From Haloarchaeobius salinus (GTDB lineage: Archaea; Halobacteriota; Halobacteria; Halobacteriales; Natrialbaceae), in the NCBI RefSeq assembly GCF_024464185.1, contig NZ_JANHAU010000008.1, positions 1 through 64,000 on the forward strand: 64,000 nucleotides of DNA, given 5' to 3'. Below are positions 1 to 64,000 of this stretch, one piece after another; positions within the stretch are counted from its first letter, which is position 1; each line of letters opens with the position of its first letter. Position numbers and translations under genes: made by a program. The notes beneath the pieces were generated by a model that saw nothing but the letters and a program-made list of their open reading frames with translations, was not told the origin of the DNA and did no database searches.

Positions 1-73
1 CGAATTCGAGTGCGGGATATACCAGGGTGGAGGCCGCTCGACAGACCTGTGTTGCTTCGGCTGTCTCGACCAT
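1..73 (-). CDS. Possible start of a CDS running off the left edge
   Basis: An ATG at 73 on the minus strand opens a frame that stays open to the window edge (24 codons, beginning MVETAEATQV). An AGGA lies just upstream and could act as a ribosome-binding site. Nothing in so short a stretch identifies a family, so this could be chance. Confidence 0.3.
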   Translation of the reverse strand, partial: MVETAEATQVCRAASTLVYPALEF

Positions 74-229
74 TCCTGAGACTACGAGCTACAGCCTCAG
101 TTAGGTTCGGCAACTACTGTGAAGGGCGGGGAGGATGTCAACCGTAAGCGACAACGTCGGGGGTCTGTCAGATACCGAGAACGAGGCGGGGGTCAGGTGC
201 CGGGACGGTTCGGGAGTGTGTGGACCCGA

Positions 230-1435
230 TCAGTCGCCGGTCAGTGCGTCCTGGCTGGCGGCGCAGTTGTTCGGGCCGAGTTCGAGCTCGAAGGCCTCGT
301 CGTCGTCGGCCGACTGCTGGCCGAGGTTCGTCGCGATGATGTCCTGGTAGTTGGCCGGGCGGGGCGGCATATCGGCGAGGACGGTCTCGACGAAGTCCGC
401 CTCGTCCATCGTGAGCGCGTCCATCTCCTCGCGGAGCTGGCCGATGGGGGCGGTGTAGGTGCCGTCCTCGGCGGGCTCGGCCGCGTCGCTGAAGTGAGCG
501 CCGCCGACGAGCACGTCGTCGTCCTGCGTCAGCACCTTCGTCTGGAGCGTCTCGTAGAGCAGGCGTGCGGCGTCGGGTGCGCCCTCGTCGCCTTCCTCGA
601 GGTCCGGGCGTGCGACACTCTCGACGAACAGGCCGTCGCCGGTCGCGAGCAGGCTGTCGCCGAGCAGGTACGAGGTCATGCCGCTCGTGTGCCCGGGCGT
701 GTGGATGGTCTCGACGGTCGCATCGCCGACGGCGAACTCGTCGCCGTCCTCGGCGGAGACGAGCTCGTCGATGTAGGTGACGTCGCGCTGACGGGCGGCC
801 TCCGGGATGACACCGGTGACGCCCTCGTCGTCGAGTGCGCGGACGCCTGAGATGTGGTCGGCGTGGATGTGCGTGTCGAACGCGTAGGTCAGCTCGGCAC
901 CGAGCTCCGCGGCGTCGTCGAGGTAGCGGTCGGTGAACGCCCGGAGCGGGTCGACGACCGCCGCCTCGCCGTCGGAGACGAGCAGGTAGCCGAGACAGCC
1001 GCTCGAGGGACGCTGGTACTGGTAGAGCGTCCCGGGTCCGTCGTAGCGAGAGACCTCCACGCGCTCGTAGATGCGAGCCCAGCCGTTCATGCCGTCGACC
1101 AGGTGGACGACGTCACGGCCGTTCTCGGCGAGCTTGCTGGCGACGTACTCGCTCGCGCCGCCCTTCGCACAGAGGACGACCAGCGGCTCGCCCTCGGGGA
1201 CCTGCTCGAGGATGTCCTCCTCGAGCTCGTCCTCGAGGAAGTGGAAGTACGGGACGTTGGCGATCTCGACGTTCTCACCGTCGATGTGCCACTCGTCGAA
1301 GTCCCCGTTCATGCGGGCGTCGAGGATGGTGACGTCCTCGCCGGCGTCGATCTGCTCTTTCAGTCCGCTCGGTTCGATCTCGTCGACCTCGACAGCGGGT
1401 GTCGGGAAGTCGTCTGCATCCATGTTACACTCCAC
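230..1435 (-). CDS. Rhodanese/metallo-beta-lactamase fold protein (persulfide dioxygenase-like)
   Basis: A 401-residue cytosolic protein with two domains. The N-terminal half (about 15-130) is a rhodanese domain with its active-site cysteine at C89 in LCAKGG. The C-terminal half (about 135-370) is a metallo-beta-lactamase domain with the metal motif THIHADH (H189, H191, H194) and a later HTPGHTSG. In known families this pairing oxidises glutathione or protein persulfides to sulfite or moves sulfane sulfur. The next two genes on the same strand are a TauE/SafE exporter and a small membrane protein, which fits sulfite production followed by export. The ATG at 1435 is favoured because a TATA-like element lies about 22 nt upstream; an in-frame ATG at 1423 is the alternative. 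The exact substrate is inferred. Confidence 0.92.
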   Translation of the reverse strand: MECNMDADDFPTPAVEVDEIEPSGLKEQIDAGEDVTILDARMNGDFDEWHIDGENVEIANVPYFHFLEDELEEDILEQVPEGEPLVVLCAKGGASEYVASKLAENGRDVVHLVDGMNGWARIYERVEVSRYDGPGTLYQYQRPSSGCLGYLLVSDGEAAVVDPLRAFTDRYLDDAAELGAELTYAFDTHIHADHISGVRALDDEGVTGVIPEAARQRDVTYIDELVSAEDGDEFAVGDATVETIHTPGHTSGMTSYLLGDSLLATGDGLFVESVARPDLEEGDEGAPDAARLLYETLQTKVLTQDDDVLVGGAHFSDAAEPAEDGTYTAPIGQLREEMDALTMDEADFVETVLADMPPRPANYQDIIATNLGQQSADDDEAFELELGPNNCAASQDALTGD

Positions 1436-1452
1436 GGTTGGGGACTGGAGAC

Positions 1453-1494
1453 CTTATATCTTGTGAATACTGTGCAATACAGTGGATTGTATTC
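1453..1494 (-). promoter_or_regulatory. Promoter with nested inverted repeats upstream of the sulfur gene
   Basis: On the minus strand a TATA-like GATATAAGG (about 1453-1461) precedes the ATG at 1435 by roughly 22 nt, suggesting a leaderless transcript. Immediately upstream are two nested inverted repeats: ACTGT-N5-ACAGT (1469-1483) and GAATAC-N18-GTATTC (1465-1494). Their position against the promoter fits a binding site for a thiol- or sulfur-responsive regulator, which is inference. Confidence 0.5.
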
Positions 1495-1600
1495 CGGTGT
1501 GAACTCGAGAATACGGGGTTTTCGGGCAGTTTAGAGGCCACTATTGGAGATGAGGGCAGGAATAGAATTTCAATATTTGAGCAATACAGACGGGTGGCGG

Positions 1601-2641
1601 TCAGTCGCCGGCTGGTGCGGCGGGGCTGGACGCTGCCTCTTCCTTGCGCAGCTCGTGGATGGCGCTGTAGGTCACCGCACCGCTGACCAGGAGCGCAGCA
1701 CCGAGGATGATGACGAGGCTGACGGTGTCGAGGATGGGCATCTCGAGGACACCACCGATCTCGCGGACTGCGACCGCGATGGCACCGAGTAACAGCATGA
1801 CACCGAAGTACACCTTGATGTCGTCCTCGTTCACGAGACTCGTCGCAGCCGCACCGAGGCGCGCACCGAGGGCACTACCGGCGAGCAGCGGGACGACGAT
1901 GCTCAGGTCGACCGCGCCCGACTGCGCGTAGAGGAAGCTGCCGAGACCGCCCGAGAAGACGATCTCGAACAGGTCCGTCCCGACCGCGACGGGGACGGGG
2001 ACCCCGATGAGATAGAACAGCGCGGGCATCCGGATGAAGCCCCCACCGACGCCGAGGAACCCGGAGAGCAGCCCGGTGGCGAACGCCACGACAAGGATGA
2101 GCCAGAGCGAGACCCTGACGCCGCCTCGCAGCTTCATCATCGGCGGCACGCGGTAGGACTGGATCTTCTTCGCGATGTCGGGGATGTCGTCCGCATCGAT
2201 CTCGCCCTCCGCGTCGTGGTCGACGCCACCGCCACCACCGCCCTTCAGCGCCTCGCGCGTGACGAACACACCGATGCCGCCGAGCAGGAGGACGTAGGCG
2301 ACGCTGACGACCGTGCCGGCGAGCCCGATGTGCTGCAGGTACTCGAGCCCGACCTTCCCGACCTCGATGCCGGCCGTGGTGCCGGCGATCATCAGGATGC
2401 CGAGCTTGTAGTCGACCTGGCCGAGGTCTCGGTGTTTCAGGGTCGCGATGACCGAGGTCCCGAACACGAACGCCAGGCCGGACCCGACCGCGACGTTGGG
2501 CTCGTACCCCATCACAAGCAGCGCGGGCGTGACGAGGAACGACCCACCCATGCCGAAGAAGCCGAACAGGATGCCGATGAGCAGGCCGAAGCCGGTGAAC
2601 AGCAGGAGCAGGTCCACGCCCACTCCCATCAGCTCCATCAT
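1601..2641 (-). CDS. TauE/SafE family sulfite exporter
   Basis: A 346-residue integral membrane protein. Two halves each carry hydrophobic segments and the glycine-rich family signature (GFFGMGGSFLVTPALL near the N-terminus, GFLGVGGGFIRMPALF in the second half), joined by an acidic, glycine-rich cytosolic linker at about residues 140-165. TauE/SafE proteins export sulfite, sulfonates or related organosulfur anions. The start overlaps the end of the small membrane gene upstream by 4 nt, so the two are probably co-transcribed and coupled. The sulfur-oxidising gene downstream suggests sulfite as the substrate. Confidence 0.93.
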   Translation of the reverse strand: MMELMGVGVDLLLLFTGFGLLIGILFGFFGMGGSFLVTPALLVMGYEPNVAVGSGLAFVFGTSVIATLKHRDLGQVDYKLGILMIAGTTAGIEVGKVGLEYLQHIGLAGTVVSVAYVLLLGGIGVFVTREALKGGGGGGVDHDAEGEIDADDIPDIAKKIQSYRVPPMMKLRGGVRVSLWLILVVAFATGLLSGFLGVGGGFIRMPALFYLIGVPVPVAVGTDLFEIVFSGGLGSFLYAQSGAVDLSIVVPLLAGSALGARLGAAATSLVNEDDIKVYFGVMLLLGAIAVAVREIGGVLEMPILDTVSLVIILGAALLVSGAVTYSAIHELRKEEAASSPAAPAGD

Positions 2642-2847
2642 CGGTCAGCACCCCCGGTGGAGGCCGAGCAACGGCGTCGCAGCAGGTCCGCGACCTTGCA
2701 CTCGCCAGCGAGGACCCGGCGGACTGCACCGCCGACCAGGGACTCGAGTGCCCCGTAGCCGACGTACAGCAGGAGCGCCTCGAAGAGGACGATGCCGACG
2801 AGTGCCGCCGCGAGCGCGTTACCGCTGAGAGACTCAATACCTAGCAT
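2638..2847 (-). CDS. Small membrane protein (DUF7512-like)
   Basis: A 69-residue protein with one or two hydrophobic segments (about 8-40) followed by a basic tail with two cysteines (C50 and C60). It resembles the short DUF7512 proteins that accompany TauE/SafE exporters in haloarchaea. Its end overlaps the exporter start by 4 nt, indicating translational coupling. It may be an accessory subunit or stabiliser of the exporter; no activity can be assigned. It is the first gene of the exporter pair. Confidence 0.75.
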   Translation of the reverse strand: MLGIESLSGNALAAALVGIVLFEALLLYVGYGALESLVGGAVRRVLAGECKVADLLRRRCSASTGGADR

Positions 2848-3072
2848 CTCTACTCACCCATCCGAACGGTCTTGTGTGGATATTGGATTTCTGCACGGTA
2901 GCACGTAATCGAGGAGGGTAGATAACGGTTTTGGGATTACCGCACAATACTATATCGCCATAACCGACTCATACGTATGCATAAGTTATGGGTGGCTATA
3001 TCTGTCGACGGGCGGTAATGTCGGGCTGGGAGCGCCTCGAGTCGGTCCCGCACCGACAGTCACCGACCGGAG

Positions 3073-4125
3073 CTACGCCTCGAGGACCGACGCCAGCGCG
3101 TCCATCACGTGGTCGACCTTCTCGATCTCCGCGTTGTAGCCCATGTGCCCGACCCGGAGGATGTCGTCCGCGAGGTCGCCGAGTCCGGTCGAGAGGACGA
3201 CGTCGTGCTCGTCCGCGAGCTCCGCCTGAATCGCCTCGGCCCGCCCGGGAAGGTGCAGTGCGGTGACCGTCGGTGCGCTGCGTTCCTCGTCCGGGTACAG
3301 CTCGAGCTCGAGTTCGTTCGCGCGCTCGCGGCAGTGTGCGGCCACGCGCTCGTGACGCTCGTAGACGGACTCGAGACCCTCATCGAACAGCGACGTGAGC
3401 GATTCGTCGAGGGCTGCGACGTTCGCCACGAGGTGCGTGTAGGGGAACATCTCGCTCGTGTCACGCCAGGGGAGCAGGTTCGTGTACAGCGAGTCGGGGT
3501 CCCGTTCGGTCGCCACCTCCCACGCACGGTCGCTCACCGCGACCGTCGTCAGTCCCGGTGGCGAGCTGAACGCCTTCTGGGATGCCCCGAGGTTGATGTC
3601 GATGTGTTCGCTCGGTACCGGCGCTCCGCCGAGCGAGGAGACCGCGTCGACGACCGAGAGCACGCCGTGGTCGTCCAGCAGTTCGAGCACCGGTTCGATG
3701 TCGTTGAGGGTCCCGGTCGGGGTCTCGCAGTGGACCATCGTCGCGAGCTCGTACTCGCCGACTTCGAGCGCGGCCTCGACACCCGCCAGGTCGAGCGGGG
3801 CCGTGTACTCGGCACCGACGAGCGTCGGGTTCCCACCGTAGCTCTCGACGAAATCCGCGAAACCGTCGCCGTAGAGACCGTTCGAGATGCACAGCACGTC
3901 GTCACCGGGCGCGACGGTCGACGCGATAGCCGCCTCCAGCCCGAGGATCCCCTCGCCACCCATCACGATGACGTCGTCGTCGGTACCGTACACACGCCCG
4001 AGATTCTCGCAGACGCCGTCGTAGAGTTCGACGAACGCGTCCTCGACGTCCGGGTTCGGCATCGGGTCGCTCATCCGCTCACGCACCCGCGGCGGAACCG
4101 CCGTCGGGCCGGGTGTCATCTGCAT
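3073..4125 (-). CDS. Class V PLP aminotransferase (alanine-glyoxylate/serine-pyruvate type)
   Basis: A 350-residue cytosolic enzyme of the class V aminotransferase fold. The cofactor-binding lysine is K184 in GASQKAFSSPPG, and the aspartate contacting the pyridine nitrogen is D160 in VVDAVSSLGG. The start MQMTPGPTAV at 4125 is chosen because TPGPT is the normal family N-terminus; the frame extends 14 codons further with arginine-rich sequence unlike the family. Relatives transfer amino groups between alanine, serine or aspartate and glyoxylate or pyruvate. It is divergent from the HypE-like gene, with only 109 nt between them. The substrate is not predictable from sequence alone. Confidence 0.9.
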   Translation of the reverse strand: MQMTPGPTAVPPRVRERMSDPMPNPDVEDAFVELYDGVCENLGRVYGTDDDVIVMGGEGILGLEAAIASTVAPGDDVLCISNGLYGDGFADFVESYGGNPTLVGAEYTAPLDLAGVEAALEVGEYELATMVHCETPTGTLNDIEPVLELLDDHGVLSVVDAVSSLGGAPVPSEHIDINLGASQKAFSSPPGLTTVAVSDRAWEVATERDPDSLYTNLLPWRDTSEMFPYTHLVANVAALDESLTSLFDEGLESVYERHERVAAHCRERANELELELYPDEERSAPTVTALHLPGRAEAIQAELADEHDVVLSTGLGDLADDILRVGHMGYNAEIEKVDHVMDALASVLEA

Positions 4126-4234
4126 GGACCGATGTTCCCTCCGGCGGGGCTTAGCAGTGCGGGTCATCGGCGAGCCTGGTCAGCCATCGCCGGGGACGGG
4201 AAGGCACAAGGGCGCACCCCACACAGGAACAGCC

Positions 4235-5212
4235 ATGAGCAAACTCTCTCCAGACGCCCTTGAGCGATACATCTTCTCGCGCACTGGCGCGCCGAACGGG
4301 TCCCTCCTCGCCGGCCCCGGCTACGGGGAGGATGCAGCAGCCGTCGCGACCGACGGGTCGCCGATGGTCGTCAGCACCGACCCCATCTCCCTGGCCGCGG
4401 ACCGCATCGGCACGCTCGGCGTCGCGATCGCCAGCAACGACGTCGCCGCCTGCGGGGGGATACCGGAGTGGCTGGTCGCCACCATCTTCCTGCCGACGGC
4501 GGACGAGGGCCTGCTCGACGACGTGACCGCACAGCTGGACGCAGAGGCCAGGCGGCTCGGGATCTCCATCGTCGGTGGCCACACGGAGACGCTGGCCGCG
4601 CTCGAGCGACCACTCCTGTCGCTCACCTGTATGGGCCCCACCGACCGCTACGTCCCGACCTCCGGGGCCGAGCCCGGCGACGCGGTCGTACTCACGAAGG
4701 GGGCCGGAATCGAGGCGACCGCCGTGCTCGCGACCGACTTCCGGAGCGAGCTCGAAGCCGCAGGAGTCGACGCGGCGACACTCGAAAGCGCCGCCGATTT
4801 CTTCGACGACATCAGCGTCCTCCCCGAGTCGGCGGTGCTGGCCGCGACCGCGACCGCCATGCACGACCCCACCGAGGGCGGTGTCCTCAACGGCCTCGTC
4901 GAGCTGGCCTGTGCCGCCGAGGTCCGGATAGAGCTAGACCGCGAGGCGGTGCCCATCAGACCCGAGACGGCGGCCTGCTGTGCCGCGATGGACGTCGACC
5001 CGCTCCGCGTCCTCGGGTCGGGGGCGATGCTCGCGACCGTGCCGGGCGACGATGCCGAGCAGGTCGTCTCGACGCTCCACACCGAGGGTATCGACGCGAC
5101 GGTCGTGGCGACTGTCGACGACAGTCCCCAGACCGACGAGGCCGGCGTCGTCTTCGACGGAAGCCACTACACCGGGAGTGTGGACGACGAGATGTACGGA
5201 CTCTGGGAGTGA
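4235..5212 (+). CDS. AIR synthase-related protein, HypE-like
   Basis: A 325-residue protein with the PurM/HypE ATP-binding fold: an N-terminal glycine/acid loop (GPGYGEDAAAV, about 27-37), ASNDVAACGG, and the C-terminal half containing MHDPTEGGVLNGL. Hydrogenase HypE proteins end in a conserved cysteine that carries the cyanide precursor; this protein ends in YGLWE and lacks it. It is therefore more likely a HypE-related ATP-dependent enzyme of unknown substrate than a hydrogenase maturase, and no hydrogenase genes are in the window. The start at 4235 is the first ATG that preserves the family N-terminus. Confidence 0.87.
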   Translation: MSKLSPDALERYIFSRTGAPNGSLLAGPGYGEDAAAVATDGSPMVVSTDPISLAADRIGTLGVAIASNDVAACGGIPEWLVATIFLPTADEGLLDDVTAQLDAEARRLGISIVGGHTETLAALERPLLSLTCMGPTDRYVPTSGAEPGDAVVLTKGAGIEATAVLATDFRSELEAAGVDAATLESAADFFDDISVLPESAVLAATATAMHDPTEGGVLNGLVELACAAEVRIELDREAVPIRPETAACCAAMDVDPLRVLGSGAMLATVPGDDAEQVVSTLHTEGIDATVVATVDDSPQTDEAGVVFDGSHYTGSVDDEMYGLWE

Positions 5213-5308
5213 CCGGCCCCCTCCAGTCCGCCCCACGTCAGGCCAGTCCCCAGCGTCGTCGGTGAAAACGATTAGGGGGACGCCGAACGTAGCCACCCGT
5301 AACGAGCC

Positions 5309-6178
5309 ATGTACGATACGATACTCCTCCCGTTCGACGGAAGCGACAGCGCATCCGAGGTGCTGCACCACGCCGGTGAGATCGCCCACTGGGCCGACGC
5401 CACCATCCAGTTGCTCTACGTCGCCGACACGACACGCGACAGCGTCACCGTCATCGAGGGGCAGACCGTCGACGTGCTCGAACGGGAGGGCGAGGATATC
5501 GTCGAGGAGGGCGCAGAGATACTGGAGACGTTGGGAGTATCGTACGAGACCGATATCGTCCAGGGGAACCCGGCTCCGACGATCGCCGACTACGCCGAGC
5601 GGTACGACCAGGACCTCATCGTGATGCCGACCCACGGACGCGAGGGGCTCTCACGCTTCCTCGCCGGAAGCGTCTCCGAGAAGGTCGTCCGGCTCTCCCC
5701 GGTTCCCGTCCTCTCCGTCCGCATGCAGCCCGACGAATTGCTCGAGTTCCCCTACGAGAGCCTCCTCGTCCCGACGGACGGGAGCTCCGCCGCGGCGTAC
5801 GCCGCCGACCATCTCGTCGAACTCGCAGCGTCGCTCGATGCCACCCTCCACGTCCTCTCGGTCGTCGACGACTCCGCCCTCGGAGCCGACATCCGGTCGA
5901 CAGTCTCCGGAAGGGAGAGCGAACAGGCCGCTGACGACGCCATCGAGACAGTCGTCTCGGCGGCCGAGGACCGAGGACTGACGGACATCGTCACCACAGT
6001 CGAACACGGGCAGCCCGACGAGGGTATCCTCGACTACATCGAATCCAACGAGGTCCACGCCGTCGGGATGGGAACGACCGGTCGACGGGGGACGGACCGC
6101 ATCCTGCTCGGCAGCGTCGCCGAGAAGACCGTCCGCTCCGCACCGGTCCCCGTGATGACCGTCGCAGAACCGGAGTGA
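5309..6178 (+). CDS. Universal stress protein with two tandem UspA domains
   Basis: A 289-residue cytosolic protein made of two UspA domains (about 1-145 and 148-288). Each starts with a beta strand and the DGS motif (LLPFDGS, LLVPTDGS), and each carries the C-terminal nucleotide-binding loop (THGREGLSRFLAGS and GTTGRRGTDRILLGS). ATP-binding UspA proteins use this G-2X-G-9X-GS motif, so both domains probably bind nucleotide. It stands alone, 96 nt after the HypE-like gene on the same strand. The role is general stress response by family; no specific trigger can be read. Confidence 0.93.
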   Translation: MYDTILLPFDGSDSASEVLHHAGEIAHWADATIQLLYVADTTRDSVTVIEGQTVDVLEREGEDIVEEGAEILETLGVSYETDIVQGNPAPTIADYAERYDQDLIVMPTHGREGLSRFLAGSVSEKVVRLSPVPVLSVRMQPDELLEFPYESLLVPTDGSSAAAYAADHLVELAASLDATLHVLSVVDDSALGADIRSTVSGRESEQAADDAIETVVSAAEDRGLTDIVTTVEHGQPDEGILDYIESNEVHAVGMGTTGRRGTDRILLGSVAEKTVRSAPVPVMTVAEPE

Positions 6179-6386
6179 GAACGGTCCCCGACGACATCTG
6201 GGTGTCCGCTGGCGTCGTTTCCACGCGGCCGGACTGGCTCTCTGGAGCGGCGAGGAGCAGACGTATCGACACCGACCGAGTAGCCGCTGGTGCCGTCCGT
6301 CACGCTGCTTGCTGTGACTCTCGCTGGCGGGACCTGACACTGAACCGCTCGCCGAGTCCGCAACCCCTCCATTCTAGTTTAGATAC

Positions 6387-6508
6387 TATTCAAGTGGATG
6401 ACTAGCGGATTGCCCCCGACTGTTGAATATCACTGCACTTGTTGGGCATATTCAGGATAACTTCCCACCATACCGAAATCGTTAATTGAGAATCCGTTCA
6501 AGTCGACG
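6387..6508 (+). promoter_or_regulatory. Candidate arsR promoter and operator
   Basis: GTTAATTG at 6481-6488 is a TATA-like element about 27 nt before the arsR ATG at 6512, which suggests a leaderless transcript. The motif TTCAAGT[GC]GA occurs twice, at 6389-6398 and at 6497-6506; the second copy sits between TATA and start codon, where a repressor would block initiation. TTGAAT at 6423-6428 is the inverse half. ArsR-family autoregulation makes this plausible, but it is inference. Confidence 0.42.
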
Positions 6509-6511
6509 TCG

Positions 6512-6910
6512 ATGGCACAAGCTACAGGCCGACTGCGACGCTATCTCGACGACGAACTCGGGGAGTGTCGCAGCGAGGACGTCGAACGCCGGCTCGACGA
6601 ACTCGGCACGCTCGAAGCCGCAATCGGGACCGCGCAGGTGGATGCCGAACTCGATGTGCTCTCGGCACTCTCCAACGAGACACGATATACGCTCGTCCGC
6701 GTCCTCGTCGCCGCACGGGAGGAGCTCTGCGTCTGTGAACTGAATGCGGTCGTCGACGTGACCGAGAGCGGGCTCAGCCACGCGCTGTCGAAGCTCGTGG
6801 ATGCGGGACTGGTCGACGGTCGGAAAGACGGCCGGTGGAAGAAGTACCGTGCGACGAACCGGGCTGTTGCGCTCGTCACCGTCCTCGAGGGGAGCGTAGG
6901 CGATGAGTAG
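6512..6910 (+). CDS. arsR: ArsR-family metal(loid)-responsive repressor
   Basis: A 132-residue winged-helix protein. The HTH region covers about 47-110, with the ELCVCEL metal-binding box in the third helix (C73 and C75) and the recognition segment TESGLSHALSKLVDAG. This CXC box is the arsenite-sensing site of classical ArsR proteins. A 40-residue charged N-terminal extension precedes the domain. The stop overlaps the ACR3 gene by 8 nt, so repressor and pump form an operon. Expected role: releases the operator on binding As(III) or Sb(III). Confidence 0.9.
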   Translation: MAQATGRLRRYLDDELGECRSEDVERRLDELGTLEAAIGTAQVDAELDVLSALSNETRYTLVRVLVAAREELCVCELNAVVDVTESGLSHALSKLVDAGLVDGRKDGRWKKYRATNRAVALVTVLEGSVGDE

Positions 6911-8069
6911 CGTCGACGCCCACGAACACGGGCCGAACTGCGACTGTGAGAGCTGTGGTGACCCACGGTCGATGGACTTCCTCGATAAGTACCTCACCGT
7001 CTGGATCCTCGGTGCGATGGCCGCCGGCGTCGGACTCGGGTTCGTCGCCCCGTCGGTGACCCAGCCGATCCGGGACTTCCACCTCGTCGAGATCGGCCTC
7101 GTCGCGATGATGTATCCGCCACTCGCGAAGGCGGATTACTCACAGCTCCGCGCGGTGTTCAGCAACTGGCGCGTCCTCGGGTTGAGTCTCGTCCAGAACT
7201 GGTTGATCGGGCCGACGCTCATGTTCGGGCTCGCCGTGTTCTTCTTCAGCGGACTCGTCCCGGGCCTGCCCGCGCGTCCCGAGTTCTTCCTGGGACTCGT
7301 GTTCATCGGGATGGCCCGGTGTATCGCGATGGTCCTCGTCTGGAACGAACTCGCGGAGGGCTCGACGGAGTACGTCACCGGCCTGGTCGCGTTCAACAGC
7401 CTCTTCCAGATCGTCACCTACGGGGTGTACGTCTGGTTCTTCGGACTGTTCCTTCCGCCGCTGCTCGGTATGGAGACGCTCGTCGCGGGCATCGAGACGT
7501 TCAACGTGACGCCGATGCAGGTGTTCCAGGCCATCGTCATCTTCCTCGGCATCCCCTTCGTCGGCGGGTTCCTCACGCGGTACGTCGGTACCCGAACCAG
7601 GGGCGAGGAGTGGTACGAGGAGAAACTGGTCCCGAAGGTCGACCCGGTCACCCTCGTCGCGTTGCTGTTCACGGTCGTCGTCATGTTCGCCACACAGGGC
7701 GAGAACATCGTCGCCTCACCCGGTGACGCGCTCCTGATCGCCGTCCCGCTGACGATCTACTTCGTCGTGATGTTCCTCGTCAGCTTCGGGATGGGCAAGG
7801 GTATCGGTGCGGACTACTCGACCACGACGGCCATCGGCTTCACCGCCGCCTCGAACAACTTCGAACTCGCAATCGCGGTCGCCGTCGCGGTGTTCGGCGT
7901 CGGCTCCGGCGTCGCGTTCACGACCGTCGTCGGCCCACTCATCGAGGTCCCTGTCCTGTTGGCGCTGGTCAACGTGGCCCTGTACTTCCAGCGCAGGTTC
8001 GACTGGCGTGGTGCCACGACCGGACAGCTCAGCACGTCCCCCTCCAGCCCACCCGCTGAAGACGACTGA
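6903..8069 (+). CDS. acr3: ACR3-family arsenite efflux permease
   Basis: A 388-residue protein with about ten hydrophobic segments, matching the ACR3 branch of bile/arsenite/riboflavin transporters. The conserved transport cysteine is C140 in GMARCIAMVLVWN, and the conserved TM9 signature is present as TAASNNFELAIAVAV. It exports arsenite by antiport with protons. Residues 1-20 form an unusual His/Cys-rich tail containing HEHG and CDCESC, which could bind arsenite or a metal before transport. The overlap with arsR shows co-expression. Confidence 0.95.
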   Translation: MSSVDAHEHGPNCDCESCGDPRSMDFLDKYLTVWILGAMAAGVGLGFVAPSVTQPIRDFHLVEIGLVAMMYPPLAKADYSQLRAVFSNWRVLGLSLVQNWLIGPTLMFGLAVFFFSGLVPGLPARPEFFLGLVFIGMARCIAMVLVWNELAEGSTEYVTGLVAFNSLFQIVTYGVYVWFFGLFLPPLLGMETLVAGIETFNVTPMQVFQAIVIFLGIPFVGGFLTRYVGTRTRGEEWYEEKLVPKVDPVTLVALLFTVVVMFATQGENIVASPGDALLIAVPLTIYFVVMFLVSFGMGKGIGADYSTTTAIGFTAASNNFELAIAVAVAVFGVGSGVAFTTVVGPLIEVPVLLALVNVALYFQRRFDWRGATTGQLSTSPSSPPAEDD

Positions 8070-8268
8070 GGAGCGGATACCCGGTGGCGAGAAGCGAACC
8101 GAAGGTGGTCTTGAGACGATTTCGTCCGCTGGTTCAGCCGGTTGCGTCTCGAACCGACCGTACACTTTGAGGATTCGGGTTAACGACACGGGTTTCCGCT
8201 GGGTCCGTGAAGTATCTAGTCCATGTTCGTGCGAGCCGATGTCCCGACTGGACATGGTGGGACCACCC

Positions 8269-8604
8269 ATGAGCAACTCAGAACAGCGGATATCGACCGA
8301 GACTGCACTGGAGCTGCTGACCAAGAAGCAGCGACGGGAGATCCTCCGCCGGGTGGCTGACACACCCGACGGGACGACTCTCGACGAACTCACGCAGCAT
8401 CTACGAGGGACGGATCAACTGCAAGCAGACGGCAACGGTACCGTGCAACATCGAGGTATCGAACTCCACCACGTTCACCTGCCGAAGCTACAGGAGGCGA
8501 ACGTGATCGAGTACGACGCCGACCAGGGCACCGTGCATCGAGGCCGGGAGTTCCAAGACGTTCTCGCACTGCTTGCGGCCGTCGACGGTCACCCAGAGAA
8601 TTAA
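8269..8604 (+). CDS. DUF7344 winged-helix protein (cassette copy 1)
   Basis: A 111-residue protein with a winged-helix core: LLTKKQRREILRRVAD helix, DELTQHLRG, then the typical HHVHLPKLQEANVIEYD segment and a DQGTVHRG wing. This matches the haloarchaeal DUF7344 family of probable transcription regulators. The ATG at 8269 is preferred; an in-frame ATG at 8239 would add ten residues. It is convergent with the HalOD1 gene at 8652, the same arrangement as the second DUF7344 gene at 16007. Its DNA target is unknown. Confidence 0.75.
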   Translation: MSNSEQRISTETALELLTKKQRREILRRVADTPDGTTLDELTQHLRGTDQLQADGNGTVQHRGIELHHVHLPKLQEANVIEYDADQGTVHRGREFQDVLALLAAVDGHPEN

Positions 8605-8651
8605 ACGTCGGCTGTCTCCTGATCGCTCGTTCGCTCGAAGGGCCGCAGAAC

Positions 8652-8990
8652 CTATCTGTTGCCTTCCGCTCCGGGGTCTCCATCGACGTGGATCTCCATA
8701 CTCCCGTTCCCGTTCACCGAGACGGTGGTGTCCGCGTATCGGAATGAGACTGTTACTGGTGACGGCTGTCCGTCGAGTAGTGTATCGAGTGCATCCGCAT
8801 CGAGAGTTCCCTGTAGCGGTGGGAGTTCGGTCATCGGTCGGTTAGTGGCTGCAGCAACTGCCTCCACGACCATCACACTGGGCTGGTCCGACTGCTGCCA
8901 GTTGCGACGAACCGTCGTGTGGCCCGCAGCCGTACTTTCGGTCCGATCTGTCGTCTCCGAGTCACCAATCCTGTTCGTTTCGTCACACAT
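8652..8990 (-). CDS. HalOD1 output-domain protein (cassette copy 1, intact)
   Basis: A 112-residue protein. A variable, threonine-rich N-terminus of about 35 residues is followed by one HalOD1 domain: VMVVEAVAAATNRPMTELPP, LDADALDTLL, then a beta-rich end (VTVSFRYADTTVSVNGNG). HalOD1 is a haloarchaeal output module found alone or at the end of signalling proteins; its biochemical function is not established. It lies downstream of the TrmB-A remnant on the same strand and may be transcribed with it. Confidence 0.8.
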   Translation of the reverse strand: MCDETNRIGDSETTDRTESTAAGHTTVRRNWQQSDQPSVMVVEAVAAATNRPMTELPPLQGTLDADALDTLLDGQPSPVTVSFRYADTTVSVNGNGSMEIHVDGDPGAEGNR

Positions 8991-9098
8991 GTACTATCAC
9001 CAGTTGTCGCGGAATGACCGACTGCGGGAGTAACCACAACCGCTTCCAGTTCCGGATAATGGACTCGGGCCGCTATAGCGTTGTCGTGAGTATCCGAG

Positions 9099-9444
9099 TT
9101 ACAGCTCGTTGGGCGAGTCACGGTTGTCGTCGAGTTGCCAGGTGAACAGCGCTCGCAGGACGACCACCAGGCTGTTCGTCGAGCCTGCTCCCCAGATAGC
9201 GGTTTCGTCGCGCGGCTCGGGTGGGTGCTCTCCGTCACCGTCGACGAAGCCGCGGTCACGAAGTTCGTCGACCGCGTCGTAGACGCGCGTTCGGGGCACA
9301 TCGGCGAGTTCACTCACATCCTGGGCGGTTCCTTCACCGAGACTGACGAGTGCGACGAACGTCCGGGCGGCGTAGGTACTGAGTCCAAGTGCTGTAAGCT
9401 GTTCGACGGCCGGACTGTGCGTGGTCGGATACGTCGTCGGACAT
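9099..9444 (-). pseudogene. TrmB-A remnant of cassette copy 1 (internal deletion plus frameshift)
   Basis: Read against the intact paralogue at 16708-17499, this locus keeps the N-terminal HTH (LGLSTYAARTFVALVSLG, VPRTRVYDAVDELRDRGFVD) and the last 30 or so residues (RDETAIWGAGSTNSLVVVL), joined directly. About 150 codons of the effector region are missing, in frame. The natural ATG at 9444 (MSDDVSDHAQS) is in a different frame from the HTH, so one frameshift also separates start and body. A GTG at 9317 could start a 72-residue product, but that would lack part of the HTH. Its leader (9445-9580) is nevertheless well preserved. Confidence 0.75.
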
Positions 9445-9466
9445 TAACTCGTCTTCAGTCCCGTGA

Positions 9467-9488
9467 AAACCACCAAGTACGGTGGTTT
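9467..9488 (-). promoter_or_regulatory. Second leader hairpin of TrmB-A copy 1
   Basis: Perfect 8-bp inverted repeat: AAACCACC at 9467-9474 and GGTGGTTT at 9481-9488, around a 6-nt loop AAGTAC. It lies 23 nt upstream of the TrmB-A ATG. Its GGTGG arm can pair instead with CCACC at 9534-9538, the far edge of the neighbouring larger hairpin, so the two structures may exclude each other. Copy 2 has a comparable hairpin at 17514-17531. Confidence 0.5.
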
Positions 9489-9536
9489 GGCGTGTAGCGA
9501 CAGAGAGGTTGGGACCAAATCTGTGACTACACGCCA
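9488..9536 (-). promoter_or_regulatory. Leader hairpin with loop antisense to the TrmB-B start site (copy 1)
   Basis: Stem: 10 bp (9488-9497 with 9527-9536, TGGCGTGTAG and CTACACGCCA), a 2x2 internal loop, 5 bp (9500-9504 with 9520-9524), and a 15-nt loop at 9505-9519. On the plus strand the loop contains GAGGTTGGGACCAA, identical to 9722-9735, the Shine-Dalgarno region and first base of the TrmB-B ATG. A minus-strand transcript would present its exact complement in a loop. The TATA-like TTAATCACA at 9571-9579 would start that transcript about 10-20 nt before the hairpin. Copy 2 has the same layout at 17553-17598. Confidence 0.6.
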
Positions 9537-9554
9537 CCCTACTGTCCGTGCTAC

Positions 9555-9580
9555 CAGTACATAGATGTACTGTGATTAAG
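9555..9580 (-). promoter_or_regulatory. TrmB-A promoter (copy 1) with perfect palindrome
   Basis: Minus-strand TTAATCACA (9571-9579) is a TATA/BRE-like element that recurs exactly at 17635-17643 upstream of the copy 2 hairpin. Directly downstream of it in the minus direction is CAGTACATAGATGTACTG (9555-9572), 8-bp arms around 2 nt, covering the predicted transcription start. It resembles a dimeric repressor site; TrmB autoregulation is the obvious but untested candidate. Confidence 0.5.
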
Positions 9581-9734
9581 TGGGTGAATTGAAGAAACAC
9601 ACCGCCTCTGCTGGTCTCAGAACCTCCGGATATCCAGTGATAGTGTGATTATCTGAATTACACCGCTGACTCTCGGTACGACGTACTAAACACCCAGGGG
9701 TCGAACGGGACACTCGCAGTCGAGGTTGGGACCA

Positions 9735-10565
9735 ATGGACGACATTTCAAACCAAGAACGAGCGATCGAACTGCTCCAGCAACTCGGGCTCAAAGAGTAC
9801 GAGGCGAAGTCGTTCGTGGCACTCGCCCGCCGGCAGCGTGGGACAGCCAAGGACATCAGCGAGACCTCCGAGGTGCCCCGAACGCGCGTCTACGACGCGA
9901 TACGGGTATTAGAAACGAAAGGGCTGGTGGAGACCCAGCATTCAAATCCACAGCTGTTTCGGGCGGTCTCCATCGACGAGGCCGTCAACACCCTCCAGTC
10001 GGAGTACGTCGAACGGACCGAGTCCCTCCGGAGCACCCTGAGCGGGCTCGAGCCAGTCGATGATGGAGAACAGACGGAGTCCACCCACGAGGTGTGGTCA
10101 ATCTCTGGGGACCAAGGCATTACGAGCAGGACACGACAGCTAATCGAGGGGGCGACAGAGGAGGTGATCCTCGTGATCGGCCACGAGGGTGTCTTCACCG
10201 ACCAGTTGGTCGAACAGCTGCAGTCGGCCCAGGAACGGGATGTGACCGTCGTCATCGGGACTGTCGACGAGGAGCTTCGGACCGCAGTCCAGGATGCCCT
10301 CCCGAACACCGAGGTGTTCGTGTCGGGACTGGACTGGTTGAGCCGGTCAACGCTTCCAGGTGACGATACCGAGATCAGTCGGCTGTTGCTGGCCGACCGT
10401 GAGGCGATTCTGGTGAGTTCGTTCACCGAAACGATGGCGGACGGCCGTGAGCACGAACAGGGTGTCTTCGGCCAGGGATTCGACAACGGACTGGTCGCGA
10501 TCACTCGACGGCTGATGGCGACGGGGTTGCTGTCCGTGAACGACCCCGAAACTGAGAAGACTTGA
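9735..10565 (+). CDS. TrmB-family transcriptional regulator (TrmB-B, copy 1)
   Basis: A 276-residue cytosolic regulator. The N-terminal winged HTH (about 5-85) contains LLQQLGLKEYEAKSFVAL and VPRTRVYDAIRVLETKG; the C-terminal part (about 115-270) is the TrmB-type effector region ending GFDNGLVAITRRLMATGLL. TrmB proteins bind sugars or other small metabolites and control sugar metabolism and gluconeogenesis; the ligand here is unknown. The ATG at 9735 follows GAGGT; a TTG at 9726 is possible but would overlap the ribosome-binding sequence. The region from 9722 to the A of the ATG is repeated in the hairpin at 9505-9518. It is strongly similar to the TrmB-B gene at 17886. Confidence 0.88.
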   Translation: MDDISNQERAIELLQQLGLKEYEAKSFVALARRQRGTAKDISETSEVPRTRVYDAIRVLETKGLVETQHSNPQLFRAVSIDEAVNTLQSEYVERTESLRSTLSGLEPVDDGEQTESTHEVWSISGDQGITSRTRQLIEGATEEVILVIGHEGVFTDQLVEQLQSAQERDVTVVIGTVDEELRTAVQDALPNTEVFVSGLDWLSRSTLPGDDTEISRLLLADREAILVSSFTETMADGREHEQGVFGQGFDNGLVAITRRLMATGLLSVNDPETEKT

Positions 10566-10918
10566 GTCCCGCTCGTGGGCGGCGTAGAGAACGGCAGATT
10601 TGTCGCCGATGCTACCGACTGCCGTCTCTCGGGGCGATGTCTTCAGTTCGATAGTACGACAGGAACGGCCGCTTGCGGTCGATTTGCAGCGTTTCTGATC
10701 GCTGATTCAGTTGAAATCACACATCACAGGCTCGCCAACCAAGTGTGGTCTTACCTTCACAACCCCGGAGGATGGTTTTGATGCGTGGCTTCTGTTCTTC
10801 CTTATGTACCGTGCAACCACCCCACTCGTCTGGGTCGACATCACCCCCAGCTCGAACCACAATTCGGCTGGGGAGTTCGTGCAATTGGCGCAATCGCCAG
10901 TAAGGAGCCTAATTATTT

Positions 10919-12340
10919 CTATTCCGTCGTTTCGAACTCGAACCGCGCCCCACCTTCAATTCCGTCGGACACAGTCACTCCCCACCCATGGGCTTCCAGG
11001 ATTCGTTTGACGATGGTCAGTCCGAAGCCGGTGCCACCACTGGCTGACGAATGCCCTGGTGCGAACACGTCGTCGCGCTCGTCCACTGGAATGCCGGGGC
11101 CGTCGTCTTCGACATAGATTCCCTGTTCAGCGTGGCGTCCGACACGGACGGTCACGTCTGGGCCACCGTGTTCGATTGCGTTCCGGAATAGGTTCTCGAA
11201 GACGTGCCGCAACCGTTCCGGGTCGCCCTGGAACGTCATCTCATCGACGATCTCGATGGTCGCGTCGCGTGTGTCTACCGTCGCCCAGCACTTCCCGACG
11301 AGGTCGGTCAAACTGACCGTCCGCTTCTCGTCTATCGTGTTGCCCTGGCGAGCGAGCGTCAGTGTATCCTCGACGATTGCTTCTATCCGGTCGAGCGATT
11401 CCAATAGGGGGTCCAGATGCTCGCTCTCTACTTGCTCGGCGAGGAGCGTTGCACGAGCCTCCGCGACGTTGAGCGGGTTCCGCAAGTCGTGCGATATGAC
11501 GCTTGCAAACTCGTCGAGTCGCTCGTTCTGCTGTCGTAGCTGTCGCTCCCGTTCGACGCGTCCGGTCACGTTCCGCGTGACTCCAACGAGACGGGTGATC
11601 TCGTCGTCGGAGACCACGGGAGCGAGCTTCGTCTGCCAGAAGCGTGCTCCGTCGTCGACCCGAAGCTCCTCTTGGTACGAGATTGGTTCGCCAGCGTTCA
11701 CGCAGCGGTGATAGTTCGCCGCTAACGCAGCGCCGTCCGCCTCGCCGAACACGTCTCGTGGCGTCTGCCCGCGGACCTCCTCTGTCGTGATGCCAGTCTG
11801 GCGCTCGTAGGAAGGACTGAGGCGCTCGAACTCGAATCGGACGCTCTCACCCTCCCCTTCGACATTGATGAGGAAAATGGCGTCCTCCACGTTGTTCAGG
11901 AGCGCTTCGTACTCTTCGGCCAGTTTCCGAGTTTCGGCCTCGAACGACTTCCGCTCCGTTATGTCCCGACTACTCAACAGGACGCCATCGACGACGTCGT
12001 CGTCGAGGCGATTCCGTATCGTGGCCTCGATCCACCGCCACGATCCCTCAGCGTCTCGGAACCTGACCTCGACGGTCTCAGCTTCCGAATCGTTGGAAAG
12101 CACGGCTTCCATCGCTTCGGCGTTCCGGCCCCGGTCGTCGGGATGCACGAACTCGTACCCCTGGTGGCCGATCAGTTCGTCGGGCTCGTAGCCCAGTATT
12201 CGCGTGACAGCAGGACTGACGTAGGTGATCGTTCCGTCGGGATCGGCGACCGTCGCGAGGTCGTTGACCTCCTCCACGATCGTCCGATACCACTCGGTGT
12301 CGTACTCAACTTGGTCCTCGCGATTCGCACCGTCTTTCAT
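10919..12340 (-). CDS. PAS-domain sensor histidine kinase
   Basis: A 473-residue soluble kinase with no membrane segment. It has two PAS domains (about 15-130 and 145-262), a HisKA dimerisation helix with the phosphoacceptor H284 in SHDLRNPLNV, and a HATPase_c domain with the N box FENLFRNAIEHGG (N387), the G1 box EDDGPGIP and the G2 box GGTGFGLTIVK. The start at 12340 is chosen because the sequence upstream in frame is Arg/Cys-rich and non-family. No response regulator is adjacent; soluble orphan kinases of this kind are common in haloarchaea. The sensed signal is unknown. Confidence 0.92.
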   Translation of the reverse strand: MKDGANREDQVEYDTEWYRTIVEEVNDLATVADPDGTITYVSPAVTRILGYEPDELIGHQGYEFVHPDDRGRNAEAMEAVLSNDSEAETVEVRFRDAEGSWRWIEATIRNRLDDDVVDGVLLSSRDITERKSFEAETRKLAEEYEALLNNVEDAIFLINVEGEGESVRFEFERLSPSYERQTGITTEEVRGQTPRDVFGEADGAALAANYHRCVNAGEPISYQEELRVDDGARFWQTKLAPVVSDDEITRLVGVTRNVTGRVERERQLRQQNERLDEFASVISHDLRNPLNVAEARATLLAEQVESEHLDPLLESLDRIEAIVEDTLTLARQGNTIDEKRTVSLTDLVGKCWATVDTRDATIEIVDEMTFQGDPERLRHVFENLFRNAIEHGGPDVTVRVGRHAEQGIYVEDDGPGIPVDERDDVFAPGHSSASGGTGFGLTIVKRILEAHGWGVTVSDGIEGGARFEFETTE

Positions 12341-12462
12341 TGGTCGTTGAAAAGACGGTGTATACAAAAAAGGACATTGCCACCGGTATGGTCCGAACAG
12401 TCTGACCGCGATGAGACGCATGGCACGAGTTGCTCGGGAGTCACGACATCCGCCGAAGTGCG

Positions 12463-12798
12463 CTAATCTGATGTAGTTCTCGAGGCTTCCAGGTTGAGAT
12501 GCGTGGCGACCGCGGTCCGGAGGAGCTTGAAAAGCACCGCAGCGAACGCGGTCTCGTCGCTCCAGATGGCAGTCTCGACGGGCGCGCAAAAGGGCTCGTT
12601 CGTTCCCGCGGACGCTCAGCGGGAGCGATAGTTTTCGACGAAGAGCGCACGACCGGACTGTTCCCGCGGCGGCTGGAGGCGCTCCAGGAACCGGACCGTC
12701 TGGACCGCGTCCCGGACCGCGCCGAAATCGCGGACGACCGTCTTCGCCCCGAAACTCCGAATCGGCTCAGAGGAAGCGGAGTCATTGTGCCGGCGCTA
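12463..12798 (-). pseudogene. Decayed fragment with a TrmB-like C-terminus
   Basis: In one minus-strand frame, 12463-12588 encodes ETAIWSDETAFAAVLFKLL, resembling the ETAIWG..NSLVVVLRAIF ending of the TrmB-A proteins. Upstream (about 12625-12760) a different minus frame encodes a plausible coding stretch containing VVRDFGAVRDAVQTVRFLE and ALFVENYRSR, then a stop. The two parts cannot be read together without a frameshift. I interpret this as the remains of a third TrmB-like or related regulator; the family assignment of the upstream part is uncertain. Confidence 0.38.
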
Positions 12799-13328
12799 CA
12801 CCGCCGCTGATAGATCGAAAACGAGTAGAAGAGCATCAAGAACGATTTCTTTGCGAAGATCTCCTCGGATGACTACGTCTCAGGCTACTCTACTTCGTGT
12901 TCGCGGTCTTGCTCTACAATTCCGGGGGGCTGCTGATTTCCTGCTGAAAGCTGGCGCTGACGGGGAGATGGACTACGAACCCGTGTTGACACCAGGTGAA
13001 TGCGTCCAGATCGTCGTCTCGGCAGTGACTCCGACCGACTGACCGACTACTCCCCTGCTGGGTAACACTGTTCTGCAACACCAGAACTCGCACAATTTCG
13101 TACTTCCCTTGCTAGCTAGTGGCGTAGGGGTTCGGAATCTATGGTTGATCGGTGAGTAGAACCACGGGCGGACGGCGATCCGGCCTAGAACTGGCTCATC
13201 CCCCGAAACTCTGGAACGCCCCATGTGATCTGGTAGTTGAGACTAATGGTTTCGAAGCATACGGCGACACAGTATCGGGGGTGGGACAGGCATAACCGTC
13301 CAGCGCCCCTCCTAGTAGAGAGTCACAC
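12799..13328. other. Intergenic stretch without a supported gene
   Basis: About 530 nt between the decayed fragment and the CBS/HPF gene. The only open frames are short and lack the acidic composition and RNA signals of neighbouring genes. A plus frame ending at 13042 (starting MTTSQATLLR) cannot be excluded. The upstream sequence of the CBS/HPF gene contains GCATAACCG at about 13289, a possible TATA element some 35 nt before its ATG. Confidence 0.4.
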
Positions 13329-14537
13329 ATGGATATCTCAGAGATTCTCACCCGAACGTTCACGGAGTTCGACATCGGCACACCGCTCTCGAAGGTTGCC
13401 GGGGCGTTCGAGAATCAGGAACTCGATGCCGTCGTCGTAACGGACGGTGACGAGTACCGCGGCCTCGTGAGTCGCCGCCAGCTGGCGTCCTCGTCCAACC
13501 AGCCGTCTGCGAAGGTCGGCTCGCAGGTACAGCACGTCCCGACTGTCGAGCGCACCGAGGACGTCCGCGAGGTCGCACGGCTCATGATCGGGAGCGACGC
13601 CAAGACGCTCCCCGTGCTCGACGACGGCCGTGTTGTCGGTGTGGTGACCGGCGATGCCGTCCTCGAAGCTGTGCGGCAGTTTCTCGACGCGGTGACTGTC
13701 GACGACGCGTACTCGACGGAGCTGATCAGTGCGACGCCCGAGACAACGATCGGGAAAGCACTCAATTTGCTTCGAGAAGCCGGGGTTGCCCATCTCCCAG
13801 TCGTCGACGGGAACGAGCTCGCGGGAATGGTGAGCCTGTACGACGTCATCGAGTTCACGACGCGAGGCGGAAGCAAGAGCCAGGGTGGGTCGTCGAGCGG
13901 CTTCGGTGACCGCGGTGGCGGGGGGCAGAACCGTGGCGGGTTTGGTGCGCGCGAGGGCGATGCCGACCGGATGCTCGACCTGCCAGTCCGGGACCTGATG
14001 TCCGACGCGGTGGTGACGGTAGAGCGGAACGCACCGCTCGACGAGGTCGTCGAGACGATGTTCGACCAAGAGATCTCTTCGCTCGTCGTCACGGCCGACG
14101 ACACCGGTGAGCCGGTCGGTATCATCACGAAAACGGACGTCATCGAGGCGCTCACCTGGGAGCGTGACGACCGGAACGCCGTGCAGGTGTCCGGGCTCGA
14201 CCTGCTGGAGGGGATGACCTACGACGACGTCTCGGCGTTGATCGAGAGCATGACCTCGAAGTACGGCGAGATGAGCGTGATCAAGGCCAACATCGAACTC
14301 CAGGAGCACAAGGAACAGACTCGAGGCGTCTCGCTGGTGCTAGCACGGATCCGACTGGTCACCGACCGTGGCTACTTCACTGCGGACGGTGAGGGATACG
14401 GTGCCTCCCACGCGCTTCGTCTCGCGGCGAACGCGGTCGAACGGCAGCTGCTCAAGGGGAAGACCTACGGCCAGTCGAAGAAGCGGCCGGACGCGGAGGA
14501 GCAGGAACGGCTCTACGGCTGGTGGCTCGGTGGATGA
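13329..14537 (+). CDS. CBS-domain protein with HPF/RaiA-like C-terminus
   Basis: A 402-residue cytosolic protein. Four CBS motifs lie in two pairs: about 10-60 and 65-120, then about 123-180 and 220-280. A glycine-rich linker (about 185-215, GGGGQNRGGFG) splits the third and fourth. Residues about 300-385 (SKYGEMSVIKANIELQEHKE and YFTADGEGYGASHALRLAAN) match the fold pattern of the ribosome hibernation factor HPF/RaiA. CBS pairs bind adenine nucleotides, so the protein may couple energy state to ribosome inactivation, as proposed for archaeal HPF relatives. The ribosome link is by family only. Confidence 0.85.
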   Translation: MDISEILTRTFTEFDIGTPLSKVAGAFENQELDAVVVTDGDEYRGLVSRRQLASSSNQPSAKVGSQVQHVPTVERTEDVREVARLMIGSDAKTLPVLDDGRVVGVVTGDAVLEAVRQFLDAVTVDDAYSTELISATPETTIGKALNLLREAGVAHLPVVDGNELAGMVSLYDVIEFTTRGGSKSQGGSSSGFGDRGGGGQNRGGFGAREGDADRMLDLPVRDLMSDAVVTVERNAPLDEVVETMFDQEISSLVVTADDTGEPVGIITKTDVIEALTWERDDRNAVQVSGLDLLEGMTYDDVSALIESMTSKYGEMSVIKANIELQEHKEQTRGVSLVLARIRLVTDRGYFTADGEGYGASHALRLAANAVERQLLKGKTYGQSKKRPDAEEQERLYGWWLGG

Positions 14538-14993
14538 ATACGCCAGGTTCAGCACACCTCCCGTTGGCTGTCCAGAGTAGTCGGTGATTGTACAATCGGA
14601 GACACGGATCGATGGGCCCAGCAGCGCGACCGTGGCCACAGTTCGGATCATCCCCTGGCGTCGTGTATCATTTGATTCCTTCTGACACTACCTGCGTGTG
14701 AAGGTGTTGATGACACGGCCCGTGCGATTCGAATGGGTCGACCACGAGTGGTCGGGAAACCCGCACCCGCACGAAAGTCACAGAGGAGCGCGTGCGAATC
14801 CGAAAGTTGCCTCGGTCGGTAGCCGGACTCCCAACGGAGTACTCCTCGCGCTTTCGCGCGCTTGTGGACTCGAAGGTCCGGATACCGACGTACTCGATTC
14901 GGGATGGAACTACAGATTCGTCTCTTGTCCCCCGTACAGACGGTGGCTGTTGGGTTCCGAGAGGCTTGAATCCGTTTCCCGCGGGCAGTGCTC
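14538..14993. other. Intergenic stretch without a supported gene
   Basis: About 455 nt between the CBS/HPF gene and the tiny zinc-ribbon gene. Open frames here are arginine/serine-rich and lack protein-like signals. A tRNA-like GATTCGAAT at about 14725 has no surrounding cloverleaf. No repeats or promoter-like structures stood out. Confidence 0.4.
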
Positions 14994-15137
14994 TCAGTCG
15001 TGTGGGACGCTACTGTCGACCAGTCGGCCCCCACAGCGGGGGCAGGTGGACGCGTCTCTGGGCTCTTCGATGCCGTCTCCACAGTCACGACACACGTAGA
15101 GTGTCGACTTGGAACCGGGGTAGGTAGTGGGTTTCAT
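14994..15137 (-). CDS. Tiny rubrerythrin-like zinc-ribbon protein
   Basis: A 47-residue protein beginning MKPTTYPG. Two CXXC pairs, VCRDCG and TCPRCGG, form a rubredoxin/zinc-ribbon knuckle, followed by RLVDSSVP. This matches the short haloarchaeal rubrerythrin-like domain proteins that consist of nothing but the ribbon. It is the last of three small genes on the minus strand (with those at 15278 and 15474). Zinc or iron binding is likely from the motif; a function is not known. Confidence 0.75.
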
Positions 15138-15277
15138 GGGCTTGGAACCGCAATCGGCTGTCTCTGGGGCTGTACACCGGACATCCGGATCTGGGACCGT
15201 TCGTGTACTCGGTCGATAGCCGATACCGGGGTGCTGGACGCGCCAGTCCGGTATCGAGCGTGATGCCGTCTGTTGTG

Positions 15278-15424
15278 TCACGTGTCGTCCCGTGACGCAT
15301 TTCCCTCGACCAGTGCTGTGAGTGACAGACAGCTCTGGCAGCCGTAGATGTCGTCCTCGTTGTCCCCGAAGACACGGGCAAATCGTGACGTTGCGAACGC
15401 ACCGCAATCGTTGCATACTGGCAT
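15278..15424 (-). CDS. DUF7563-type small zinc-finger protein
   Basis: A 48-residue protein starting MPVCNDCGAF and containing FARVFGDNEDDIYGCQSC. The CXXC...CXXC arrangement with the FARVFGDN core is the hallmark of the DUF7563 microproteins of haloarchaea. The start at 15424 is a plain ATG. Zinc binding is expected; these proteins are thought of as small regulators or adaptors, with no role fixed for this one. Confidence 0.8.
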   Translation of the reverse strand: MPVCNDCGAFATSRFARVFGDNEDDIYGCQSCLSLTALVEGNASRDDT

Positions 15425-15473
15425 TGTTCAATCACTTGGGAGGGCCTGGCAGGGACGAATCTGTGGTCGGTCG

Positions 15474-15764
15474 TTATCGGCCTCGCCCACGTTCTTCGCG
15501 GTCTCGATGTCGTTCGTTGGCCTGTGCCACGTCCTCGGAAGTGAGGTCGCTTCCACCGCTGCGGCGGGCACGGCGAGCCGCTGATTCGGCGACTTCCGCA
15601 GGTTCCTCGGTTGCCGCCTCCCGCAGTGCCTCTGCAGCCTCCGCATCTGGATCGACGTCGTCCTCAGCGGCTTCCGAACGGACCTTCGTCGCCTTCCCGG
15701 CGTCGACTGCTTCCCGTGCTCGACGCCGCGTTTCTCGACGGGATCGGAACGGATCTCGTACCAT
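15474..15764 (-). CDS. Small highly charged protein of unknown function
   Basis: A 96-residue protein, starting MVRDPFRSRR at 15764. It is almost entirely Arg, Glu, Ala and Asp: a basic head (about 1-30), an acidic alanine-rich middle (about 35-70, EAAEALREAATEEPAEVAE) and a mixed tail. Long predicted helix or coiled coil, no cysteine, no membrane segment. I do not recognise a family. The amino acid bias matches real haloarchaeal proteins better than a shadow frame. An in-frame ATG at 15821 would add 19 residues. Confidence 0.55.
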   Translation of the reverse strand: MVRDPFRSRRETRRRAREAVDAGKATKVRSEAAEDDVDPDAEAAEALREAATEEPAEVAESAARRARRSGGSDLTSEDVAQANERHRDREERGRGR

Positions 15765-16006
15765 GTGTACTCTCTCCGCTGCTGAGCGGACACCGGAACT
15801 AACGCTCTCCGACTGCATCAAGTGCGAACATTTTAACGAACGAACAATTTCTGATTAACTGGGTGACGTCGGCCTCGGGAGCCTCCAACGACCGATGTAC
15901 TGGTACGGTAGACACGTGCACTCGGTGGGTGTGACTCACATAATCAAAATCCCCTCACGTATTAAAATCGCCACAATTGATGGGTCTCGGTGGAGAGTAA
16001 CCCAGT

Positions 16007-16342
16007 ATGACGAACCACGATCTCGACAGGTGTCTCCAGCTCGTCTCCGACCAGCACCGACGTCGAATCATCCACCACCTGCGCCACGGGGCTACCGAAA
16101 CCACGACGTTCGACGACCTCGTCGAGCAGATATCCAGTCAAACTCCCGACTCCAAAAACGGTCCACTACAGGACCGTGAAGAACTCGCCATTCAACTCCA
16201 ACACACTCACCTGCCGAAGTTGGCAAACCACGGTGTTGTCGACTTCGATCACAGGAACGGGACAGTCCGGTACCGTCCTGACGAACAGGTCGAGACGGTA
16301 CTCGACTCGCTCCCTGAGGAAGTGTCGCTGCCGAGTCCCTGA
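16007..16342 (+). CDS. DUF7344 winged-helix protein (cassette copy 2)
   Basis: A 111-residue protein paralogous to the one at 8269: LQLVSDQHRRRIIHHLRHG, TFDDLVEQISSQ, then QLQHTHLPKLANHGVVDFD and RNGTVRYRP. The HTHLPKL...NGTV core is the DUF7344 signature. A TATA-like TATTAAAAT at about 15959 lies upstream. It converges on the HalOD1 remnant, as in copy 1. Role: probable DNA-binding regulator of unknown target. Confidence 0.8.
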   Translation: MTNHDLDRCLQLVSDQHRRRIIHHLRHGATETTTFDDLVEQISSQTPDSKNGPLQDREELAIQLQHTHLPKLANHGVVDFDHRNGTVRYRPDEQVETVLDSLPEEVSLPSP

Positions 16343-16620
16343 CGCCAATACTCCCCGCGAGAGACACCGAGTCTTCCGGGTCGATGACTCGATATCGGAT
16401 TCGGCCGGTGGTACTCTTGGCCAGCGAACTCGACCGAAACGGTAGCGACTCCATCAGACGAGTGGTGCCCGTCGGAATCGAAGAGCGCATCTAGTGCGTC
16501 CGTATCGACCGAGATGTACAGCGGTTCGAGTTTCGTTGGCTCACTGAACGACGCCCTTCGCGTCGGTAACCGGCCGTGACCTCCCCCTCTAGCGGCGGCA
16601 ATCGTGAGTGAGACCGCCAA
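16343..16620 (-). pseudogene. HalOD1 remnant of cassette copy 2
   Basis: A minus-strand frame carries the HalOD1 core: LAVSLTIAAARGG, then KLEPLYISVDTDALDALF and a beta strand VSVEFAGQEYH. The N-terminus has no ATG (a TGA lies 14 codons before a TTG at 16620). After the VEFAG strand the frame runs into non-family sequence that continues antisense through the end of the DUF7344 gene, suggesting a frameshift. The position, downstream of TrmB-A and convergent with DUF7344, matches the intact HalOD1 gene of copy 1. Initiation at the TTG is possible. Confidence 0.55.
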
Positions 16621-16707
16621 AACGTTGCTACGGGTACTCGGTCACGTCGGTTCTGATGGGACGGACTCGTGTGGATGGTTGGTCTGCTGGATCGGATACC
16701 GTCGAGT

Positions 16708-17499
16708 TCACTCCACAGAGTCGAGTCGCCAGGTGAAGATAGCCCTCAGCACCACGACCAGACTGTTCGTATCGCCCTCGCCCCAGATGGCGGTCTCCGA
16801 CCGCGGATCGGACGGGCTCGCGTCCGTGCCGTTGACGAGCGCACTCACGAGGGTTTTTTGCCCGTCGACCAGCATGAGCCGTCCTGCCGACGTGTCCGAC
16901 CAGACCCACAGCGACTCGAACATCGTTGCACCGGGGATCTCGTCCTGGATACGTTCCTGGACCTCCGTCGACACGCCACCGAGTTTGATCGAAACGCCCC
17001 GGTCGGCGGCCTCACCTAACCCCTCTATCAGGTCCTCGGTGAGCAGTTCTTCGACGGTCATGTAGACGATTTCCTCCTCCGCGCTGACGAAGAAGTCCAA
17101 CACCCGCTCGGTGACCGGTGCCTGTCCGTCCACCGTCCAGACGCCTCGCTGTTCGGCCCGCCGTTCGACAGGTTCGAGTTCACCCAGTGCCGTCCGGAGG
17201 ATTTCCGTACGGTGCTGGAGATCGTGTTCGAACGTCCGACTCGCGGTTTCGGCGGAGATCGCCCAGAACTGCTTGGGCGAAGATTGCTCGATATCGACGA
17301 GTCCCCGCTCATGTAACTCCTCGATCGCGTCGTAGACGCGAGTGCGGGGCACCGCCGACACCTGGCTGACGTCTCTAGCCGTCCCCGTGCCGAGGCTCGC
17401 AAGCGCGACGAACGTCCGTGCAGCGTAGGCACTCAACCCGAACCGTTCGAGTTGCTCGATCGCGGCGGTCTGGGGGTCTTCGATTGGATTACTGCTCAT
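16708..17499 (-). CDS. TrmB-family transcriptional regulator (TrmB-A, copy 2, intact)
   Basis: A 263-residue regulator. The winged HTH (about 12-85) contains LERFGLSAYAARTFVALASL and VPRTRVYDAIEELHERG; the effector region (about 115-225) has EEIVYMTVEELLTEDLIEGL; the C-terminus is ETAIWGEGDTNSLVVVL. It is the full-length version of the deleted gene at 9099-9444. It is divergent from TrmB-B (17886) with a 386-nt leader region containing two hairpins. Ligand unknown; family members sense sugars or intermediates. The start ATG is at 17499. Confidence 0.88.
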   Translation of the reverse strand: MSSNPIEDPQTAAIEQLERFGLSAYAARTFVALASLGTGTARDVSQVSAVPRTRVYDAIEELHERGLVDIEQSSPKQFWAISAETASRTFEHDLQHRTEILRTALGELEPVERRAEQRGVWTVDGQAPVTERVLDFFVSAEEEIVYMTVEELLTEDLIEGLGEAADRGVSIKLGGVSTEVQERIQDEIPGATMFESLWVWSDTSAGRLMLVDGQKTLVSALVNGTDASPSDPRSETAIWGEGDTNSLVVVLRAIFTWRLDSVE

Positions 17500-17513
17500 C
17501 TATCAGGTGAATG

Positions 17514-17531
17514 TGGGTCATTGTGAACCCA
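17514..17531 (-). promoter_or_regulatory. Second leader hairpin of TrmB-A copy 2
   Basis: TGGGT at 17514-17518 and ACCCA at 17527-17531 form an inverted repeat with an 8-nt loop, 15 nt before the TrmB-A ATG. Its place corresponds to the 9467-9488 hairpin of copy 1, although the sequence differs. Confidence 0.35.
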
Positions 17532-17552
17532 GCCACGGAGAGTGGCCGGGGT

Positions 17553-17598
17553 GGCACGCAACAGTCGGTGGTTGGGACACAGAACTGGACTGCGTGCC
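17553..17598 (-). promoter_or_regulatory. Leader hairpin with loop antisense to the TrmB-B start site (copy 2)
   Basis: Outer stem GGCACGCA (17553-17560) with TGCGTGCC (17591-17598), 8 bp perfect; inner stem CAGT (17562-17565) with ACTG (17584-17587); loop of 18 nt. On the plus strand the loop includes GGTTGGGACACA (17570-17581), identical to 17875-17886, which ends on the A of the TrmB-B ATG. Stem sequences are unrelated to copy 1 but fold the same way, and the loop carries CACA where copy 1 carries CCAA, each matching its own TrmB-B leader. Confidence 0.6.
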
Positions 17599-17634
17599 CG
17601 TTGATGGCTTGGCTCCCATCCCGTATATCTCTTT

Positions 17635-17643
17635 TGTGATTAA
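17635..17643 (-). promoter_or_regulatory. TrmB-A promoter element (copy 2)
   Basis: Minus-strand TTAATCACA, identical to 9571-9579 in copy 1. It lies 37 nt before the outer edge of the leader hairpin here and 35 nt before it in copy 1, so transcription would begin shortly before the hairpin in both. Confidence 0.5.
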
Positions 17644-17857
17644 ACGAGTTACTATTCGAGACATCCGATTTCCGTGCCTCTGTGTGTTGAACTCAAGTCT
17701 GCTTTATTGTCACTGGAAAGTTCACAACAGTTCCCCAAGCTCGTATAATATGCGGATTCAGTCGATGTCGTCCCCCGTGTCGCCTTCTATCCGTCCTTAC
17801 CGTCATGACAGGAGTGACAATACCTATCCGTGCTGGGAGCAAACCATTCAGGGAATC

Positions 17858-17873
17858 ACTGGGTACACCCAGT
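17858..17873 (+). promoter_or_regulatory. Palindrome just upstream of TrmB-B copy 2
   Basis: ACTGGGTACACCCAGT: 7-bp arms around 2 nt, ending 12 nt before the ATG at 17886 and directly followed by AGGTTGGGACAC. It could be a dimeric operator or an RNA hairpin next to the ribosome-binding site. A weaker related repeat, ACCC-AG-GGGT, lies at about 9692-9701 before TrmB-B copy 1. Confidence 0.45.
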
Positions 17874-17885
17874 AGGTTGGGACAC

Positions 17886-18689
17886 ATGACCAAAGATGAA
17901 GGTTTGGAGGAAGCAGTCGAAGTCCTCCAGCAACTCGGCTTGAAAGAATACGAGGCGCGATGTTTCGTCGGCCTGTCCCGTCTCCACGCGGGCACAGCGA
18001 AGCAACTGAGTGAGATGACCGAGGTTCCCCGAACGCGCGTGTACGATGCGATTCGAGTGCTGGAAGCGCAAGGCCTGGTCGAGATCCAGCACTCGAGCCC
18101 GCAGCAGTTCCGGGCGGTTCCGCTCGACGAGGCGACCGAGACGCTGCGCGACCAGTACGAGGAGCGCGTCGAGCGCCTCCACGATACCCTTGATGCGGTT
18201 GAAGTCGTCGAACAGGACGACGAGACCCCAGTCCAGCAGATATGGGCGATGTCCGGACGGGACGCGATAGAAAATCGGACGGACCAACTCATCAAGGACG
18301 CATCCAACGAGATCGTTCTCGTCGTCGGCGACGAATCACTCTTGACGGATGATCTCGTCGCCACCCTCAACGACGTTGGGAACGGGATTGACCTTCTCAT
18401 CGGCGCGCTGACGGAGTCGCTCCAGGATCAGATCCAGATAGCTGTGCCGGACGCTACGACGTTCATCTCCGGCCTGGAGTGGCTCCACGGCGAGGACGGC
18501 ACTGCAGACGAGACGGCAATCGGCCGGCTCCTGCTGGTCGACCGCTCGACGATTCTCGTGAGTTCACTCGTTCCCGACACCAAGGACGAACGAGCGATAT
18601 TCGGCGAAGGATTCGGGAACGGGCTGGTCATCATCGCCCGGCGGCTCATGGCACAGGGGTTGTTGACCGCCCGCGATCCAAAGCAGTGA
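17886..18689 (+). CDS. TrmB-family transcriptional regulator (TrmB-B, copy 2)
   Basis: A 267-residue regulator closely similar over its whole length to that at 9735. The HTH contains LQQLGLKEYEARCFVGLSRL and VPRTRVYDAIRVLEAQGLVE; the effector region contains EIVLVVGDESLLTDDLV and the C-terminus GFGNGLVIIARRLMAQGLL. The ATG at 17886 is chosen by alignment with copy 1 and the GGTTGGGACAC leader; the frame is open further upstream to 17805. It is convergent with the HalOD1 gene at 18720. Ligand and targets are unknown. Confidence 0.88.
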   Translation: MTKDEGLEEAVEVLQQLGLKEYEARCFVGLSRLHAGTAKQLSEMTEVPRTRVYDAIRVLEAQGLVEIQHSSPQQFRAVPLDEATETLRDQYEERVERLHDTLDAVEVVEQDDETPVQQIWAMSGRDAIENRTDQLIKDASNEIVLVVGDESLLTDDLVATLNDVGNGIDLLIGALTESLQDQIQIAVPDATTFISGLEWLHGEDGTADETAIGRLLLVDRSTILVSSLVPDTKDERAIFGEGFGNGLVIIARRLMAQGLLTARDPKQ

Positions 18690-18719
18690 TCTCGTGACGA
18701 GCGGCTACTGGCTACTCCG

Positions 18720-19022
18720 TCAACGGATGCAACTGTCGGTGGATTCTTGAGCGCGTTCGTCGCAGGAACGGTCTTCGAGCAACTGGAGGGTAAGATACTC
18801 GCCGTTGTCGATGGTGATGCAACAGTCGTCGTACACGAACGAGAGGCGTCCACCCGTCCGAGGCGCTCCGTCGTACCGCGGCTCGAACAACGAATCCAAC
18901 GCAGTCGGATCGACGACATCCGCCAGTGGTCGAAGCGAACATGGTTCTCGGCCTTCGACAGCGCTCACCACGCGTACGACGGCCGTGCTGACCGATTCAT
19001 CCGGGCCGATTTCGTACTCCAT
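18720..19022 (-). CDS. HalOD1 domain protein
   Basis: A 100-residue protein that is essentially one HalOD1 domain: ESVSTAVVRVVSAVEGREPC, RPLADVVDPTALDSLFEP, then RLSFVYDDCCITIDNGEYL. The start at 19022 (MEYEIGPDES) is chosen because the upstream in-frame sequence is not family-like. It stands convergent to TrmB-B copy 2, the third HalOD1 gene in this region. Molecular function is not established for the family. Confidence 0.8.
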   Translation of the reverse strand: MEYEIGPDESVSTAVVRVVSAVEGREPCSLRPLADVVDPTALDSLFEPRYDGAPRTGGRLSFVYDDCCITIDNGEYLTLQLLEDRSCDERAQESTDSCIR

Positions 19023-19284
19023 AGTGTTGATTCGGGCTAGACAGACAAGAACTCTGGAGTTATTCACCCAATTTATCAAAACAGGACTCGGGTGGACGGG
19101 CTGGATGCGCATGTTGGCACCGCCAGGGTCCGTGGAGTACGGTTATCGGGGGAGATTCGGTTGGGGCAACGCTCCAGTGCAACTGCCTGCTCACCGCCAG
19201 TCCTATCGCCGATATCTACCTTCTCAGACCCACACTCTCGGGAGTTCTTCCGATACGACGCGGTAGCAACGGTCCATGTACCGG

Positions 19285-19626
19285 TTAGCTATTCTCGAGA
19301 GGGTTCGCCTCGATGACGCCGTCACAGGTGACCGTCAGCTCGAATCCGTGATACCTGAAGGAGATGTGGTCACAGGTACTGGGGCTGATAGGTGACCTCA
19401 TCGCTAGTTCGTCGAGCGCAGCTGTCTCGATGACAGATTGGAGCGGTTTCAAGTTCTCCGGCTCTTTATCGAGGGCGGCTGCAACGACGGCAACGACCGC
19501 CAAGCTCGTGGAGTTACGGCTACTGTCGTAGGTAGCATGGAAAGATTCGCTCTCAGCATCGAATTCAAGCGGACTCAGTGACTCTGCGTACTCTGCACTT
19601 GTGGCCAGCGTTTTCGGATGCTCCAT
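19285..19626 (-). CDS. HalOD1 domain protein
   Basis: A 113-residue protein. About 35 variable residues precede the HalOD1 domain: SLAVVAVVAAALDKEPENLK, LQSVIETAALDELA, and HISFRYHGFELTVTCDGVIE. It is unusually serine-rich at the N-terminus. Separate from the gene at 18720 by 262 nt in which I see no gene. A possible partner of the regulators around it, by context only. Confidence 0.8.
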   Translation of the reverse strand: MEHPKTLATSAEYAESLSPLEFDAESESFHATYDSSRNSTSLAVVAVVAAALDKEPENLKPLQSVIETAALDELAMRSPISPSTCDHISFRYHGFELTVTCDGVIEANPLENS

Positions 19627-19705
19627 CGCTCAAACAGAATCCGTCTATGGGGTTGAGAGTGACTTTTGCTCTTGCCATACATTTATCACACATCTGATTC
19701 CGTGC

Positions 19706-20356
19706 TTACCCTTCAGGAGTGATTAGCGTGCTCGCTACGAGTCGTCGCATCCCGCGTTGTAACCGGGACGATACCGCCTGCCGGGTGATTCCAAGCTCCG
19801 CTGCGAGATCGGCTTGCGTGGCGTCGCGGGGCGAGTCGAAGTACCCATTCGAGTACGCCAGTACCAGTGCTTTCCGTTGCCCATCGGTTAGGTCGTACTC
19901 TCGATCGGACTTGAGTGATGAGATCGCGTGGAGTTCAGTCAGCTCGTTCGGGATGCCATGGTCCTGGCAGTACGTCTGGAAGTCGGAGAGGTCCTGTTGC
20001 TCGCTTGCTCGGACTTCGAACGTCCACTGCTTTTCTTTCCCGATACCGGAAAGGAGCGTGATCTCGGTGCTGACGATCGCTGTGAGAATGCTCTCGTGGG
20101 CCAGGTTCCAGTCGATACGGATGAACATCTGTTTCTCCAACCGGTCGATTACCTTGACCTGGTCGATCCCGGTATCAGCACTCAGATCTGTCGTGAGTTT
20201 GTCCGTGTCATCGGCGGAAATCCAGAAGTAGGGGATGACAGCTTCGCCCGTCGGCACAATGCGATCTAACTCGATTGTGACATCCGTTAACTGCTCAAAC
20301 ACAGCGCTCAACGGGAAATCTGCATGCTCCACGGTGAACGAGGCTTCGATGGCCAT
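19706..20356 (-). CDS. HTH-10 (bacterio-opsin activator-type) transcription regulator
   Basis: A 216-residue protein. The N-terminal 150 residues form an alpha/beta sensor region of the kind found in Bat-like haloarchaeal regulators. The C-terminal HTH-10 domain (about 155-212) shows YDLTDGQRKALVLAYSNGYF, then ATQADLAAELGITRQAVSSR, the usual recognition helix with the LGIT...VSS pattern. These proteins act as transcription activators with unknown signals. It ends the regulator-rich region. Confidence 0.88.
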   Translation of the reverse strand: MAIEASFTVEHADFPLSAVFEQLTDVTIELDRIVPTGEAVIPYFWISADDTDKLTTDLSADTGIDQVKVIDRLEKQMFIRIDWNLAHESILTAIVSTEITLLSGIGKEKQWTFEVRASEQQDLSDFQTYCQDHGIPNELTELHAISSLKSDREYDLTDGQRKALVLAYSNGYFDSPRDATQADLAAELGITRQAVSSRLQRGMRRLVASTLITPEG

Positions 20357-20507
20357 ACCAACTGACTAGTGGGCCACACTCTTGGGTGAGTCGCTCCTGT
20401 GTCCGTGAAGGAACGCCCGACAGTCTATCCCCTGTACTGACCCTCCCAGATCGAGACTACGGAGGACCTCGTGGAGCGTACCGTCGTCACCCGCGACAGC
20501 CAGTCGA

Positions 20508-20663
20508 TCACCCGTTCGCGACAGCGTCCTGCGCGAGCTGCACCGCGTGTTCGTCGTGTGTCGTTTCCTGGGTCGTAGAGTTCCGTTCGATTGCGGACCG
20601 ACGAACGGCGTCGACGTGGACTGCCGTTCCACTCGTCGGATTGAGGATCGCACTGTTCGTCAC
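20508..20663 (-). CDS. Possible small CDS (51 residues, GTG start)
   Basis: A minus frame with GTG at 20663 encodes 51 residues (MTNSAILNPTSGTAVHVDAV, later TTHDEHAVQLAQDAVANG). The composition is haloarchaeal, moderately acidic and histidine-containing, unlike the arginine/serine-rich shadow frames around it. No family is recognised. It follows the DUF2270 gene on the same strand. It may be a real microprotein or the end of a decayed gene. Confidence 0.3.
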   Translation of the reverse strand: MTNSAILNPTSGTAVHVDAVRRSAIERNSTTQETTHDEHAVQLAQDAVANG

Positions 20664-20719
20664 CGTCCGAGTGGGTCGAGGTGGACCCGTTCTGGTCGTG
20701 AGGTGCTGGATTCATGTCG

Positions 20720-21442
20720 TCAGCCATCGTCGTTCTCGTCCACCTTCCACGTCCCCGGATCCCCTTCACGGAACTCTCCTTTTGCATGCCGTTCCCGGGG
20801 CCATAGCGCAATTACACTGGCGGCTATGTAGTAGAGAGCGATCGTAGTTACGACGAGAGTTCCAGGGACGACGGCGATGGTGGCTGTCGTCAGTGGACTC
20901 TCGTTCGGCGCGAACGCGGTTATTCGGAACAGCCACGCGACGAGCAGAACAGCCAGCAGTGGCAGGTAGATTCGCCGAAGACGGTTTGCTGTGGCTTCCA
21001 ATGTGGATACTTTCAGCGTCGGTGTCCGATAATCTTGGCTGAGTTTGGTCCGCCAATCCTCGTGTTCAGCCCCCTCCGATGGGTCGAGTGCGGTTGCAAG
21101 CAAGTTCTGCTGGAAGAGACGCACTCGTGAGCGATAGACATCGTAGTCACGGTACCGCCGTGCTTCCATAAACAGGAAGAATGAGAGCGCTAGAACACCG
21201 ATGAGGATGATGTAATGTGGGTTATCGGGACTGGAGAACGCCCACGTGAGAATCGCAGCCACGACCGTTACCCCCCACGTTGTCGTCTGGTCGAGACGTG
21301 ACCGCCATGTGGTCTCCCGGTCCAGTTCGCCGCGATAGGCATCACCCAGTATCGAACTCATCTCCGTGCTCTGGTCGGCGATCTCGCTGCCAAGTTCGGC
21401 CTCCTCCGCTAGTTCTGAGTCGTCCGGCGTTTCATCGGCCAT
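20720..21442 (-). CDS. DUF2270 membrane protein
   Basis: A 240-residue protein with a 45-residue acidic N-terminus, paired membrane segments at about 53-93 (WGVTVVAAILTWAFSS and YIILIGVLALSFFLFMEARR) and another pair at about 155-215. The EARRYRDYDVYRSRVRLFQQ segment between them is the family signature. DUF2270 proteins are of unknown function and widespread in haloarchaea and some bacteria. Confidence 0.9.
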   Translation of the reverse strand: MADETPDDSELAEEAELGSEIADQSTEMSSILGDAYRGELDRETTWRSRLDQTTTWGVTVVAAILTWAFSSPDNPHYIILIGVLALSFFLFMEARRYRDYDVYRSRVRLFQQNLLATALDPSEGAEHEDWRTKLSQDYRTPTLKVSTLEATANRLRRIYLPLLAVLLVAWLFRITAFAPNESPLTTATIAVVPGTLVVTTIALYYIAASVIALWPRERHAKGEFREGDPGTWKVDENDDG

Positions 21443-21760
21443 ACGGAGCGGTACGGTACCAGCAGTGAAAGAGGTTCCACGGTCCGACTCTTCGTCGCTC
21501 TAGCGTACTCCGGTGTCGTTGAACCCCTCTCTACGCCTGGTGGTGTGCTGGGAAACCAGACTCTCACCGCCCCCCACGAAGATTCGTGTGAGACCGTGCT
21601 CGGCCGGGTGTCAACGCTAGAGGGATTCAACAGAGCCGAAGGGGCTTCGGCCTGACCGGCCGAGTGAACCACTGTCACGGACCGGTTCACCCGGTTACTC
21701 AAAAACAGGACGACAGTGAATACGTTGCGGGTTTAACTGCCACGGAGACGTAGATGAACT
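21443..21760. other. Intergenic stretch with a strong hairpin
   Basis: About 318 nt between divergent genes. It holds GCCGAAG (21635-21641) and CTTCGGC (21645-21651), a perfect 7-bp stem with a GGG loop, in GTTCA/ACCGG-rich surroundings. A plus frame reading ...GFNRAEGASA then stop runs through the hairpin and could be the C-terminal remnant of a mobile-element protein, but I cannot assign it. Confidence 0.3.
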
Positions 21761-21979
21761 ATGCTAACACCACTCGTGGCTCTAGACGGTGCTGTCGCGG
21801 TCCAGGCGGTACCGTTGCAGTTCGGAGGGAGTTTCATCGAGCTTGCGATCCTCTTCTTGATACTCGCGGTCGTCGCAGCGGTGCTCGGTGCCCGCGGTGT
21901 CGCCGGGCTCAGTATGGACATCGCAAAATGGCTCGTCATCATCTTCGTCGTCCTCGCTATCGTCACGTTCGTTCTGTAG
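21761..21979 (+). CDS. DUF1328 small membrane protein
   Basis: A 72-residue protein with two hydrophobic segments: [19 protein letters not shown] and [16 protein letters not shown]. The [17 protein letters not shown] linker between them is the DUF1328 signature. The ATG at 21761 is used; an alternative frame at 21754 is a shadow. Function unknown; the family is often linked to stress or envelope roles. Confidence 0.85.
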
Positions 21980-22296
21980 ACTCAGGATGATGCCTGTCCA
22001 GACCGTTCGAGGTGGCGACCGTTGATAGACGTCATGGCCGCCCTCGGGTTCGGGTTGTTGTTCGCGCTCCCAGCGTGGGTCGTCCGGGACGGCAGAGCCC
22101 GTGCAGCTGTTCCCGACCGGGTGCATCACCGGCTGGAACGACGAGTAGAGCGAGAAGGGGCTCAGGAAGGTTCGATTTCGCCTCGTTCATTGAAACGGAT
22201 TGGTATGACGGTGTACGCACCAACCACCGGTACGCTGTGTCGGTTCGAGGCCACGGATGACACGGCACACAACCACCTCGAACACCAACGATAGCG

Positions 22297-22476
22297 ATGG
22301 CGTATCAGACTACAATCGGCTGGTCGCTTCTGTCGTCGGGCATCGTAACCATCGTTCTCTGGCTCATTCCCGGAGACTCGGTCTGGTGGGGAGTCGGTCT
22401 CCTCATCCTTGGACTCATCGTGCTGTACATCCGCCGTAACGATATCGAGGAGGCGCTCTCCGCACTGACCGGGTGA
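22297..22476 (+). CDS. Small two-helix membrane protein
   Basis: A 59-residue ORF starting MAYQTTIGWSLLSSGIVTIV. Two membrane segments (about 9-23 and 29-44) are followed by the charged tail YIRRNDIEEALSALTG. The hydrophobic/charged pattern is that of a real small membrane protein. I do not recognise a family. It sits between DUF1328 (+) and the minus-strand membrane cluster. Confidence 0.55.
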   Translation: MAYQTTIGWSLLSSGIVTIVLWLIPGDSVWWGVGLLILGLIVLYIRRNDIEEALSALTG

Positions 22477-22678
22477 TGGTTCGACTCGGTACAGCGACTT
22501 CCAGTTGCGGTGTTCCGAAGTGTGCGCGACAGCCTCTGTCCGTACCCTCCGTCAGTCGTCGTAGAGTGGCGTGTACCGTTCACGACGTCCGCCGATTTGT
22601 CCGGTGCTCGGAACTGACTCGCGACGTTCCGACGGGAAGCGCTGCGAGCTCCACCTGCTCCATCCATCCCCCGTGGAC

Positions 22679-23317
22679 TCAGGTGTTCCCGGAGCCGAAC
22701 CGACGCCGGAAGAACCCCGAAAGCGAGTCGAAGTACCCGGAGCCACCGGCGGCCACGATCAGTCCGCCGACCGTGTTGAACAGCATGTCTGTGACGATGT
22801 CGTCGACCCCATAGACGACCAGCGGTGCCTCGATACCGAGTACCTGCGATAGCTGTCCGGTCGAGAACTCGAGGAGCTCCCAGACGACGGAGACAGCGAG
22901 GACGAACACGACGATGAACACGGGACGGACACTGGCCGGGACGTGAAGTTCCTCCGAGTGCTGCTCGAACCCACGGAAGACCGCGTATCCCAGCCCGGCG
23001 ACCACTATCGCTGAGACCGTGTGTGTCACGCTGTCGAACCAGGAGAACCACGTGTACGGGCCGAGCGACCCGAGACTGTGCAGACTGACGGCGATGGTAA
23101 TCCACAGGACCAGCGCGGGACTCATCGTGTACTCGTACTCCCGGCGGATCGCGGCCGGGATCAACGTGAGTGCCAGACCGAACGCGCCGTTGACAGCCAT
23201 CCCCGGACGGAGCGTGACTACCCCGGCGAGGAAGATCCCCACCAGCACGGACTGCAGCAGTCGGGTCAGCAGGCGTTCACTCCGCTCGGAGAGGCCGATA
23301 GACTCGGAGAGCGTCAT
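22679..23317 (-). CDS. Multi-pass membrane protein (DUF2238/YjdF-like)
   Basis: A 212-residue protein with about six membrane segments. The motifs WFDSVTHTVSAIVVAG, VVWELLEFSTGQL and DDIVTDMLFNTVGGLIVA (Asp/His, Trp-Glu, Asp-Asp-Asn within membrane segments) are the pattern of DUF2238/YjdF-type proteins. The start at 23317 overlaps the stop of the upstream gene by 4 nt. Function unknown; the buried polar residues may bind a metal. Confidence 0.75.
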   Translation of the reverse strand: MTLSESIGLSERSERLLTRLLQSVLVGIFLAGVVTLRPGMAVNGAFGLALTLIPAAIRREYEYTMSPALVLWITIAVSLHSLGSLGPYTWFSWFDSVTHTVSAIVVAGLGYAVFRGFEQHSEELHVPASVRPVFIVVFVLAVSVVWELLEFSTGQLSQVLGIEAPLVVYGVDDIVTDMLFNTVGGLIVAAGGSGYFDSLSGFFRRRFGSGNT

Positions 23318-23904
23318 GATGCCTCCTCCGGGACGACTGGTCGGTGACGTGAACCGACGTGTTCGATACGGTCGAAGTACCACATGAAGAGCTGACCCAT
23401 GACCAGACTGACGATCATCACGGTGACGAGGTCCCACTGGAGTTCGGCCTGTGAGTGGATAAACGAGGTGCCGAACCACTGGTCCGAATAGTAGCCGACG
23501 ATCGTCCACCAGGACTGGAAGGCGATAGTCGTCATAACGGCGAACAGCACCGCAAAGCGTCGACTCATCTCCACGTCGGTGAACGAGTCGAGCTCGACGA
23601 CAACCGCGAGCGCGACGGACGAGATGGCGACGTACCCGGTGACCTCCGGGGCGACGCCGAACGTCCGCGCGGTCACTCCGACAGCGACGACCAACCCGAG
23701 TGGCCACGGGAGCATCACACGCCAGTCCCGCCGTAGTACCGCCGGAATCACGAGGATTCCGGCAGCGAACAGTGCGAGCAAACCCCAGAGTAACGGCGTC
23801 ATGAGGAGGCTAACGCCGGCGACCAGGATCACGACACCGACGAAGACCCATCCAAGCGTTGCGTTCGTTGTCACGTTTCGTGCGAGCGAGTGTGTGATAG
23901 GCAT
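23314..23904 (-). CDS. Multi-pass membrane protein, partner of the DUF2238-like gene
   Basis: A 196-residue protein with about six membrane segments. It shares the second half of the motif set: VVELDSFTDVEMSRRFA, then QWDLVTVMIVSLVMGQLFMW. It is coupled to the next gene by an ATGA overlap. Probably a divergent relative or heteromeric partner. No enzymatic motif is evident. Confidence 0.72.
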   Translation of the reverse strand: MPITHSLARNVTTNATLGWVFVGVVILVAGVSLLMTPLLWGLLALFAAGILVIPAVLRRDWRVMLPWPLGLVVAVGVTARTFGVAPEVTGYVAISSVALAVVVELDSFTDVEMSRRFAVLFAVMTTIAFQSWWTIVGYYSDQWFGTSFIHSQAELQWDLVTVMIVSLVMGQLFMWYFDRIEHVGSRHRPVVPEEAS

Positions 23905-23932
23905 TGGTAGCGGGGGTTTTTCTCACGGCCGA

Positions 23933-24931
23933 CTAGTCCAGCGAGAAGATTCCACCCGACGCGGTCAGCCGTGCGACGGTGGAGAGCCGGAACATGTAGG
24001 CGGTCAACACGAGGTAGGGCGCGATGGAGACCGTGAACGCCACCGCCACGAACGGCTGTAGCAGCGGGATGCCGAACATCAACCCACTCGGGATAACCTG
24101 TCCGTTGATCGCGATGATCATCGAGGCGTTGAACAGGATGGCAGGGAGCGCGACAGTCAGCAGCGTCTGGGACAGCTTCGAGACCTCCTTGGTGTAATAC
24201 AGCGTTTTGAAGTACTCCTTCCCGATGGCGAACAGTTCGAACGCATCCATCAGGTCCTCGAAGCGTTCGGCCGAGGTATCGCTGGAGGAAATAATCGTCC
24301 GGGACCCCTCGATGTGTGAGCCGTAGTCGAACCCGAGTCCCTTCCAGAGGATGGCGAATTCAGCGCCGGACGTCTCATCGACTGCCCCGAGCTGTCTGGC
24401 GGCGTCCGAGACCACCCCCGAGTACTCGTCGATCTCCTCGATGAGCTCCTTATCGGCACCGTCCAACTCGTCGGCGAGCGCGTCCGCGCGGGTGCTGATG
24501 ATCCTGGACATGACCGTGAGAAACGACCCGGGGTCGGTCGGGTCCTCTCCGGCGGTGGTCAATTCACTGAGGTCCCGGCGGAAGTTGATCGCGCCCTGGA
24601 CGCGGTCCTCCTGGTTGGTGACGGAACTCATGTCGTGTGAGAGCACGATCGAGTTGATCGAGACGACGATGGAGACCAGGAGGATCATCCCGCTCAGGAA
24701 CGTGTTGAGAATTGTCTGGATAGTAGAGGTGTCCGTCAGCAGCGTCTGCATCTCGAAGGTCCACACCGTGGAGATACCCATGAAGGTCGCGAATACGAAC
24801 GTGAGCAACGCTCCCGTCACTGCCAGCCGGTCCCCCTCGAGCAGGATCCACCGCTTCAGTGCGAATCCGCTGCTCCGACTCGGGACGGGAAACCAGTCCC
24901 GCCAGCGGCTGAACCTCTCGGCGATACTCAT
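23933..24931 (-). CDS. Four-helix membrane protein (paralogue 1 of 3)
   Basis: A 332-residue protein with two membrane segments near the N-terminus (about 35-55 and 75-97), a 150-residue soluble region with predicted helices, and two segments near the C-terminus. The motif ILLVSIVVSINSIVLSHDM followed by DRVQGAINFRRDLSEL recurs in the proteins at 27328 and 28750, with similar spacing and length, so the three form one family. I do not recognise it. It lacks an adjacent DUF4177 partner. It precedes the two DUF2238-like genes on the same strand. Confidence 0.8.
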   Translation of the reverse strand: MSIAERFSRWRDWFPVPSRSSGFALKRWILLEGDRLAVTGALLTFVFATFMGISTVWTFEMQTLLTDTSTIQTILNTFLSGMILLVSIVVSINSIVLSHDMSSVTNQEDRVQGAINFRRDLSELTTAGEDPTDPGSFLTVMSRIISTRADALADELDGADKELIEEIDEYSGVVSDAARQLGAVDETSGAEFAILWKGLGFDYGSHIEGSRTIISSSDTSAERFEDLMDAFELFAIGKEYFKTLYYTKEVSKLSQTLLTVALPAILFNASMIIAINGQVIPSGLMFGIPLLQPFVAVAFTVSIAPYLVLTAYMFRLSTVARLTASGGIFSLD

Positions 24932-25105
24932 GATACCGGCCTCTGAGCGCTACGGCTGGGGGGACTTGCCCGTAATCGAGAATGCATACGATACGGTACG
25001 GTCCACAGCCGCAAAATCTTGCGGGTGTGTACCAAGGATGGTTGCGTACGTGGTGGCGTCGCAGGTCACGCGCCGCACCTCCGTTCACCCGCCGGTGTCG
25101 AAGGT

Positions 25106-26395
25106 CTAGGGCCTGTCACGGAAGAGTGCGAGATGCCGGAGCGCCATCCGATTCTCGGCACCGCCGGCGAGCGAGCCCGACAGCACACCGAGCGTACTGA
25201 TGAACGCCCCAACACGGACAAGGTCGACGAGTCCGACGGTGGGGTCCTCGAGGCTCGGCCAGTTCGTCATCAGGTTCGGTGGGAAGACGGCGAGTTCGAT
25301 CAGGAACATGATCGACCCGACGATGAGGAAGAGCCCCATCATCGCCACGACGAGGATGAGAAACACGGTCACGTTCACCAGTGCCATGTGTTCGGTGAAC
25401 ACCTGGCTGTCTTCTCGCGGGAACGTCAGACGCTGAACGTACAGGAGATGGACTGCGGCAGCGATGATGCTCCCCATCGCGAAGAGCGCAGCGGTACGGT
25501 TGGTCAGGTTCAGCCCGACGTCCCACGCCTCGGCGCTGAACACGAGTATCAGAGCCGGCGTCACCGCGGCCGTCGAGAGGCGAGGTAGTGAGAACGGGAG
25601 CAGCGGTGCGCGACTCTGTATCATTGTCGTGGCGACGATACCCGGATTCCGCACGAGGCTCACCGCGTGAAACGCCAGCCGTCGAAGCCGGCCGCGCGAG
25701 ACATCCGCCTGGGGGATGTGGCTCGCAATCCCGTCGAGATGCTCCGTGACGTCCGCATCGAACGGCGGGACGCTCCGTCGGGACGGGTCGAACGAGAACG
25801 GAGCCATCACCCCGCCATCATTGTGGTCCGCACGGAACACGTGCCCCAGGAGATGAACGAGGAGAGTCGCAGCGTTCCAGCGGACGGCCGGTGAATCGAG
25901 CTCCCGGACCGCCTCACGGTCGTGAGTCTGCAGGAGTCGTCGCGTCGAGACGACGACGACGCGGGCGAGCGGGGAAGCCAGTCCCTCGACGGTTCGCTCT
26001 TCGCGCGTGGTGAGTGGCACATCGGTCACGACGACGACCACGTCGTACGGGCGTTTCGTCATGTGAAGCGCGGCTTCGTCGAGGAACTCCGACGGCCGTC
26101 GGGAAGCACGGTCGGTGAGCGGGGCCGGATCCGCACAATGGACCCGCCACGCTGCGTCCGTGGCTGCCGCCAACTCGTCGACGCCGTCGCGGGCCATCCG
26201 CTCGGCGAACGACCGGAGCGGCTCGACAGCTCCACCAGGTGAGTGCGCGACGAGGACTCCCACGTCAATCCGTGACTCGGCCTCGTCGTCGCGCCAATCA
26301 TACACAGCCGGCTGGTCGGGCTGGTCCGCTGCATCGCCCGCAGGTGCCCCACCGCCTGAGGAGTTCCGTTCGGCGTCGGAGATGTCGTGAGTCAT
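25106..26395 (-). CDS. Membrane protein with metzincin-like domain lacking the catalytic Glu
   Basis: A 429-residue protein. The N-terminal soluble domain (about 40-250) contains HLLGHVFRADH: H181, H185 and H191 have the HxxxHxxxxxH spacing of metzincin proteases, followed by a Met-turn-like GGVMAPF (M197). The glutamate that normally follows the first histidine (HExxH) is Leu. About four membrane segments follow (260-420). A metal may bind, but the usual water-activating base is missing. It sits among membrane genes of unknown function, so its role cannot be set. Confidence 0.82.
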   Translation of the reverse strand: MTHDISDAERNSSGGGAPAGDAADQPDQPAVYDWRDDEAESRIDVGVLVAHSPGGAVEPLRSFAERMARDGVDELAAATDAAWRVHCADPAPLTDRASRRPSEFLDEAALHMTKRPYDVVVVVTDVPLTTREERTVEGLASPLARVVVVSTRRLLQTHDREAVRELDSPAVRWNAATLLVHLLGHVFRADHNDGGVMAPFSFDPSRRSVPPFDADVTEHLDGIASHIPQADVSRGRLRRLAFHAVSLVRNPGIVATTMIQSRAPLLPFSLPRLSTAAVTPALILVFSAEAWDVGLNLTNRTAALFAMGSIIAAAVHLLYVQRLTFPREDSQVFTEHMALVNVTVFLILVVAMMGLFLIVGSIMFLIELAVFPPNLMTNWPSLEDPTVGLVDLVRVGAFISTLGVLSGSLAGGAENRMALRHLALFRDRP

Positions 26396-26425
26396 CGTCT
26401 GAATGTCTACTAGTGCCGGGCAGAC

Positions 26426-27175
26426 TCACAGATACGCATCGTCCCACTCGTCGGCCAGGTGAGAGTTGCCACAGTCCCCGCACTCGAGTCGGTCCTGCCC
26501 GTCGGCGGAGACGTTCGTGCTGCCACACTGTGAACAGAAGTAGCCGTACGCGTCCTCCTCGTCCTCCGCAGCGTACACCGGGAAGAACGGGGCCTCCCTG
26601 CCGGGAATGCTCTCGTCGCGGTCGAGGGGTCGGTCGACCCCGTCGACGGTGACGGACGCAGGGACGGCGACGGTGGGTTCGGACGATGTCTCCGTCCCTT
26701 GACCCTCGGCGAACATGGTGACACCGAACTCCTCCCCGCCGACCATGATCCGGTCGTGGCCGCTCTCTTTGAGGCCGAACCCCTTGAGGAACTCGCCGCC
26801 CTCGACAGCATCCTCGAGCACAGACGCCGCAATCGGCCTCTCGACGAACTCCTCGCGAACGCGATCGATCAGTGCCGTGGCGATGCCCCTGCCCCGCGAC
26901 TCCGGGTCTACGTGGAGCCACCGGATAGTCGCTCGTGTTCCGACTTCGACGGTGATGAACCCGGCAACCGTCGTTGTGTCGTCGACCGTCTCGTCGACGA
27001 CGAGCACCGTCGTATCAGGGTCGGTGAGCAGGTCTTCCAGAGACGTATCGTCGAACTCCTGTTCGAGTATCGTCTCGATCTGCTGAGGGCTGAGCGAGTA
27101 CGACGATTGCAGGGAGTCGCGCGCTATCGCTCTGATACGTTCCCGGTCGTCGGACTCCGCTGGGCGAACCTCCAT
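26426..27175 (-). CDS. GNAT N-acetyltransferase with C-terminal zinc ribbon
   Basis: A 249-residue cytosolic protein. The GNAT domain (about 1-150) has the acetyl-CoA loop VDPESRGRGIATALIDRV after the beta strand ATIRWLHV. A linker of about 50 residues follows, then a zinc ribbon near 215-240 with FCSQCG and LECGDCG. The substrate is unknown; the ribbon may direct it to a nucleic acid or protein. It lies just upstream of the metzincin-like gene on the same strand. Confidence 0.9.
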   Translation of the reverse strand: MEVRPAESDDRERIRAIARDSLQSSYSLSPQQIETILEQEFDDTSLEDLLTDPDTTVLVVDETVDDTTTVAGFITVEVGTRATIRWLHVDPESRGRGIATALIDRVREEFVERPIAASVLEDAVEGGEFLKGFGLKESGHDRIMVGGEEFGVTMFAEGQGTETSSEPTVAVPASVTVDGVDRPLDRDESIPGREAPFFPVYAAEDEEDAYGYFCSQCGSTNVSADGQDRLECGDCGNSHLADEWDDAYL

Positions 27176-27327
27176 ACGGTATGTTATCGTCGAACAGGGA
27201 TAAGTCGTCGCCCGGTCCGTTCGTCGACGGTGGTCGGAGCGTGCCTCGTGGCGTCGAACGCCCGGGAACCCACCGTCCCGAACGACGCTGGCGACCGGCG
27301 CAGTTCGCGTGTGAACGTGGGAGTCGA

Positions 27328-28323
27328 TCAGCTGAGCATGAGCGGTCCCATCGAGAGCGTCTGCTTGGCGAGCGTCGCGAGCCGCAGGATGTAGGCCGCG
27401 AACAGGAGGAATGGTAGCGTCGAGACGGCAAACGCAGCGCTAACGACCCAGAGAATGCTCTCGATGCCGAGGAACGTGCCGGTGAACGTCGTCGCGTCGA
27501 CGAAGACGACCATCCCCCCAGCGACGGTGAACGCGATAACTGCGGCGTACAGGATGGCTCGTGAGAGTTTCACCAGTGCCCACTGGATGTAGAGGTCCTT
27601 GACGTACTCGCGGACCACCCCGTACATCGTAAGTGCCTCGAGCAGATCCCTGAACGCGGTCCGTTCCGCGTCGGTGAGGGAGTCCTCGTACGCCATCCCC
27701 AGCCGGCGAACGTCGTGCATCTTCCGGTCGTAGCTGTAGTCGAGTGCGGGAGAGACGACGTCGAAGGTACCGAAATCCGTGTCTTCGAGGTGGCCGCGTG
27801 CGTGGTCTGCGTTCTCCAACAGGTCGGTGACGTACTCGTCCACCTTCCTGTAGAGCTCCTGGTTTCCAGTTTCGGAGACGGTGTCTCGCAGTATCTTCGC
27901 TCGCTGTTCGCTCGTTTCGATGAGTGCGTCGAGGTAGTCCGCAGGGTCGGCGGGCGTCGTCGTCCCGAGGAGGCTGTCGGTGTTCTGGCGGAAGTCCATC
28001 GTCACGTCCATCCGACCGCGTTGTTCGCCGAGGGAGCCGATTTCCTGGGAGAGGACGAGCTGATTGATCGTGACGACGAGCGTCGTTCCGGTGATGATCG
28101 CGCCGACGAGACCGGCGAACACCGTCTCAATCATGTCGCTCGACTGCATGGTAGAGAGCAACGACACCGGCTTCAGCACGCCCCAGATCATGAACACGAG
28201 GAAGATCAGGAACGCGAGCGCGCCAGCGACGACCCACCGGTTAGCCCCGAGCAGCAACCAGAACCAGTACTTGTTGACGTCCGTCCGTTCACGTAGCGTG
28301 CTGTCCGTCGAGAAGTCACTCAT
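27328..28323 (-). CDS. Four-helix membrane protein (paralogue 2 of 3)
   Basis: A 331-residue protein with membrane segments at about 20-45, 60-85 and two near the C-terminus. TGTTLVVTINQLVLSQEIG then MDVTMDFRQNTDSLLGTT is the family core also seen at 28750 and, diverged, at 23933. The start at 28323 (MSDFSTDSTL) overlaps the DUF4177 gene by 8 nt, so the two are coupled. Unknown function; topology suggests a membrane scaffold or channel with a cytosolic helical domain. Confidence 0.82.
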   Translation of the reverse strand: MSDFSTDSTLRERTDVNKYWFWLLLGANRWVVAGALAFLIFLVFMIWGVLKPVSLLSTMQSSDMIETVFAGLVGAIITGTTLVVTINQLVLSQEIGSLGEQRGRMDVTMDFRQNTDSLLGTTTPADPADYLDALIETSEQRAKILRDTVSETGNQELYRKVDEYVTDLLENADHARGHLEDTDFGTFDVVSPALDYSYDRKMHDVRRLGMAYEDSLTDAERTAFRDLLEALTMYGVVREYVKDLYIQWALVKLSRAILYAAVIAFTVAGGMVVFVDATTFTGTFLGIESILWVVSAAFAVSTLPFLLFAAYILRLATLAKQTLSMGPLMLS

Positions 28324-28513
28324 GAGAGACTGGGCGTTTGAACAGCAGTAGTTTCGTGCCGCCACCGTCGTAGCTGATAGTCCCTGTGAGTTCCCAGCCC
28401 GCTGCACCGAGCCGGTTGAGTTCGTCCGTCGGATCGACCGTCTCCCGCTTGGTCAGGCCCTTCGGCGGTTCGAGCGTCTTGTACTCCCATTGCTGGTGCA
28501 TTTCGGTTCCCAT
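28316..28513 (-). CDS. DUF4177 small protein
   Basis: A 65-residue soluble protein: WEYKTLEPP, DELNRLGAAGWELTG and GGGTKLLLFKRP. This is the complete DUF4177 fold, found in short bacterial and archaeal proteins of unknown function. It overlaps the downstream membrane gene by 8 nt. The same pairing is repeated at 29763-29969 with 28750-29766, so the DUF4177 protein is probably a soluble subunit of the membrane protein. Confidence 0.85.
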   Translation of the reverse strand: MGTEMHQQWEYKTLEPPKGLTKRETVDPTDELNRLGAAGWELTGTISYDGGGTKLLLFKRPVSHE

Positions 28514-28749
28514 GATTCGTATTCGTCTCTCAGGGTGATGACTCTGCTGACGAGCCGCTTCTCGCCGTGTACTGATTGAGAACGGAGCGGTGTGCTCGTG
28601 CTTCGTGCATCTGGCAGTTCGAATTACTCACGAAACAGACTCTCCGATGGGACCACCGATTCCCACCCGAGTCGGCTCTGGTGTTCGAGACCCGGGTCGG
28701 GAACAATAGATTGGAATCCCAGACGGGAGCCAGGCGGAACTGTAACGCC

Positions 28750-29766
28750 TCAGCGCTGGGATCCGCGGAGGAGCAGCGGCTCGATGGCGAGTGTCCGTTT
28801 CGCGATGGTGAGGATGCGAAGGACGTACGAGACGAACAGCATGAATGGAACGAGCGTCACCGCAAACGCACCGCCCACGACGAGGATGATGTGATCGAAA
28901 CCGAGTGTGCTTCCCGGGAACGTCCCCGCATCGACGATCGCAACCATGATACCCGCAACGGCCACTGCCGGGACTGCAGCATAGAGGATCATCTGAGACA
29001 GGCTGATGAGTGCCCACTGGAAGTACAGCGTCTTGATGTGTTCCCGCGCCGGGCCAAAAAGGGACAGCGCTGTTTTGAGGTCGTCTAGCAAGCCGTGTTC
29101 TTCCTCGGTGAGGCTCTCTTCGTATTCGTGGGCGAGCCGTTCAACTTGGAAGATTTTCCAGCTATAGTTGAAATTCAGTGCGGCGAATAACACATCGAAC
29201 GTGCCGAACTGCGCTCCGTCGAGTTGGTCACGTACCGCGCCAGCGTTCCCAGTGACGCTCTCAGTGAATTCATCGACCTCATCTCGGAGGTCCTCATCAG
29301 CGTTCTCGCCAATAGACTCTCGAAGAGCCGTGGCTCGTTGTGCCGTGACCCCGATGATCTGCCTGAGGAATTCGGATGGATCGGCAGGACTCGGAGCCCC
29401 GATCAATTCTTCGGTGAAGTCCCGGAAATCCATCGAACTGGCCATGCGCTCGCGTTGGTCGCCGAGCGGGCCGTTCTCCTGAGTGAGGACGAGCTGACCG
29501 ATCGTGACGACGAGCGTCGTCCCAGTCACGATGACCGTGATCATCGTCGAGAACATCGTGTCGATCATGTCGCCGGACTCGATCTGCAGTGAAAACGGTG
29601 GATGGAGGACAGTAACGGCGATAACGAACACGACGAACACGGCACAGGTCAGGACACTGGAGACGAGAAGGCGGTTCGCGCGAAGCAGCACCCAGAGTCT
29701 TATCCGACTCCCCCCAGTGCGCTCACGCATCGTGTTGGCCGTACTGATGTCGGTCTCGTCAGTCAT
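28750..29766 (-). CDS. Four-helix membrane protein (paralogue 3 of 3)
   Basis: A 338-residue protein with membrane segments at about 25-52 and 62-85, and two in the last 90 residues. Its core TGTTLVVTIGQLVLTQENG and MASSMDFRDFTEELIG align directly with the gene at 27328. It overlaps the DUF4177 gene at 29763 by 4 nt. The two membrane/DUF4177 pairs look like a tandem duplication. Unknown function. Confidence 0.82.
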   Translation of the reverse strand: MTDETDISTANTMRERTGGSRIRLWVLLRANRLLVSSVLTCAVFVVFVIAVTVLHPPFSLQIESGDMIDTMFSTMITVIVTGTTLVVTIGQLVLTQENGPLGDQRERMASSMDFRDFTEELIGAPSPADPSEFLRQIIGVTAQRATALRESIGENADEDLRDEVDEFTESVTGNAGAVRDQLDGAQFGTFDVLFAALNFNYSWKIFQVERLAHEYEESLTEEEHGLLDDLKTALSLFGPAREHIKTLYFQWALISLSQMILYAAVPAVAVAGIMVAIVDAGTFPGSTLGFDHIILVVGGAFAVTLVPFMLFVSYVLRILTIAKRTLAIEPLLLRGSQR

Positions 29767-29969
29767 ACTGGCTCACCTGACCGGGCAGGTCGCTTGAATA
29801 CGAGGTACTTCGTGCCGCCTCCCTCGTAGTCGATTGTCTCCACAAACTCCCAGCCCTCCGCACCGAATTGGTTCAGCTCCGCTTTCGGGTCCTCTGCTTC
29901 TTTTTGGGTCTCATCGCGTGGCGGGCGAAGCGTCTGGTACTCCCAGCGGGTCGTTTCTGATTCGGACAT
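29763..29969 (-). CDS. DUF4177 small protein
   Basis: A 68-residue protein starting MSESETTRWEYQTLRPP, with AELNQFGAEGWEFVE and GGGTKYLVFKRPA. It is a paralogue of the protein at 28316. The start at 29969 aligns with that paralogue; the frame continues upstream without family signal. The ATGA overlap couples it to the membrane gene. Probable soluble partner. Confidence 0.85.
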   Translation of the reverse strand: MSESETTRWEYQTLRPPRDETQKEAEDPKAELNQFGAEGWEFVETIDYEGGGTKYLVFKRPARSGEPV

Positions 29970-30139
29970 CACGACTAGTAGGGACTGCAGCCTTCTATAC
30001 CCCGCTCGACTACCGGGGTGGAGCGGATATCTCGACCCTGTTGAAACCCTCAATCGGTGACAGGTTCCAGCGGTCGTGGTGAAGACAGCAGACGGTGGTC
30101 CTTCATATCAACGACGAAACAGTCGTTAGTGAGGTGTGC

Positions 30140-30540
30140 CTATCGAGCGTCGATGAGTTTCTTCCTCCCCGTAGAGCGGATGAGAGTCACCAGCGACGTC
30201 GATCCCTCCGAGCGCACCACGCTTGATCGTACGTGATGCGACGTGGCCGACCAGTTCCACCGATTCCGGATGGGCGCATCCATGTGCGCAATCGTCGCCG
30301 TCCCGGGCGGGACGGACGTCGTCGCGATGAATCGCGCCGGACGCGACAGCACGTCGCCATCCCAGTAGAGGCGCGACCGGACGTTCTCGATGGCATCACA
30401 GAAGCTGGTCGGGTTCCGGCCACCGTCAACGAAGAAGAACCGAATCTCCTCGTCAGTCTCGACACTCGGACGGCAGCGCGAGAAAGTGATATCCCGGCGG
30501 CCCGGCCACCGTCGCCGCGACTACGAGCTGGCCGGTGTCC
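30140..30540 (-). pseudogene. Possible decayed protein-coding fragment
   Basis: One minus frame from about 30510 to a stop at 30140 looks protein-like (DEEIRFFFVDGGRNPTSFCD, then ENVRSRLYWDGDVLS and PPGTATIAHMDAPIRN) but lacks a start codon near its N-terminus. A different frame just upstream reads DTGQLVVAATVAGPPGYHFL. Together they suggest a gene broken by a frameshift and truncated, between the GCS2 gene and the DUF4177 pair. No family is recognised. Confidence 0.27.
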
Positions 30541-30557
30541 CCGCGACGGCTGTCGTC

Positions 30558-31658
30558 TCAGGCCGGAGACATCGAATACCCCGGTTCCCTGTCGGCCAGC
30601 TTCTGGACGTCCGCTTTCAGTCGACCGGCCTGTTGCAACCGTCGCGTTCGCGCCTCCGAGTCGCTGAGCTTTTGCGGCCCGGAGAGGCTGGACGAGAGTG
30701 GCTCGTACGCCGCGGTATCGAAGCCCAGATCCCGGAGATACGAATCGACGTCCGGGGATTCGAGCCCGGATTCGATCGCTTCTCGGCTCAGTTCACGGAG
30801 AGCCTCGAACTCCGGGATCCGGATACGGTCCCTCTCGATCGTCGGCGTTCCGTACTCGACCGAAGCCGTCTGTGTGTGCGAGACGAGGTTCTCGACGTCG
30901 GTCGCGAGTCGGATAATCTGGCTGGGGAGCGTGGCGTCCGGGGCCCGCCACTCGACAGTCGGCTGGCACTCTCGAAGCCGGACTGGGTTCAACACCGTAT
31001 CCTCGGGCGTGAACAGTTCCTCGACCGTCTCGGGGGACACACCTCTTTCGGCAGCCAGCTGCTTGAACCGGTCGTACTTCTCGTCGACGCGATCGCGCCA
31101 CTCCGCGAGGCTGTCCGCGTAGTCCCACAGGTCGGTGTAACAGCGGAACTCGTCTCCACAGACCGTCCGGTATACGAGTGCGCGCGCCGAGTTTGGTCCG
31201 CGTATCCCGGTGTAGTAGGCCGAGGAACTCACCAGCGCGAGTGCCGGGTCAAGCGCAGTCAGGAGGTTGAGCTGGTCGAGGACGTTCTCCTGCTCGAAGT
31301 GGATGTGCGTTCCGGCGCAGTTTTTCGCGCTTTGGACGCCGCTGCCGTAGATGGTCTCGAAGGCGCGGCCACGCTCGCAGTTCGCCGGGGCGTCCGACGT
31401 GGTCAACGGCGTACCGAGCGGAACGAGGCGTTTACTGGCGCGCTCCGCGGCCAGGACCGCCGTCTGAAGCGTCGACTGAAGATCGCGTCGCAGGCCACGT
31501 TCGCTCGTGTGCGGTTCCGTCTTCACCTCGATGAGCGGGTCGATGAACTCGGGCTCTATCTGCCGGTGTGCTTCGGTTATGTCCGTCCCGTCACACAGTC
31601 GTCCCGCCTCGTCGACGACCCACAGTTCCAGTTCGACACCAATGCGTAGTGTGTACAT
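30558..31658 (-). CDS. Glutamate-cysteine ligase-like GCS2 family ligase
   Basis: A 366-residue cytosolic ATP-dependent carboxylate-amine ligase of the GCS2/YbdK type: IGVELELWVVD at the N-terminus, IEVKTEPHTS, CAGTHIHFEQEN and the C-terminal TVEWRAPDATLPSQ. Family members form gamma-glutamyl-amine bonds; in haloarchaea gamma-glutamylcysteine is the main thiol and is made by a relative, but several paralogues exist and this one may use another amine. The ATG at 31658 gives the family-typical start. Confidence 0.9.
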   Translation of the reverse strand: MYTLRIGVELELWVVDEAGRLCDGTDITEAHRQIEPEFIDPLIEVKTEPHTSERGLRRDLQSTLQTAVLAAERASKRLVPLGTPLTTSDAPANCERGRAFETIYGSGVQSAKNCAGTHIHFEQENVLDQLNLLTALDPALALVSSSAYYTGIRGPNSARALVYRTVCGDEFRCYTDLWDYADSLAEWRDRVDEKYDRFKQLAAERGVSPETVEELFTPEDTVLNPVRLRECQPTVEWRAPDATLPSQIIRLATDVENLVSHTQTASVEYGTPTIERDRIRIPEFEALRELSREAIESGLESPDVDSYLRDLGFDTAAYEPLSSSLSGPQKLSDSEARTRRLQQAGRLKADVQKLADREPGYSMSPA

Positions 31659-31966
31659 GAATTACCTCCTCGCCGCCTGGGTCGCCTCGTTGGCACCCAT
31701 GAGACGAAAGAATAGTCGCTGGCCTTATCTAGATGTGACATATTCACACAGACTGGGACTGTTGCTCACACACCGTGTTTTTGATTAAGCGAATAACGCG
31801 ATCGGTACACGATAGTCGCCATTGAAACTCATTGCACACCGGCTCGCGAGAGGTCGGTCGGAACCGGGCGACTGCGCCCGGTTCTGACTGCCAGCATGCG
31901 AGTGGTGTGTAAAGTATTCCACGAACAGCGGTTCGAGACCGGGGTCGTCCGGCGGACCACGTCCAT
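31659..31966. other. Intergenic stretch without a supported gene
   Basis: About 308 nt between two minus-strand genes. It contains an AT-rich stretch near 31720-31760 that could supply the GCS2 promoter. I see no gene or repeat. Confidence 0.4.
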
Positions 31967-33013
31967 TCAGGCGGTCGAAGCGTCCGATCCGAGGAGGACC
32001 GGGAAGATATCTCGGTAAAAGTGGATGAAGACGACCAGTACGACGGGGGCGAGGAATATCCCGTACCAGCCGAATGCCACTGCACCGAGCACGTACGTCA
32101 TGAGCATCAGTCCCATGTTGAGTTCGCCCTTCGAGACGTACGACCGGATGAACATGTCGGGGATGATGTCGACCATTACCAGCGTCACCAGGAAGAAAAC
32201 CACCGGGAACCAGAGGGGGCCCCCGTCACCTGCCACACTTTGCCAGACGAGAAAGCCGGTGTAGGGGAAGTAGATGAGTTTCGTACCGATGGCCGGAATG
32301 AGGGTGGCCACACCGGTCAGGAGCCCCAGGAGGATCGGGAATCGGACGCCCATCTCGGGCGGAGCGGCGACAGCCAGGCCGTAGAAGACACCGACGGCGA
32401 TGAGACCGGTCGCCACGATCGTGATGAGGTTCCCCGTATAGATCGTCGTCAGGTCGTCATCCACATCCTCCATGAAGGTCACGGCGGCGGGCTGGTTCTC
32501 GAAGCTCCGCCGGAACCAGCGGGCTATCTTGTAATCGTCACGCAAGAGGTAGAACGCGAGCGTGAAGATGACGAACAGACGCAGTAACCAGGCCACAGCC
32601 GCAGCACCGATCCCCTGCACCGTGGAGGCGTTGGTACGGAGGATATCGAGGACCCCTCGTCCGTCAGCCCCCGGAACGAGGTCGAGATAGGGCTCCAGCA
32701 CCGTCCTGAACTGTTCGAGATCCGTGACCGCGAACAGCCGGTCGACCTCGTGAACCCCGACGAATACCGCATACGCCAGGATGATGAGAACCGGCAACCC
32801 GACGGTCAGGAGCGTGAGTATCGCACTGAGGTTCGAATGACCACTCCGTTGGTCCACCCAACGGTAGATCGGTCGCGTCGCATAGTAGAGGAAGAAACCG
32901 ACGACGACCGCACCGACGAACGAGTACAGGACGTACGCTACCGCCACCGTTATCACCACACCGACGAGGATCCAGCCCACCGAATCGTGCCGGCCAGTCA
33001 GCGGAGACACCAT
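31967..33013 (-). CDS. AI-2E family transporter (permease)
   Basis: A 348-residue protein with about eight membrane segments, matching the AI-2E/PerM family: VVGFFLYYATRPIYRWV near the N-terminus, and the family core GLLTGVATLIPAIGTKLIYFP and DMFIRSYVSKGELNMGLMLM. The family includes sodium/proton antiporters and putative autoinducer exporters; the substrate is not predictable. The start at 33013 is the first ATG with a hydrophobic N-terminus. Confidence 0.92.
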   Translation of the reverse strand: MVSPLTGRHDSVGWILVGVVITVAVAYVLYSFVGAVVVGFFLYYATRPIYRWVDQRSGHSNLSAILTLLTVGLPVLIILAYAVFVGVHEVDRLFAVTDLEQFRTVLEPYLDLVPGADGRGVLDILRTNASTVQGIGAAAVAWLLRLFVIFTLAFYLLRDDYKIARWFRRSFENQPAAVTFMEDVDDDLTTIYTGNLITIVATGLIAVGVFYGLAVAAPPEMGVRFPILLGLLTGVATLIPAIGTKLIYFPYTGFLVWQSVAGDGGPLWFPVVFFLVTLVMVDIIPDMFIRSYVSKGELNMGLMLMTYVLGAVAFGWYGIFLAPVVLVVFIHFYRDIFPVLLGSDASTA

Positions 33014-33018
33014 CCGAT

Positions 33019-33328
33019 TCAAACAACCTCCTGGACGGAACCCGCTAGTGGGGTCAGTGGTTGCTCCCACTCTCTGCCGTTGTCGAATACCACCCGATCG
33101 GATTGAGGGTGGGCCAATAGCCGGTGTAGACATCGGGCCTCACCGTTCACTCGGACCTCGCGATACCGGTTCTGACCAACCGGTGACGTAGCGAGCGACG
33201 GAGAGCCACCATCACCGGATCGAGTAGCGTCCCAGACGAGAACCCCCCGGCTGTAGCCGGAGGATGTCGGCTCTGTGCCGGCTGGCGTCGTCTCCTCGTT
33301 CAGGAGAACCAGGGGAGGAGGCCCTTCT
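33019..33328 (-). mobile_element. Probable 3' remnant of an IS605/IS1341-type element
   Basis: The stretch contains a GC-rich hairpin at 33244-33263 (CCGGCT and AGCCGG arms inside CCCCCCGGCTGTAGCCGGAGG-like sequence), typical of the right end of tnpB-carrying elements in haloarchaea. A minus frame through it (TSSGYSRGVLVWDATRSG, SPSLATSPVGQNRY) looks like decayed end-of-element sequence. No intact transposase, tnpB or left end is visible. Assignment rests on the hairpin and on remembered element ends, so it is tentative. Confidence 0.35.
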
Positions 33329-33793
33329 CTATACATAGCTGGCTGTAGCCTTGACCACGTAGTAGTCGATCTGGAACTCCTGCTCGTCGAAGGTTGTAGC
33401 CCACTGCCACGTCTCGCCAGTATCGAGGCGCTCGTGGCTGCTCTGTTCGCTCGCCGAGTCCAACAGTTCGTCCTCGCTCTCGTTCCTATCGTGGAGGGTC
33501 ACCTCGACCACTACGTTCTGGAGCGGGCGGTCGCCCGTGTTCCTCGCGTCGCCCGCCACTACGAGCCCTTTCTGGCCCGCCCGCTGGAACGTGAACCCGT
33601 CGATGATGAGTTCCTCGGACTCCTGTGGTGTGACTGTCCCGACCGGATCTTCGAAGGGGCCTGGATTCTCCGGCGCATTGCGCACGAGAGTTACCGAGAC
33701 ATCCGCCTCATCACCATCGGAGGCGGTACAGCCCGCGAGACTGACGGTTGCCGTTCCAACACCTACCGTCTGAATGAATTGTCTTCGCTTCAT
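33329..33793 (-). CDS. Tat-exported lipoprotein with FxLYD-like domain
   Basis: A 154-residue protein. MKRRQFIQTVGVGTATVSLAG gives a twin-arginine signal with lipobox LAGC (C22). The mature part is a beta-sandwich-like domain of about 120 residues (GLVVAGDARNTGDRPLQNVV) of the FxLYD kind found in many haloarchaeal lipoproteins. It would sit on the outer face of the membrane. Its start overlaps the PrsW gene stop by 4 nt, so it is co-translated with it. Confidence 0.8.
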   Translation of the reverse strand: MKRRQFIQTVGVGTATVSLAGCTASDGDEADVSVTLVRNAPENPGPFEDPVGTVTPQESEELIIDGFTFQRAGQKGLVVAGDARNTGDRPLQNVVVEVTLHDRNESEDELLDSASEQSSHERLDTGETWQWATTFDEQEFQIDYYVVKATASYV

Positions 33794-34761
33794 TGTATTT
33801 GATGCGCGGCCTGGTAGGCATCTGTATACTGCTGGATTTTTCGGTAAAGCAGGTAGCCGAAGCCCCCCACGTACAGTACCACAAAGACGAAGAAGGCGAG
33901 AAGTTGTGGGAGGCCGGTCACGGCCTGGATCAGCCCGCTGCCGATTCCCACTGTGGTGTTGTAGGTCGCGTGGATCACCGCGGCGATGATGAGCCCTTTC
34001 ACGATTATCGGACCGCGGTTCCCAGGGTTGAACTTCGCCAACCCGAGGTAGTAGCCCGCGAACGACGAGTAGATGACGTGCCCGGGCCCGGCTAACGCGC
34101 GGGTCGCAGTGATATCACCGCCGATACCGATCAGGTCCAGACCCAGAGACAGCCCGCCGACCTCTCCGACGACCCGACTGATGTAGATGGCGTTCTCGAT
34201 GGTAGCGAACCCCAGTCCGGCGACAGCGCCGTACACTGCGCCGTCGATAACGGCGGCGAACCGGGCGTCGTTGTACGCATAGAGCCGTACAGCGAGCAGT
34301 TTCACCGACTCCTCCACGGGACCCACGACGATGTAGAAAAACAGCACCATCCCGATACCACCGAGCGCCGCGAAACCCGGCTGAAGCAAGCTATTGAGAA
34401 CGGCAGCGAACCCCGCGGTGAGTACGCCAAGGATGAAGGTAGCTGCGAGCAGCGATAGCGGTTCGCTGGTCGTTACATCACTGTACCAGACGTACCCCGC
34501 CAATGCCAGCGCGGGCAGGGCGGAGAGGAGCGTTAGTACGCCGAGTGAGGGATCGCTCAGAATACTGAGTCCACCGACGGCGAGGAATATCACTAGGGCG
34601 AGCAGGACCAGGAGAACCTGACCGGTCCGAACCGCCACCCAGTAGACCGCGACCGAGGCACTATCGAGGAGTGACCGCCGTTCCCACGATGCGATCCCGT
34701 AGAGGTCCTGCTCGTCGTCCGCGGCCTCGACAGGGTCCGTATCTTTTTCTGAGTCTTGCAT
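33790..34761 (-). CDS. PrsW-family intramembrane metalloprotease
   Basis: A 323-residue protein with a 35-residue acidic N-terminus and about eight membrane segments. The PrsW active-site residues are all present: E150/E151 and K154 in VEESVKLLAVR, E189/N190 in TIENAIYI, H228 in GPGHVIYSS and H264 in VIHATYN. In Bacillus PrsW cleaves an anti-sigma factor; the archaeal target is unknown. The linked lipoprotein could be a substrate or partner, by context only. Confidence 0.9.
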   Translation of the reverse strand: MQDSEKDTDPVEAADDEQDLYGIASWERRSLLDSASVAVYWVAVRTGQVLLVLLALVIFLAVGGLSILSDPSLGVLTLLSALPALALAGYVWYSDVTTSEPLSLLAATFILGVLTAGFAAVLNSLLQPGFAALGGIGMVLFFYIVVGPVEESVKLLAVRLYAYNDARFAAVIDGAVYGAVAGLGFATIENAIYISRVVGEVGGLSLGLDLIGIGGDITATRALAGPGHVIYSSFAGYYLGLAKFNPGNRGPIIVKGLIIAAVIHATYNTTVGIGSGLIQAVTGLPQLLAFFVFVVLYVGGFGYLLYRKIQQYTDAYQAAHQIQ

Positions 34762-34765
34762 GTGG

Positions 34766-34799
34766 TTTCTGTCAGAAAGTGGTTCGCTTTTTCAGCGAA
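34766..34799 (-). promoter_or_regulatory. Two inverted repeats upstream of prsW
   Basis: TTTCTG-T-CAGAAA at 34766-34778 and TTCGCT-N5-AGCGAA at 34783-34799. They lie 5 and 22 nt before the PrsW ATG and could be a regulator site or leader hairpins. No TATA element is obvious. Confidence 0.35.
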
Positions 34800-35243
34800 G
34801 TAAAGAATGAACCTAGCAATCGATGCCTCACAGACCCTTAGTTAGGTATGAACTCTGGACGAGCGTCAAACCACAGTTTGTCTCAGTTAATCAACTGTGA
34901 GGCCTGGAGTGACAGAACGACGTTCTCATACTAACTACACGCTCTGTACGCACCTTTGGAAACGCTGCTGGCAGAACAAACCTCCGCTGGCGACAGAATG
35001 ATTACTCGTAGACGGTAGGATGAGCTAGATATGTGCTCGAGGCCTTCTTCAAACGTCCGAAATCACGTGCGTAAGGTGGTGAACGATAGGCACATGTTTC
35101 TGACGGTGGCTTGTAGGACGAAGGTACCAAGCGCCCTACCGTCGAATTAGAGGGAGAACTGTTCCTTCGCCCGCTTCTTTCGGTGCCCTCAGAGGGTGTA
35201 TTCGGTACGGGGATGGTCATTCCACCATCACTCAGGTGGCAGG
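34800..35243. repeat. Intergenic stretch with nested inverted repeats
   Basis: About 440 nt without a gene. GCCTCACAG (34825-34833) and CTGTGAGGC (34895-34903) form a perfect 9-bp inverted repeat 61 nt apart. Inside, CACAGTT (34872-34878) pairs with AACTGTG (34893-34899), and CAGTT/AACTG forms a small palindrome at 34884-34897. It could be a non-coding RNA, a protein-binding region, or a degraded miniature element. No target-site duplication was seen. Confidence 0.4.
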
Positions 35244-36089
35244 TCACTTCTCTTCATCAAGCCACGCCTCCTTTGCGTCCTCGGCCGACTCACCGACCTT
35301 CCGACCACGGAAGCCGAATATCTCACCGTATCCCGACTGCGACATCAGGACCGGAACGAACGATTCGTCGGCGAGGAGAAACCCCTCCTCCGATTTTGCG
35401 TATGCTTCTCCCTCCTCAACTCGCTCGAAGTTCCGTGCGAGCAGTTCGTACGTTTCGTCCCCGGGCGGCTTCTCGATTTTGTCGAAAATCTCGAAGTAGT
35501 TCGTCACAGGAGCATGCATCGGAGGCTCCTCCGAGACCGCACCCTCGTTGTTGAGGAACGCCTGGATCAGCATCTCGGCTTTCGCGACCGAGTTCGGTTG
35601 CTGGACCTTCCCAGTCTCGATAGAGACGACCGGTCCAGTCGAACTGAACGCTCCGTCGACGACTGGCGTCTCATTGATAACATAGGCAATCGGGAGCTGT
35701 GAGACGATCTCAAGCGCGCGGGGCTTCCCCTCTGAGACGAATGCGACCGGCTCGGGGGTCGCATGGGTCGTATGGAAAGAGATGGTATCGCAGTCGGCCG
35801 TCTCCGCCACGAGTTGGGCGGCGAGGCGCCGCTCACGGTCGTTGGCTTTCGGGTCACCCGGGAACACCCTGTTCATGTCCACGTCGAGAAAGCGGCGATG
35901 CAAGATAGACGCCGGCGGATTCGCGACGATGAACTTTACGGCCCGCTCAAATTCGGGCGACGGCTTGAGGATACGCTGGATCGCGCGGGCGCCTGTCGGT
36001 TCGTCTCCGTGCATGTTGCAGACCACAGCGAGATCCGCGTCGCCCGGGCCGAATTCCACAACGTCAGGGGCAATATCCTGGTCGAACAT
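35244..36089 (-). CDS. Succinylglutamate desuccinylase/aspartoacylase-like hydrolase
   Basis: A 281-residue zinc hydrolase of the M14-like AstE/AspA family. NMHGDEPTGARAIQRIL provides the zinc ligands H27 and E30, SFHTTHATPEP the third histidine, VDMNRVFPGD the DxNRxxPG substrate arginine motif, and SIETGKVQ the catalytic glutamate. Family members release an N-acyl group from amino acids. The substrate here is unknown. No membrane segments. Possible second initiation sites are not better placed. Confidence 0.9.
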   Translation of the reverse strand: MFDQDIAPDVVEFGPGDADLAVVCNMHGDEPTGARAIQRILKPSPEFERAVKFIVANPPASILHRRFLDVDMNRVFPGDPKANDRERRLAAQLVAETADCDTISFHTTHATPEPVAFVSEGKPRALEIVSQLPIAYVINETPVVDGAFSSTGPVVSIETGKVQQPNSVAKAEMLIQAFLNNEGAVSEEPPMHAPVTNYFEIFDKIEKPPGDETYELLARNFERVEEGEAYAKSEEGFLLADESFVPVLMSQSGYGEIFGFRGRKVGESAEDAKEAWLDEEK

Positions 36090-36303
36090 GTAGTCGATAA
36101 TAGACTCTACATGCGTAAAGTCCCCCCGCCAGTTGGATCGTTCAAAGCGGTGCCAACGATGAATACGCGCCCTGTATCTTGTACGCCAGTTTTATAATAA
36201 ACTGGAGGTTTCAATAAATGCAACATTTACTGATTGGGATGTGGGATGCTTGGACGCCCAGCAGTACAACGCGCAAGCACTCTGACACCCAAGAAGACAT
36301 TTG

Positions 36304-36705
36304 ATGACTGATACTCCCTCACGCCGCCAGGTCGTTGCGACGATAGCCCAGGTTGGGCTGGTTGTTGGGAGCGGCTGTCTGACGCTCAGCCCCACAGTCA
36401 CGATGGAGACGACCGAGTCGGCAATGGTCGAGCAACTCTCGGTGACCGAGCTCTGAGTCAGCAGGAGTGTCGCGACGACGGTGACGTTGACGCCGGCAGC
36501 AACCACGACGACTGGCGTCATGAAACTCGTCGTGTTCGCCGAACGTCGCAGTACGTTCGACTCGACGACGGTAGAGAGTGGGCAGAGGAGTGTGACGATG
36601 TATCTCCCCACAAAGCAGAACGCAACGCTCACCGCAGTGAGTGCAGTCAATGGGATTGTCGTGGAAAGACGTACGCTCGCTATCGGTGGGAACGAACTCT
36701 TCTAA
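36304..36705 (+). pseudogene. Tat lipoprotein gene with an in-frame TGA
   Basis: An ATG at 36304 starts a Tat lipoprotein signal (SRRQVVATIAQVGLVVGSGC). After 50 codons a TGA (36454-36456) interrupts. The same frame continues with protein-like, beta-rich sequence (VTLTPAATTTTGVMKLVVF, SVTMYLPTKQNATLTAV, then GIVVERRTLAIGGNELF) to a TAA at 36703-36705. The two parts match one short secreted beta-domain lipoprotein of about 134 residues. Halobacteria do not recode TGA as far as known, so this reads as a nonsense mutation; a GTG at 36481 could restart the second part. Confidence 0.55.
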
Positions 36706-36812
36706 ACTCGAAGCTGCGGGTGCACTCTGTCGAGATGATAACGGTTGGACCAGTCAGTGCGCCACGGTTATAGACCCACAGGATTACACGTGCGTAGCCC
36801 GTAATACGAGTG

Positions 36813-37043
36813 ATGGCCAACAGAAGTCCGGTGAAACGACTGAAACAGAATCGATGGATGACAGTGAATATCGCATCCATACTCGTGCAGGCCGGCTTCG
36901 CACTCTGGCGGGGGAACAAGAACCGCGCTGCACTCCTCCTCGGAACAGCAATGATCGCTTCTCGTTATCGGAGACTCTCGTACATTATACAGGGGGCGAT
37001 CACAGCAAATGATATTCGCAAGAAGTTCACCGCCAGTCAGTAG
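36813..37043 (+). CDS. Small protein with one hydrophobic segment
   Basis: A 76-residue protein starting MANRSPVKRLKQNRWMTVN. A basic head is followed by a hydrophobic stretch (about 18-32) and a second, weaker one near 40-50, then YIIQGAITANDIRKKF. The composition is basic, unlike most chromosomal haloarchaeal proteins. No family is recognised. It may belong to the mobile scar around the integrase stump. Confidence 0.45.
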   Translation: MANRSPVKRLKQNRWMTVNIASILVQAGFALWRGNKNRAALLLGTAMIASRYRRLSYIIQGAITANDIRKKFTASQ

Positions 37044-37364
37044 TATTGACTGTCTTTCCCCGTTTCACATTGGAGAGGGACTCGAAGCAATTAGAAAGGG
37101 TACACGAAGGTATCCATAGCTGGTCCGGCCGGACTCTCACTGGTGTCTCGGTCTCCGCTTGGAAGCTGTTCTGGACTGTGTCGACGGGTGTGAGATTTAC
37201 GAGAGCGCTTACTGGGGCTTGCAGACGAATCTGGGGTTCCGTGAGAACCTCGCTGCCAACGAGTGCGCTCGTGGATTCAATACGAGTCGGCACGTGAGCG
37301 GACGCCGTTAGGGCACGCCCATCGCGACCAGATTCGCGATTCCTAAGTGTCAGAGAATCGTGTG
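37044..37364. other. Intergenic stretch without a supported gene
   Basis: About 320 nt. Both strands carry open frames of about 85 codons that mirror each other with unusually low acidic content; I could not decide that either is real. Lower G+C than the surrounding chromosome is in keeping with foreign or decaying DNA. Confidence 0.35.
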
Positions 37365-37514
37365 ATGTACCGACAGGCAGTCAACAGCCTCCTGAACGAG
37401 ATCGCGGAAACAGAGCAGTACAACAAGATCGCCTGTCTGGCGGCCGATCCGAAGCAGTTTCTGTTCACTGGTTCGTCCGAGAAGACGCATTACAGGTTCC
37501 TATACCCGCTGTAG
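37365..37514 (+). CDS. Possible small CDS (49 residues)
   Basis: ATG at 37365 opens 49 codons (MYRQAVNSLLNEIAETEQYN, ending SEKTHYRFLYPL). Helical and mixed-charge, plausible as a small protein or the start of a decayed one. No family recognised. It precedes the integrase stump. Confidence 0.3.
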   Translation: MYRQAVNSLLNEIAETEQYNKIACLAADPKQFLFTGSSEKTHYRFLYPL

Positions 37515-37773
37515 TCCCACCTCCCACAGCCACCCGATTTAATATAGTAATATGTGATTTATAGATTCTCCATCTGCCAGAAATCGGTCGGGAGACCCTC
37601 TAGAAGGGCGGAGATCGGCGTTCCAGAATCGAGAGTAGATTGGGTATGATTAGTATAGTAATCACGACCACTTTACAGTACCCCGTCGCCGTCGAGGAAG
37701 CGCGAATGCTGCAAGCGCCTCACAACGGCGCTTCCCCGGGGGGTAGAGGCACCGAGACCGGGGCCGAAGAACG

Positions 37774-38181
37774 GTGGACAGCCGGTGGATGCCCGACCGA
37801 CCGCTTTCGACGCCACTCGACGACAGCTTCGAGCGCTACCCCCAGGACAAGGGGAAAGGCCGCAGTGGCGATGGCGGGAACTACCGACGAAACGCTGCAC
37901 ACGAGCTCGAGCGGTTCGTCAAGTGGGCCGCCGGCGACCGCGGCGCCGACGACTGGACCGCGATCTTCCCCGACGACGTCGACAGCGAGCCGACCTTCGA
38001 CGACCTCGATGAACACGTGTTCCGGGAGTACACCCGGCATCTCGGTGGATATCAAGGACTCAAGCAGAACACGGTACAAACCTATTTCTGCTATATCTCT
38101 GCGTGGTGCGGGTGGTGTGTCAACGAGGGCTATCTCGAGGCACATTACTTCGGATTCCCTGTCCGAACCACGCTTCCTTGA
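37774..38181 (+). pseudogene. Truncated tyrosine-type integrase (N-terminal domain only)
   Basis: About 131-135 residues (GTG at 37774 or ATG at 37789). The segment AAHELERFVKWAAGD, then FDDLDEHVFREYTRHLGGYQ and NTVQTYFCYISAWCGWCVNE, is the SAM-like core-binding domain of XerC/phage integrases. The frame stops at 38181 and the next gene begins at 38229, so the catalytic domain (R..HxxR..Y) is absent. It is a stump left by an integrated element or deletion. It could at most bind DNA. Confidence 0.72.
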
Positions 38182-38228
38182 ATATGTTCGGAGGACCACC
38201 CATGCGACTCGAGGCCATACGATGATCT

Positions 38229-38849
38229 ATGCCCGGGTTCCCATCTCCGTTCGGAGGCGAGGACGGCGGTCTCTTTGATTCCGACGATGAGTTCGTCCCC
38301 GATAACGTCCCGACGCCAGGGCCGTTTCTCGACGGGCAAGACGTCCTCGCCGGGTCGGACCACGTCATGTTCCACAGATTGACGCATGAACTCTTCGAGG
38401 AGCGGAAGGTGTACGATATGACGTTCAACTACAACCTCGCACGGTTGAACCTCGATACACGCCATCCCGGCGCAGGCTATCGGTATGCGGTGGAGTCGTC
38501 CGATGCCGACGACGCCATCGACGCCGACGACATCGAGACCGTACTGCGAGCCGAATTCACCCCCACGACACCGTTCTGTCCGCAGACGCACACCCTGACA
38601 ATCGGATCGTTCAGGGCCTGGAACGGCCTGTCGGATCGTCACGAGTACGACCTCGTTCGCGTCAGGGCAGCGCCAATGCACCACCAGAGTGAAACGATCA
38701 ACGAACAGCTCGTGGAACTCGAAACGACGTTCCTCGAGGAGGGCGACCCCGAAGCAGCACCGACCGAAGCCCGCGAGGTCGGCTCGAACCCGATGGAGCG
38801 CGCGATGAAGGAAGAGGGGACCAGTCGCGGTCCCCAGGCACCGTTCTGA
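38229..38849 (+). CDS. Conserved haloarchaeal protein of unknown function
   Basis: A 206-residue soluble acidic protein. An N-terminal Gly/Pro/Asp-rich region (about 1-40) precedes a compact domain: MFHRLTHELFEERKVYDMTF, LNLDTRHPGAGYRY, and FTPTTPFCPQTHTLTIGSFR followed by a helix ETINEQLVELETTFLEEGDP. The CPQ/SFRAWN pattern recalls the fold of MIP18/PaaD-type iron-sulfur proteins, but I cannot confirm this. It appears to be a resident chromosomal gene at the border of the scar. Confidence 0.78.
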   Translation: MPGFPSPFGGEDGGLFDSDDEFVPDNVPTPGPFLDGQDVLAGSDHVMFHRLTHELFEERKVYDMTFNYNLARLNLDTRHPGAGYRYAVESSDADDAIDADDIETVLRAEFTPTTPFCPQTHTLTIGSFRAWNGLSDRHEYDLVRVRAAPMHHQSETINEQLVELETTFLEEGDPEAAPTEAREVGSNPMERAMKEEGTSRGPQAPF

Positions 38850-39184
38850 GACGGAGGCGAGTGTAGCGGTCCCCACATCGAGTCCAGTTGCACGACGCCG
38901 GGAACCACCTGGACATCCTCACGAGAAGTGCGATGGTACCGACGGCTAGGTGTGACCTCCTCCTCACCGTATACGGCGAGGCTTCCCGTCCCGCAGTTGG
39001 GATCGATCAGTGCCGTCAGATGGGGCAGGACTCCGATGGCTGTCGCTTCGCGTGGCGAATTCAGCAGAACATAGCAGGGACGTGTATTGGACGACAGGTC
39101 GCGAAGCTGGTTTCATGAGTGCCGACCTATACGAAGACGCGGGAGTTCGATGCGAGGCCGGTGCCAGCGCGACGGACTAGCCGC
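38850..39184. other. Intergenic stretch without a supported gene
   Basis: About 335 nt between the end of the conserved protein gene and the stop of the oxidase gene (convergent). No gene, repeat or clear terminator was seen. Confidence 0.4.
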
Positions 39185-40927
39185 TCAGTCATCGCCTTCC
39201 TCCCCACCGTCCAGGATGGCGGGGATCCGTTGCTCCGCGAACCACTGCCACTCCCGGCCGACCGAGTCCTCCGCTTCGATGTTCCATGGATCGCCAGTCG
39301 TTACACGGGGTCCCTCGAGCCACGAGACGACGAGATTCCAGACGAAGATGATCTGGCCGACCGCGAGGACGAACGCGCCCACCGTCGCGAGCATGTGGAG
39401 ATCGGTGAAGTACGAGAGCGGTCCTACCGTCACGTCGTAGGCGGCGTAGCGGCGGGGCATTCCACCGTAGCCGAGCATCACCATCGGGAAGAACGTGAGG
39501 TTCGTCCCAACCATACTGAGCCAGAAGTGGATGGCCGCGAGCCGACGCTGGTACCATCGCCCCGTGAACAGGGGGAACCAGTAGTAGACGGCTGCGAAGA
39601 CGGCGAAGGCGATGCCGCCCATGATGACGTAGTGGAAGTGCGCGACGACGTGGTAGGTGTCGTGGAGGACGAGGTCGACGGGGATGGACGCCTCGAACAC
39701 GCCGGTCACCCCGCCGATGATGAAGTTCGCGATGAACCCGATACAGAACAGCATCGGTGCCCGAAGCCGGATCTTCCCGTTCCACATCGTCGCGATCCAG
39801 TTGAACGTCTTCACCGCCGAGGGCACCGCAATAGCGATCGAGACGGCCATGAACGACGCCCGCAGTCGCGGGTCGATGCCGCTCGCGAACATGTGGTGGG
39901 CCCAGACGCCGAAGCTGAGCACGCCGAGCGCGAGCGTAGAGTAGACGACGAATTTGAACCCGAACAGCTTCCGGCCCGTGAACTTCGGCAGGATGTAGCT
40001 GACGAGCCCCATCGGTGGGAGGACGAGGATGTACACCTCCGGGTGTCCGAAGAACCAGAACAGGTGCTGCCAGAGGATCGGTGAACCACCCTCGACGGTG
40101 AAGAAGGTCGTCCCGACGTTCCGGTCGAGCAGGAGCATGACCAGCGCGCTCCCGAGCAGTGGGAACGCGAAGAGGATCTGTGCGGACTGGACGAGCACCG
40201 TCCACGAGAACATGTCGAGCGTCGCCCAGCCCGTCTCCTCGTCCCGCTCCGTGAAGATGGTCGCGATGAAGTTGATCGCCCCCATCGTCGCGCTCACACC
40301 GGTCAGGTGGAGTCCAAGCGCCATCAGGTCGACACCAGGGTTCGACTGCTCGATGGACAGGGGGGCATACATCGTCCAGGCAGTCTGGGCACCCTCGATT
40401 CCCTCGATGAACGGGCCCATCAGTAGACCGCCCCAGATGAGCAGGGCACCGGGCGGCAGCAACCAGAACGCGATGGCGTTGATCCGCGGGAAAGCCATGT
40501 CGTCTGCCCCGATGAGCAGCGGCAGGAGGTAGTTCGAGAACGCAGCGAGGATCGGGGTCCCGAACAGGAACAGCATCGTCACGCCATGGCTGGTCAGGAG
40601 TGCGTTGTAGAGACCGTAGCTGAGGACGTCGACCGGTGGGGTGAGGAGTTCGACCCGCATCAGCAGCACTGCAATCCCGCCCCAGGCGAACGACAGCACA
40701 GCGAACAGTCCGTACAGGAGCCCGATATCCTTGTGGTCCACCGTCGTCAGCCAGCGGACGAGCCCATCCGGTTTCTCCACGTGTGTGGGCTCCTCACCGT
40801 CGGTCCCGTATACACCGCCGGCCAGCGCGTACGACTGCCAGTTTGCGCGCCGCGAGATGACGCCGAGGGCCCCAAACAGTATGACGGCTGTGACAACCGT
40901 GAGAAGGAGTTCACTTCCGTATGCCAT
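39185..40927 (-). CDS. Haem-copper oxidase subunit I (A-type)
   Basis: A 580-residue protein with about twelve membrane segments or more. Haem ligands: the histidine in LLTSHGVTMLFLF and the one in VVAHFHYVIMGG. CuB site: FGHPEVYILVLPPMG (His with cross-linked Tyr) and WAHHMFASG. The glutamate in GHPEV and the lysine in SAVKTFNW belong to the D- and K-proton pathways of A-type enzymes. It reduces oxygen to water while pumping protons. No subunit II or III gene is adjacent, so partners lie elsewhere. The start at 40927 (MAYGSELLLT) avoids a non-family extension. Confidence 0.95.
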   Translation of the reverse strand: MAYGSELLLTVVTAVILFGALGVISRRANWQSYALAGGVYGTDGEEPTHVEKPDGLVRWLTTVDHKDIGLLYGLFAVLSFAWGGIAVLLMRVELLTPPVDVLSYGLYNALLTSHGVTMLFLFGTPILAAFSNYLLPLLIGADDMAFPRINAIAFWLLPPGALLIWGGLLMGPFIEGIEGAQTAWTMYAPLSIEQSNPGVDLMALGLHLTGVSATMGAINFIATIFTERDEETGWATLDMFSWTVLVQSAQILFAFPLLGSALVMLLLDRNVGTTFFTVEGGSPILWQHLFWFFGHPEVYILVLPPMGLVSYILPKFTGRKLFGFKFVVYSTLALGVLSFGVWAHHMFASGIDPRLRASFMAVSIAIAVPSAVKTFNWIATMWNGKIRLRAPMLFCIGFIANFIIGGVTGVFEASIPVDLVLHDTYHVVAHFHYVIMGGIAFAVFAAVYYWFPLFTGRWYQRRLAAIHFWLSMVGTNLTFFPMVMLGYGGMPRRYAAYDVTVGPLSYFTDLHMLATVGAFVLAVGQIIFVWNLVVSWLEGPRVTTGDPWNIEAEDSVGREWQWFAEQRIPAILDGGEEGDD

Positions 40928-41054
40928 TGGAGGCCCGTTTCCGACAGATACCCAAGGCCGTTGTCGGGAATATGTTCGCGACGAGCCCCCACCGGATGGG
41001 TTCAACAGTACCAGTCAGAAACCGAGGACCCGATCACGTCAGTTCCCGGAACGG

Positions 41055-42161
41055 TCAGAGCGGTTCCCAGTCTCGCGGTGAGTCGTTCAGCCGCTCGTGA
41101 CTGGTTTCGGTGACGACGACGAGATCCTCGATACGGACACCGAACTCTCCCTCCAGATAGACGCCGGGCTCGACCGAGAACACCATTCCGGGTTCGAGCT
41201 CTCTATCGTTTCCCGCAACGATGTACGGTGGTTCGTGCACCTCCAGCCCGACGCCGTGGCCGGTGCGGTGGACGAACTGCTCGCCGTAGCCAGCCTCCTC
41301 GATGACCTCGCGGGCGGCCGCGTCTATGGCCGCGGCGGTGACGCCGGGTTCGACGGCGTCGACGGCGGCGTTGTGGGCTTCGCGAACGACGTCGTGGACT
41401 TCGTCGAACCCGTCGGGTGGGTCGCCCGCCAAGACGACGGTCCGGGTCTGGTCGCTCGGGTAGCCGTCGACGCGGGTGCCGAAGTCCAGCACGACGGGGT
41501 CGCCGGCCTGTATCTCGCGGTCGCCGTGGCGGTGGTGTGGCTGCGCGCCGTTCGGACCGCTCCCGACGATCACCTCGAAGGAGACGCCGTCCCCGCCGAA
41601 CTCGGCGAGCTGGGCTTCGATCTCCTGGGCGAGCTCGGTCTCGGTGAAGCCGACGGCCTCGTCGCCCAGCCGACGGACTGCCATCACGGCCCGGTCGGCT
41701 ACCTCGCCGGCCGCCCGGAGCGCGTCGAGTTCGTTCTCGTCCTTCCGGATGCGCAACGGTGCGAGCACGTCGCTCGCGAGGCCGAACGAGGCGTCGGGCA
41801 GGACCGCCCGGAGGTCCTGGCTGAAGCGGGCCCACATGCGGTCGTCGACGAGGAGACTGCCGCCGTGGAGGTCGCGCTCGTCGGCGACCTCCCGGACGAG
41901 TGCGAGCGGGTCGTCGCCGTCGTCCCAGACGCGAACGTCGTCGACGACCGACCCGCCGAGGATCTGGGACTCGTACATCGCCGGCGCGACGAAGACGGGC
42001 TCCTCGTCGGGTGTGACGAACAGGAGCAGGTGTCGCTCCATCGGCTCGTCGGTGAACCCCGAGAGGTAGCCCATGTCGACGCTCGGGAACAGGACGGCCG
42101 CGTCGGCTCCCTCGCTGGCGAGGGCTTCCTGGCAGGCGGCGATTCGCTCGCGGTGGCTCAC
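41055..42161 (-). CDS. M24-family peptidase (Xaa-Pro aminopeptidase/creatinase type)
   Basis: A 368-residue cytosolic protein with the N-terminal creatinase domain (about 1-130) and the pita-bread catalytic domain. All five metal ligands are present: D226 and D237 (LDFGTRVDGYPSDQTRT), H302 (RTGHGVGLEVHE), E331 (SVEPGVY) and E345 (RIEDLVVV). It cleaves Xaa-Pro dipeptides or related amides. The start is a GTG at 42161 overlapping the TGA of the racemase gene (GTGA). It ends the HyuAB operon, suggesting use in peptide or amide breakdown. Confidence 0.92.
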   Translation of the reverse strand: MSHRERIAACQEALASEGADAAVLFPSVDMGYLSGFTDEPMERHLLLFVTPDEEPVFVAPAMYESQILGGSVVDDVRVWDDGDDPLALVREVADERDLHGGSLLVDDRMWARFSQDLRAVLPDASFGLASDVLAPLRIRKDENELDALRAAGEVADRAVMAVRRLGDEAVGFTETELAQEIEAQLAEFGGDGVSFEVIVGSGPNGAQPHHRHGDREIQAGDPVVLDFGTRVDGYPSDQTRTVVLAGDPPDGFDEVHDVVREAHNAAVDAVEPGVTAAAIDAAAREVIEEAGYGEQFVHRTGHGVGLEVHEPPYIVAGNDRELEPGMVFSVEPGVYLEGEFGVRIEDLVVVTETSHERLNDSPRDWEPL

Positions 42162-42940
42162 GGCTCCGACTCCTCCGTCCAGACGTCGGCGTTCTCGTAG
42201 TCGTCCGCGATGCCCCATCGCGCGATCTCGTCGACGGGCGGCGACTCGTAACCGCCGCGCTTGCTGTGGGTCCAGCCGAGGTCGGCGAGTTCGGCGAGCA
42301 GCTCGGCGAACTTGAACGGGGCCGTCACCGCGTCGAGCACGGGGACGCCGAGGTCGTCCTGCAGCTCCTCGTAGAAGCCGTACTCGGCGGTGCAGCCGAG
42401 GATGACGACCTCCGCGTGGTCCTCCTCGACGGCGGCCGTCGCGGCCTCGCGGAGCCGTCGCTCGGTCCGGTCGGGGTCGTCCTGGAAGTCGAGCACGCCG
42501 AGGTCGACCGGCCGGAACGAGGCGAGGTGGTCGCCGAAGCCGTACTGCCGGACGCGGTCGCGCATCTGTGGCACCCACTTCTGTCTGCCGACGACGACGG
42601 AGAACGAGTCGCCGAGCGTCGTCGCGAGGTGGGTGGTCGCCTCGGCGGGGCCGACGACCGGCATCGACTCGCTCACCTCGCGGGCCTCCTCCAGCGCGAG
42701 GTCGTAGAAGCAGCCGATGACGGTCGCATCGTACCCCTCGTTCTCGGCGCGCTTGACCCGGTGGAGCACGTCGGGCGTGACGAGCGACTCGTAGTAGTGG
42801 TACTCGACGTGGTGTGGGCCGCGGTCGAGTGCAGTCACGTCGACGGTCGTCTCCGGCCGGGCCGCCTCGGCGAGGATGTCGCCGATGTCGCCCGAGAAGT
42901 CGGCGTGTCCGACGGGGTCGATCCAGAGGATGTCCGTCAT
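42158..42940 (-). CDS. Aspartate/glutamate/hydantoin racemase family protein
   Basis: A 260-residue protein of the Asp/Glu/hydantoin racemase fold. The two catalytic cysteines are C77 in VIGCFYDLALEEA and C183 in ILGCTAEYG. Relatives racemise hydantoins or amino acids so that a stereospecific hydrolase can use both forms. Its ATG directly follows the stop of hyuB (TAGATG), and its own stop overlaps the M24 gene. The position with HyuAB favours hydantoin or cyclic amide racemisation. Confidence 0.88.
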   Translation of the reverse strand: MTDILWIDPVGHADFSGDIGDILAEAARPETTVDVTALDRGPHHVEYHYYESLVTPDVLHRVKRAENEGYDATVIGCFYDLALEEAREVSESMPVVGPAEATTHLATTLGDSFSVVVGRQKWVPQMRDRVRQYGFGDHLASFRPVDLGVLDFQDDPDRTERRLREAATAAVEEDHAEVVILGCTAEYGFYEELQDDLGVPVLDAVTAPFKFAELLAELADLGWTHSKRGGYESPPVDEIARWGIADDYENADVWTEESEP

Positions 42941-44719
42941 CTACCTGCCCCGCAGTTCGGCGGTCTCGTCGTGGTCGACCTCGCCGGCTTCGGTGATGGC
43001 GACACCGTACTGCTCGCGGGCTGCCTCGCGGGAGACGTAGCCGTCGGCGACGTCCTCGCGGACCGCCTCGGGGTCGCGGTCGAACGGTTCGCCGTAGCCG
43101 CCACCGCCGGCGGTCCGGTTCGAGATGACCTCGTCCGGCATGAAGTTCCCGCGGAACATGCCGGCGTGTTTGACGCTGTCGTCGTCGTAGAGGTCGTCGT
43201 TGTCGACGAGCACCTCGATGCGTTCGTCGAAGTCCTCGCGGTCGGAGTCGAGCACGACGACGTTCTTCTCGCCCGGGCTGCCGCCGTCGAGCCCCCAGTT
43301 CTCGGTGCGGGTCTTCTGGATGATGGAGAGCGCGCCGACGGGTTCGAGCACGCGGAAGTCCCGGCGGATGCCGAGCCCGCCGCGGTGCTTCCCGGGGCCG
43401 CCCGAGTCCTCCCGCAGCGAGAGCTGGTCGAACCGGATGGGCGCTTTGTTCTCGAACACCTCGACGGGGATGTTCCGGACCATCGTCTCGCTGATGTGCA
43501 TCAGCGCGTTCTCGCCGTCGTGGCCGACGCCGGCACCCCAGCCGACGCCCTCGTTGTTCGCCTCGACGAACGGCCGGCCCGTCTCGGGGTTCTCGCCGTA
43601 CAGCATGATGTCGGCCAGGTCGCCGCCCGTGCTCGCGGGGACGCGGTCGGGCATCCCCTCCGCGAGCGCCTGGTACACCACGTCGATGGCGACGATGCCG
43701 GTCCAGACGGTGAACGTGGGTGCGGGATAGCTCGCGTTGAAGATGTTGTCCTCGGGGACGTGCATCGTCAGGGGCTCGTACTGCCCGCCGTTGGAGTCCT
43801 CCTCGGGCGTCGTCAGCGTCTTGAAGCAGAGCTTGCAGATGGTCTCGGACATCCCCGGCGGGATGTTCAGCGGCTCGTCGACCTCGGGCGAGGAGCCCGA
43901 GAAGTCGACGCTGAACTCCTCGCCGTCGATGGTGACCTCGGCCGTGAGCTTGATGAGGTCGCCCGGCTCGCGGTTGACGCCGTCGGCGTAGCCGGTCGCC
44001 GACCACGTGCCGTCGGGCAGTTCGGCGACGGCCTCACGGGCGGTGCGCTCGCCGTGGTTGAGGATACGCTCGATGCTGGTCTCGACGGTCTCCGAGCCGT
44101 ACTTCTCGTACAGCTCCTGCAGGCGCTTCTCGCCGGTGCGGACCGCGGCGACCTGCGCGTTGAGGTCGCCGACGACCTTCTCGGGCATCCGGGAGTTGAA
44201 CCGGATGATGTCCATGATCTCGGGGTCCGGCTCGCCGTTCTTGTACACCTTCGTCCCGGGGAACAGCACGCCCTCCTGGTGGACGTCGGTGGAGTCGAGC
44301 ACGTAGCCCGAGTCCTTCGCACCGAGGTCGAGCCAGTGGGCGCGACAGGTCGTGTAGCCGATGAGCTCCTCGTCGTAGAACACGGGCGCGAACAGGAGCA
44401 CGTCGAGCGTGTGGGTGCCGCTCCAGTACGGGTAGTTCATGATGAACACGTCGCCTGGCTCCATGTTCTCCTCGCCGACGTGGTCGACCGCCTTCTCGAT
44501 GCCGTAGTCGTTCGCGCCGAGGAACAGCGCGAGCCCCGGCGAGTCCGCGACGAGGTTGAGGTCGCGGTCGAACACCGAGATGCCGAAGTCGAGGATCTCG
44601 TAGATGATGGTGTTGTAGGCGGTCCTGATCAGCGTGCGCTGCATCTCGGTGGCGGCCGACGTGAGGTAGTTGCGGACGACCTCGACCGTGGCCGCGTCGA
44701 TATCCTGTTGGGTGCTCAT
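42941..44719 (-). CDS. hyuB: Hydantoinase B/oxoprolinase family protein
   Basis: A 592-residue cytosolic protein, the HyuB subunit of an ATP-dependent hydantoinase/5-oxoprolinase complex. Family signatures: PGLALFLGANDYGIEKAV, DVFIMNYPYWSGTHTLDV, NSRMPEKVVGDLNAQVAAV, TAGGGGYGEPFDRDPEAV at the C-terminus. With HyuA it opens a cyclic amide (hydantoin, 5-oxoproline or N-methylhydantoin) at the cost of ATP. It overlaps hyuA by ATGA. The exact substrate is not predictable. Confidence 0.95.
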   Translation of the reverse strand: MSTQQDIDAATVEVVRNYLTSAATEMQRTLIRTAYNTIIYEILDFGISVFDRDLNLVADSPGLALFLGANDYGIEKAVDHVGEENMEPGDVFIMNYPYWSGTHTLDVLLFAPVFYDEELIGYTTCRAHWLDLGAKDSGYVLDSTDVHQEGVLFPGTKVYKNGEPDPEIMDIIRFNSRMPEKVVGDLNAQVAAVRTGEKRLQELYEKYGSETVETSIERILNHGERTAREAVAELPDGTWSATGYADGVNREPGDLIKLTAEVTIDGEEFSVDFSGSSPEVDEPLNIPPGMSETICKLCFKTLTTPEEDSNGGQYEPLTMHVPEDNIFNASYPAPTFTVWTGIVAIDVVYQALAEGMPDRVPASTGGDLADIMLYGENPETGRPFVEANNEGVGWGAGVGHDGENALMHISETMVRNIPVEVFENKAPIRFDQLSLREDSGGPGKHRGGLGIRRDFRVLEPVGALSIIQKTRTENWGLDGGSPGEKNVVVLDSDREDFDERIEVLVDNDDLYDDDSVKHAGMFRGNFMPDEVISNRTAGGGGYGEPFDRDPEAVREDVADGYVSREAAREQYGVAITEAGEVDHDETAELRGR

Positions 44720-46770
44720 TGTTCGCCTCCGGTGGTGATGACGATATGACCGTACTCGTCGACGGTCGCGTGCTGGTCCGAGTGGAAGACCAGCGAGGTG
44801 GTCGGTTCGGTGACGACCGCGGGGCCGGCGAGCTCGTCGCCCGGCGCGAGCGTCGCGCGCTCGTAGACGTCGAACTCGGTGAACTCGCCCGCGGCGAAGC
44901 AGTACGCCTCGCGGGTGTCGGTCGGCTCGAGCGCGTCGCCCGTGCGCGGCTCCTGTTCGTCGAGCGTCGGCTTGTCGTTCTCGCCGACCGCCCGGACGCG
45001 CAGGTGGACGACCTGGACCGGGTCGTCCATCGTGTGACCGTAGCGCGTCTCGTGCTGTGCCTGGAACCGCTCGGCGAGCTCGTCGAGGTCATCGACGCCG
45101 TCGGCGTCCACCTCGACGGTGTGCTCCTGCCCGAAGTAACGCATCTCGACGGCGCGTTCGAGGCGCTGGTCGGCCTCGGCGACGCCCTCCTCGGTGAGCG
45201 TCTCGCGGCCTTCGGCCTCGAGCTCCTCGAAGGCGGCGTCGAGCGTCTCGAGTTCGACGTCGTCGAGGACGGCGATCATCGTCTGCGAGAAATCGTAGAC
45301 GACGTCGGCCATCAGCATCCCCCACGCGGAGAAGACGGAGGGTGCCTGCGGGACGAGTACCTCCTTCACGCCAAGTTCGCGCGCGAGCAGCGGGACGAAC
45401 ATCGGGCCCGCGCCGCCGTAGGCGACCATCGAGAAGTCACGCGGGTCGAGGCCCTTCTCGACGGTTATCTCGCGGATGGCTCCGACGGTGTTCGCGAGCG
45501 CCACGTCGAAGACGCCGCGACTGGCGTCCGGGACGGACGTGTCGAGTGGGTCCGCGAGCACGCCCTCGATGCCGGCGATGGCGTCGTCAACGGCGGTGTC
45601 CATCTCGCCGCCGAGGAAGTCGCCGGGGTCGAGGAAGCCGAGGGCGAGCGCCGCGTCGGTGACGGTCGGCTGGGTACCGCCGTTGTCGTAGCAGATGGGA
45701 CCGGGGTCCGCGCCCGCGCTCTCGGGGCCGACCTTCAGCAGGTCGCCGTCGAGCCAGGCGATGGAGCCCCCGCCCGCGCCGATGGTCCGGATGTCGTACA
45801 CCGGGATGAGCATCGGCTGGTGTTCGAGCGTCGAGTCGTACTTCACGACGGGCGAGCCGTCCTCGACGACGGCAGCATCGAGACTCGTCCCGCCCATGTC
45901 CACGGTGATGAGGTTCTCGCGGTCGGTGGCGTCGCCGACGCGGGCCGCGCCGATGAGCCCGCCGGCCGGCCCAGAGAGGATGGTGTGGACGGGCGCGGTC
46001 TTCGCGCTCTCGGCGGTGAGCGTGCCGCCGCCGGACCGCGTGACGAAGAACGAGCCGTCGAAGCCCGCGCCGGTGAGCGACTCGTCGAGGGTGTCGACGT
46101 AGTTCTCGAAGATGGGCTTGATGTAGCTGTCGAGGACGGCCGTGCTCGTGCGCTCGTACTCCCGGTACTCGCCGGTGATGTCGCTGGAGACCGAGACGCT
46201 GACCTCGGGGTGAGCGTCGCGGACGACATCGGCGGCGGCCTGCTCGTGCTGGCCGTTCTGGTAGGAGTGCAGGAAGCAGATGGCGATGGCCTCCACGTCG
46301 TGCTCCGCGACGAGTTCGTCCGCGGCCTCGCGGACGGCGTCCTCGTCGAGCTCCTCCACGACGGCCCCGTCCGCGTTCAGGCGGCCGGGCACGCCGAGCC
46401 GTCGTCGACGGGGTACCATGGACTCCGGCTTCTGGTAGTTGATGTCGTACATCGAGTCGCGTTCGAGGTTCGTGCGGCCGATCTCGTGGACGTCGGTGAA
46501 CCCCTCGTTGGTGATGATGCCGATACGTGCGCCGTCGCGTTCGAGCACGGCGTTCAGCCCGAGTGTCGTCCCGTGGACGAACGCCTCGGTCGCCTCCAGT
46601 TCGGCGTCGACCTTCTCGACGGCGTCGAGCACGCCACCCGATGGCTGGTCGGGTGTCGTGGCCGCCTTCTCGAGCGTGAGGTCTCCCGTCTCGCGGTCGA
46701 ACGTGATGGCGTCGACGAACGTGCCGCCGATGTCCACGGCGACGCGCTGGTTGGTGTTATCTTGTCTCAC
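44716..46770 (-). CDS. hyuA: Hydantoinase/oxoprolinase A family protein
   Basis: A 684-residue protein with the sugar-kinase-like ATP-binding domains of HyuA: AVDIGGTFVDAITFD near the N-terminus, VDMGGTSLDAAVVED and GAGGGSIAWLDGD in the middle. It is the ATP-using subunit partner of HyuB. A GTG at 46770 is chosen because a TATA element (46794-46800) lies 27 nt upstream; an ATG at 46812 is upstream of that TATA, so it would lie outside the transcript. First gene of a four-gene operon with hyuB, racemase and M24 peptidase. Confidence 0.95.
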   Translation of the reverse strand: MRQDNTNQRVAVDIGGTFVDAITFDRETGDLTLEKAATTPDQPSGGVLDAVEKVDAELEATEAFVHGTTLGLNAVLERDGARIGIITNEGFTDVHEIGRTNLERDSMYDINYQKPESMVPRRRRLGVPGRLNADGAVVEELDEDAVREAADELVAEHDVEAIAICFLHSYQNGQHEQAAADVVRDAHPEVSVSVSSDITGEYREYERTSTAVLDSYIKPIFENYVDTLDESLTGAGFDGSFFVTRSGGGTLTAESAKTAPVHTILSGPAGGLIGAARVGDATDRENLITVDMGGTSLDAAVVEDGSPVVKYDSTLEHQPMLIPVYDIRTIGAGGGSIAWLDGDLLKVGPESAGADPGPICYDNGGTQPTVTDAALALGFLDPGDFLGGEMDTAVDDAIAGIEGVLADPLDTSVPDASRGVFDVALANTVGAIREITVEKGLDPRDFSMVAYGGAGPMFVPLLARELGVKEVLVPQAPSVFSAWGMLMADVVYDFSQTMIAVLDDVELETLDAAFEELEAEGRETLTEEGVAEADQRLERAVEMRYFGQEHTVEVDADGVDDLDELAERFQAQHETRYGHTMDDPVQVVHLRVRAVGENDKPTLDEQEPRTGDALEPTDTREAYCFAAGEFTEFDVYERATLAPGDELAGPAVVTEPTTSLVFHSDQHATVDEYGHIVITTGGEQ

Positions 46771-46773
46771 GAA

Positions 46774-46800
46774 GTATTCGTTTCGTGTATTCGTATATAT
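46774..46800 (-). promoter_or_regulatory. hyuA promoter with two direct repeats
   Basis: Minus-strand ATATATA at 46794-46800 lies 27 nt before the GTG at 46770, a leaderless layout. Between them GTATTCG occurs twice (46774-46780 and 46787-46793, as written on the plus strand), spaced 13 nt, a likely repressor site on the transcription start. Confidence 0.55.
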
Positions 46801-46902
46801 TGCTTTCCCCACCTATCGCCGAATCGTATTTCTCTACGCTCAAAACGGTCCATATATCCTTAGTTTACGTACAGATAGTAAATATCAGGTTCGGATTTGT
46901 TG

Positions 46903-46923
46903 ATACTATCCAGTAGTATTAAG
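46903..46923 (+). promoter_or_regulatory. ABC operon promoter with overlapping palindrome
   Basis: TATTAAG at 46917-46923 is a TATA-like element about 28 nt before the ATG at 46948, pointing to a leaderless transcript. The perfect palindrome ATACTATCCAGTAGTAT (46903-46919) overlaps it. Another inverted repeat, TTTAC-N14-GTAAA, is centred near 46876. Regulator unknown; the Lrp-like protein at 57146 is a candidate. Confidence 0.5.
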
Positions 46924-46947
46924 CCACCGGGGTGGTAGATAGCTACC

Positions 46948-48648
46948 ATGAGTAACAATAACAACCGCAGCTTCGACCGCCGTGACTTCCTGAAATACGG
47001 GAGTGCGGCGACGGTCTCGACCATCTTCGCCGGCTGTACCGGGAACCAGTCGGCTGACAGCACGACGAACGATTCGGGTGATGGCTCGCCCGATACGGAC
47101 ACCTCGGACGACAACTCGTCCGGCAATGGGAGTGGCGGTGGTGCGTCCTTCGAGTACGTCACCACGGTCGCACCGAGCTCACTCGACCCGATGAAGGGCT
47201 CGGACAACCTCGAGACCATCCTCCTGCACAACGTCTACGACCCGCTGGTGTACTACACGGACGAGACGCCCCCGGACATCGAGCCCTGGCTGGCCGAGGA
47301 CTGGGAGGTTGCAGACGACGGTCGCACGTACACGTTCAACCTGCGCAGCGACGCGACGTTCCACAACGGCGACCCCGTCACCGCGTCCGACGTGCAGTAC
47401 TCCGTCCAGCGGATGATGGAGATGCAGAACGGCTTCTCGTGGATGTGGTCGGGCATCCTCTCGCCCGAGAACGTCACCGCCGTCGACGAGACCACCGTCG
47501 AGATGGTCACCACCGAGGTGTTCGCGCCGTTCCTCTACACGCTCCCGTTCCTCTACGTCGTCAACCAGGAACAGGTCGAGGCGAACGCGGCAAGCGACGG
47601 GAACTTCGGCGAGCACGGCGACTACGGCACCGGCTGGCTCGAGGACAACGACGCCGGCAGCGGCCCCTACGTCCTCAGCGAGCGCGAACGCAGTCGCCAG
47701 ATCGTCATCGAGCAGAACGACGACTGGTGGGGCTCCTTCCCCGACGGCCGCTACAGCAGTGTGACCACCGAGATCGTCCAGGAGTCCGCGACCGCCGCGG
47801 GCCGGATGCGCGAGGGGGCGGAGATGTCCGACCAGTGGCTCCCGCTCCAGACGTACAACGACCTCGAGGGGGCCGACGGCGTCCGCGTGCACGCGAAGGC
47901 GACGTTCAACCCGTTCTACATCTACATGCACACCCAGCGGGCACCGCTCGACGACGTGCACGTCCGGCGGGCCATCTCGTACGCCTTCGACTACGAGGCC
48001 GCGCTCAACGACGTTATGGCGGGTGACTCCGACCACCTCCAGGGGCCGCTCCCGGGGGCGATGTGGAGCCACACCGCGGACCTGCCGACGTACGAGCAGG
48101 ACCTCGACGCCGCACGGGCCGAACTCGACCAGTCCGACTACTCCGCAAGCGACCTCGATCTGAACTACACGTACGTCTCCGGGCTGACCATCGAGGAGAG
48201 CATGGGGCTCTTGCTCCAGTCGAACCTGCAGGAGCTCGGTGGGTCGCTCACCGTCGAGCGCGCGCCGTGGTCGAACATCACCGAGATGGCGGCGAACCCG
48301 GACACCACTCCGGACATGCTCGCCATCTACCTCTCCTTCAGCTACGCCGACCCCGACACGTTCCTCTACCCGGCCTGGCACAGTGACTCCCACGGCTCGT
48401 GGACCAGCGCCGCGTGGTACCAGAACGACGAGGTCGACCGGCTGCTCACCGAGGGTCGCCGGACCGTCGCACAGGAGGACCGCATCCCGATCTACGAGGA
48501 GGCACAGCGCCTCATCGCCGAGGATGCTCCCGCGCTATTCGTCATGAACCAGGCGACCCGGAACGCGCTGTCCGAGAGTGTCCAGGGCTTCCAGGACAAC
48601 GGCATCACGGGCTACCGCCAGACGTTCCACCGGTACCACCAGGGCTGA
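46948..48648 (+). CDS. ABC transporter substrate-binding lipoprotein (family 5, oligopeptide type)
   Basis: A 566-residue secreted lipoprotein. A Tat signal (SFDRRDFLKYGS) ends in lipobox FAGC (C30), followed by a Ser/Thr/Asp/Gly linker (about 31-60). The family 5 solute-binding domain is clear: LEPWLAEDWEV-like N-terminal segment, YTFNLRSDATFHNGDPVTAS and VRRAISYAFDYEAALNDVMA. It delivers a peptide or peptide-like substrate to the permeases. First gene of a five-gene ABC operon. Confidence 0.95.
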   Translation: MSNNNNRSFDRRDFLKYGSAATVSTIFAGCTGNQSADSTTNDSGDGSPDTDTSDDNSSGNGSGGGASFEYVTTVAPSSLDPMKGSDNLETILLHNVYDPLVYYTDETPPDIEPWLAEDWEVADDGRTYTFNLRSDATFHNGDPVTASDVQYSVQRMMEMQNGFSWMWSGILSPENVTAVDETTVEMVTTEVFAPFLYTLPFLYVVNQEQVEANAASDGNFGEHGDYGTGWLEDNDAGSGPYVLSERERSRQIVIEQNDDWWGSFPDGRYSSVTTEIVQESATAAGRMREGAEMSDQWLPLQTYNDLEGADGVRVHAKATFNPFYIYMHTQRAPLDDVHVRRAISYAFDYEAALNDVMAGDSDHLQGPLPGAMWSHTADLPTYEQDLDAARAELDQSDYSASDLDLNYTYVSGLTIEESMGLLLQSNLQELGGSLTVERAPWSNITEMAANPDTTPDMLAIYLSFSYADPDTFLYPAWHSDSHGSWTSAAWYQNDEVDRLLTEGRRTVAQEDRIPIYEEAQRLIAEDAPALFVMNQATRNALSESVQGFQDNGITGYRQTFHRYHQG

Positions 48649-48657
48649 TTCGCCAGT

Positions 48658-49683
48658 ATGGGCCACAGAAGCTACCTGATAAAGCGCGGTCTGTCGACCA
48701 TCCCGATGTTCGTGGGCCTCTCGGTGCTCATCTTCACCCTGGCCCGCGTCATCCCCGGCAGACCCGCACGACTGGCGCTCGGTCCGCGCGCGAGTGACGA
48801 GGCCGTCCAGAACCTGCGCGACCAGATGGGGCTGGACAAACCGCTCTGGGAGCAGTACTTCGACTACGTCGGCGGCGTCGTCCAGGGCGACCTCGGACAG
48901 TCGCTCATCTCGAACCGCAACGTGGCGACCGACCTGCTGGAGTACTTTCCGGCGACGTTCGAGCTGACGACGCTCGCGATGATACTCGCCATCTTCGTGG
49001 GTGTCCCACTCGGCGTCATCGCGGGCCAGCACAAGGACCGGTGGCCGGACAACGCCAGCCGCCTGTTCTCCTTCTTCAACGTCTCGCTGCCCCCGTTCTG
49101 GGCGGGTATCCTGCTCCAGCTCGCCGTCGCGTTCCAGCTGGGCTGGCTCCCCGCGACTGGTCGGGTCGGCGACGTGAGCCCGATGCCGGTCGAGACGACG
49201 GGGCTGCTCCTCGTCGACAGTCTGCTGGCGTTCAACGTGCCCGCGTTGATCAGCTCCAGCCAGCACCTCATCCTGCCGGCCATCACGCTGTCGCTCGCAC
49301 CCATCGCCGACATCGCCCGGATGACCCGGTCGAGCTTCATCGAGGAGTACGACAAGGACTACGTCGAGGGGCTCCGCACCCACGGCATCCCCGAGCGCCT
49401 CATCGCGTACAAGTACGTACTCAGGCGGTCGTTCGCGTCCACGCTGACCATCATCGGGCTGGACTACGGCTTCCTGCTCGGCTCGGCGTTCGTCGTCGAG
49501 ATCGTGTTCTCGTGGCCGGGGATGGCCTCCTACGGCGTCGAGGCCATCCTCCAGAAGGACATCAACGCGATGGTCGGCGTCACGCTCGTCGTCGGCGCGT
49601 CGTTCCTGCTCGTGAACTTCGTAGTCGACGTGCTGTACGGGGTCTTCGACCCGCGCGTCTGGCACGAGGGTGATTCCCAATGA
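48658..49683 (+). CDS. ABC transporter permease (DppB/OppB type)
   Basis: A 341-residue membrane protein with about six membrane segments. N-terminal TLARVIPGRPARLALG precedes a periplasmic-like loop; the EAA motif lies in YVEGLRTHGIPERLIAYKYV. It pairs with the next permease to form the channel. The stop overlaps the start of the next gene (ATGA). Confidence 0.95.
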   Translation: MGHRSYLIKRGLSTIPMFVGLSVLIFTLARVIPGRPARLALGPRASDEAVQNLRDQMGLDKPLWEQYFDYVGGVVQGDLGQSLISNRNVATDLLEYFPATFELTTLAMILAIFVGVPLGVIAGQHKDRWPDNASRLFSFFNVSLPPFWAGILLQLAVAFQLGWLPATGRVGDVSPMPVETTGLLLVDSLLAFNVPALISSSQHLILPAITLSLAPIADIARMTRSSFIEEYDKDYVEGLRTHGIPERLIAYKYVLRRSFASTLTIIGLDYGFLLGSAFVVEIVFSWPGMASYGVEAILQKDINAMVGVTLVVGASFLLVNFVVDVLYGVFDPRVWHEGDSQ

Positions 49684-50591
49684 GTGACGGCGAGACCGTC
49701 ACCGCGGACGGCCCGGGACTGTTCGAGCGCCGGCGGGAAGACCTCGACCGCGTCGTCTACCGGTTCAAGCAGAACCCGATGTCGATACTCGGCCTGTTCA
49801 TCATCTTCGGCTTCGTGTTCGTCGCGGTGTTCGCGCCGTACATCGCGCCGTACCCCGCCGACGCGGGCTACCAGGGCCAGCCGGCGGTCCACTTCGACAA
49901 CAAGTTCGCGGAGCCGAGCGCCGCGCACCTGTTCGGCACCGACCAGGCCGGACGCGACATCTTCAGTCGGGTGCTGTTCGGGACGCGCCTGTCGCTGCGC
50001 ATCGGCGTCGTCGTCCTGGCGGCCGCCGTCTCCATCGGCGTGCCCGTCGGCCTCGTCGCCGGCTACCTCGGCGGCGGCGTCGGGATGGCCCTGATGCGGA
50101 TCACGGACGTGTTCCTGTCCGTACCACCACTGGTGCTCGCACTGGCGGTGAGCGTCGCGCTCGAACCCAATCTAACCAACGTGATGCTCGCCATCGCGGC
50201 GGTCTGGTGGCCGTGGTACGCCCGCCTCACGTACGGGGAGGTGCTCTCCGTGAAGGAGGAGACGTACGTCGAGGCGAGCCGCGGCATCGGCGCGACCTCG
50301 GCGCGCACCATCTTCCGGGAGATCCTCCCGAACGTGCTCGCACCCATCACGGTGAAGATGAGCCTCGACATGGGCTACGCCATCCTCGTCGCCGCCTCGC
50401 TCGGCTTCCTCGGCCTGGGCGCACAGCCGCCGACGCCCGAGTGGGGGACGATGGTCAGCCAGGGACGCGACTACATGCCCGCGCAGTGGTGGTACTCGAC
50501 GTTCCCCGGCCTCGCCATCTTCCTCATCGTGCTGGGGTTCAACTTCCTCGGCGACGGCCTGAGAGACATGTTCGACGTGGAGGTGCAGTGA
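49680..50591 (+). CDS. ABC transporter permease (DppC/OppC type)
   Basis: A 303-residue membrane protein. DQAGRDIFSRVLFGTRLSL is the DppC signature before the TM core; the EAA motif is in YVEASRGIGATSARTIFREI; the C-terminus ends GFNFLGDGLRDMFD. It forms the heterodimeric channel with the DppB-type subunit. Coupled to it by a 4-nt overlap. Confidence 0.95.
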   Translation: MSDGETVTADGPGLFERRREDLDRVVYRFKQNPMSILGLFIIFGFVFVAVFAPYIAPYPADAGYQGQPAVHFDNKFAEPSAAHLFGTDQAGRDIFSRVLFGTRLSLRIGVVVLAAAVSIGVPVGLVAGYLGGGVGMALMRITDVFLSVPPLVLALAVSVALEPNLTNVMLAIAAVWWPWYARLTYGEVLSVKEETYVEASRGIGATSARTIFREILPNVLAPITVKMSLDMGYAILVAASLGFLGLGAQPPTPEWGTMVSQGRDYMPAQWWYSTFPGLAIFLIVLGFNFLGDGLRDMFDVEVQ

Positions 50592-50592
50592 G

Positions 50593-51699
50593 ATGGCGGA
50601 CCCCATCCTCTCCGTCGACGACCTCTCCGTCGAGTTCGAGACGTACGAGGGGCGTCACCACGTCCTGAACGGCGTCGACCTCACCGTCGAGGAGGGCGAG
50701 ACGGTCGCCCTCGTCGGCGAGACCGGCTGCGGGAAGTCCGTCACCGCGAAGTCCATCATGGGCACGCTACCCCGCCCACCCGGCGAGATAACCTCGGGCA
50801 GCATCACCTACGACGGCACCGACCTGCTCGCCGACGCCGACGCCCACGAGCGCATCCAGGGCGAGGAGATGAGCATGATCTTCCAGGACCCGATGACGTA
50901 CCTCTCGCCGGTGTACCCCGTCGGCTCGATGATGGCCGACGTGGCGACCTACAGCGGCGGGAAGGACGTCTCCTGGCTCGGCATGCTGCAGAACCTGCTC
51001 GGCCGGCGGGCGAACCGCGCCGAGATCCGCGAGCGTAGCATCGAGCTGCTCGACCGGATGCGCATCCCCGACCCGGAGGGCACGCTGGACCGCTACCCGG
51101 TCGAGCTCTCGGGCGGGATGCGCCAGCGCGTCATCGTCGCGATGGCGCTCATCAACGACCCGACGTTCCTCATCGCCGACGAGCCGACGACCGCGCTCGA
51201 CGTGACGGTGCAGGACCAGATCCTCGGCCTCCTCAGGGAGCGCGTCGAGGAGCGGAACCTCTCGATGCTGTACATCACCCACAACCTCGGCGTCGCCCGC
51301 GAGATCGCGGACCGCATCTGCATCATGTACGCCGGCGAGATCGTCGAGGTCGGGACGACGGAGGAGATCTTCGACGCGCCGCTGCACCCCTACACCCGGG
51401 GGCTCCTCGACAGCATCCCGAAGCTCACCGGCTTCGAGGGCGACGGCATCGACGGGCAGATCCCGGACTACACCGACCCGCCTGCTGGCTGTCGGTTCCA
51501 CCCGCGCTGTCCCGCCGCGATGGCGGGCACCTGCGACGTGGAGCCGGTCGAGTCCCACACCGTCGGCGACGACCGGGCCGTCGCCTGTCACCTCTACGAG
51601 GATGGCATGTCCTTCGGCGAGGCGGCGACCGTCGCAGCCGAGGAGGCCGATGGCGTCGCCGAGGACGCGCCGACGGCTGAGGCCGGGGGTGAGCCATGA
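50593..51699 (+). CDS. ABC transporter ATP-binding protein (DppD/OppD type)
   Basis: A 368-residue ATPase. Walker A is GETGCGKS, the signature motif LSGGMRQRV, Walker B FLIADEPTTALD. The oligopeptide-type C-terminal extension has a CRFHPRCPAAMAGTC cysteine cluster, which in relatives binds an iron-sulfur cluster. It overlaps the second ATPase gene by 4 nt. It energises import together with it. Confidence 0.95.
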   Translation: MADPILSVDDLSVEFETYEGRHHVLNGVDLTVEEGETVALVGETGCGKSVTAKSIMGTLPRPPGEITSGSITYDGTDLLADADAHERIQGEEMSMIFQDPMTYLSPVYPVGSMMADVATYSGGKDVSWLGMLQNLLGRRANRAEIRERSIELLDRMRIPDPEGTLDRYPVELSGGMRQRVIVAMALINDPTFLIADEPTTALDVTVQDQILGLLRERVEERNLSMLYITHNLGVAREIADRICIMYAGEIVEVGTTEEIFDAPLHPYTRGLLDSIPKLTGFEGDGIDGQIPDYTDPPAGCRFHPRCPAAMAGTCDVEPVESHTVGDDRAVACHLYEDGMSFGEAATVAAEEADGVAEDAPTAEAGGEP

Positions 51700-52745
51700 G
51701 CGGCGACCCCCTCGTCTCGGTGCGGGACCTGGAGAAGTACTACCCGGTCGAGACGGGGCTGTTCAGCCGGACCGAGTCCTACGTGAAGGCCGTCGACGGC
51801 GTGAGCTTCGACGTCATGCCCGGGGAGACGTTCGCCGTGGTCGGCGAGTCCGGCTGCGGGAAGACGACGCTCGGCAAGACCGTCGCCCGTCTCTACGAGG
51901 CGACCGGCGGGACCATCGAGTTCGACGGCCGTGACGTCACCGACCTCGACGGGAAGGCGCTCCGGCAGCTCCGTCGGGATATCCAGGTCGTCTACCAGGA
52001 CCCGTCGTCGTCGCTGAACCCGCGCCGACGCATCGGTGCTATCGTCAAGGAGCCGCTGGTCGTCCACGGCGTCGGCACGAAGGCCGAACGCGACGAGCGC
52101 GTCGCCGACCTGCTCCGGCGGGTCGACCTGCCGGTCGAGTTCCGCCATCGCTACCCGAACGCACTCTCTGGCGGGCAGAAGCAGCGCGTCGCCATCGCCC
52201 GCGCGCTGGCGGTCGAGCCGAAGTTCGTCGTGCTCGACGAGCCGACGAGCGCCCTCGACGTCTCGGTGCAGGCGAAGGTCATCTCGCTGCTCGACGACCT
52301 GCAGGACGAGCTCGACCTCACCTACCTGCTCATCAGCCACGACCTCAGCCTCGTGAAGAACGTCGCCGACCGCATCGGCGTGATGTACCTCGGTAACTTC
52401 ATGGAGGTCGCCGACAGCCGGACGCTGTTCGAGAACCCGGTGAACCCGTACACCGAGCAGCTGCTGTCTGCCATCCCGGTCGTCGAGAGCGGCGAGCAGT
52501 CGCTGAAGCCGCCGTCCGTGGAGGTCCGAGGCGAGACCCCGGACCCGAAGGACCCGCCGCCGGGCTGTCCGTTCCACCCGCGCTGTCACCGCGCGTTCGA
52601 CGCCTGCGACGCCGTCGACCCCGAACTGGTCGAGGTCGAGGACGGCCACCAGACCCGGTGTCTCCACGACCCCGGACCGAAGGCCCAGGCGGTGGCCGAA
52701 CACCGCTCCGATGACGTGACGCGGGAGGAAGTCACCGAGGAGTAG
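51696..52745 (+). CDS. ABC transporter ATP-binding protein (DppF/OppF type)
   Basis: A 349-residue ATPase. Walker [10 protein letters not shown], signature LSGGQKQRV, Walker [13 protein letters not shown], and a C-terminal [14 protein letters not shown] cluster. Last gene of the five-gene importer. The HyuA gene that follows after 225 nt has its own promoter. Confidence 0.95.
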
Positions 52746-52877
52746 CGGACGCACGGGTACGGCGGGCGGGGGCACCCACCACCACCATCACCCATTGTCT
52801 GTCAGCCGCCTCGCCCGCCCACCGGTCGCAGGAATGACCGATGTCATTCTCAATTCGGTCGTCGATATACGCCTCTT

Positions 52878-52949
52878 AGAACTATTCAGAACTATTTGGG
52901 CACATTTTGAGCACAGTTCAGAATAATATCGCACGATAAGTTTATAGTA
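52878..52949 (+). promoter_or_regulatory. hyuA2 promoter with AGAACTATT repeats
   Basis: TTTATAGTA at 52941-52949 is about 27 nt before the ATG at 52971, so the transcript is probably leaderless. Upstream, AGAACTATT occurs twice (52878-52886 and 52888-52896), and AGTTCAGAATA follows near 52915. These may bind an activator or the Lrp-like regulator. Confidence 0.5.
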
Positions 52950-52970
52950 AGTGCCGTTCTGTTATACGCC

Positions 52971-55016
52971 ATGCCACAAGATACCACCCGTGTCGCCGTC
53001 GATATCGGGGGGACGTTCACCGACCTCGTGGCGGTGCGAGACGGTGGACTCACCCTCGCGAAGGCGTCGACGACACCGTCGAACTTCGCCGGCGGCGTCC
53101 TCGACGCCGTCGAGAAGGGCGGCCTGCCGCTCGCGTCGGTCGACCAGTTCGTCCACGGAACGACCGTCGTCATCAACGCCATCACCGAGCGGACCGGCGA
53201 GGAGACGGCGCTGCTGACGACGGCCGGCTTCCGCGACGTGCTCGACGTGACACGCGCGAACCGCCCAGACATGTTCAACTACCAGTACGAGAAGCCCGAG
53301 CCGTTCGTCCCCCGGCGGCACCGCTGGGAGGTGCCCGAGCGCGTCGACCAGGCAGGCGAACCGGTCCAGCCGCTCGACGAGGACGCCGTCCGCGAGGCCG
53401 CCCGCGAGATCCGCGACGCCGGCTTCGACACCATCGCGGTCAGCTACCTCCACAGCTACGAGAACCCCGACCACGAGCGCCGCACACGCGAGCTCGTCGA
53501 GGAGGTCCACCCCGACGCCTACGTCACGCTCTCGCACGAGCTGACGAAGGAGTACCGGGAGTACGAGCGCACCAACACGGCCGTCCTCAACTCCTACGTC
53601 CGCCCCATCGCCGACGAGTACCTCGACACGCTCTCCGGACGCCTCGGGAACCAGGGGTTCGACGGCACCACGTACGCGATGAAGTCGAACGCGGGCACCG
53701 CGAGCTTCGACGAGGCCCGTCGTCGCCCCGTCGAGATGGTCGAGAGCGGCCCAGTCGGGGGCGTCTACGGCGCGGCCCACGTCGGCCGCCAGCTCGACGA
53801 GCCGGACGTCGTCAGCTTCGACATGGGCGGCACCACGGCGAAGACCTCGGTCGTCCGCGACGGCGAGGTCACCATCGACACCGACTACTGGCTCGAGTCG
53901 TCGCCCCGCGACGAGGGCTACCCGCTCAAGATCCCGGTCGTCGACATCGTCGAGATCGGTGCGGGCGGCGGCTCCATCGCCTGGACCGACGCGGGCGGCT
54001 CCATCAACGTCGGCCCCGAGAGCTCCGGTGCGGACCCCGGGCCGGCCTGTTACGGCCGCGGCGGCACCGAGCCGACCGTCACCGACGCCAACCTGCTCAC
54101 CGGCCGGCTCAATCCGGACTACTTCCTCGGTGGCGACATGCGCCTCGACGTCGACGCCGCCGAAACCGCCCTCGAACCGCTCGCCGACGAGTTCGACACG
54201 AGCGTCCGCGAGGCCGCCCACGGCGTGCTCCGCGTCGTCAACTCCAACATGGCGAACGCGCTCAAGCAGGTGAGCATCCGCCGCGGCCACGACCCCCGCG
54301 ACTTCGTGCTGGTCGCGAGCGGCGGCGCGGGCCCGCTGCACGCCGCGACCCTCGCGCGCGAACTCGGCGTGAAGGAGACGGTCGTCCCCCGGGCACCCGG
54401 GCAGTTCTCCGCGTGGGGGATGCTCGTCACCGACCTCCGGAAGGACTTCGCCCGGACCCGGGTCATGCCGTTCGACGGCGGCCACGCCGACGAGGTGGCT
54501 GCGACCGTCGCCGCGCTGGAGGCCGAGGCGCGCGACGCCTACGCCGCCGAGGACGTCGACGAGGACGAGCTCGTCCTCGAACGCTCGGTCGACCTGCGCT
54601 ACGCCGGGCAGGAACACACCGTGAACACCCCGCTGGGCGACGGCCCGGTCGACGCGAGCGAGATCGCAGCGACCATCGAACGGTTCCACGCGCGCCACGA
54701 GCGGACGTTCGACTTCCGCCTCGACGACCCCTGCGAGGTCGTCAACGTCCGCCTGACCGCGTCCGCACCGATGCCGAAACCAGCCGTCGAATCGCTCGAC
54801 GTGGCCGGCGAGCCCGCCGACGCGGTGAAGCACACCCGCGAGGTCGACTTCGCCACCGAGGGCATCCACGACGCCCGCGTCTACGAGCGCGACGCCCTCC
54901 CGACGGAGACGTCCATCGACGGCCCCGCGGTCGTCGAGGAACCCGCCTGCACGACGCTCGTCCACCCCGAACAGACGTTCGAGGTCGACACGTTCGGAAA
55001 CCTACACATCAGCTAA
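52971..55016 (+). CDS. hyuA: Hydantoinase/oxoprolinase A family protein (second copy)
   Basis: A 681-residue HyuA. AVDIGGTFTDLVAVRDG at the N-terminus, SFDMGGTTAKTSVVRDG and GAGGGSIAWTDAGG in the middle, GGAGPLHAATLAREL in the last third. It differs in sequence from the HyuA at 44716, so the two sets likely handle different substrates. ATP-dependent ring opening with the HyuB that follows 2 nt later. The start is fixed by the promoter spacing. Confidence 0.95.
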   Translation: MPQDTTRVAVDIGGTFTDLVAVRDGGLTLAKASTTPSNFAGGVLDAVEKGGLPLASVDQFVHGTTVVINAITERTGEETALLTTAGFRDVLDVTRANRPDMFNYQYEKPEPFVPRRHRWEVPERVDQAGEPVQPLDEDAVREAAREIRDAGFDTIAVSYLHSYENPDHERRTRELVEEVHPDAYVTLSHELTKEYREYERTNTAVLNSYVRPIADEYLDTLSGRLGNQGFDGTTYAMKSNAGTASFDEARRRPVEMVESGPVGGVYGAAHVGRQLDEPDVVSFDMGGTTAKTSVVRDGEVTIDTDYWLESSPRDEGYPLKIPVVDIVEIGAGGGSIAWTDAGGSINVGPESSGADPGPACYGRGGTEPTVTDANLLTGRLNPDYFLGGDMRLDVDAAETALEPLADEFDTSVREAAHGVLRVVNSNMANALKQVSIRRGHDPRDFVLVASGGAGPLHAATLARELGVKETVVPRAPGQFSAWGMLVTDLRKDFARTRVMPFDGGHADEVAATVAALEAEARDAYAAEDVDEDELVLERSVDLRYAGQEHTVNTPLGDGPVDASEIAATIERFHARHERTFDFRLDDPCEVVNVRLTASAPMPKPAVESLDVAGEPADAVKHTREVDFATEGIHDARVYERDALPTETSIDGPAVVEEPACTTLVHPEQTFEVDTFGNLHIS

Positions 55017-55018
55017 CC

Positions 55019-56809
55019 ATGTCACAGCAATCCACCACATCCGACAGCGACGTCGACCCGTTCACACGCGAGGTCGTGACGAACGCCCTGCAGAGCGCCG
55101 CCGAGGAGATGTTCCTCAACCTCGGGCGCACCGCGAAGTCGAGCGTCATCTACGAGACGCTGGACTACGCCTGCGGGGTCACCGACGCCGACGCGAACGT
55201 CGTCGCACAGGCCAACGGCGTCCCGGGCTTCCTCGGGACGCTGAAGTTCTGCGTCGCCGACGCCGTCGAGAAGTTCGGACGGGACGGCTTCGACCCCGGC
55301 GACGTGGTGCTCCTGAACGACTACCACGGCGGCACCCACCTCAACGACGTGGCGATGGTCGCACCCATCTTCGTCGACGACGAGCTCGTCGGCTTCACCG
55401 CATCGAAGGCCCACTGGACCGACGTCGGCGGGAAGGACCCCGGCTCGTGGACGACCGACGCGACCAGCGTCTTCCAGGAGGGTGTCCAGTACCCGATGGT
55501 GAAGCTGTACGAGGGCGGCGAGCGCAACGACGCTGTCTACGACATCGTCGTCGCCAACACCCGGATGCCCGAGGTCACGCTCGGCGACATGGAGGCCCAG
55601 CAGTCCTCGATGGGCGTCGGGGCCGAGCGCGTCGTCGAGGTGTACGAGCGCTACGGTGTCGAAACCGTCCAGCACGCCATCGAGGACAGCTTCGACGCCG
55701 GCGAACGCCTCGTCCGCGACGAGATACGGAAGCTGCCCAACGGCACGTACACCGCCGAGGACAAGCTCGACGGCGACAGCGTCTCCGGCGACCCGGTCCA
55801 CGTCGAGGTCGAGGTGACCATCGAGGACGAGACGGTCGCGCTCGACTACACCGGCACCGACCCGGAGGCGGACGGCCCCATCAACGCACCCTACGCCGCC
55901 TCCGTCTCCGACGTCCGGTCGTTCTTCCAGGCCATCACGCTCCCGGACGCCGACACCAACGAGGGGTTCTTCCGGCCGCTCGACGTGACGATCCCGGAGG
56001 GGACGGTGCTCAACGCCACGAAACCAGCCCCCATCGGCACCGACTGGGAGGGCTCCGCGATGGCCGCGGACCTGCCGTGGAAGGCGCTCGCGCCCCACCT
56101 CCCGGACCGGCTCTCGGCCGGGCACTTCCTCAGCGTCTGCGCGACCATCGTCGGCGGCCACGACGACCGCCGGGGCGAGGAGTTCCTCGTCGTCGAACCA
56201 CAGCCCGGCGGCTGGGGGGCGAGCCCCGGCAAGGACGGCGCGGACGTGCTCGTCTGCTCGGGCGACGGCGACACGCTGGAGATGCCCGTCGAGGTGATGG
56301 AAACGCGCTTCCCGCTGCTGTTCGACCAGGCCGCCCTCGACACACCCCAGACCGCCGGCCACGGCGAGTTCCGTGGCGGCACCGGCTTCGTGCAGGACTA
56401 CCGGGTCTACAACGAGTCCGGCGGCTTCATCACCGCCGGATTCGGCCGCTCCGAGTTCCCGCCGTGGGGCGTCGACGGCGGACAGGACGGCGACGGCAAC
56501 CACATCGAGATCGTCCGAACTGACGGCGAGGTCGAACGGCACAGCAACCTCACCAACCACCAGCTTGCCGACGGCGACGTTGCCCGACTGGTGACGAGTT
56601 CGGGCGGCGGGTGGGGCGACCCACGCGAGCGCGACCCGGAACGCGTCCGCGAGGACTTCCGCGACGACTACATCACCCGCGAGACGGCCCGCGAGGTGTA
56701 CGCCGTCGTGCTCGACGAAGACGGCGGCATCGACGAGGCAGAGACGGCGGCGCTCAGGGACGGAAGTGCGGACGAACCGACCGCCGGGACAGGAGGTGAG
56801 GACCGATGA
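55019..56809 (+). CDS. hyuB: Hydantoinase B/oxoprolinase family protein (second copy)
   Basis: A 596-residue HyuB. NVVAQANGVPGFLGTLKF, DVVLLNDYHGGTHLNDVAM, NTRMPEVTLGDMEAQQSSM and SSGGGWGDPRERDPERV are the family signatures. It starts 2 nt after hyuA2 and overlaps the cupin gene by 4 nt. The catalytic partner of HyuA2. No racemase accompanies this set. Confidence 0.95.
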   Translation: MSQQSTTSDSDVDPFTREVVTNALQSAAEEMFLNLGRTAKSSVIYETLDYACGVTDADANVVAQANGVPGFLGTLKFCVADAVEKFGRDGFDPGDVVLLNDYHGGTHLNDVAMVAPIFVDDELVGFTASKAHWTDVGGKDPGSWTTDATSVFQEGVQYPMVKLYEGGERNDAVYDIVVANTRMPEVTLGDMEAQQSSMGVGAERVVEVYERYGVETVQHAIEDSFDAGERLVRDEIRKLPNGTYTAEDKLDGDSVSGDPVHVEVEVTIEDETVALDYTGTDPEADGPINAPYAASVSDVRSFFQAITLPDADTNEGFFRPLDVTIPEGTVLNATKPAPIGTDWEGSAMAADLPWKALAPHLPDRLSAGHFLSVCATIVGGHDDRRGEEFLVVEPQPGGWGASPGKDGADVLVCSGDGDTLEMPVEVMETRFPLLFDQAALDTPQTAGHGEFRGGTGFVQDYRVYNESGGFITAGFGRSEFPPWGVDGGQDGDGNHIEIVRTDGEVERHSNLTNHQLADGDVARLVTSSGGGWGDPRERDPERVREDFRDDYITRETAREVYAVVLDEDGGIDEAETAALRDGSADEPTAGTGGEDR

Positions 56810-57138
56810 GCGGCGTCGAACTCACCGAACTCGCCGACGTCTGGGACGACAGCACGGGCAGCCCGCTCACGCTGTTCGAGAGCGACGACCCCGAGTCACA
56901 GACGGGGTCGTACGTCATCCAGCCGGGCGAGCGCGTGCCGGAGGAGGGCTGGACCGCCCACGCTGGCGACGAGATCTCCGTCATCCTCGACGGCTCGGTC
57001 GAACTCGTCACGCCGGACGGCGAGTACAGCGTCGAGGCGGGGACGCTGTCGGTCATCCCCGCAGGCGTCGAACACTACAGCGTCAACCGTGGAGACGAGC
57101 CCTGTCGGCTGGTGTACACCGCGGTCGGCGGGCTCTGA
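56806..57138 (+). CDS. Cupin-domain protein
   Basis: A 110-residue single cupin fold: AGDEISVILDGSVELVTPDG, then GTLSVIPAGVEHYSVNRGDE with the GxxxxxPxGxxHxxxN second cupin motif. The first motif has one histidine (H56) and Asp/Glu instead of the full HxH, so metal binding is uncertain. Overlap with hyuB2 implies a role in the same pathway, perhaps as an enzyme accessory or sensor. Confidence 0.85.
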   Translation: MSGVELTELADVWDDSTGSPLTLFESDDPESQTGSYVIQPGERVPEEGWTAHAGDEISVILDGSVELVTPDGEYSVEAGTLSVIPAGVEHYSVNRGDEPCRLVYTAVGGL

Positions 57139-57145
57139 AAAGCGG

Positions 57146-57676
57146 CTACTCTCCGTCGGTGACTTTCTTGTGCCAGGCCTTGTGGGTCTTCGTGACCGGG
57201 ATGGCCTCGTAGCTCTCGACGACCGGGTTGTTCTGGAGTTCCTCCCTGAGGTACTCCTTGATGTCCGAGAGCGAGGCGTGCCAGACCCGCAGTAACAGGT
57301 CGTACTTACCCATGTACTCCTCGATCTCGTAGATGAGCTCCTCGCTCTGGACGTGGTCGACGAACTCGTCCAGTTCGTCGCTGTCCACGCCGGATTCGAG
57401 CGTGACGAACACGTCCGCGTAGGCGAACTTCGCCTCCTGCAGGACGAGGACGCCGATAACGTCGACCAGCCCGTTCTCCTGGAGGTTCTTCCGTCGCCGT
57501 CGCGCCGCCGTTCGAGAGAGACCGACACGTTCGCCGATTTCAGTGTCGGACATCCGGCCGTCCTCGTTCAGTGCCTTGTAGATACGATAGTCTGTTTCGT
57601 CGAGGTGCTCCTTCAGAATCCGTTTTATCTTGTCGTTTTCGAGCCATTCGTCCGCAGAGATAGACTGTGAACTCAT
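57146..57676 (-). CDS. Lrp/AsnC-family transcriptional regulator
   Basis: A 176-residue protein. The winged HTH (about 25-75) reads LDETDYRIYKALNEDG, then MSDTEIGERVGLSRTAARRR; the C-terminal RAM-like ligand domain (about 80-165) contains FVTLESGVDSDELDEFVD and KYDLLLRVWHASLSDIKEYL. Lrp proteins sense amino acids; it lies convergent to the second HyuAB/cupin operon and is the natural candidate to control the island. The start at 57676 is chosen over an upstream non-family ATG. Confidence 0.9.
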   Translation of the reverse strand: MSSQSISADEWLENDKIKRILKEHLDETDYRIYKALNEDGRMSDTEIGERVGLSRTAARRRRKNLQENGLVDVIGVLVLQEAKFAYADVFVTLESGVDSDELDEFVDHVQSEELIYEIEEYMGKYDLLLRVWHASLSDIKEYLREELQNNPVVESYEAIPVTKTHKAWHKKVTDGE

Positions 57677-58015
57677 CGCTTCGGAGATAGTCGTCCGAGG
57701 GTACTGTAAGTACCGGTCATATTGTCGAGGGTGCCGACCGATTCGTCCACTCACACGCGTACTGACCACGAACGGTGGCCTGAACGAGTCGTTATTTCCG
57801 GTTTCTCGTGCTCTCGTTCGACAGTCAACGGAAGAACTCTCGTTACCGATACACTCCACAGCGGTCGGAAGACAGAGCTCGTCGACGCAGTACTCGGGAT
57901 TCCTTCCATCGGGTCGGGCAAGCGTTCCTCCGAATTTTGCCTGCCCCGTCCCTGACGGTTCCAGGGGCCGAACATTCAGGAAGCCAGCGGAACCACTTCA
58001 AAAGAGAACACGCTC
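57677..58015. other. Intergenic stretch without a supported gene
   Basis: About 339 nt between divergent genes. It must hold the promoters of the Lrp-like gene and of the P-type ATPase. I did not find a convincing inverted repeat or a coding frame. Confidence 0.4.
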
Positions 58016-60169
58016 ATGGACGACCACCACGATACAACGGAGACGCAACCTGCCGCAGCGGGTGAGGCGGGGGTCACCGAGCAACACGAGCACGCCGAGC
58101 ACGACGGCAACGGGTACGGTTCCCACGAGGGACACGGTGAGGGCCATGGCGGGATGCACGAGGGCCACGAGCAACTGTTCCGCCGACGCTTCTTCGTCTC
58201 GACACTCCTGTCAATTCCTGTCCTCCTCTACAGCGAAATCCTGCAGGAGTGGCTCGGGTTCTCCGTCCCCGCGTTCCCGGGGAGCGAGTGGATCAACCCC
58301 GTCTTCGCGGTCATCGTCTTCGCGTACGGGGGTGTACCGTTCCTCCGGATGGCGGTGCCGGAGCTGAGAGACCGGTCGCCGGGGATGATGACGCTCATCT
58401 CGATGGCGATCACCGTCGCGTTCGTCTACAGCCTTTCGACCGTGGTCTTCCCGACGCAGTCGGCGTTCTTCTGGGAGCTCGTGACGCTGATCGACATCAT
58501 GCTGCTCGGGCACTGGATCGAGATGCGGTCGGTGCGCCGTGCCTCGAGCGCGGTCGACGAGCTGGCGAAGCTGCTGCCCGATACCGCCGAGCGCATCACC
58601 GAGTCCGGGAACACCGAGGAGATTCCCCTCAGTGAACTCTCTGAGGGCGACCTCGTACTCGTCCGACCGGGCGCGAGTGTCCCTGCTGACGGAATCGTCG
58701 AGGAGGGCGACTCGGACGTCGAGGAGTCGATGATCACCGGCGAGTCGAAACCGGTCTCGAAGGAACCCGGTGACGAGGTCATCGGCGGGACGATCAACGG
58801 CGACGGCAGTCTCCGCGTCCGCGTCGGTGCGACGGGCGAGGAGACGACGCTCGCGGGCATCATGCGCCTCGTCGATGAGGCGCGGCAGAGCAAATCCGAG
58901 ACACAGGTGCTGGCCGATCGGGCGGCCGGCTGGCTGTTCTACGTCGCGCTCGGGGCGGCGGTCGTGACCGCAATCGCGTGGACGTTCGCTGTCTCGTTCG
59001 ACGCGACCGTCATCGAGCGCGTCGTCACGGTGCTCGTCATCGCCTGCCCACACGCCCTCGGACTCGCCATCCCGCTGGTCGTCGCGATCAACACGTCGCT
59101 CGCCGCCCGGAACGGGATGCTCGTTCGCGACCGCATCGCGATGGAGGACGCACGGAACCTGGACGCGATCATCTTCGACAAGACAGGGACGCTCACCGAA
59201 GGCGAGCACGGCGTCGTGGATATGGCAACCGTCGACGGCGTCGACGAGGATGACGCACTCCGGCTGGCGGCAGCCGTCGAGGGCGACTCCGAACACATGA
59301 TCGCTCGAGCCATCCGGGAGGCAGCTGACGAGCGTGATCTTGGTGCACCTGAGACGACCGACTTCGAGGCGATCAAAGGTCGTGGCGTCCGCGCGACCGT
59401 CGACGGAACCGAGGTGTACGTCGGCGGGCCGAACCTGTTGACCCAACTCGAGAGTGAGATACCGGCCCATCTCCAGCGCTTCGCTGACGAGGCAGGCGAG
59501 AACACCCAGACAGTGGTGTATCTCGTTCGCGAAGGCGAGCTGATTGCCGCGTTCGCGATGGCCGACGTGATCCGGGACGAGAGTTTCCGCGTCGTCGACG
59601 CCCTCCACGATCTGGGCATCGAGGTGGCGATGCTGACTGGCGACTCCAAGGACGTCGCGGACGCTGTCGCGGACGAACTGGGCATCGACACGGTGTTCGC
59701 GGAGGTCCTCCCCGAAGACAAGGACGAGAAAGTGCAGGAACTCCAGGACCAGGGGAAGCTCGTGGGGATGGTCGGCGACGGCGTCAACGACGCACCGGCG
59801 CTGACGCGGGCCGACGTCGGCATCGCTATCGGGAGCGGAACCGACGTTGCGGTCCAGTCGGCGGACGTCATCCTCGTCCAGAACAACCCGATGGACGTCG
59901 TTCGGCTAGTCAAGCTGAGCGGGGCGAGCTACCGGAAGATGCAGGAGAACATCGTGTGGGCAGCCGGCTACAACGTCGTCGCGATTCCGCTTGCAGCAGG
60001 CGTGTTGGCACCGATCGGCTTTCTGCTGTCCCCCGCCGTGGGCGCACTGCTGATGTCGCTGAGTACGGTCATCGTCGCCATCAACGCCCAGCTGCTTCGG
60101 CGCGTGGATCTGTCCATCCCCGAGCTTCCAGCCGGGACACCGTCCACGGAGGCACAACCCGCTGACTGA
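58016..60169 (+). CDS. copB: CPH-type P1B ATPase (CopB-like)
   Basis: A 717-residue P-type ATPase. It has a long His-rich N-terminus (about 1-52, [20 protein letters not shown]) instead of a CxxC metal-binding domain. The membrane metal site is CPH (C344-P345-H346 in [13 protein letters not shown]), typical of CopB-type copper or silver exporters. The phosphorylation site D388 is in [13 protein letters not shown] and GDGVNDAP are intact. It exports copper or silver ions. No regulator is adjacent. Confidence 0.95.
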
Positions 60170-60572
60170 GGCCCTTTCTGACCACTTCACGCGGAATTCC
60201 GTCGGGGTATCGCTTCTTTGCTCTCCGATACTGGTCTTCCAACTCACGCCGGCCTCTATTTCACGCTCGACGAGCGACAGCAACCCATCCCTCTCGACCA
60301 CAGCTGGTAGCCTGGGCGTCGGGCCGAGTTCCCCCGGAAGCTGTGAGTGCGTCCAGTAGTTGGTGTTTCTCGCTCCCCGTCCCTGTCCCATCCGTTTTTC
60401 AACAATCCTACTCATTGAATGGGACTCTGTTTCCCGTTTTAGATCGCGGCCATCCTCCCAGTACGGCGATTGGCTCGAGGCAATTGTTCTCCATATTGAA
60501 TAAGATATCGCATATTACCATTTGGAAACCATTATAATCCTTAATTAAGTTTATGGCCGTAGAGTGAGAGGT
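60170..60572. other. Intergenic stretch without a supported gene
   Basis: About 400 nt, becoming AT-rich from 60480. TTAATTAAGTTTAT at 60541-60554 lies about 20-30 nt before the M14 ATG at 60573 and may be its TATA element. GAGAGGT just before that ATG could serve as a ribosome-binding site. No gene is visible. Confidence 0.45.
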
Positions 60573-63449
60573 ATGGTGTGGGATACCAAGACCCATGAAC
60601 CCACAATGAAACGAGTACAACCCGACGACGGATACGTAACCGATACTCCCGACCGCTACACCTACGAAGAGGCTGAGGAACTAGACGAAGAGATTTTCGA
60701 ACGCGGCGGAATCGACCGTCGGACATTCCTGAGCGTGGCCGCCGCGACCGGTGCCGCACTCGCCCTCCCGAGTACGGTATCCGCCGAAGTCACAGACGAC
60801 AGAGTCACTGACCTCGCACAGTTTGCCATCAGCGCCACACCGGACGACTACGAAGTGACTGTTGTTATCGAGTTCGCAGACGTTACTGCCGTACAGGAGT
60901 TCTATGGAGAGTTCGGCGAACCAGACTGGGATATCGACGAAAACCTACGAGCTCCGAAAGCGGTCTATCGCGAAGAACCGACACCGGCCGCCCACGCCTG
61001 GCTTACCGAGGCTGAAGTTCAGTACGCCCTTGATGAGATGACCGGAATCGAACACGTGGATTTCTCACCGGGAGCCCATCCCTTCTGGAATCTCGAGGAC
61101 TCCTATGGTGACTACGATGTCTATCCGGAATACATCGAAGAATTCGACGTCTTCCCGCCTGTCGAGGGGGCACGCGACTGGACATCACATCAGGAAACCG
61201 GCCAGGCACTTGACCACCTCGAGACCACGTATCCCGACATGGTCAATGTCGAACGTATCGGCCAGGGGCCGGGATGGGAAAACGTCTTCACTGGGGAAGA
61301 CCCCGACCCACGTGACATCTACGTCGCCGAGTTGACCAACGATGTTCAGGACCGGGAAGCCTTCGCTGCGAAGGAAAAGTGCGTCTTCATCGTGGGAATC
61401 CACGGCAACGAGCGTGCCGGCGTCGAAGCCGGCAGCCGCATCATTGAACAGGCCGCCAAGGGCGAAGCGGAGGAGTTCAACACGCTCCTGGACGATATCG
61501 CCATCATCTACGTCTACATCAATCCGGACGGGTGGAGCCTGCGCGAACCACAGTACTACGGCCCGAACATCCTGTTCCACTACCGGGGGAACGCCTCTCT
61601 GGTGGATACGAACCGTCAGTACCCCACGATCGGGTGGGCGAATCCCGGATTCTGGCCCGCCGATGCGGGACGCGCACCGGACCCACGACCCGGCTACGAC
61701 GTTGGCTACCAGGACGTCGTCCCGGACGCGCTGGCCACCGTCGGACACCTCAGAGGGTACGACAACGTCGAATATCTCTGTGACTACCACATGATGGGCT
61801 GGGCGAGCCAGATGGTGCTGAACCTCGAGTCCAACGCCGCCTACAACCACGACGGCACCCACAACCTGGACGAGGTCAACCGACGTATCACTTCCTCGAT
61901 GGACGACTACTGGGGGGGTCCGGCAGCCATCGCGGACGACACCATCCGGGCAGGTGCAGACACAGCAGGCCTTTCGAATTACGTCCCTGACACGCTGATC
62001 GATTATGGCTCGATATACGACTCGCTTGGCTACAACATCACGGGCGGCCTGCTCGGCTGGGCGGGTCAGCCCGAAGCGTTCGGTGGCCTCGGTGCCATCA
62101 CCGTCGCCCCCGAACTTGCAATGCGCGACTCGACGGACTGGCGGCCGTATATCGAGCGCCACCTCGAGACTGCCTACTACCTCTCCCAGCTAGAATTCGC
62201 CAGACTGTGTGCCGCCGATACGGATGCGACGGTAGCGACGGGCGACCAGGACACCGCGTACGTGACCACGGACGCACTGACGCGACGGTCGGCTGACCTC
62301 TCACACACCGACGAGAGCCCCGGAAAAGGCCGGGGACGGGGCCAGGAGCGTGCGACGGAAGTTCAACGACGGCATGAAACTGTCCACCCTGGCCCTGAAG
62401 GCAGTGCAAGGAAGACCACAGGTGGCGGTTCGCACTCGATAGCGGTGCAGTTCGATGCCGGGAGCGCCGAAGAGGGAGTCGTCAGTCTCCGCAACCCTGG
62501 CGGGCAGGTTGTCCGGGCGATCGACCTCGCCGAGAGCGACCAGACCAGTTTCTACGTCCCGAATCCTGGCAATGGAGACTGGTCGGTCGAGTTCGACGGT
62601 GAGGCCGATATCGAGGTCGAGTTCGTGACTATCGAGAGCGACGAGGAACATCCCAACCCCGAAGAGGCCTTCGGCTACCCACAGACCGAGTACGTCGTCA
62701 ATCCGATGCAGTTCTTCCTCGACCTCGAGCCACAACTCGAATCCGGGAAGATGGACGGACTTCGCGTTCACGACGTCCGTGTTGGCCGGCTGATGCGTGG
62801 AAACTCCGGTCGCCGCCGCTACGACAAAGTCGTCATCTCCCATGACGAAGGGCGTGACGACGAACAGTACATTGCAGAGATCGAAGCCTTCGTCGATGCT
62901 GGCGGCGATCTCGTATTGACTGACACCGGGTTGTATCTCCTCGATTCCCTATCGGTCGGCGAAACAGAGGCGATTTCGGTGGATGATATCCAGACCGTGG
63001 AAGTCGGTATCGCGAACCTCGTGGACCGTGACTTCGACCACTACCTGTTGTCGGATATCAGGCCCCTGCAGCGGGAGATGTGGAAGAGTCCACAGGTGGG
63101 GTACGTTCCCAACACGAACGACCAACCGGCGACGATTCTCGACGATGACGCGTTCGCGGCTGCCGGCGGCGCTGCTGCTGGCCGGATGCAAGTAATCGAA
63201 GGGCCGTGGCGGGACGAGGAGATCGTCGCCGAGGGAGTTGCTGCCGGCTCACTCTCAGCTGGTGACGCAGAGATCAACCTCCTCGGTTCGGTCCTCCCAC
63301 CGGCGAACCAGCGCGAACTCCATCCGTTCGGGATGGCTGACTACGCTGTCTCGTTCATGGGTCATACGATGCTCTGTAATGCACTCGGCTTCCAGCAACG
63401 TCGCTTCGTCGAGGGTGAACTCGTCGGAACGTGGGGAGAAGTCCGCTGA
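60573..63449 (+). CDS. Secreted M14-family zinc carboxypeptidase
   Basis: A 958-residue exported enzyme. A Tat signal (IDRRTFLSVAAATG, then ALALPSTVSA) starts about 47 residues in. The M14 domain (about 200-570) has HGNE zinc ligands (H277 and E280 in VGIHGNERAG) and a third histidine near 406 (CDYHMMGWAS). The C-terminal third contains a beta domain (about 600-690) and a segment with EIEAFVDAGGDLVLTDTGLY that resembles a glutamine-amidotransferase-like fold. It would remove C-terminal residues from peptides outside the cell. The ATG at 60606 is an alternative start. Confidence 0.9.
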   Translation: MVWDTKTHEPTMKRVQPDDGYVTDTPDRYTYEEAEELDEEIFERGGIDRRTFLSVAAATGAALALPSTVSAEVTDDRVTDLAQFAISATPDDYEVTVVIEFADVTAVQEFYGEFGEPDWDIDENLRAPKAVYREEPTPAAHAWLTEAEVQYALDEMTGIEHVDFSPGAHPFWNLEDSYGDYDVYPEYIEEFDVFPPVEGARDWTSHQETGQALDHLETTYPDMVNVERIGQGPGWENVFTGEDPDPRDIYVAELTNDVQDREAFAAKEKCVFIVGIHGNERAGVEAGSRIIEQAAKGEAEEFNTLLDDIAIIYVYINPDGWSLREPQYYGPNILFHYRGNASLVDTNRQYPTIGWANPGFWPADAGRAPDPRPGYDVGYQDVVPDALATVGHLRGYDNVEYLCDYHMMGWASQMVLNLESNAAYNHDGTHNLDEVNRRITSSMDDYWGGPAAIADDTIRAGADTAGLSNYVPDTLIDYGSIYDSLGYNITGGLLGWAGQPEAFGGLGAITVAPELAMRDSTDWRPYIERHLETAYYLSQLEFARLCAADTDATVATGDQDTAYVTTDALTRRSADLSHTDESPGKGRGRGQERATEVQRRHETVHPGPEGSARKTTGGGSHSIAVQFDAGSAEEGVVSLRNPGGQVVRAIDLAESDQTSFYVPNPGNGDWSVEFDGEADIEVEFVTIESDEEHPNPEEAFGYPQTEYVVNPMQFFLDLEPQLESGKMDGLRVHDVRVGRLMRGNSGRRRYDKVVISHDEGRDDEQYIAEIEAFVDAGGDLVLTDTGLYLLDSLSVGETEAISVDDIQTVEVGIANLVDRDFDHYLLSDIRPLQREMWKSPQVGYVPNTNDQPATILDDDAFAAAGGAAAGRMQVIEGPWRDEEIVAEGVAAGSLSAGDAEINLLGSVLPPANQRELHPFGMADYAVSFMGHTMLCNALGFQQRRFVEGELVGTWGEVR

Positions 63450-63729
63450 ATCGGCTACTCGACCACTTCACAGTTTTTCTTCCTCTCCTTTCGAACCTCA
63501 CTTTGGTCGATTTACGTACTCGTGAAAAAGTTCTGGTATACGGAGATCCTCTGGAATCTCATCTACCGTGTCTACGGTGGAGATACCGCCCCGGAACCGT
63601 TGGCACTCCATCGGTCACCGTGTATGAGGGTATTGCGCTCTCCAGAGAGATGAAATCCGCCAGCTCCGTCACCAACGTGTCAGAATGAGTACTATGGACA
63701 CAACCCTGGTGAGAAATCAACCGGCTCAG

Positions 63730-63882
63730 TTACCCTGGACAGAGAGATTTTCGGCTTCGAGGGACTCAACGTACGGCTAGCCGCCGATTCAGATTACTGT
63801 CCAGGGTAAACATCGCCTGGGGGTTTCCGCTGGAACTGGTGTCCAGGGTAAAACCGCAAGCATGCGATACTGTCCAGGGTAA
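63730..63882. repeat. Four copies of a 13-bp repeat CTGTCCAGGGTAA
   Basis: One inverted copy (TTACCCTGGACAG, 63730-63742) and three direct copies: TACTGTCCAGGGTAAA at 63795-63810, TGTCCAGGGTAAA at 63840-63852, and TACTGTCCAGGGTAA at 63868-63882. They are spaced 53, 30 and 16 nt apart in a gene-free, slightly AT-rich stretch at the window end. Arrays like this can be origin iterons, regulator sites or element ends. Confidence 0.7.
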
Positions 63883-63974
63883 CCGACTCTCAATTAACGA
63901 CTAGTATAGAAGGGGGAGAACTCGTTTTCCCGCCAAGATCGAGAAAGTCGACAGGTTCGCAAACCATACGAAAT

Positions 63975-64000
63975 ATGAGTAGTATCCAGACACCGTTTCT
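63975..64000 (+). CDS. Possible start of a CDS running off the right edge
   Basis: ATG at 63975 opens MSSIQTPF and runs off the window. It follows the 13-bp repeats by about 90 nt. Too short to identify. Confidence 0.3.

Follow-up and report, generated by a model that had tools for sequence, protein, structure and literature searches.

Which of the neighbouring genes at this locus belong together, and what might a small soluble protein do for the membrane protein encoded next to it? The window, the whole stretch of 64,000 nucleotides that was analysed, comes from contig 8 of a haloarchaeal genome (G000), and the original prediction had read its positions 22679 to 29969 as a possible undescribed membrane system, with a soluble-plus-membrane complex duplicated in tandem. 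Two gene pairs are found here on the minus strand. In the first, a 68-aa small protein of the Sp36 family (H-type, 29763..29969, DUF4177-like) is followed by a 338-aa four-TM membrane protein (H-type, 28750..29766), with a 4-base overlap (ATGA) between the ATG of the latter and the stop codon of the former. In the second, a 65-aa Sp36-family protein (F-type, 28316..28513) precedes a 331-aa four-TM protein (F-type, 27328..28323) with an 8-base overlap, the start of the latter gene being the ATG at 28323 and not the GTG at 28407. A distant paralogue without an Sp36 partner is encoded on the same strand at 23933..24931. Its product is 27-28% identical to those of 27328 and 28750 and is a member of the four-TM family outside the pair module. 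All three membrane proteins are homologous and have four TMs, as had been predicted.

Each small gene does overlap a paralogue, and it is the name given to the small proteins, DUF4177, that does not hold. Both match DUF4177 (PF13783) only weakly, with 24.0 bits for the 29763-29969 product and 23.2 bits for the other, under the gathering score of 25. The profile NF053529 ('Sp36') fits better: the 29763-29969 product scores 61.5 bits, above the curated cut-off of 50, and the 28316-28513 product, an F-type homologue 52-54% identical to the H-type Sp36, scores 46.8 bits, just under it. Judging from these scores, both proteins are better classed in the sP36 family. The AF2 model of Sp36 is moderate (pLDDT 66), and a fold search with it found no significant match. 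Two signatures were tried for the linked copies, PP..T..E..DP and the looser DP...GGTK, which missed 12 and 9 of them, respectively, and such signatures are only descriptive.

The membrane family occurs in 274 of the 292 sampled Halobacteria genomes (94%), the four-TM partner being annotated by NCBI as 'hypothetical protein'. The four-TM protein found no reliable match in Pfam, NCBIfam, PHROGs or PADLOC, a Pfam scan of 37 members gave nothing consistent above the cut-off, and searches of the PDB by sequence, the PDB by fold and a viral fold library returned nothing below E 0.001. DUF2254 (PF10011) resembles the family in its four TMs and a V.QLV.S motif at a TM end, and 2 of the 37 members match it (best E 0.014). 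This kinship was rejected, the HHalign probability being 6% and the motif remaining unaligned. AF2 modelled the 27328 protein (pLDDT 80, pTM 0.72) with two TM helices, then a helical domain of about 145 aa, then two more TM helices. K/R residues are depleted in the two short loops between TM helices (0.063 and 0.002 per residue) compared with 0.10-0.135 in the N-terminus, central domain and C-terminus, a pattern that places these three segments in the cytosol. It supports an N-in/C-in protein with a cytosolic central domain. Since no Pfam family, PDB sequence or fold, or viral fold was matched, the description of the protein as most plausibly a channel or transporter is based on topology and analogy. 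One four-TM homologue was seen outside the order (L104, in G309), in another family of the same phylum, and is a possible transfer or contamination.

The pairing itself is far beyond chance. Among 99 loci of sampled Halobacteria centred on Sp36 matches (neither exhaustive nor random, as they comprise the 30 best matches, further listed ones and some deliberately weak ones), 90 of the 99 intact focal Sp36 genes are directly followed by a four-TM gene of the same orientation, at a distance of 478 bases in one case (L159). The remaining nine are unlinked (L139-141, L145-147, L195, L200 and L206), and other unlinked matches outside the 99 are, by our own sorting, pairs cut by the locus edge or weak fragments. 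In a separate scan of named genomes, biased to close relatives, Sp36 immediately precedes a four-TM gene in 77 of the 80 best hits. The co-occurrence of small protein and membrane family, which the original prediction had made its own test, is thus almost obligate in both sets. Overlaps are present in 106 of 123 non-redundant pairs, with a gap of exactly -4 in 50 and of -8 in another 50; start codons were assigned by rule, and single values may be off. The same locus data hold 68 four-TM genes without Sp36. Natural fusions of the two proteins were searched for and none was found. At L206 (711-1974, plus strand) the order is reversed, a four-TM gene being followed by an overlapping Sp36 gene, and a four-TM remnant adjoins on the other strand. 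Five of the unlinked loci (L139-L141, L145 and L146) hold a solitary haloarchaeal Sp36 subtype with neither the DP...GG[TS]K signature nor a four-TM neighbour; it is perhaps this subtype that truly corresponds to the M. mazei sP36.

Does the module extend to the other genes of the cluster? Only the Sp36–four-TM pair recurs in all 21 neighbourhoods (about 20 kb each); HTH_10 regulators recur in 8 of them, DUF2270 in 4 and AI-2E in 4. The GNAT gene of the window was confirmed (GNAT and DUF5816 domains), and like the DUF2238-like genes it shows only isolated co-occurrence with the pair. The metzincin-like gene (25106-26395, minus strand) was detected in 7 of 59 genomes, in two of them weakly, and was absent from the neighbourhoods retrieved around four-TM genes. 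Its product has an archaemetzincin-like N-terminal domain, with a weak similarity of 25 bits versus a cut-off of 145, and C-terminal TM helices. Its motif reads HLLGHVFRADH, the catalytic Glu of HExxH being replaced, and it is probably an inactive membrane-anchored protease relative. Of the two coupled membrane proteins that had both been called DUF2238-like, only the first carries a DUF2238 signal, and this is 17.3 bits versus a cut-off of 26.4. Their coupling is real: the first gene starts at 23317 and not at 23707, and an ATGA overlap joins it (22679-23317) to the second (23314-23904). At L147 (1308-3261) and L200 (1711-3749), relatives of this coupled pair are neighbours of a small dodecin-like gene and of a solitary Sp36 that belongs to another sequence subtype. 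We also considered one shared functional island comprising DUF2270, AI-2E, GCS2-like, GNAT and metzincin-like genes, and rejected it, as its members recur in some neighbourhoods only. The neighbourhood comparison thus upholds the association of Sp36 with the four-TM protein; the GNAT, metzincin-like and DUF2238-like genes are bystanders, and a single membrane system across the whole cluster is unsupported.

The history of the pair can be read from a tree of 119 four-TM proteins. All Sp36-linked members fall in one clade (50 linked and 7 orphans lacking an adjacent Sp36; SH-aLRT 99), and the linkage state has to change 4 times on the tree versus 38 in shuffles. The simplest reading would be one recruitment of Sp36 followed by about three losses. 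Well outside the linked clade, the 23933 protein groups only with orphans, in a clade of 8 rows where Sp36 is never present in the sample, which also speaks against its inclusion in one system with the pairs. The paired four-TM proteins of the window lie in two deep branches of the linked clade, F and H, and each of them shares about 90% identity with its orthologues from other genera versus 47-48% between the two. To speak of a tandem duplication is therefore misleading; F and H are ancient paralogues and not a recent tandem copy. Distances among Sp36 proteins follow those among their four-TM partners (Mantel r 0.77, a value reached in none of 1000 permutations), and the nearest Sp36 is of the same type, F or H, in all 123 cases when pairs with closely similar four-TM partners are left out. 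Part of the Mantel correlation stems from the common history of the species; this applies less to the F/H result, since genomes such as that of the window have both types unswapped. The two genes could in principle be co-transcribed without any physical contact of their products, but the strict order, the recurrent -4/-8 overlap and the type-specific co-divergence over many genera make this highly improbable.

A self-contained two-gene unit found in variable contexts, in several copies per genome and on plasmids (pairs, sometimes several, are carried by Haladaptatus and Haloarcula plasmids NZ_CP085341.1, NZ_CP085339.1 and CP050016.1) could also be a toxin-antitoxin or phage-defence module, in which a membrane effector is held off by a small immunity protein. 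However, PADLOC gave no match for any of the 10 cluster proteins, and no pair was seen in IMG/VR viral contigs. Moreover, the four-TM gene was kept through the losses of Sp36 in the linked clade, and four-TM paralogues are present in nearly all haloarchaea, about half of which have no Sp36. We consider such a module quite unlikely.

The function of the only characterised relative raises a different alternative. The M. mazei sP36 is hexameric, binds both AmtB1 and the PII protein GlnK1, and is required for these two to interact (PMC10714827). It is a condition-dependent adaptor that goes to the membrane on nitrogen upshift, and its authors propose an ancient control of AmtB, halophile homologues included (PMC10714827). 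The haloarchaeal Sp36 could still be a PII/AmtB adaptor for ammonium control, with the four-TM gene as a passenger or extra partner, and this homology would fit, as would the presence of Amt in 278 of the 292 genomes, including that of the window, which also has PII. Yet Sp36 is present in only 134 of the 292, most Amt-bearing genomes being without it, and its pairing is with the four-TM gene, neither amt nor glnK having been noticed next to it. Five of the 14 Amt-less genomes also have Sp36–four-TM pairs, namely G047 (locus L166), G090 (L197), G157 (L179), G235 (L022 and L144) and G252 (L182 and L205), and no PII was detectable in any of these five. Some of these assemblies are fragmented (94-99% complete), and a gap could account for any single absence; all five together, among them a one-contig and a three-contig assembly, are hard to explain in this way. 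The haloarchaeal pair therefore needs neither of them, and AmtB and PII are not obligatory partners, which is compatible with additional PII contacts elsewhere. We find it very unlikely that ammonium control is the role of this Sp36.

Sp36 is soluble, encoded first and coupled to the membrane gene, and its M. mazei relative binds both AmtB1 and GlnK1. For these reasons we propose Sp36 as a dedicated cytosolic regulatory or assembly subunit of the four-TM membrane protein, perhaps a channel or transporter, and consider this proposal rather probable. Through translational coupling, both proteins would be synthesised together. Sp36 may form a small oligomer, by analogy with the M. mazei hexamer, and could dock on the cytosolic domain or tails of the four-TM protein, which it would then switch or stabilise. 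We infer that the two bind each other physically, and likewise infer the oligomeric state, the direction of regulation and the transport activity. The coupling with the small gene first and the partner specificity are just as expected of a chaperone or structural subunit, and Sp36 could be mainly an assembly or stability chaperone rather than an activity switch. We think this unlikely, since the M. mazei protein behaves as a condition-dependent adaptor, going to the membrane on nitrogen upshift (PMC10714827), and orphan four-TM paralogues, including the losses inside the linked clade, exist without Sp36.

Within the literature searched, which had most subscription journals and preprints outside its scope, no description of the Sp36–four-TM pair was found. 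The sP36 family is known, but no account of its haloarchaeal partner, of the coupling or of the four-TM family seems to exist there. The sole characterised sP36 has been read as an ancient archaeal switch-off of ammonium import, with halophile homologues cited in support. This reading cannot hold for all homologues, since the main haloarchaeal branch is tied to another membrane protein and persists where Amt and PII are missing. Tentatively, the four-TM proteins could be a new haloarchaeal channel or transporter family of which one clade acquired its own sP36 gating subunit, and sP36 proteins could be general plug-in regulators of membrane proteins, not specific to ammonium. The pair gives a first partner, and with it a testable handle, for an unannotated membrane family of almost all haloarchaeal genomes sampled.

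Among known systems, the GlnK(PII)-AmtB operon pairs offer a works-like analogy only: a small soluble regulator gene adjoins the gene of the membrane protein that it controls, but Sp36 and the four-TM protein show no homology to PII or Amt in the scans, and the gene order and overlap differ. The likeness to the M. mazei sP36 is one of family, since both are small WEY...LN..G..GWEL...KRP proteins recognised by the same profile (NF053529), whose cut-off the haloarchaeal H-type passes. On the other hand, the haloarchaeal proteins are about 30% identical to the aligned methanogen sP36 and have a PP[RK]..T.KEA.DP loop and a GGGTK turn, both absent from the aligned methanogen copies. Because of this low identity, the extra loop and the turn, their binding mode and hexamerisation may be different. 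The haloarchaeal Sp36 gene is in an operon with the four-TM gene, whereas most of the 20 sampled methanogen copies have no conserved membrane-gene neighbour. At two Methanosarcinaceae-like loci (L230:678-2120 and L232:515-2120, both on the minus strand), a second sP36 paralogue immediately precedes a 9-TM gene resembling the AI-2E transporter family (named by eye), which again suggests that sP36 proteins have a variety of membrane proteins as partners.
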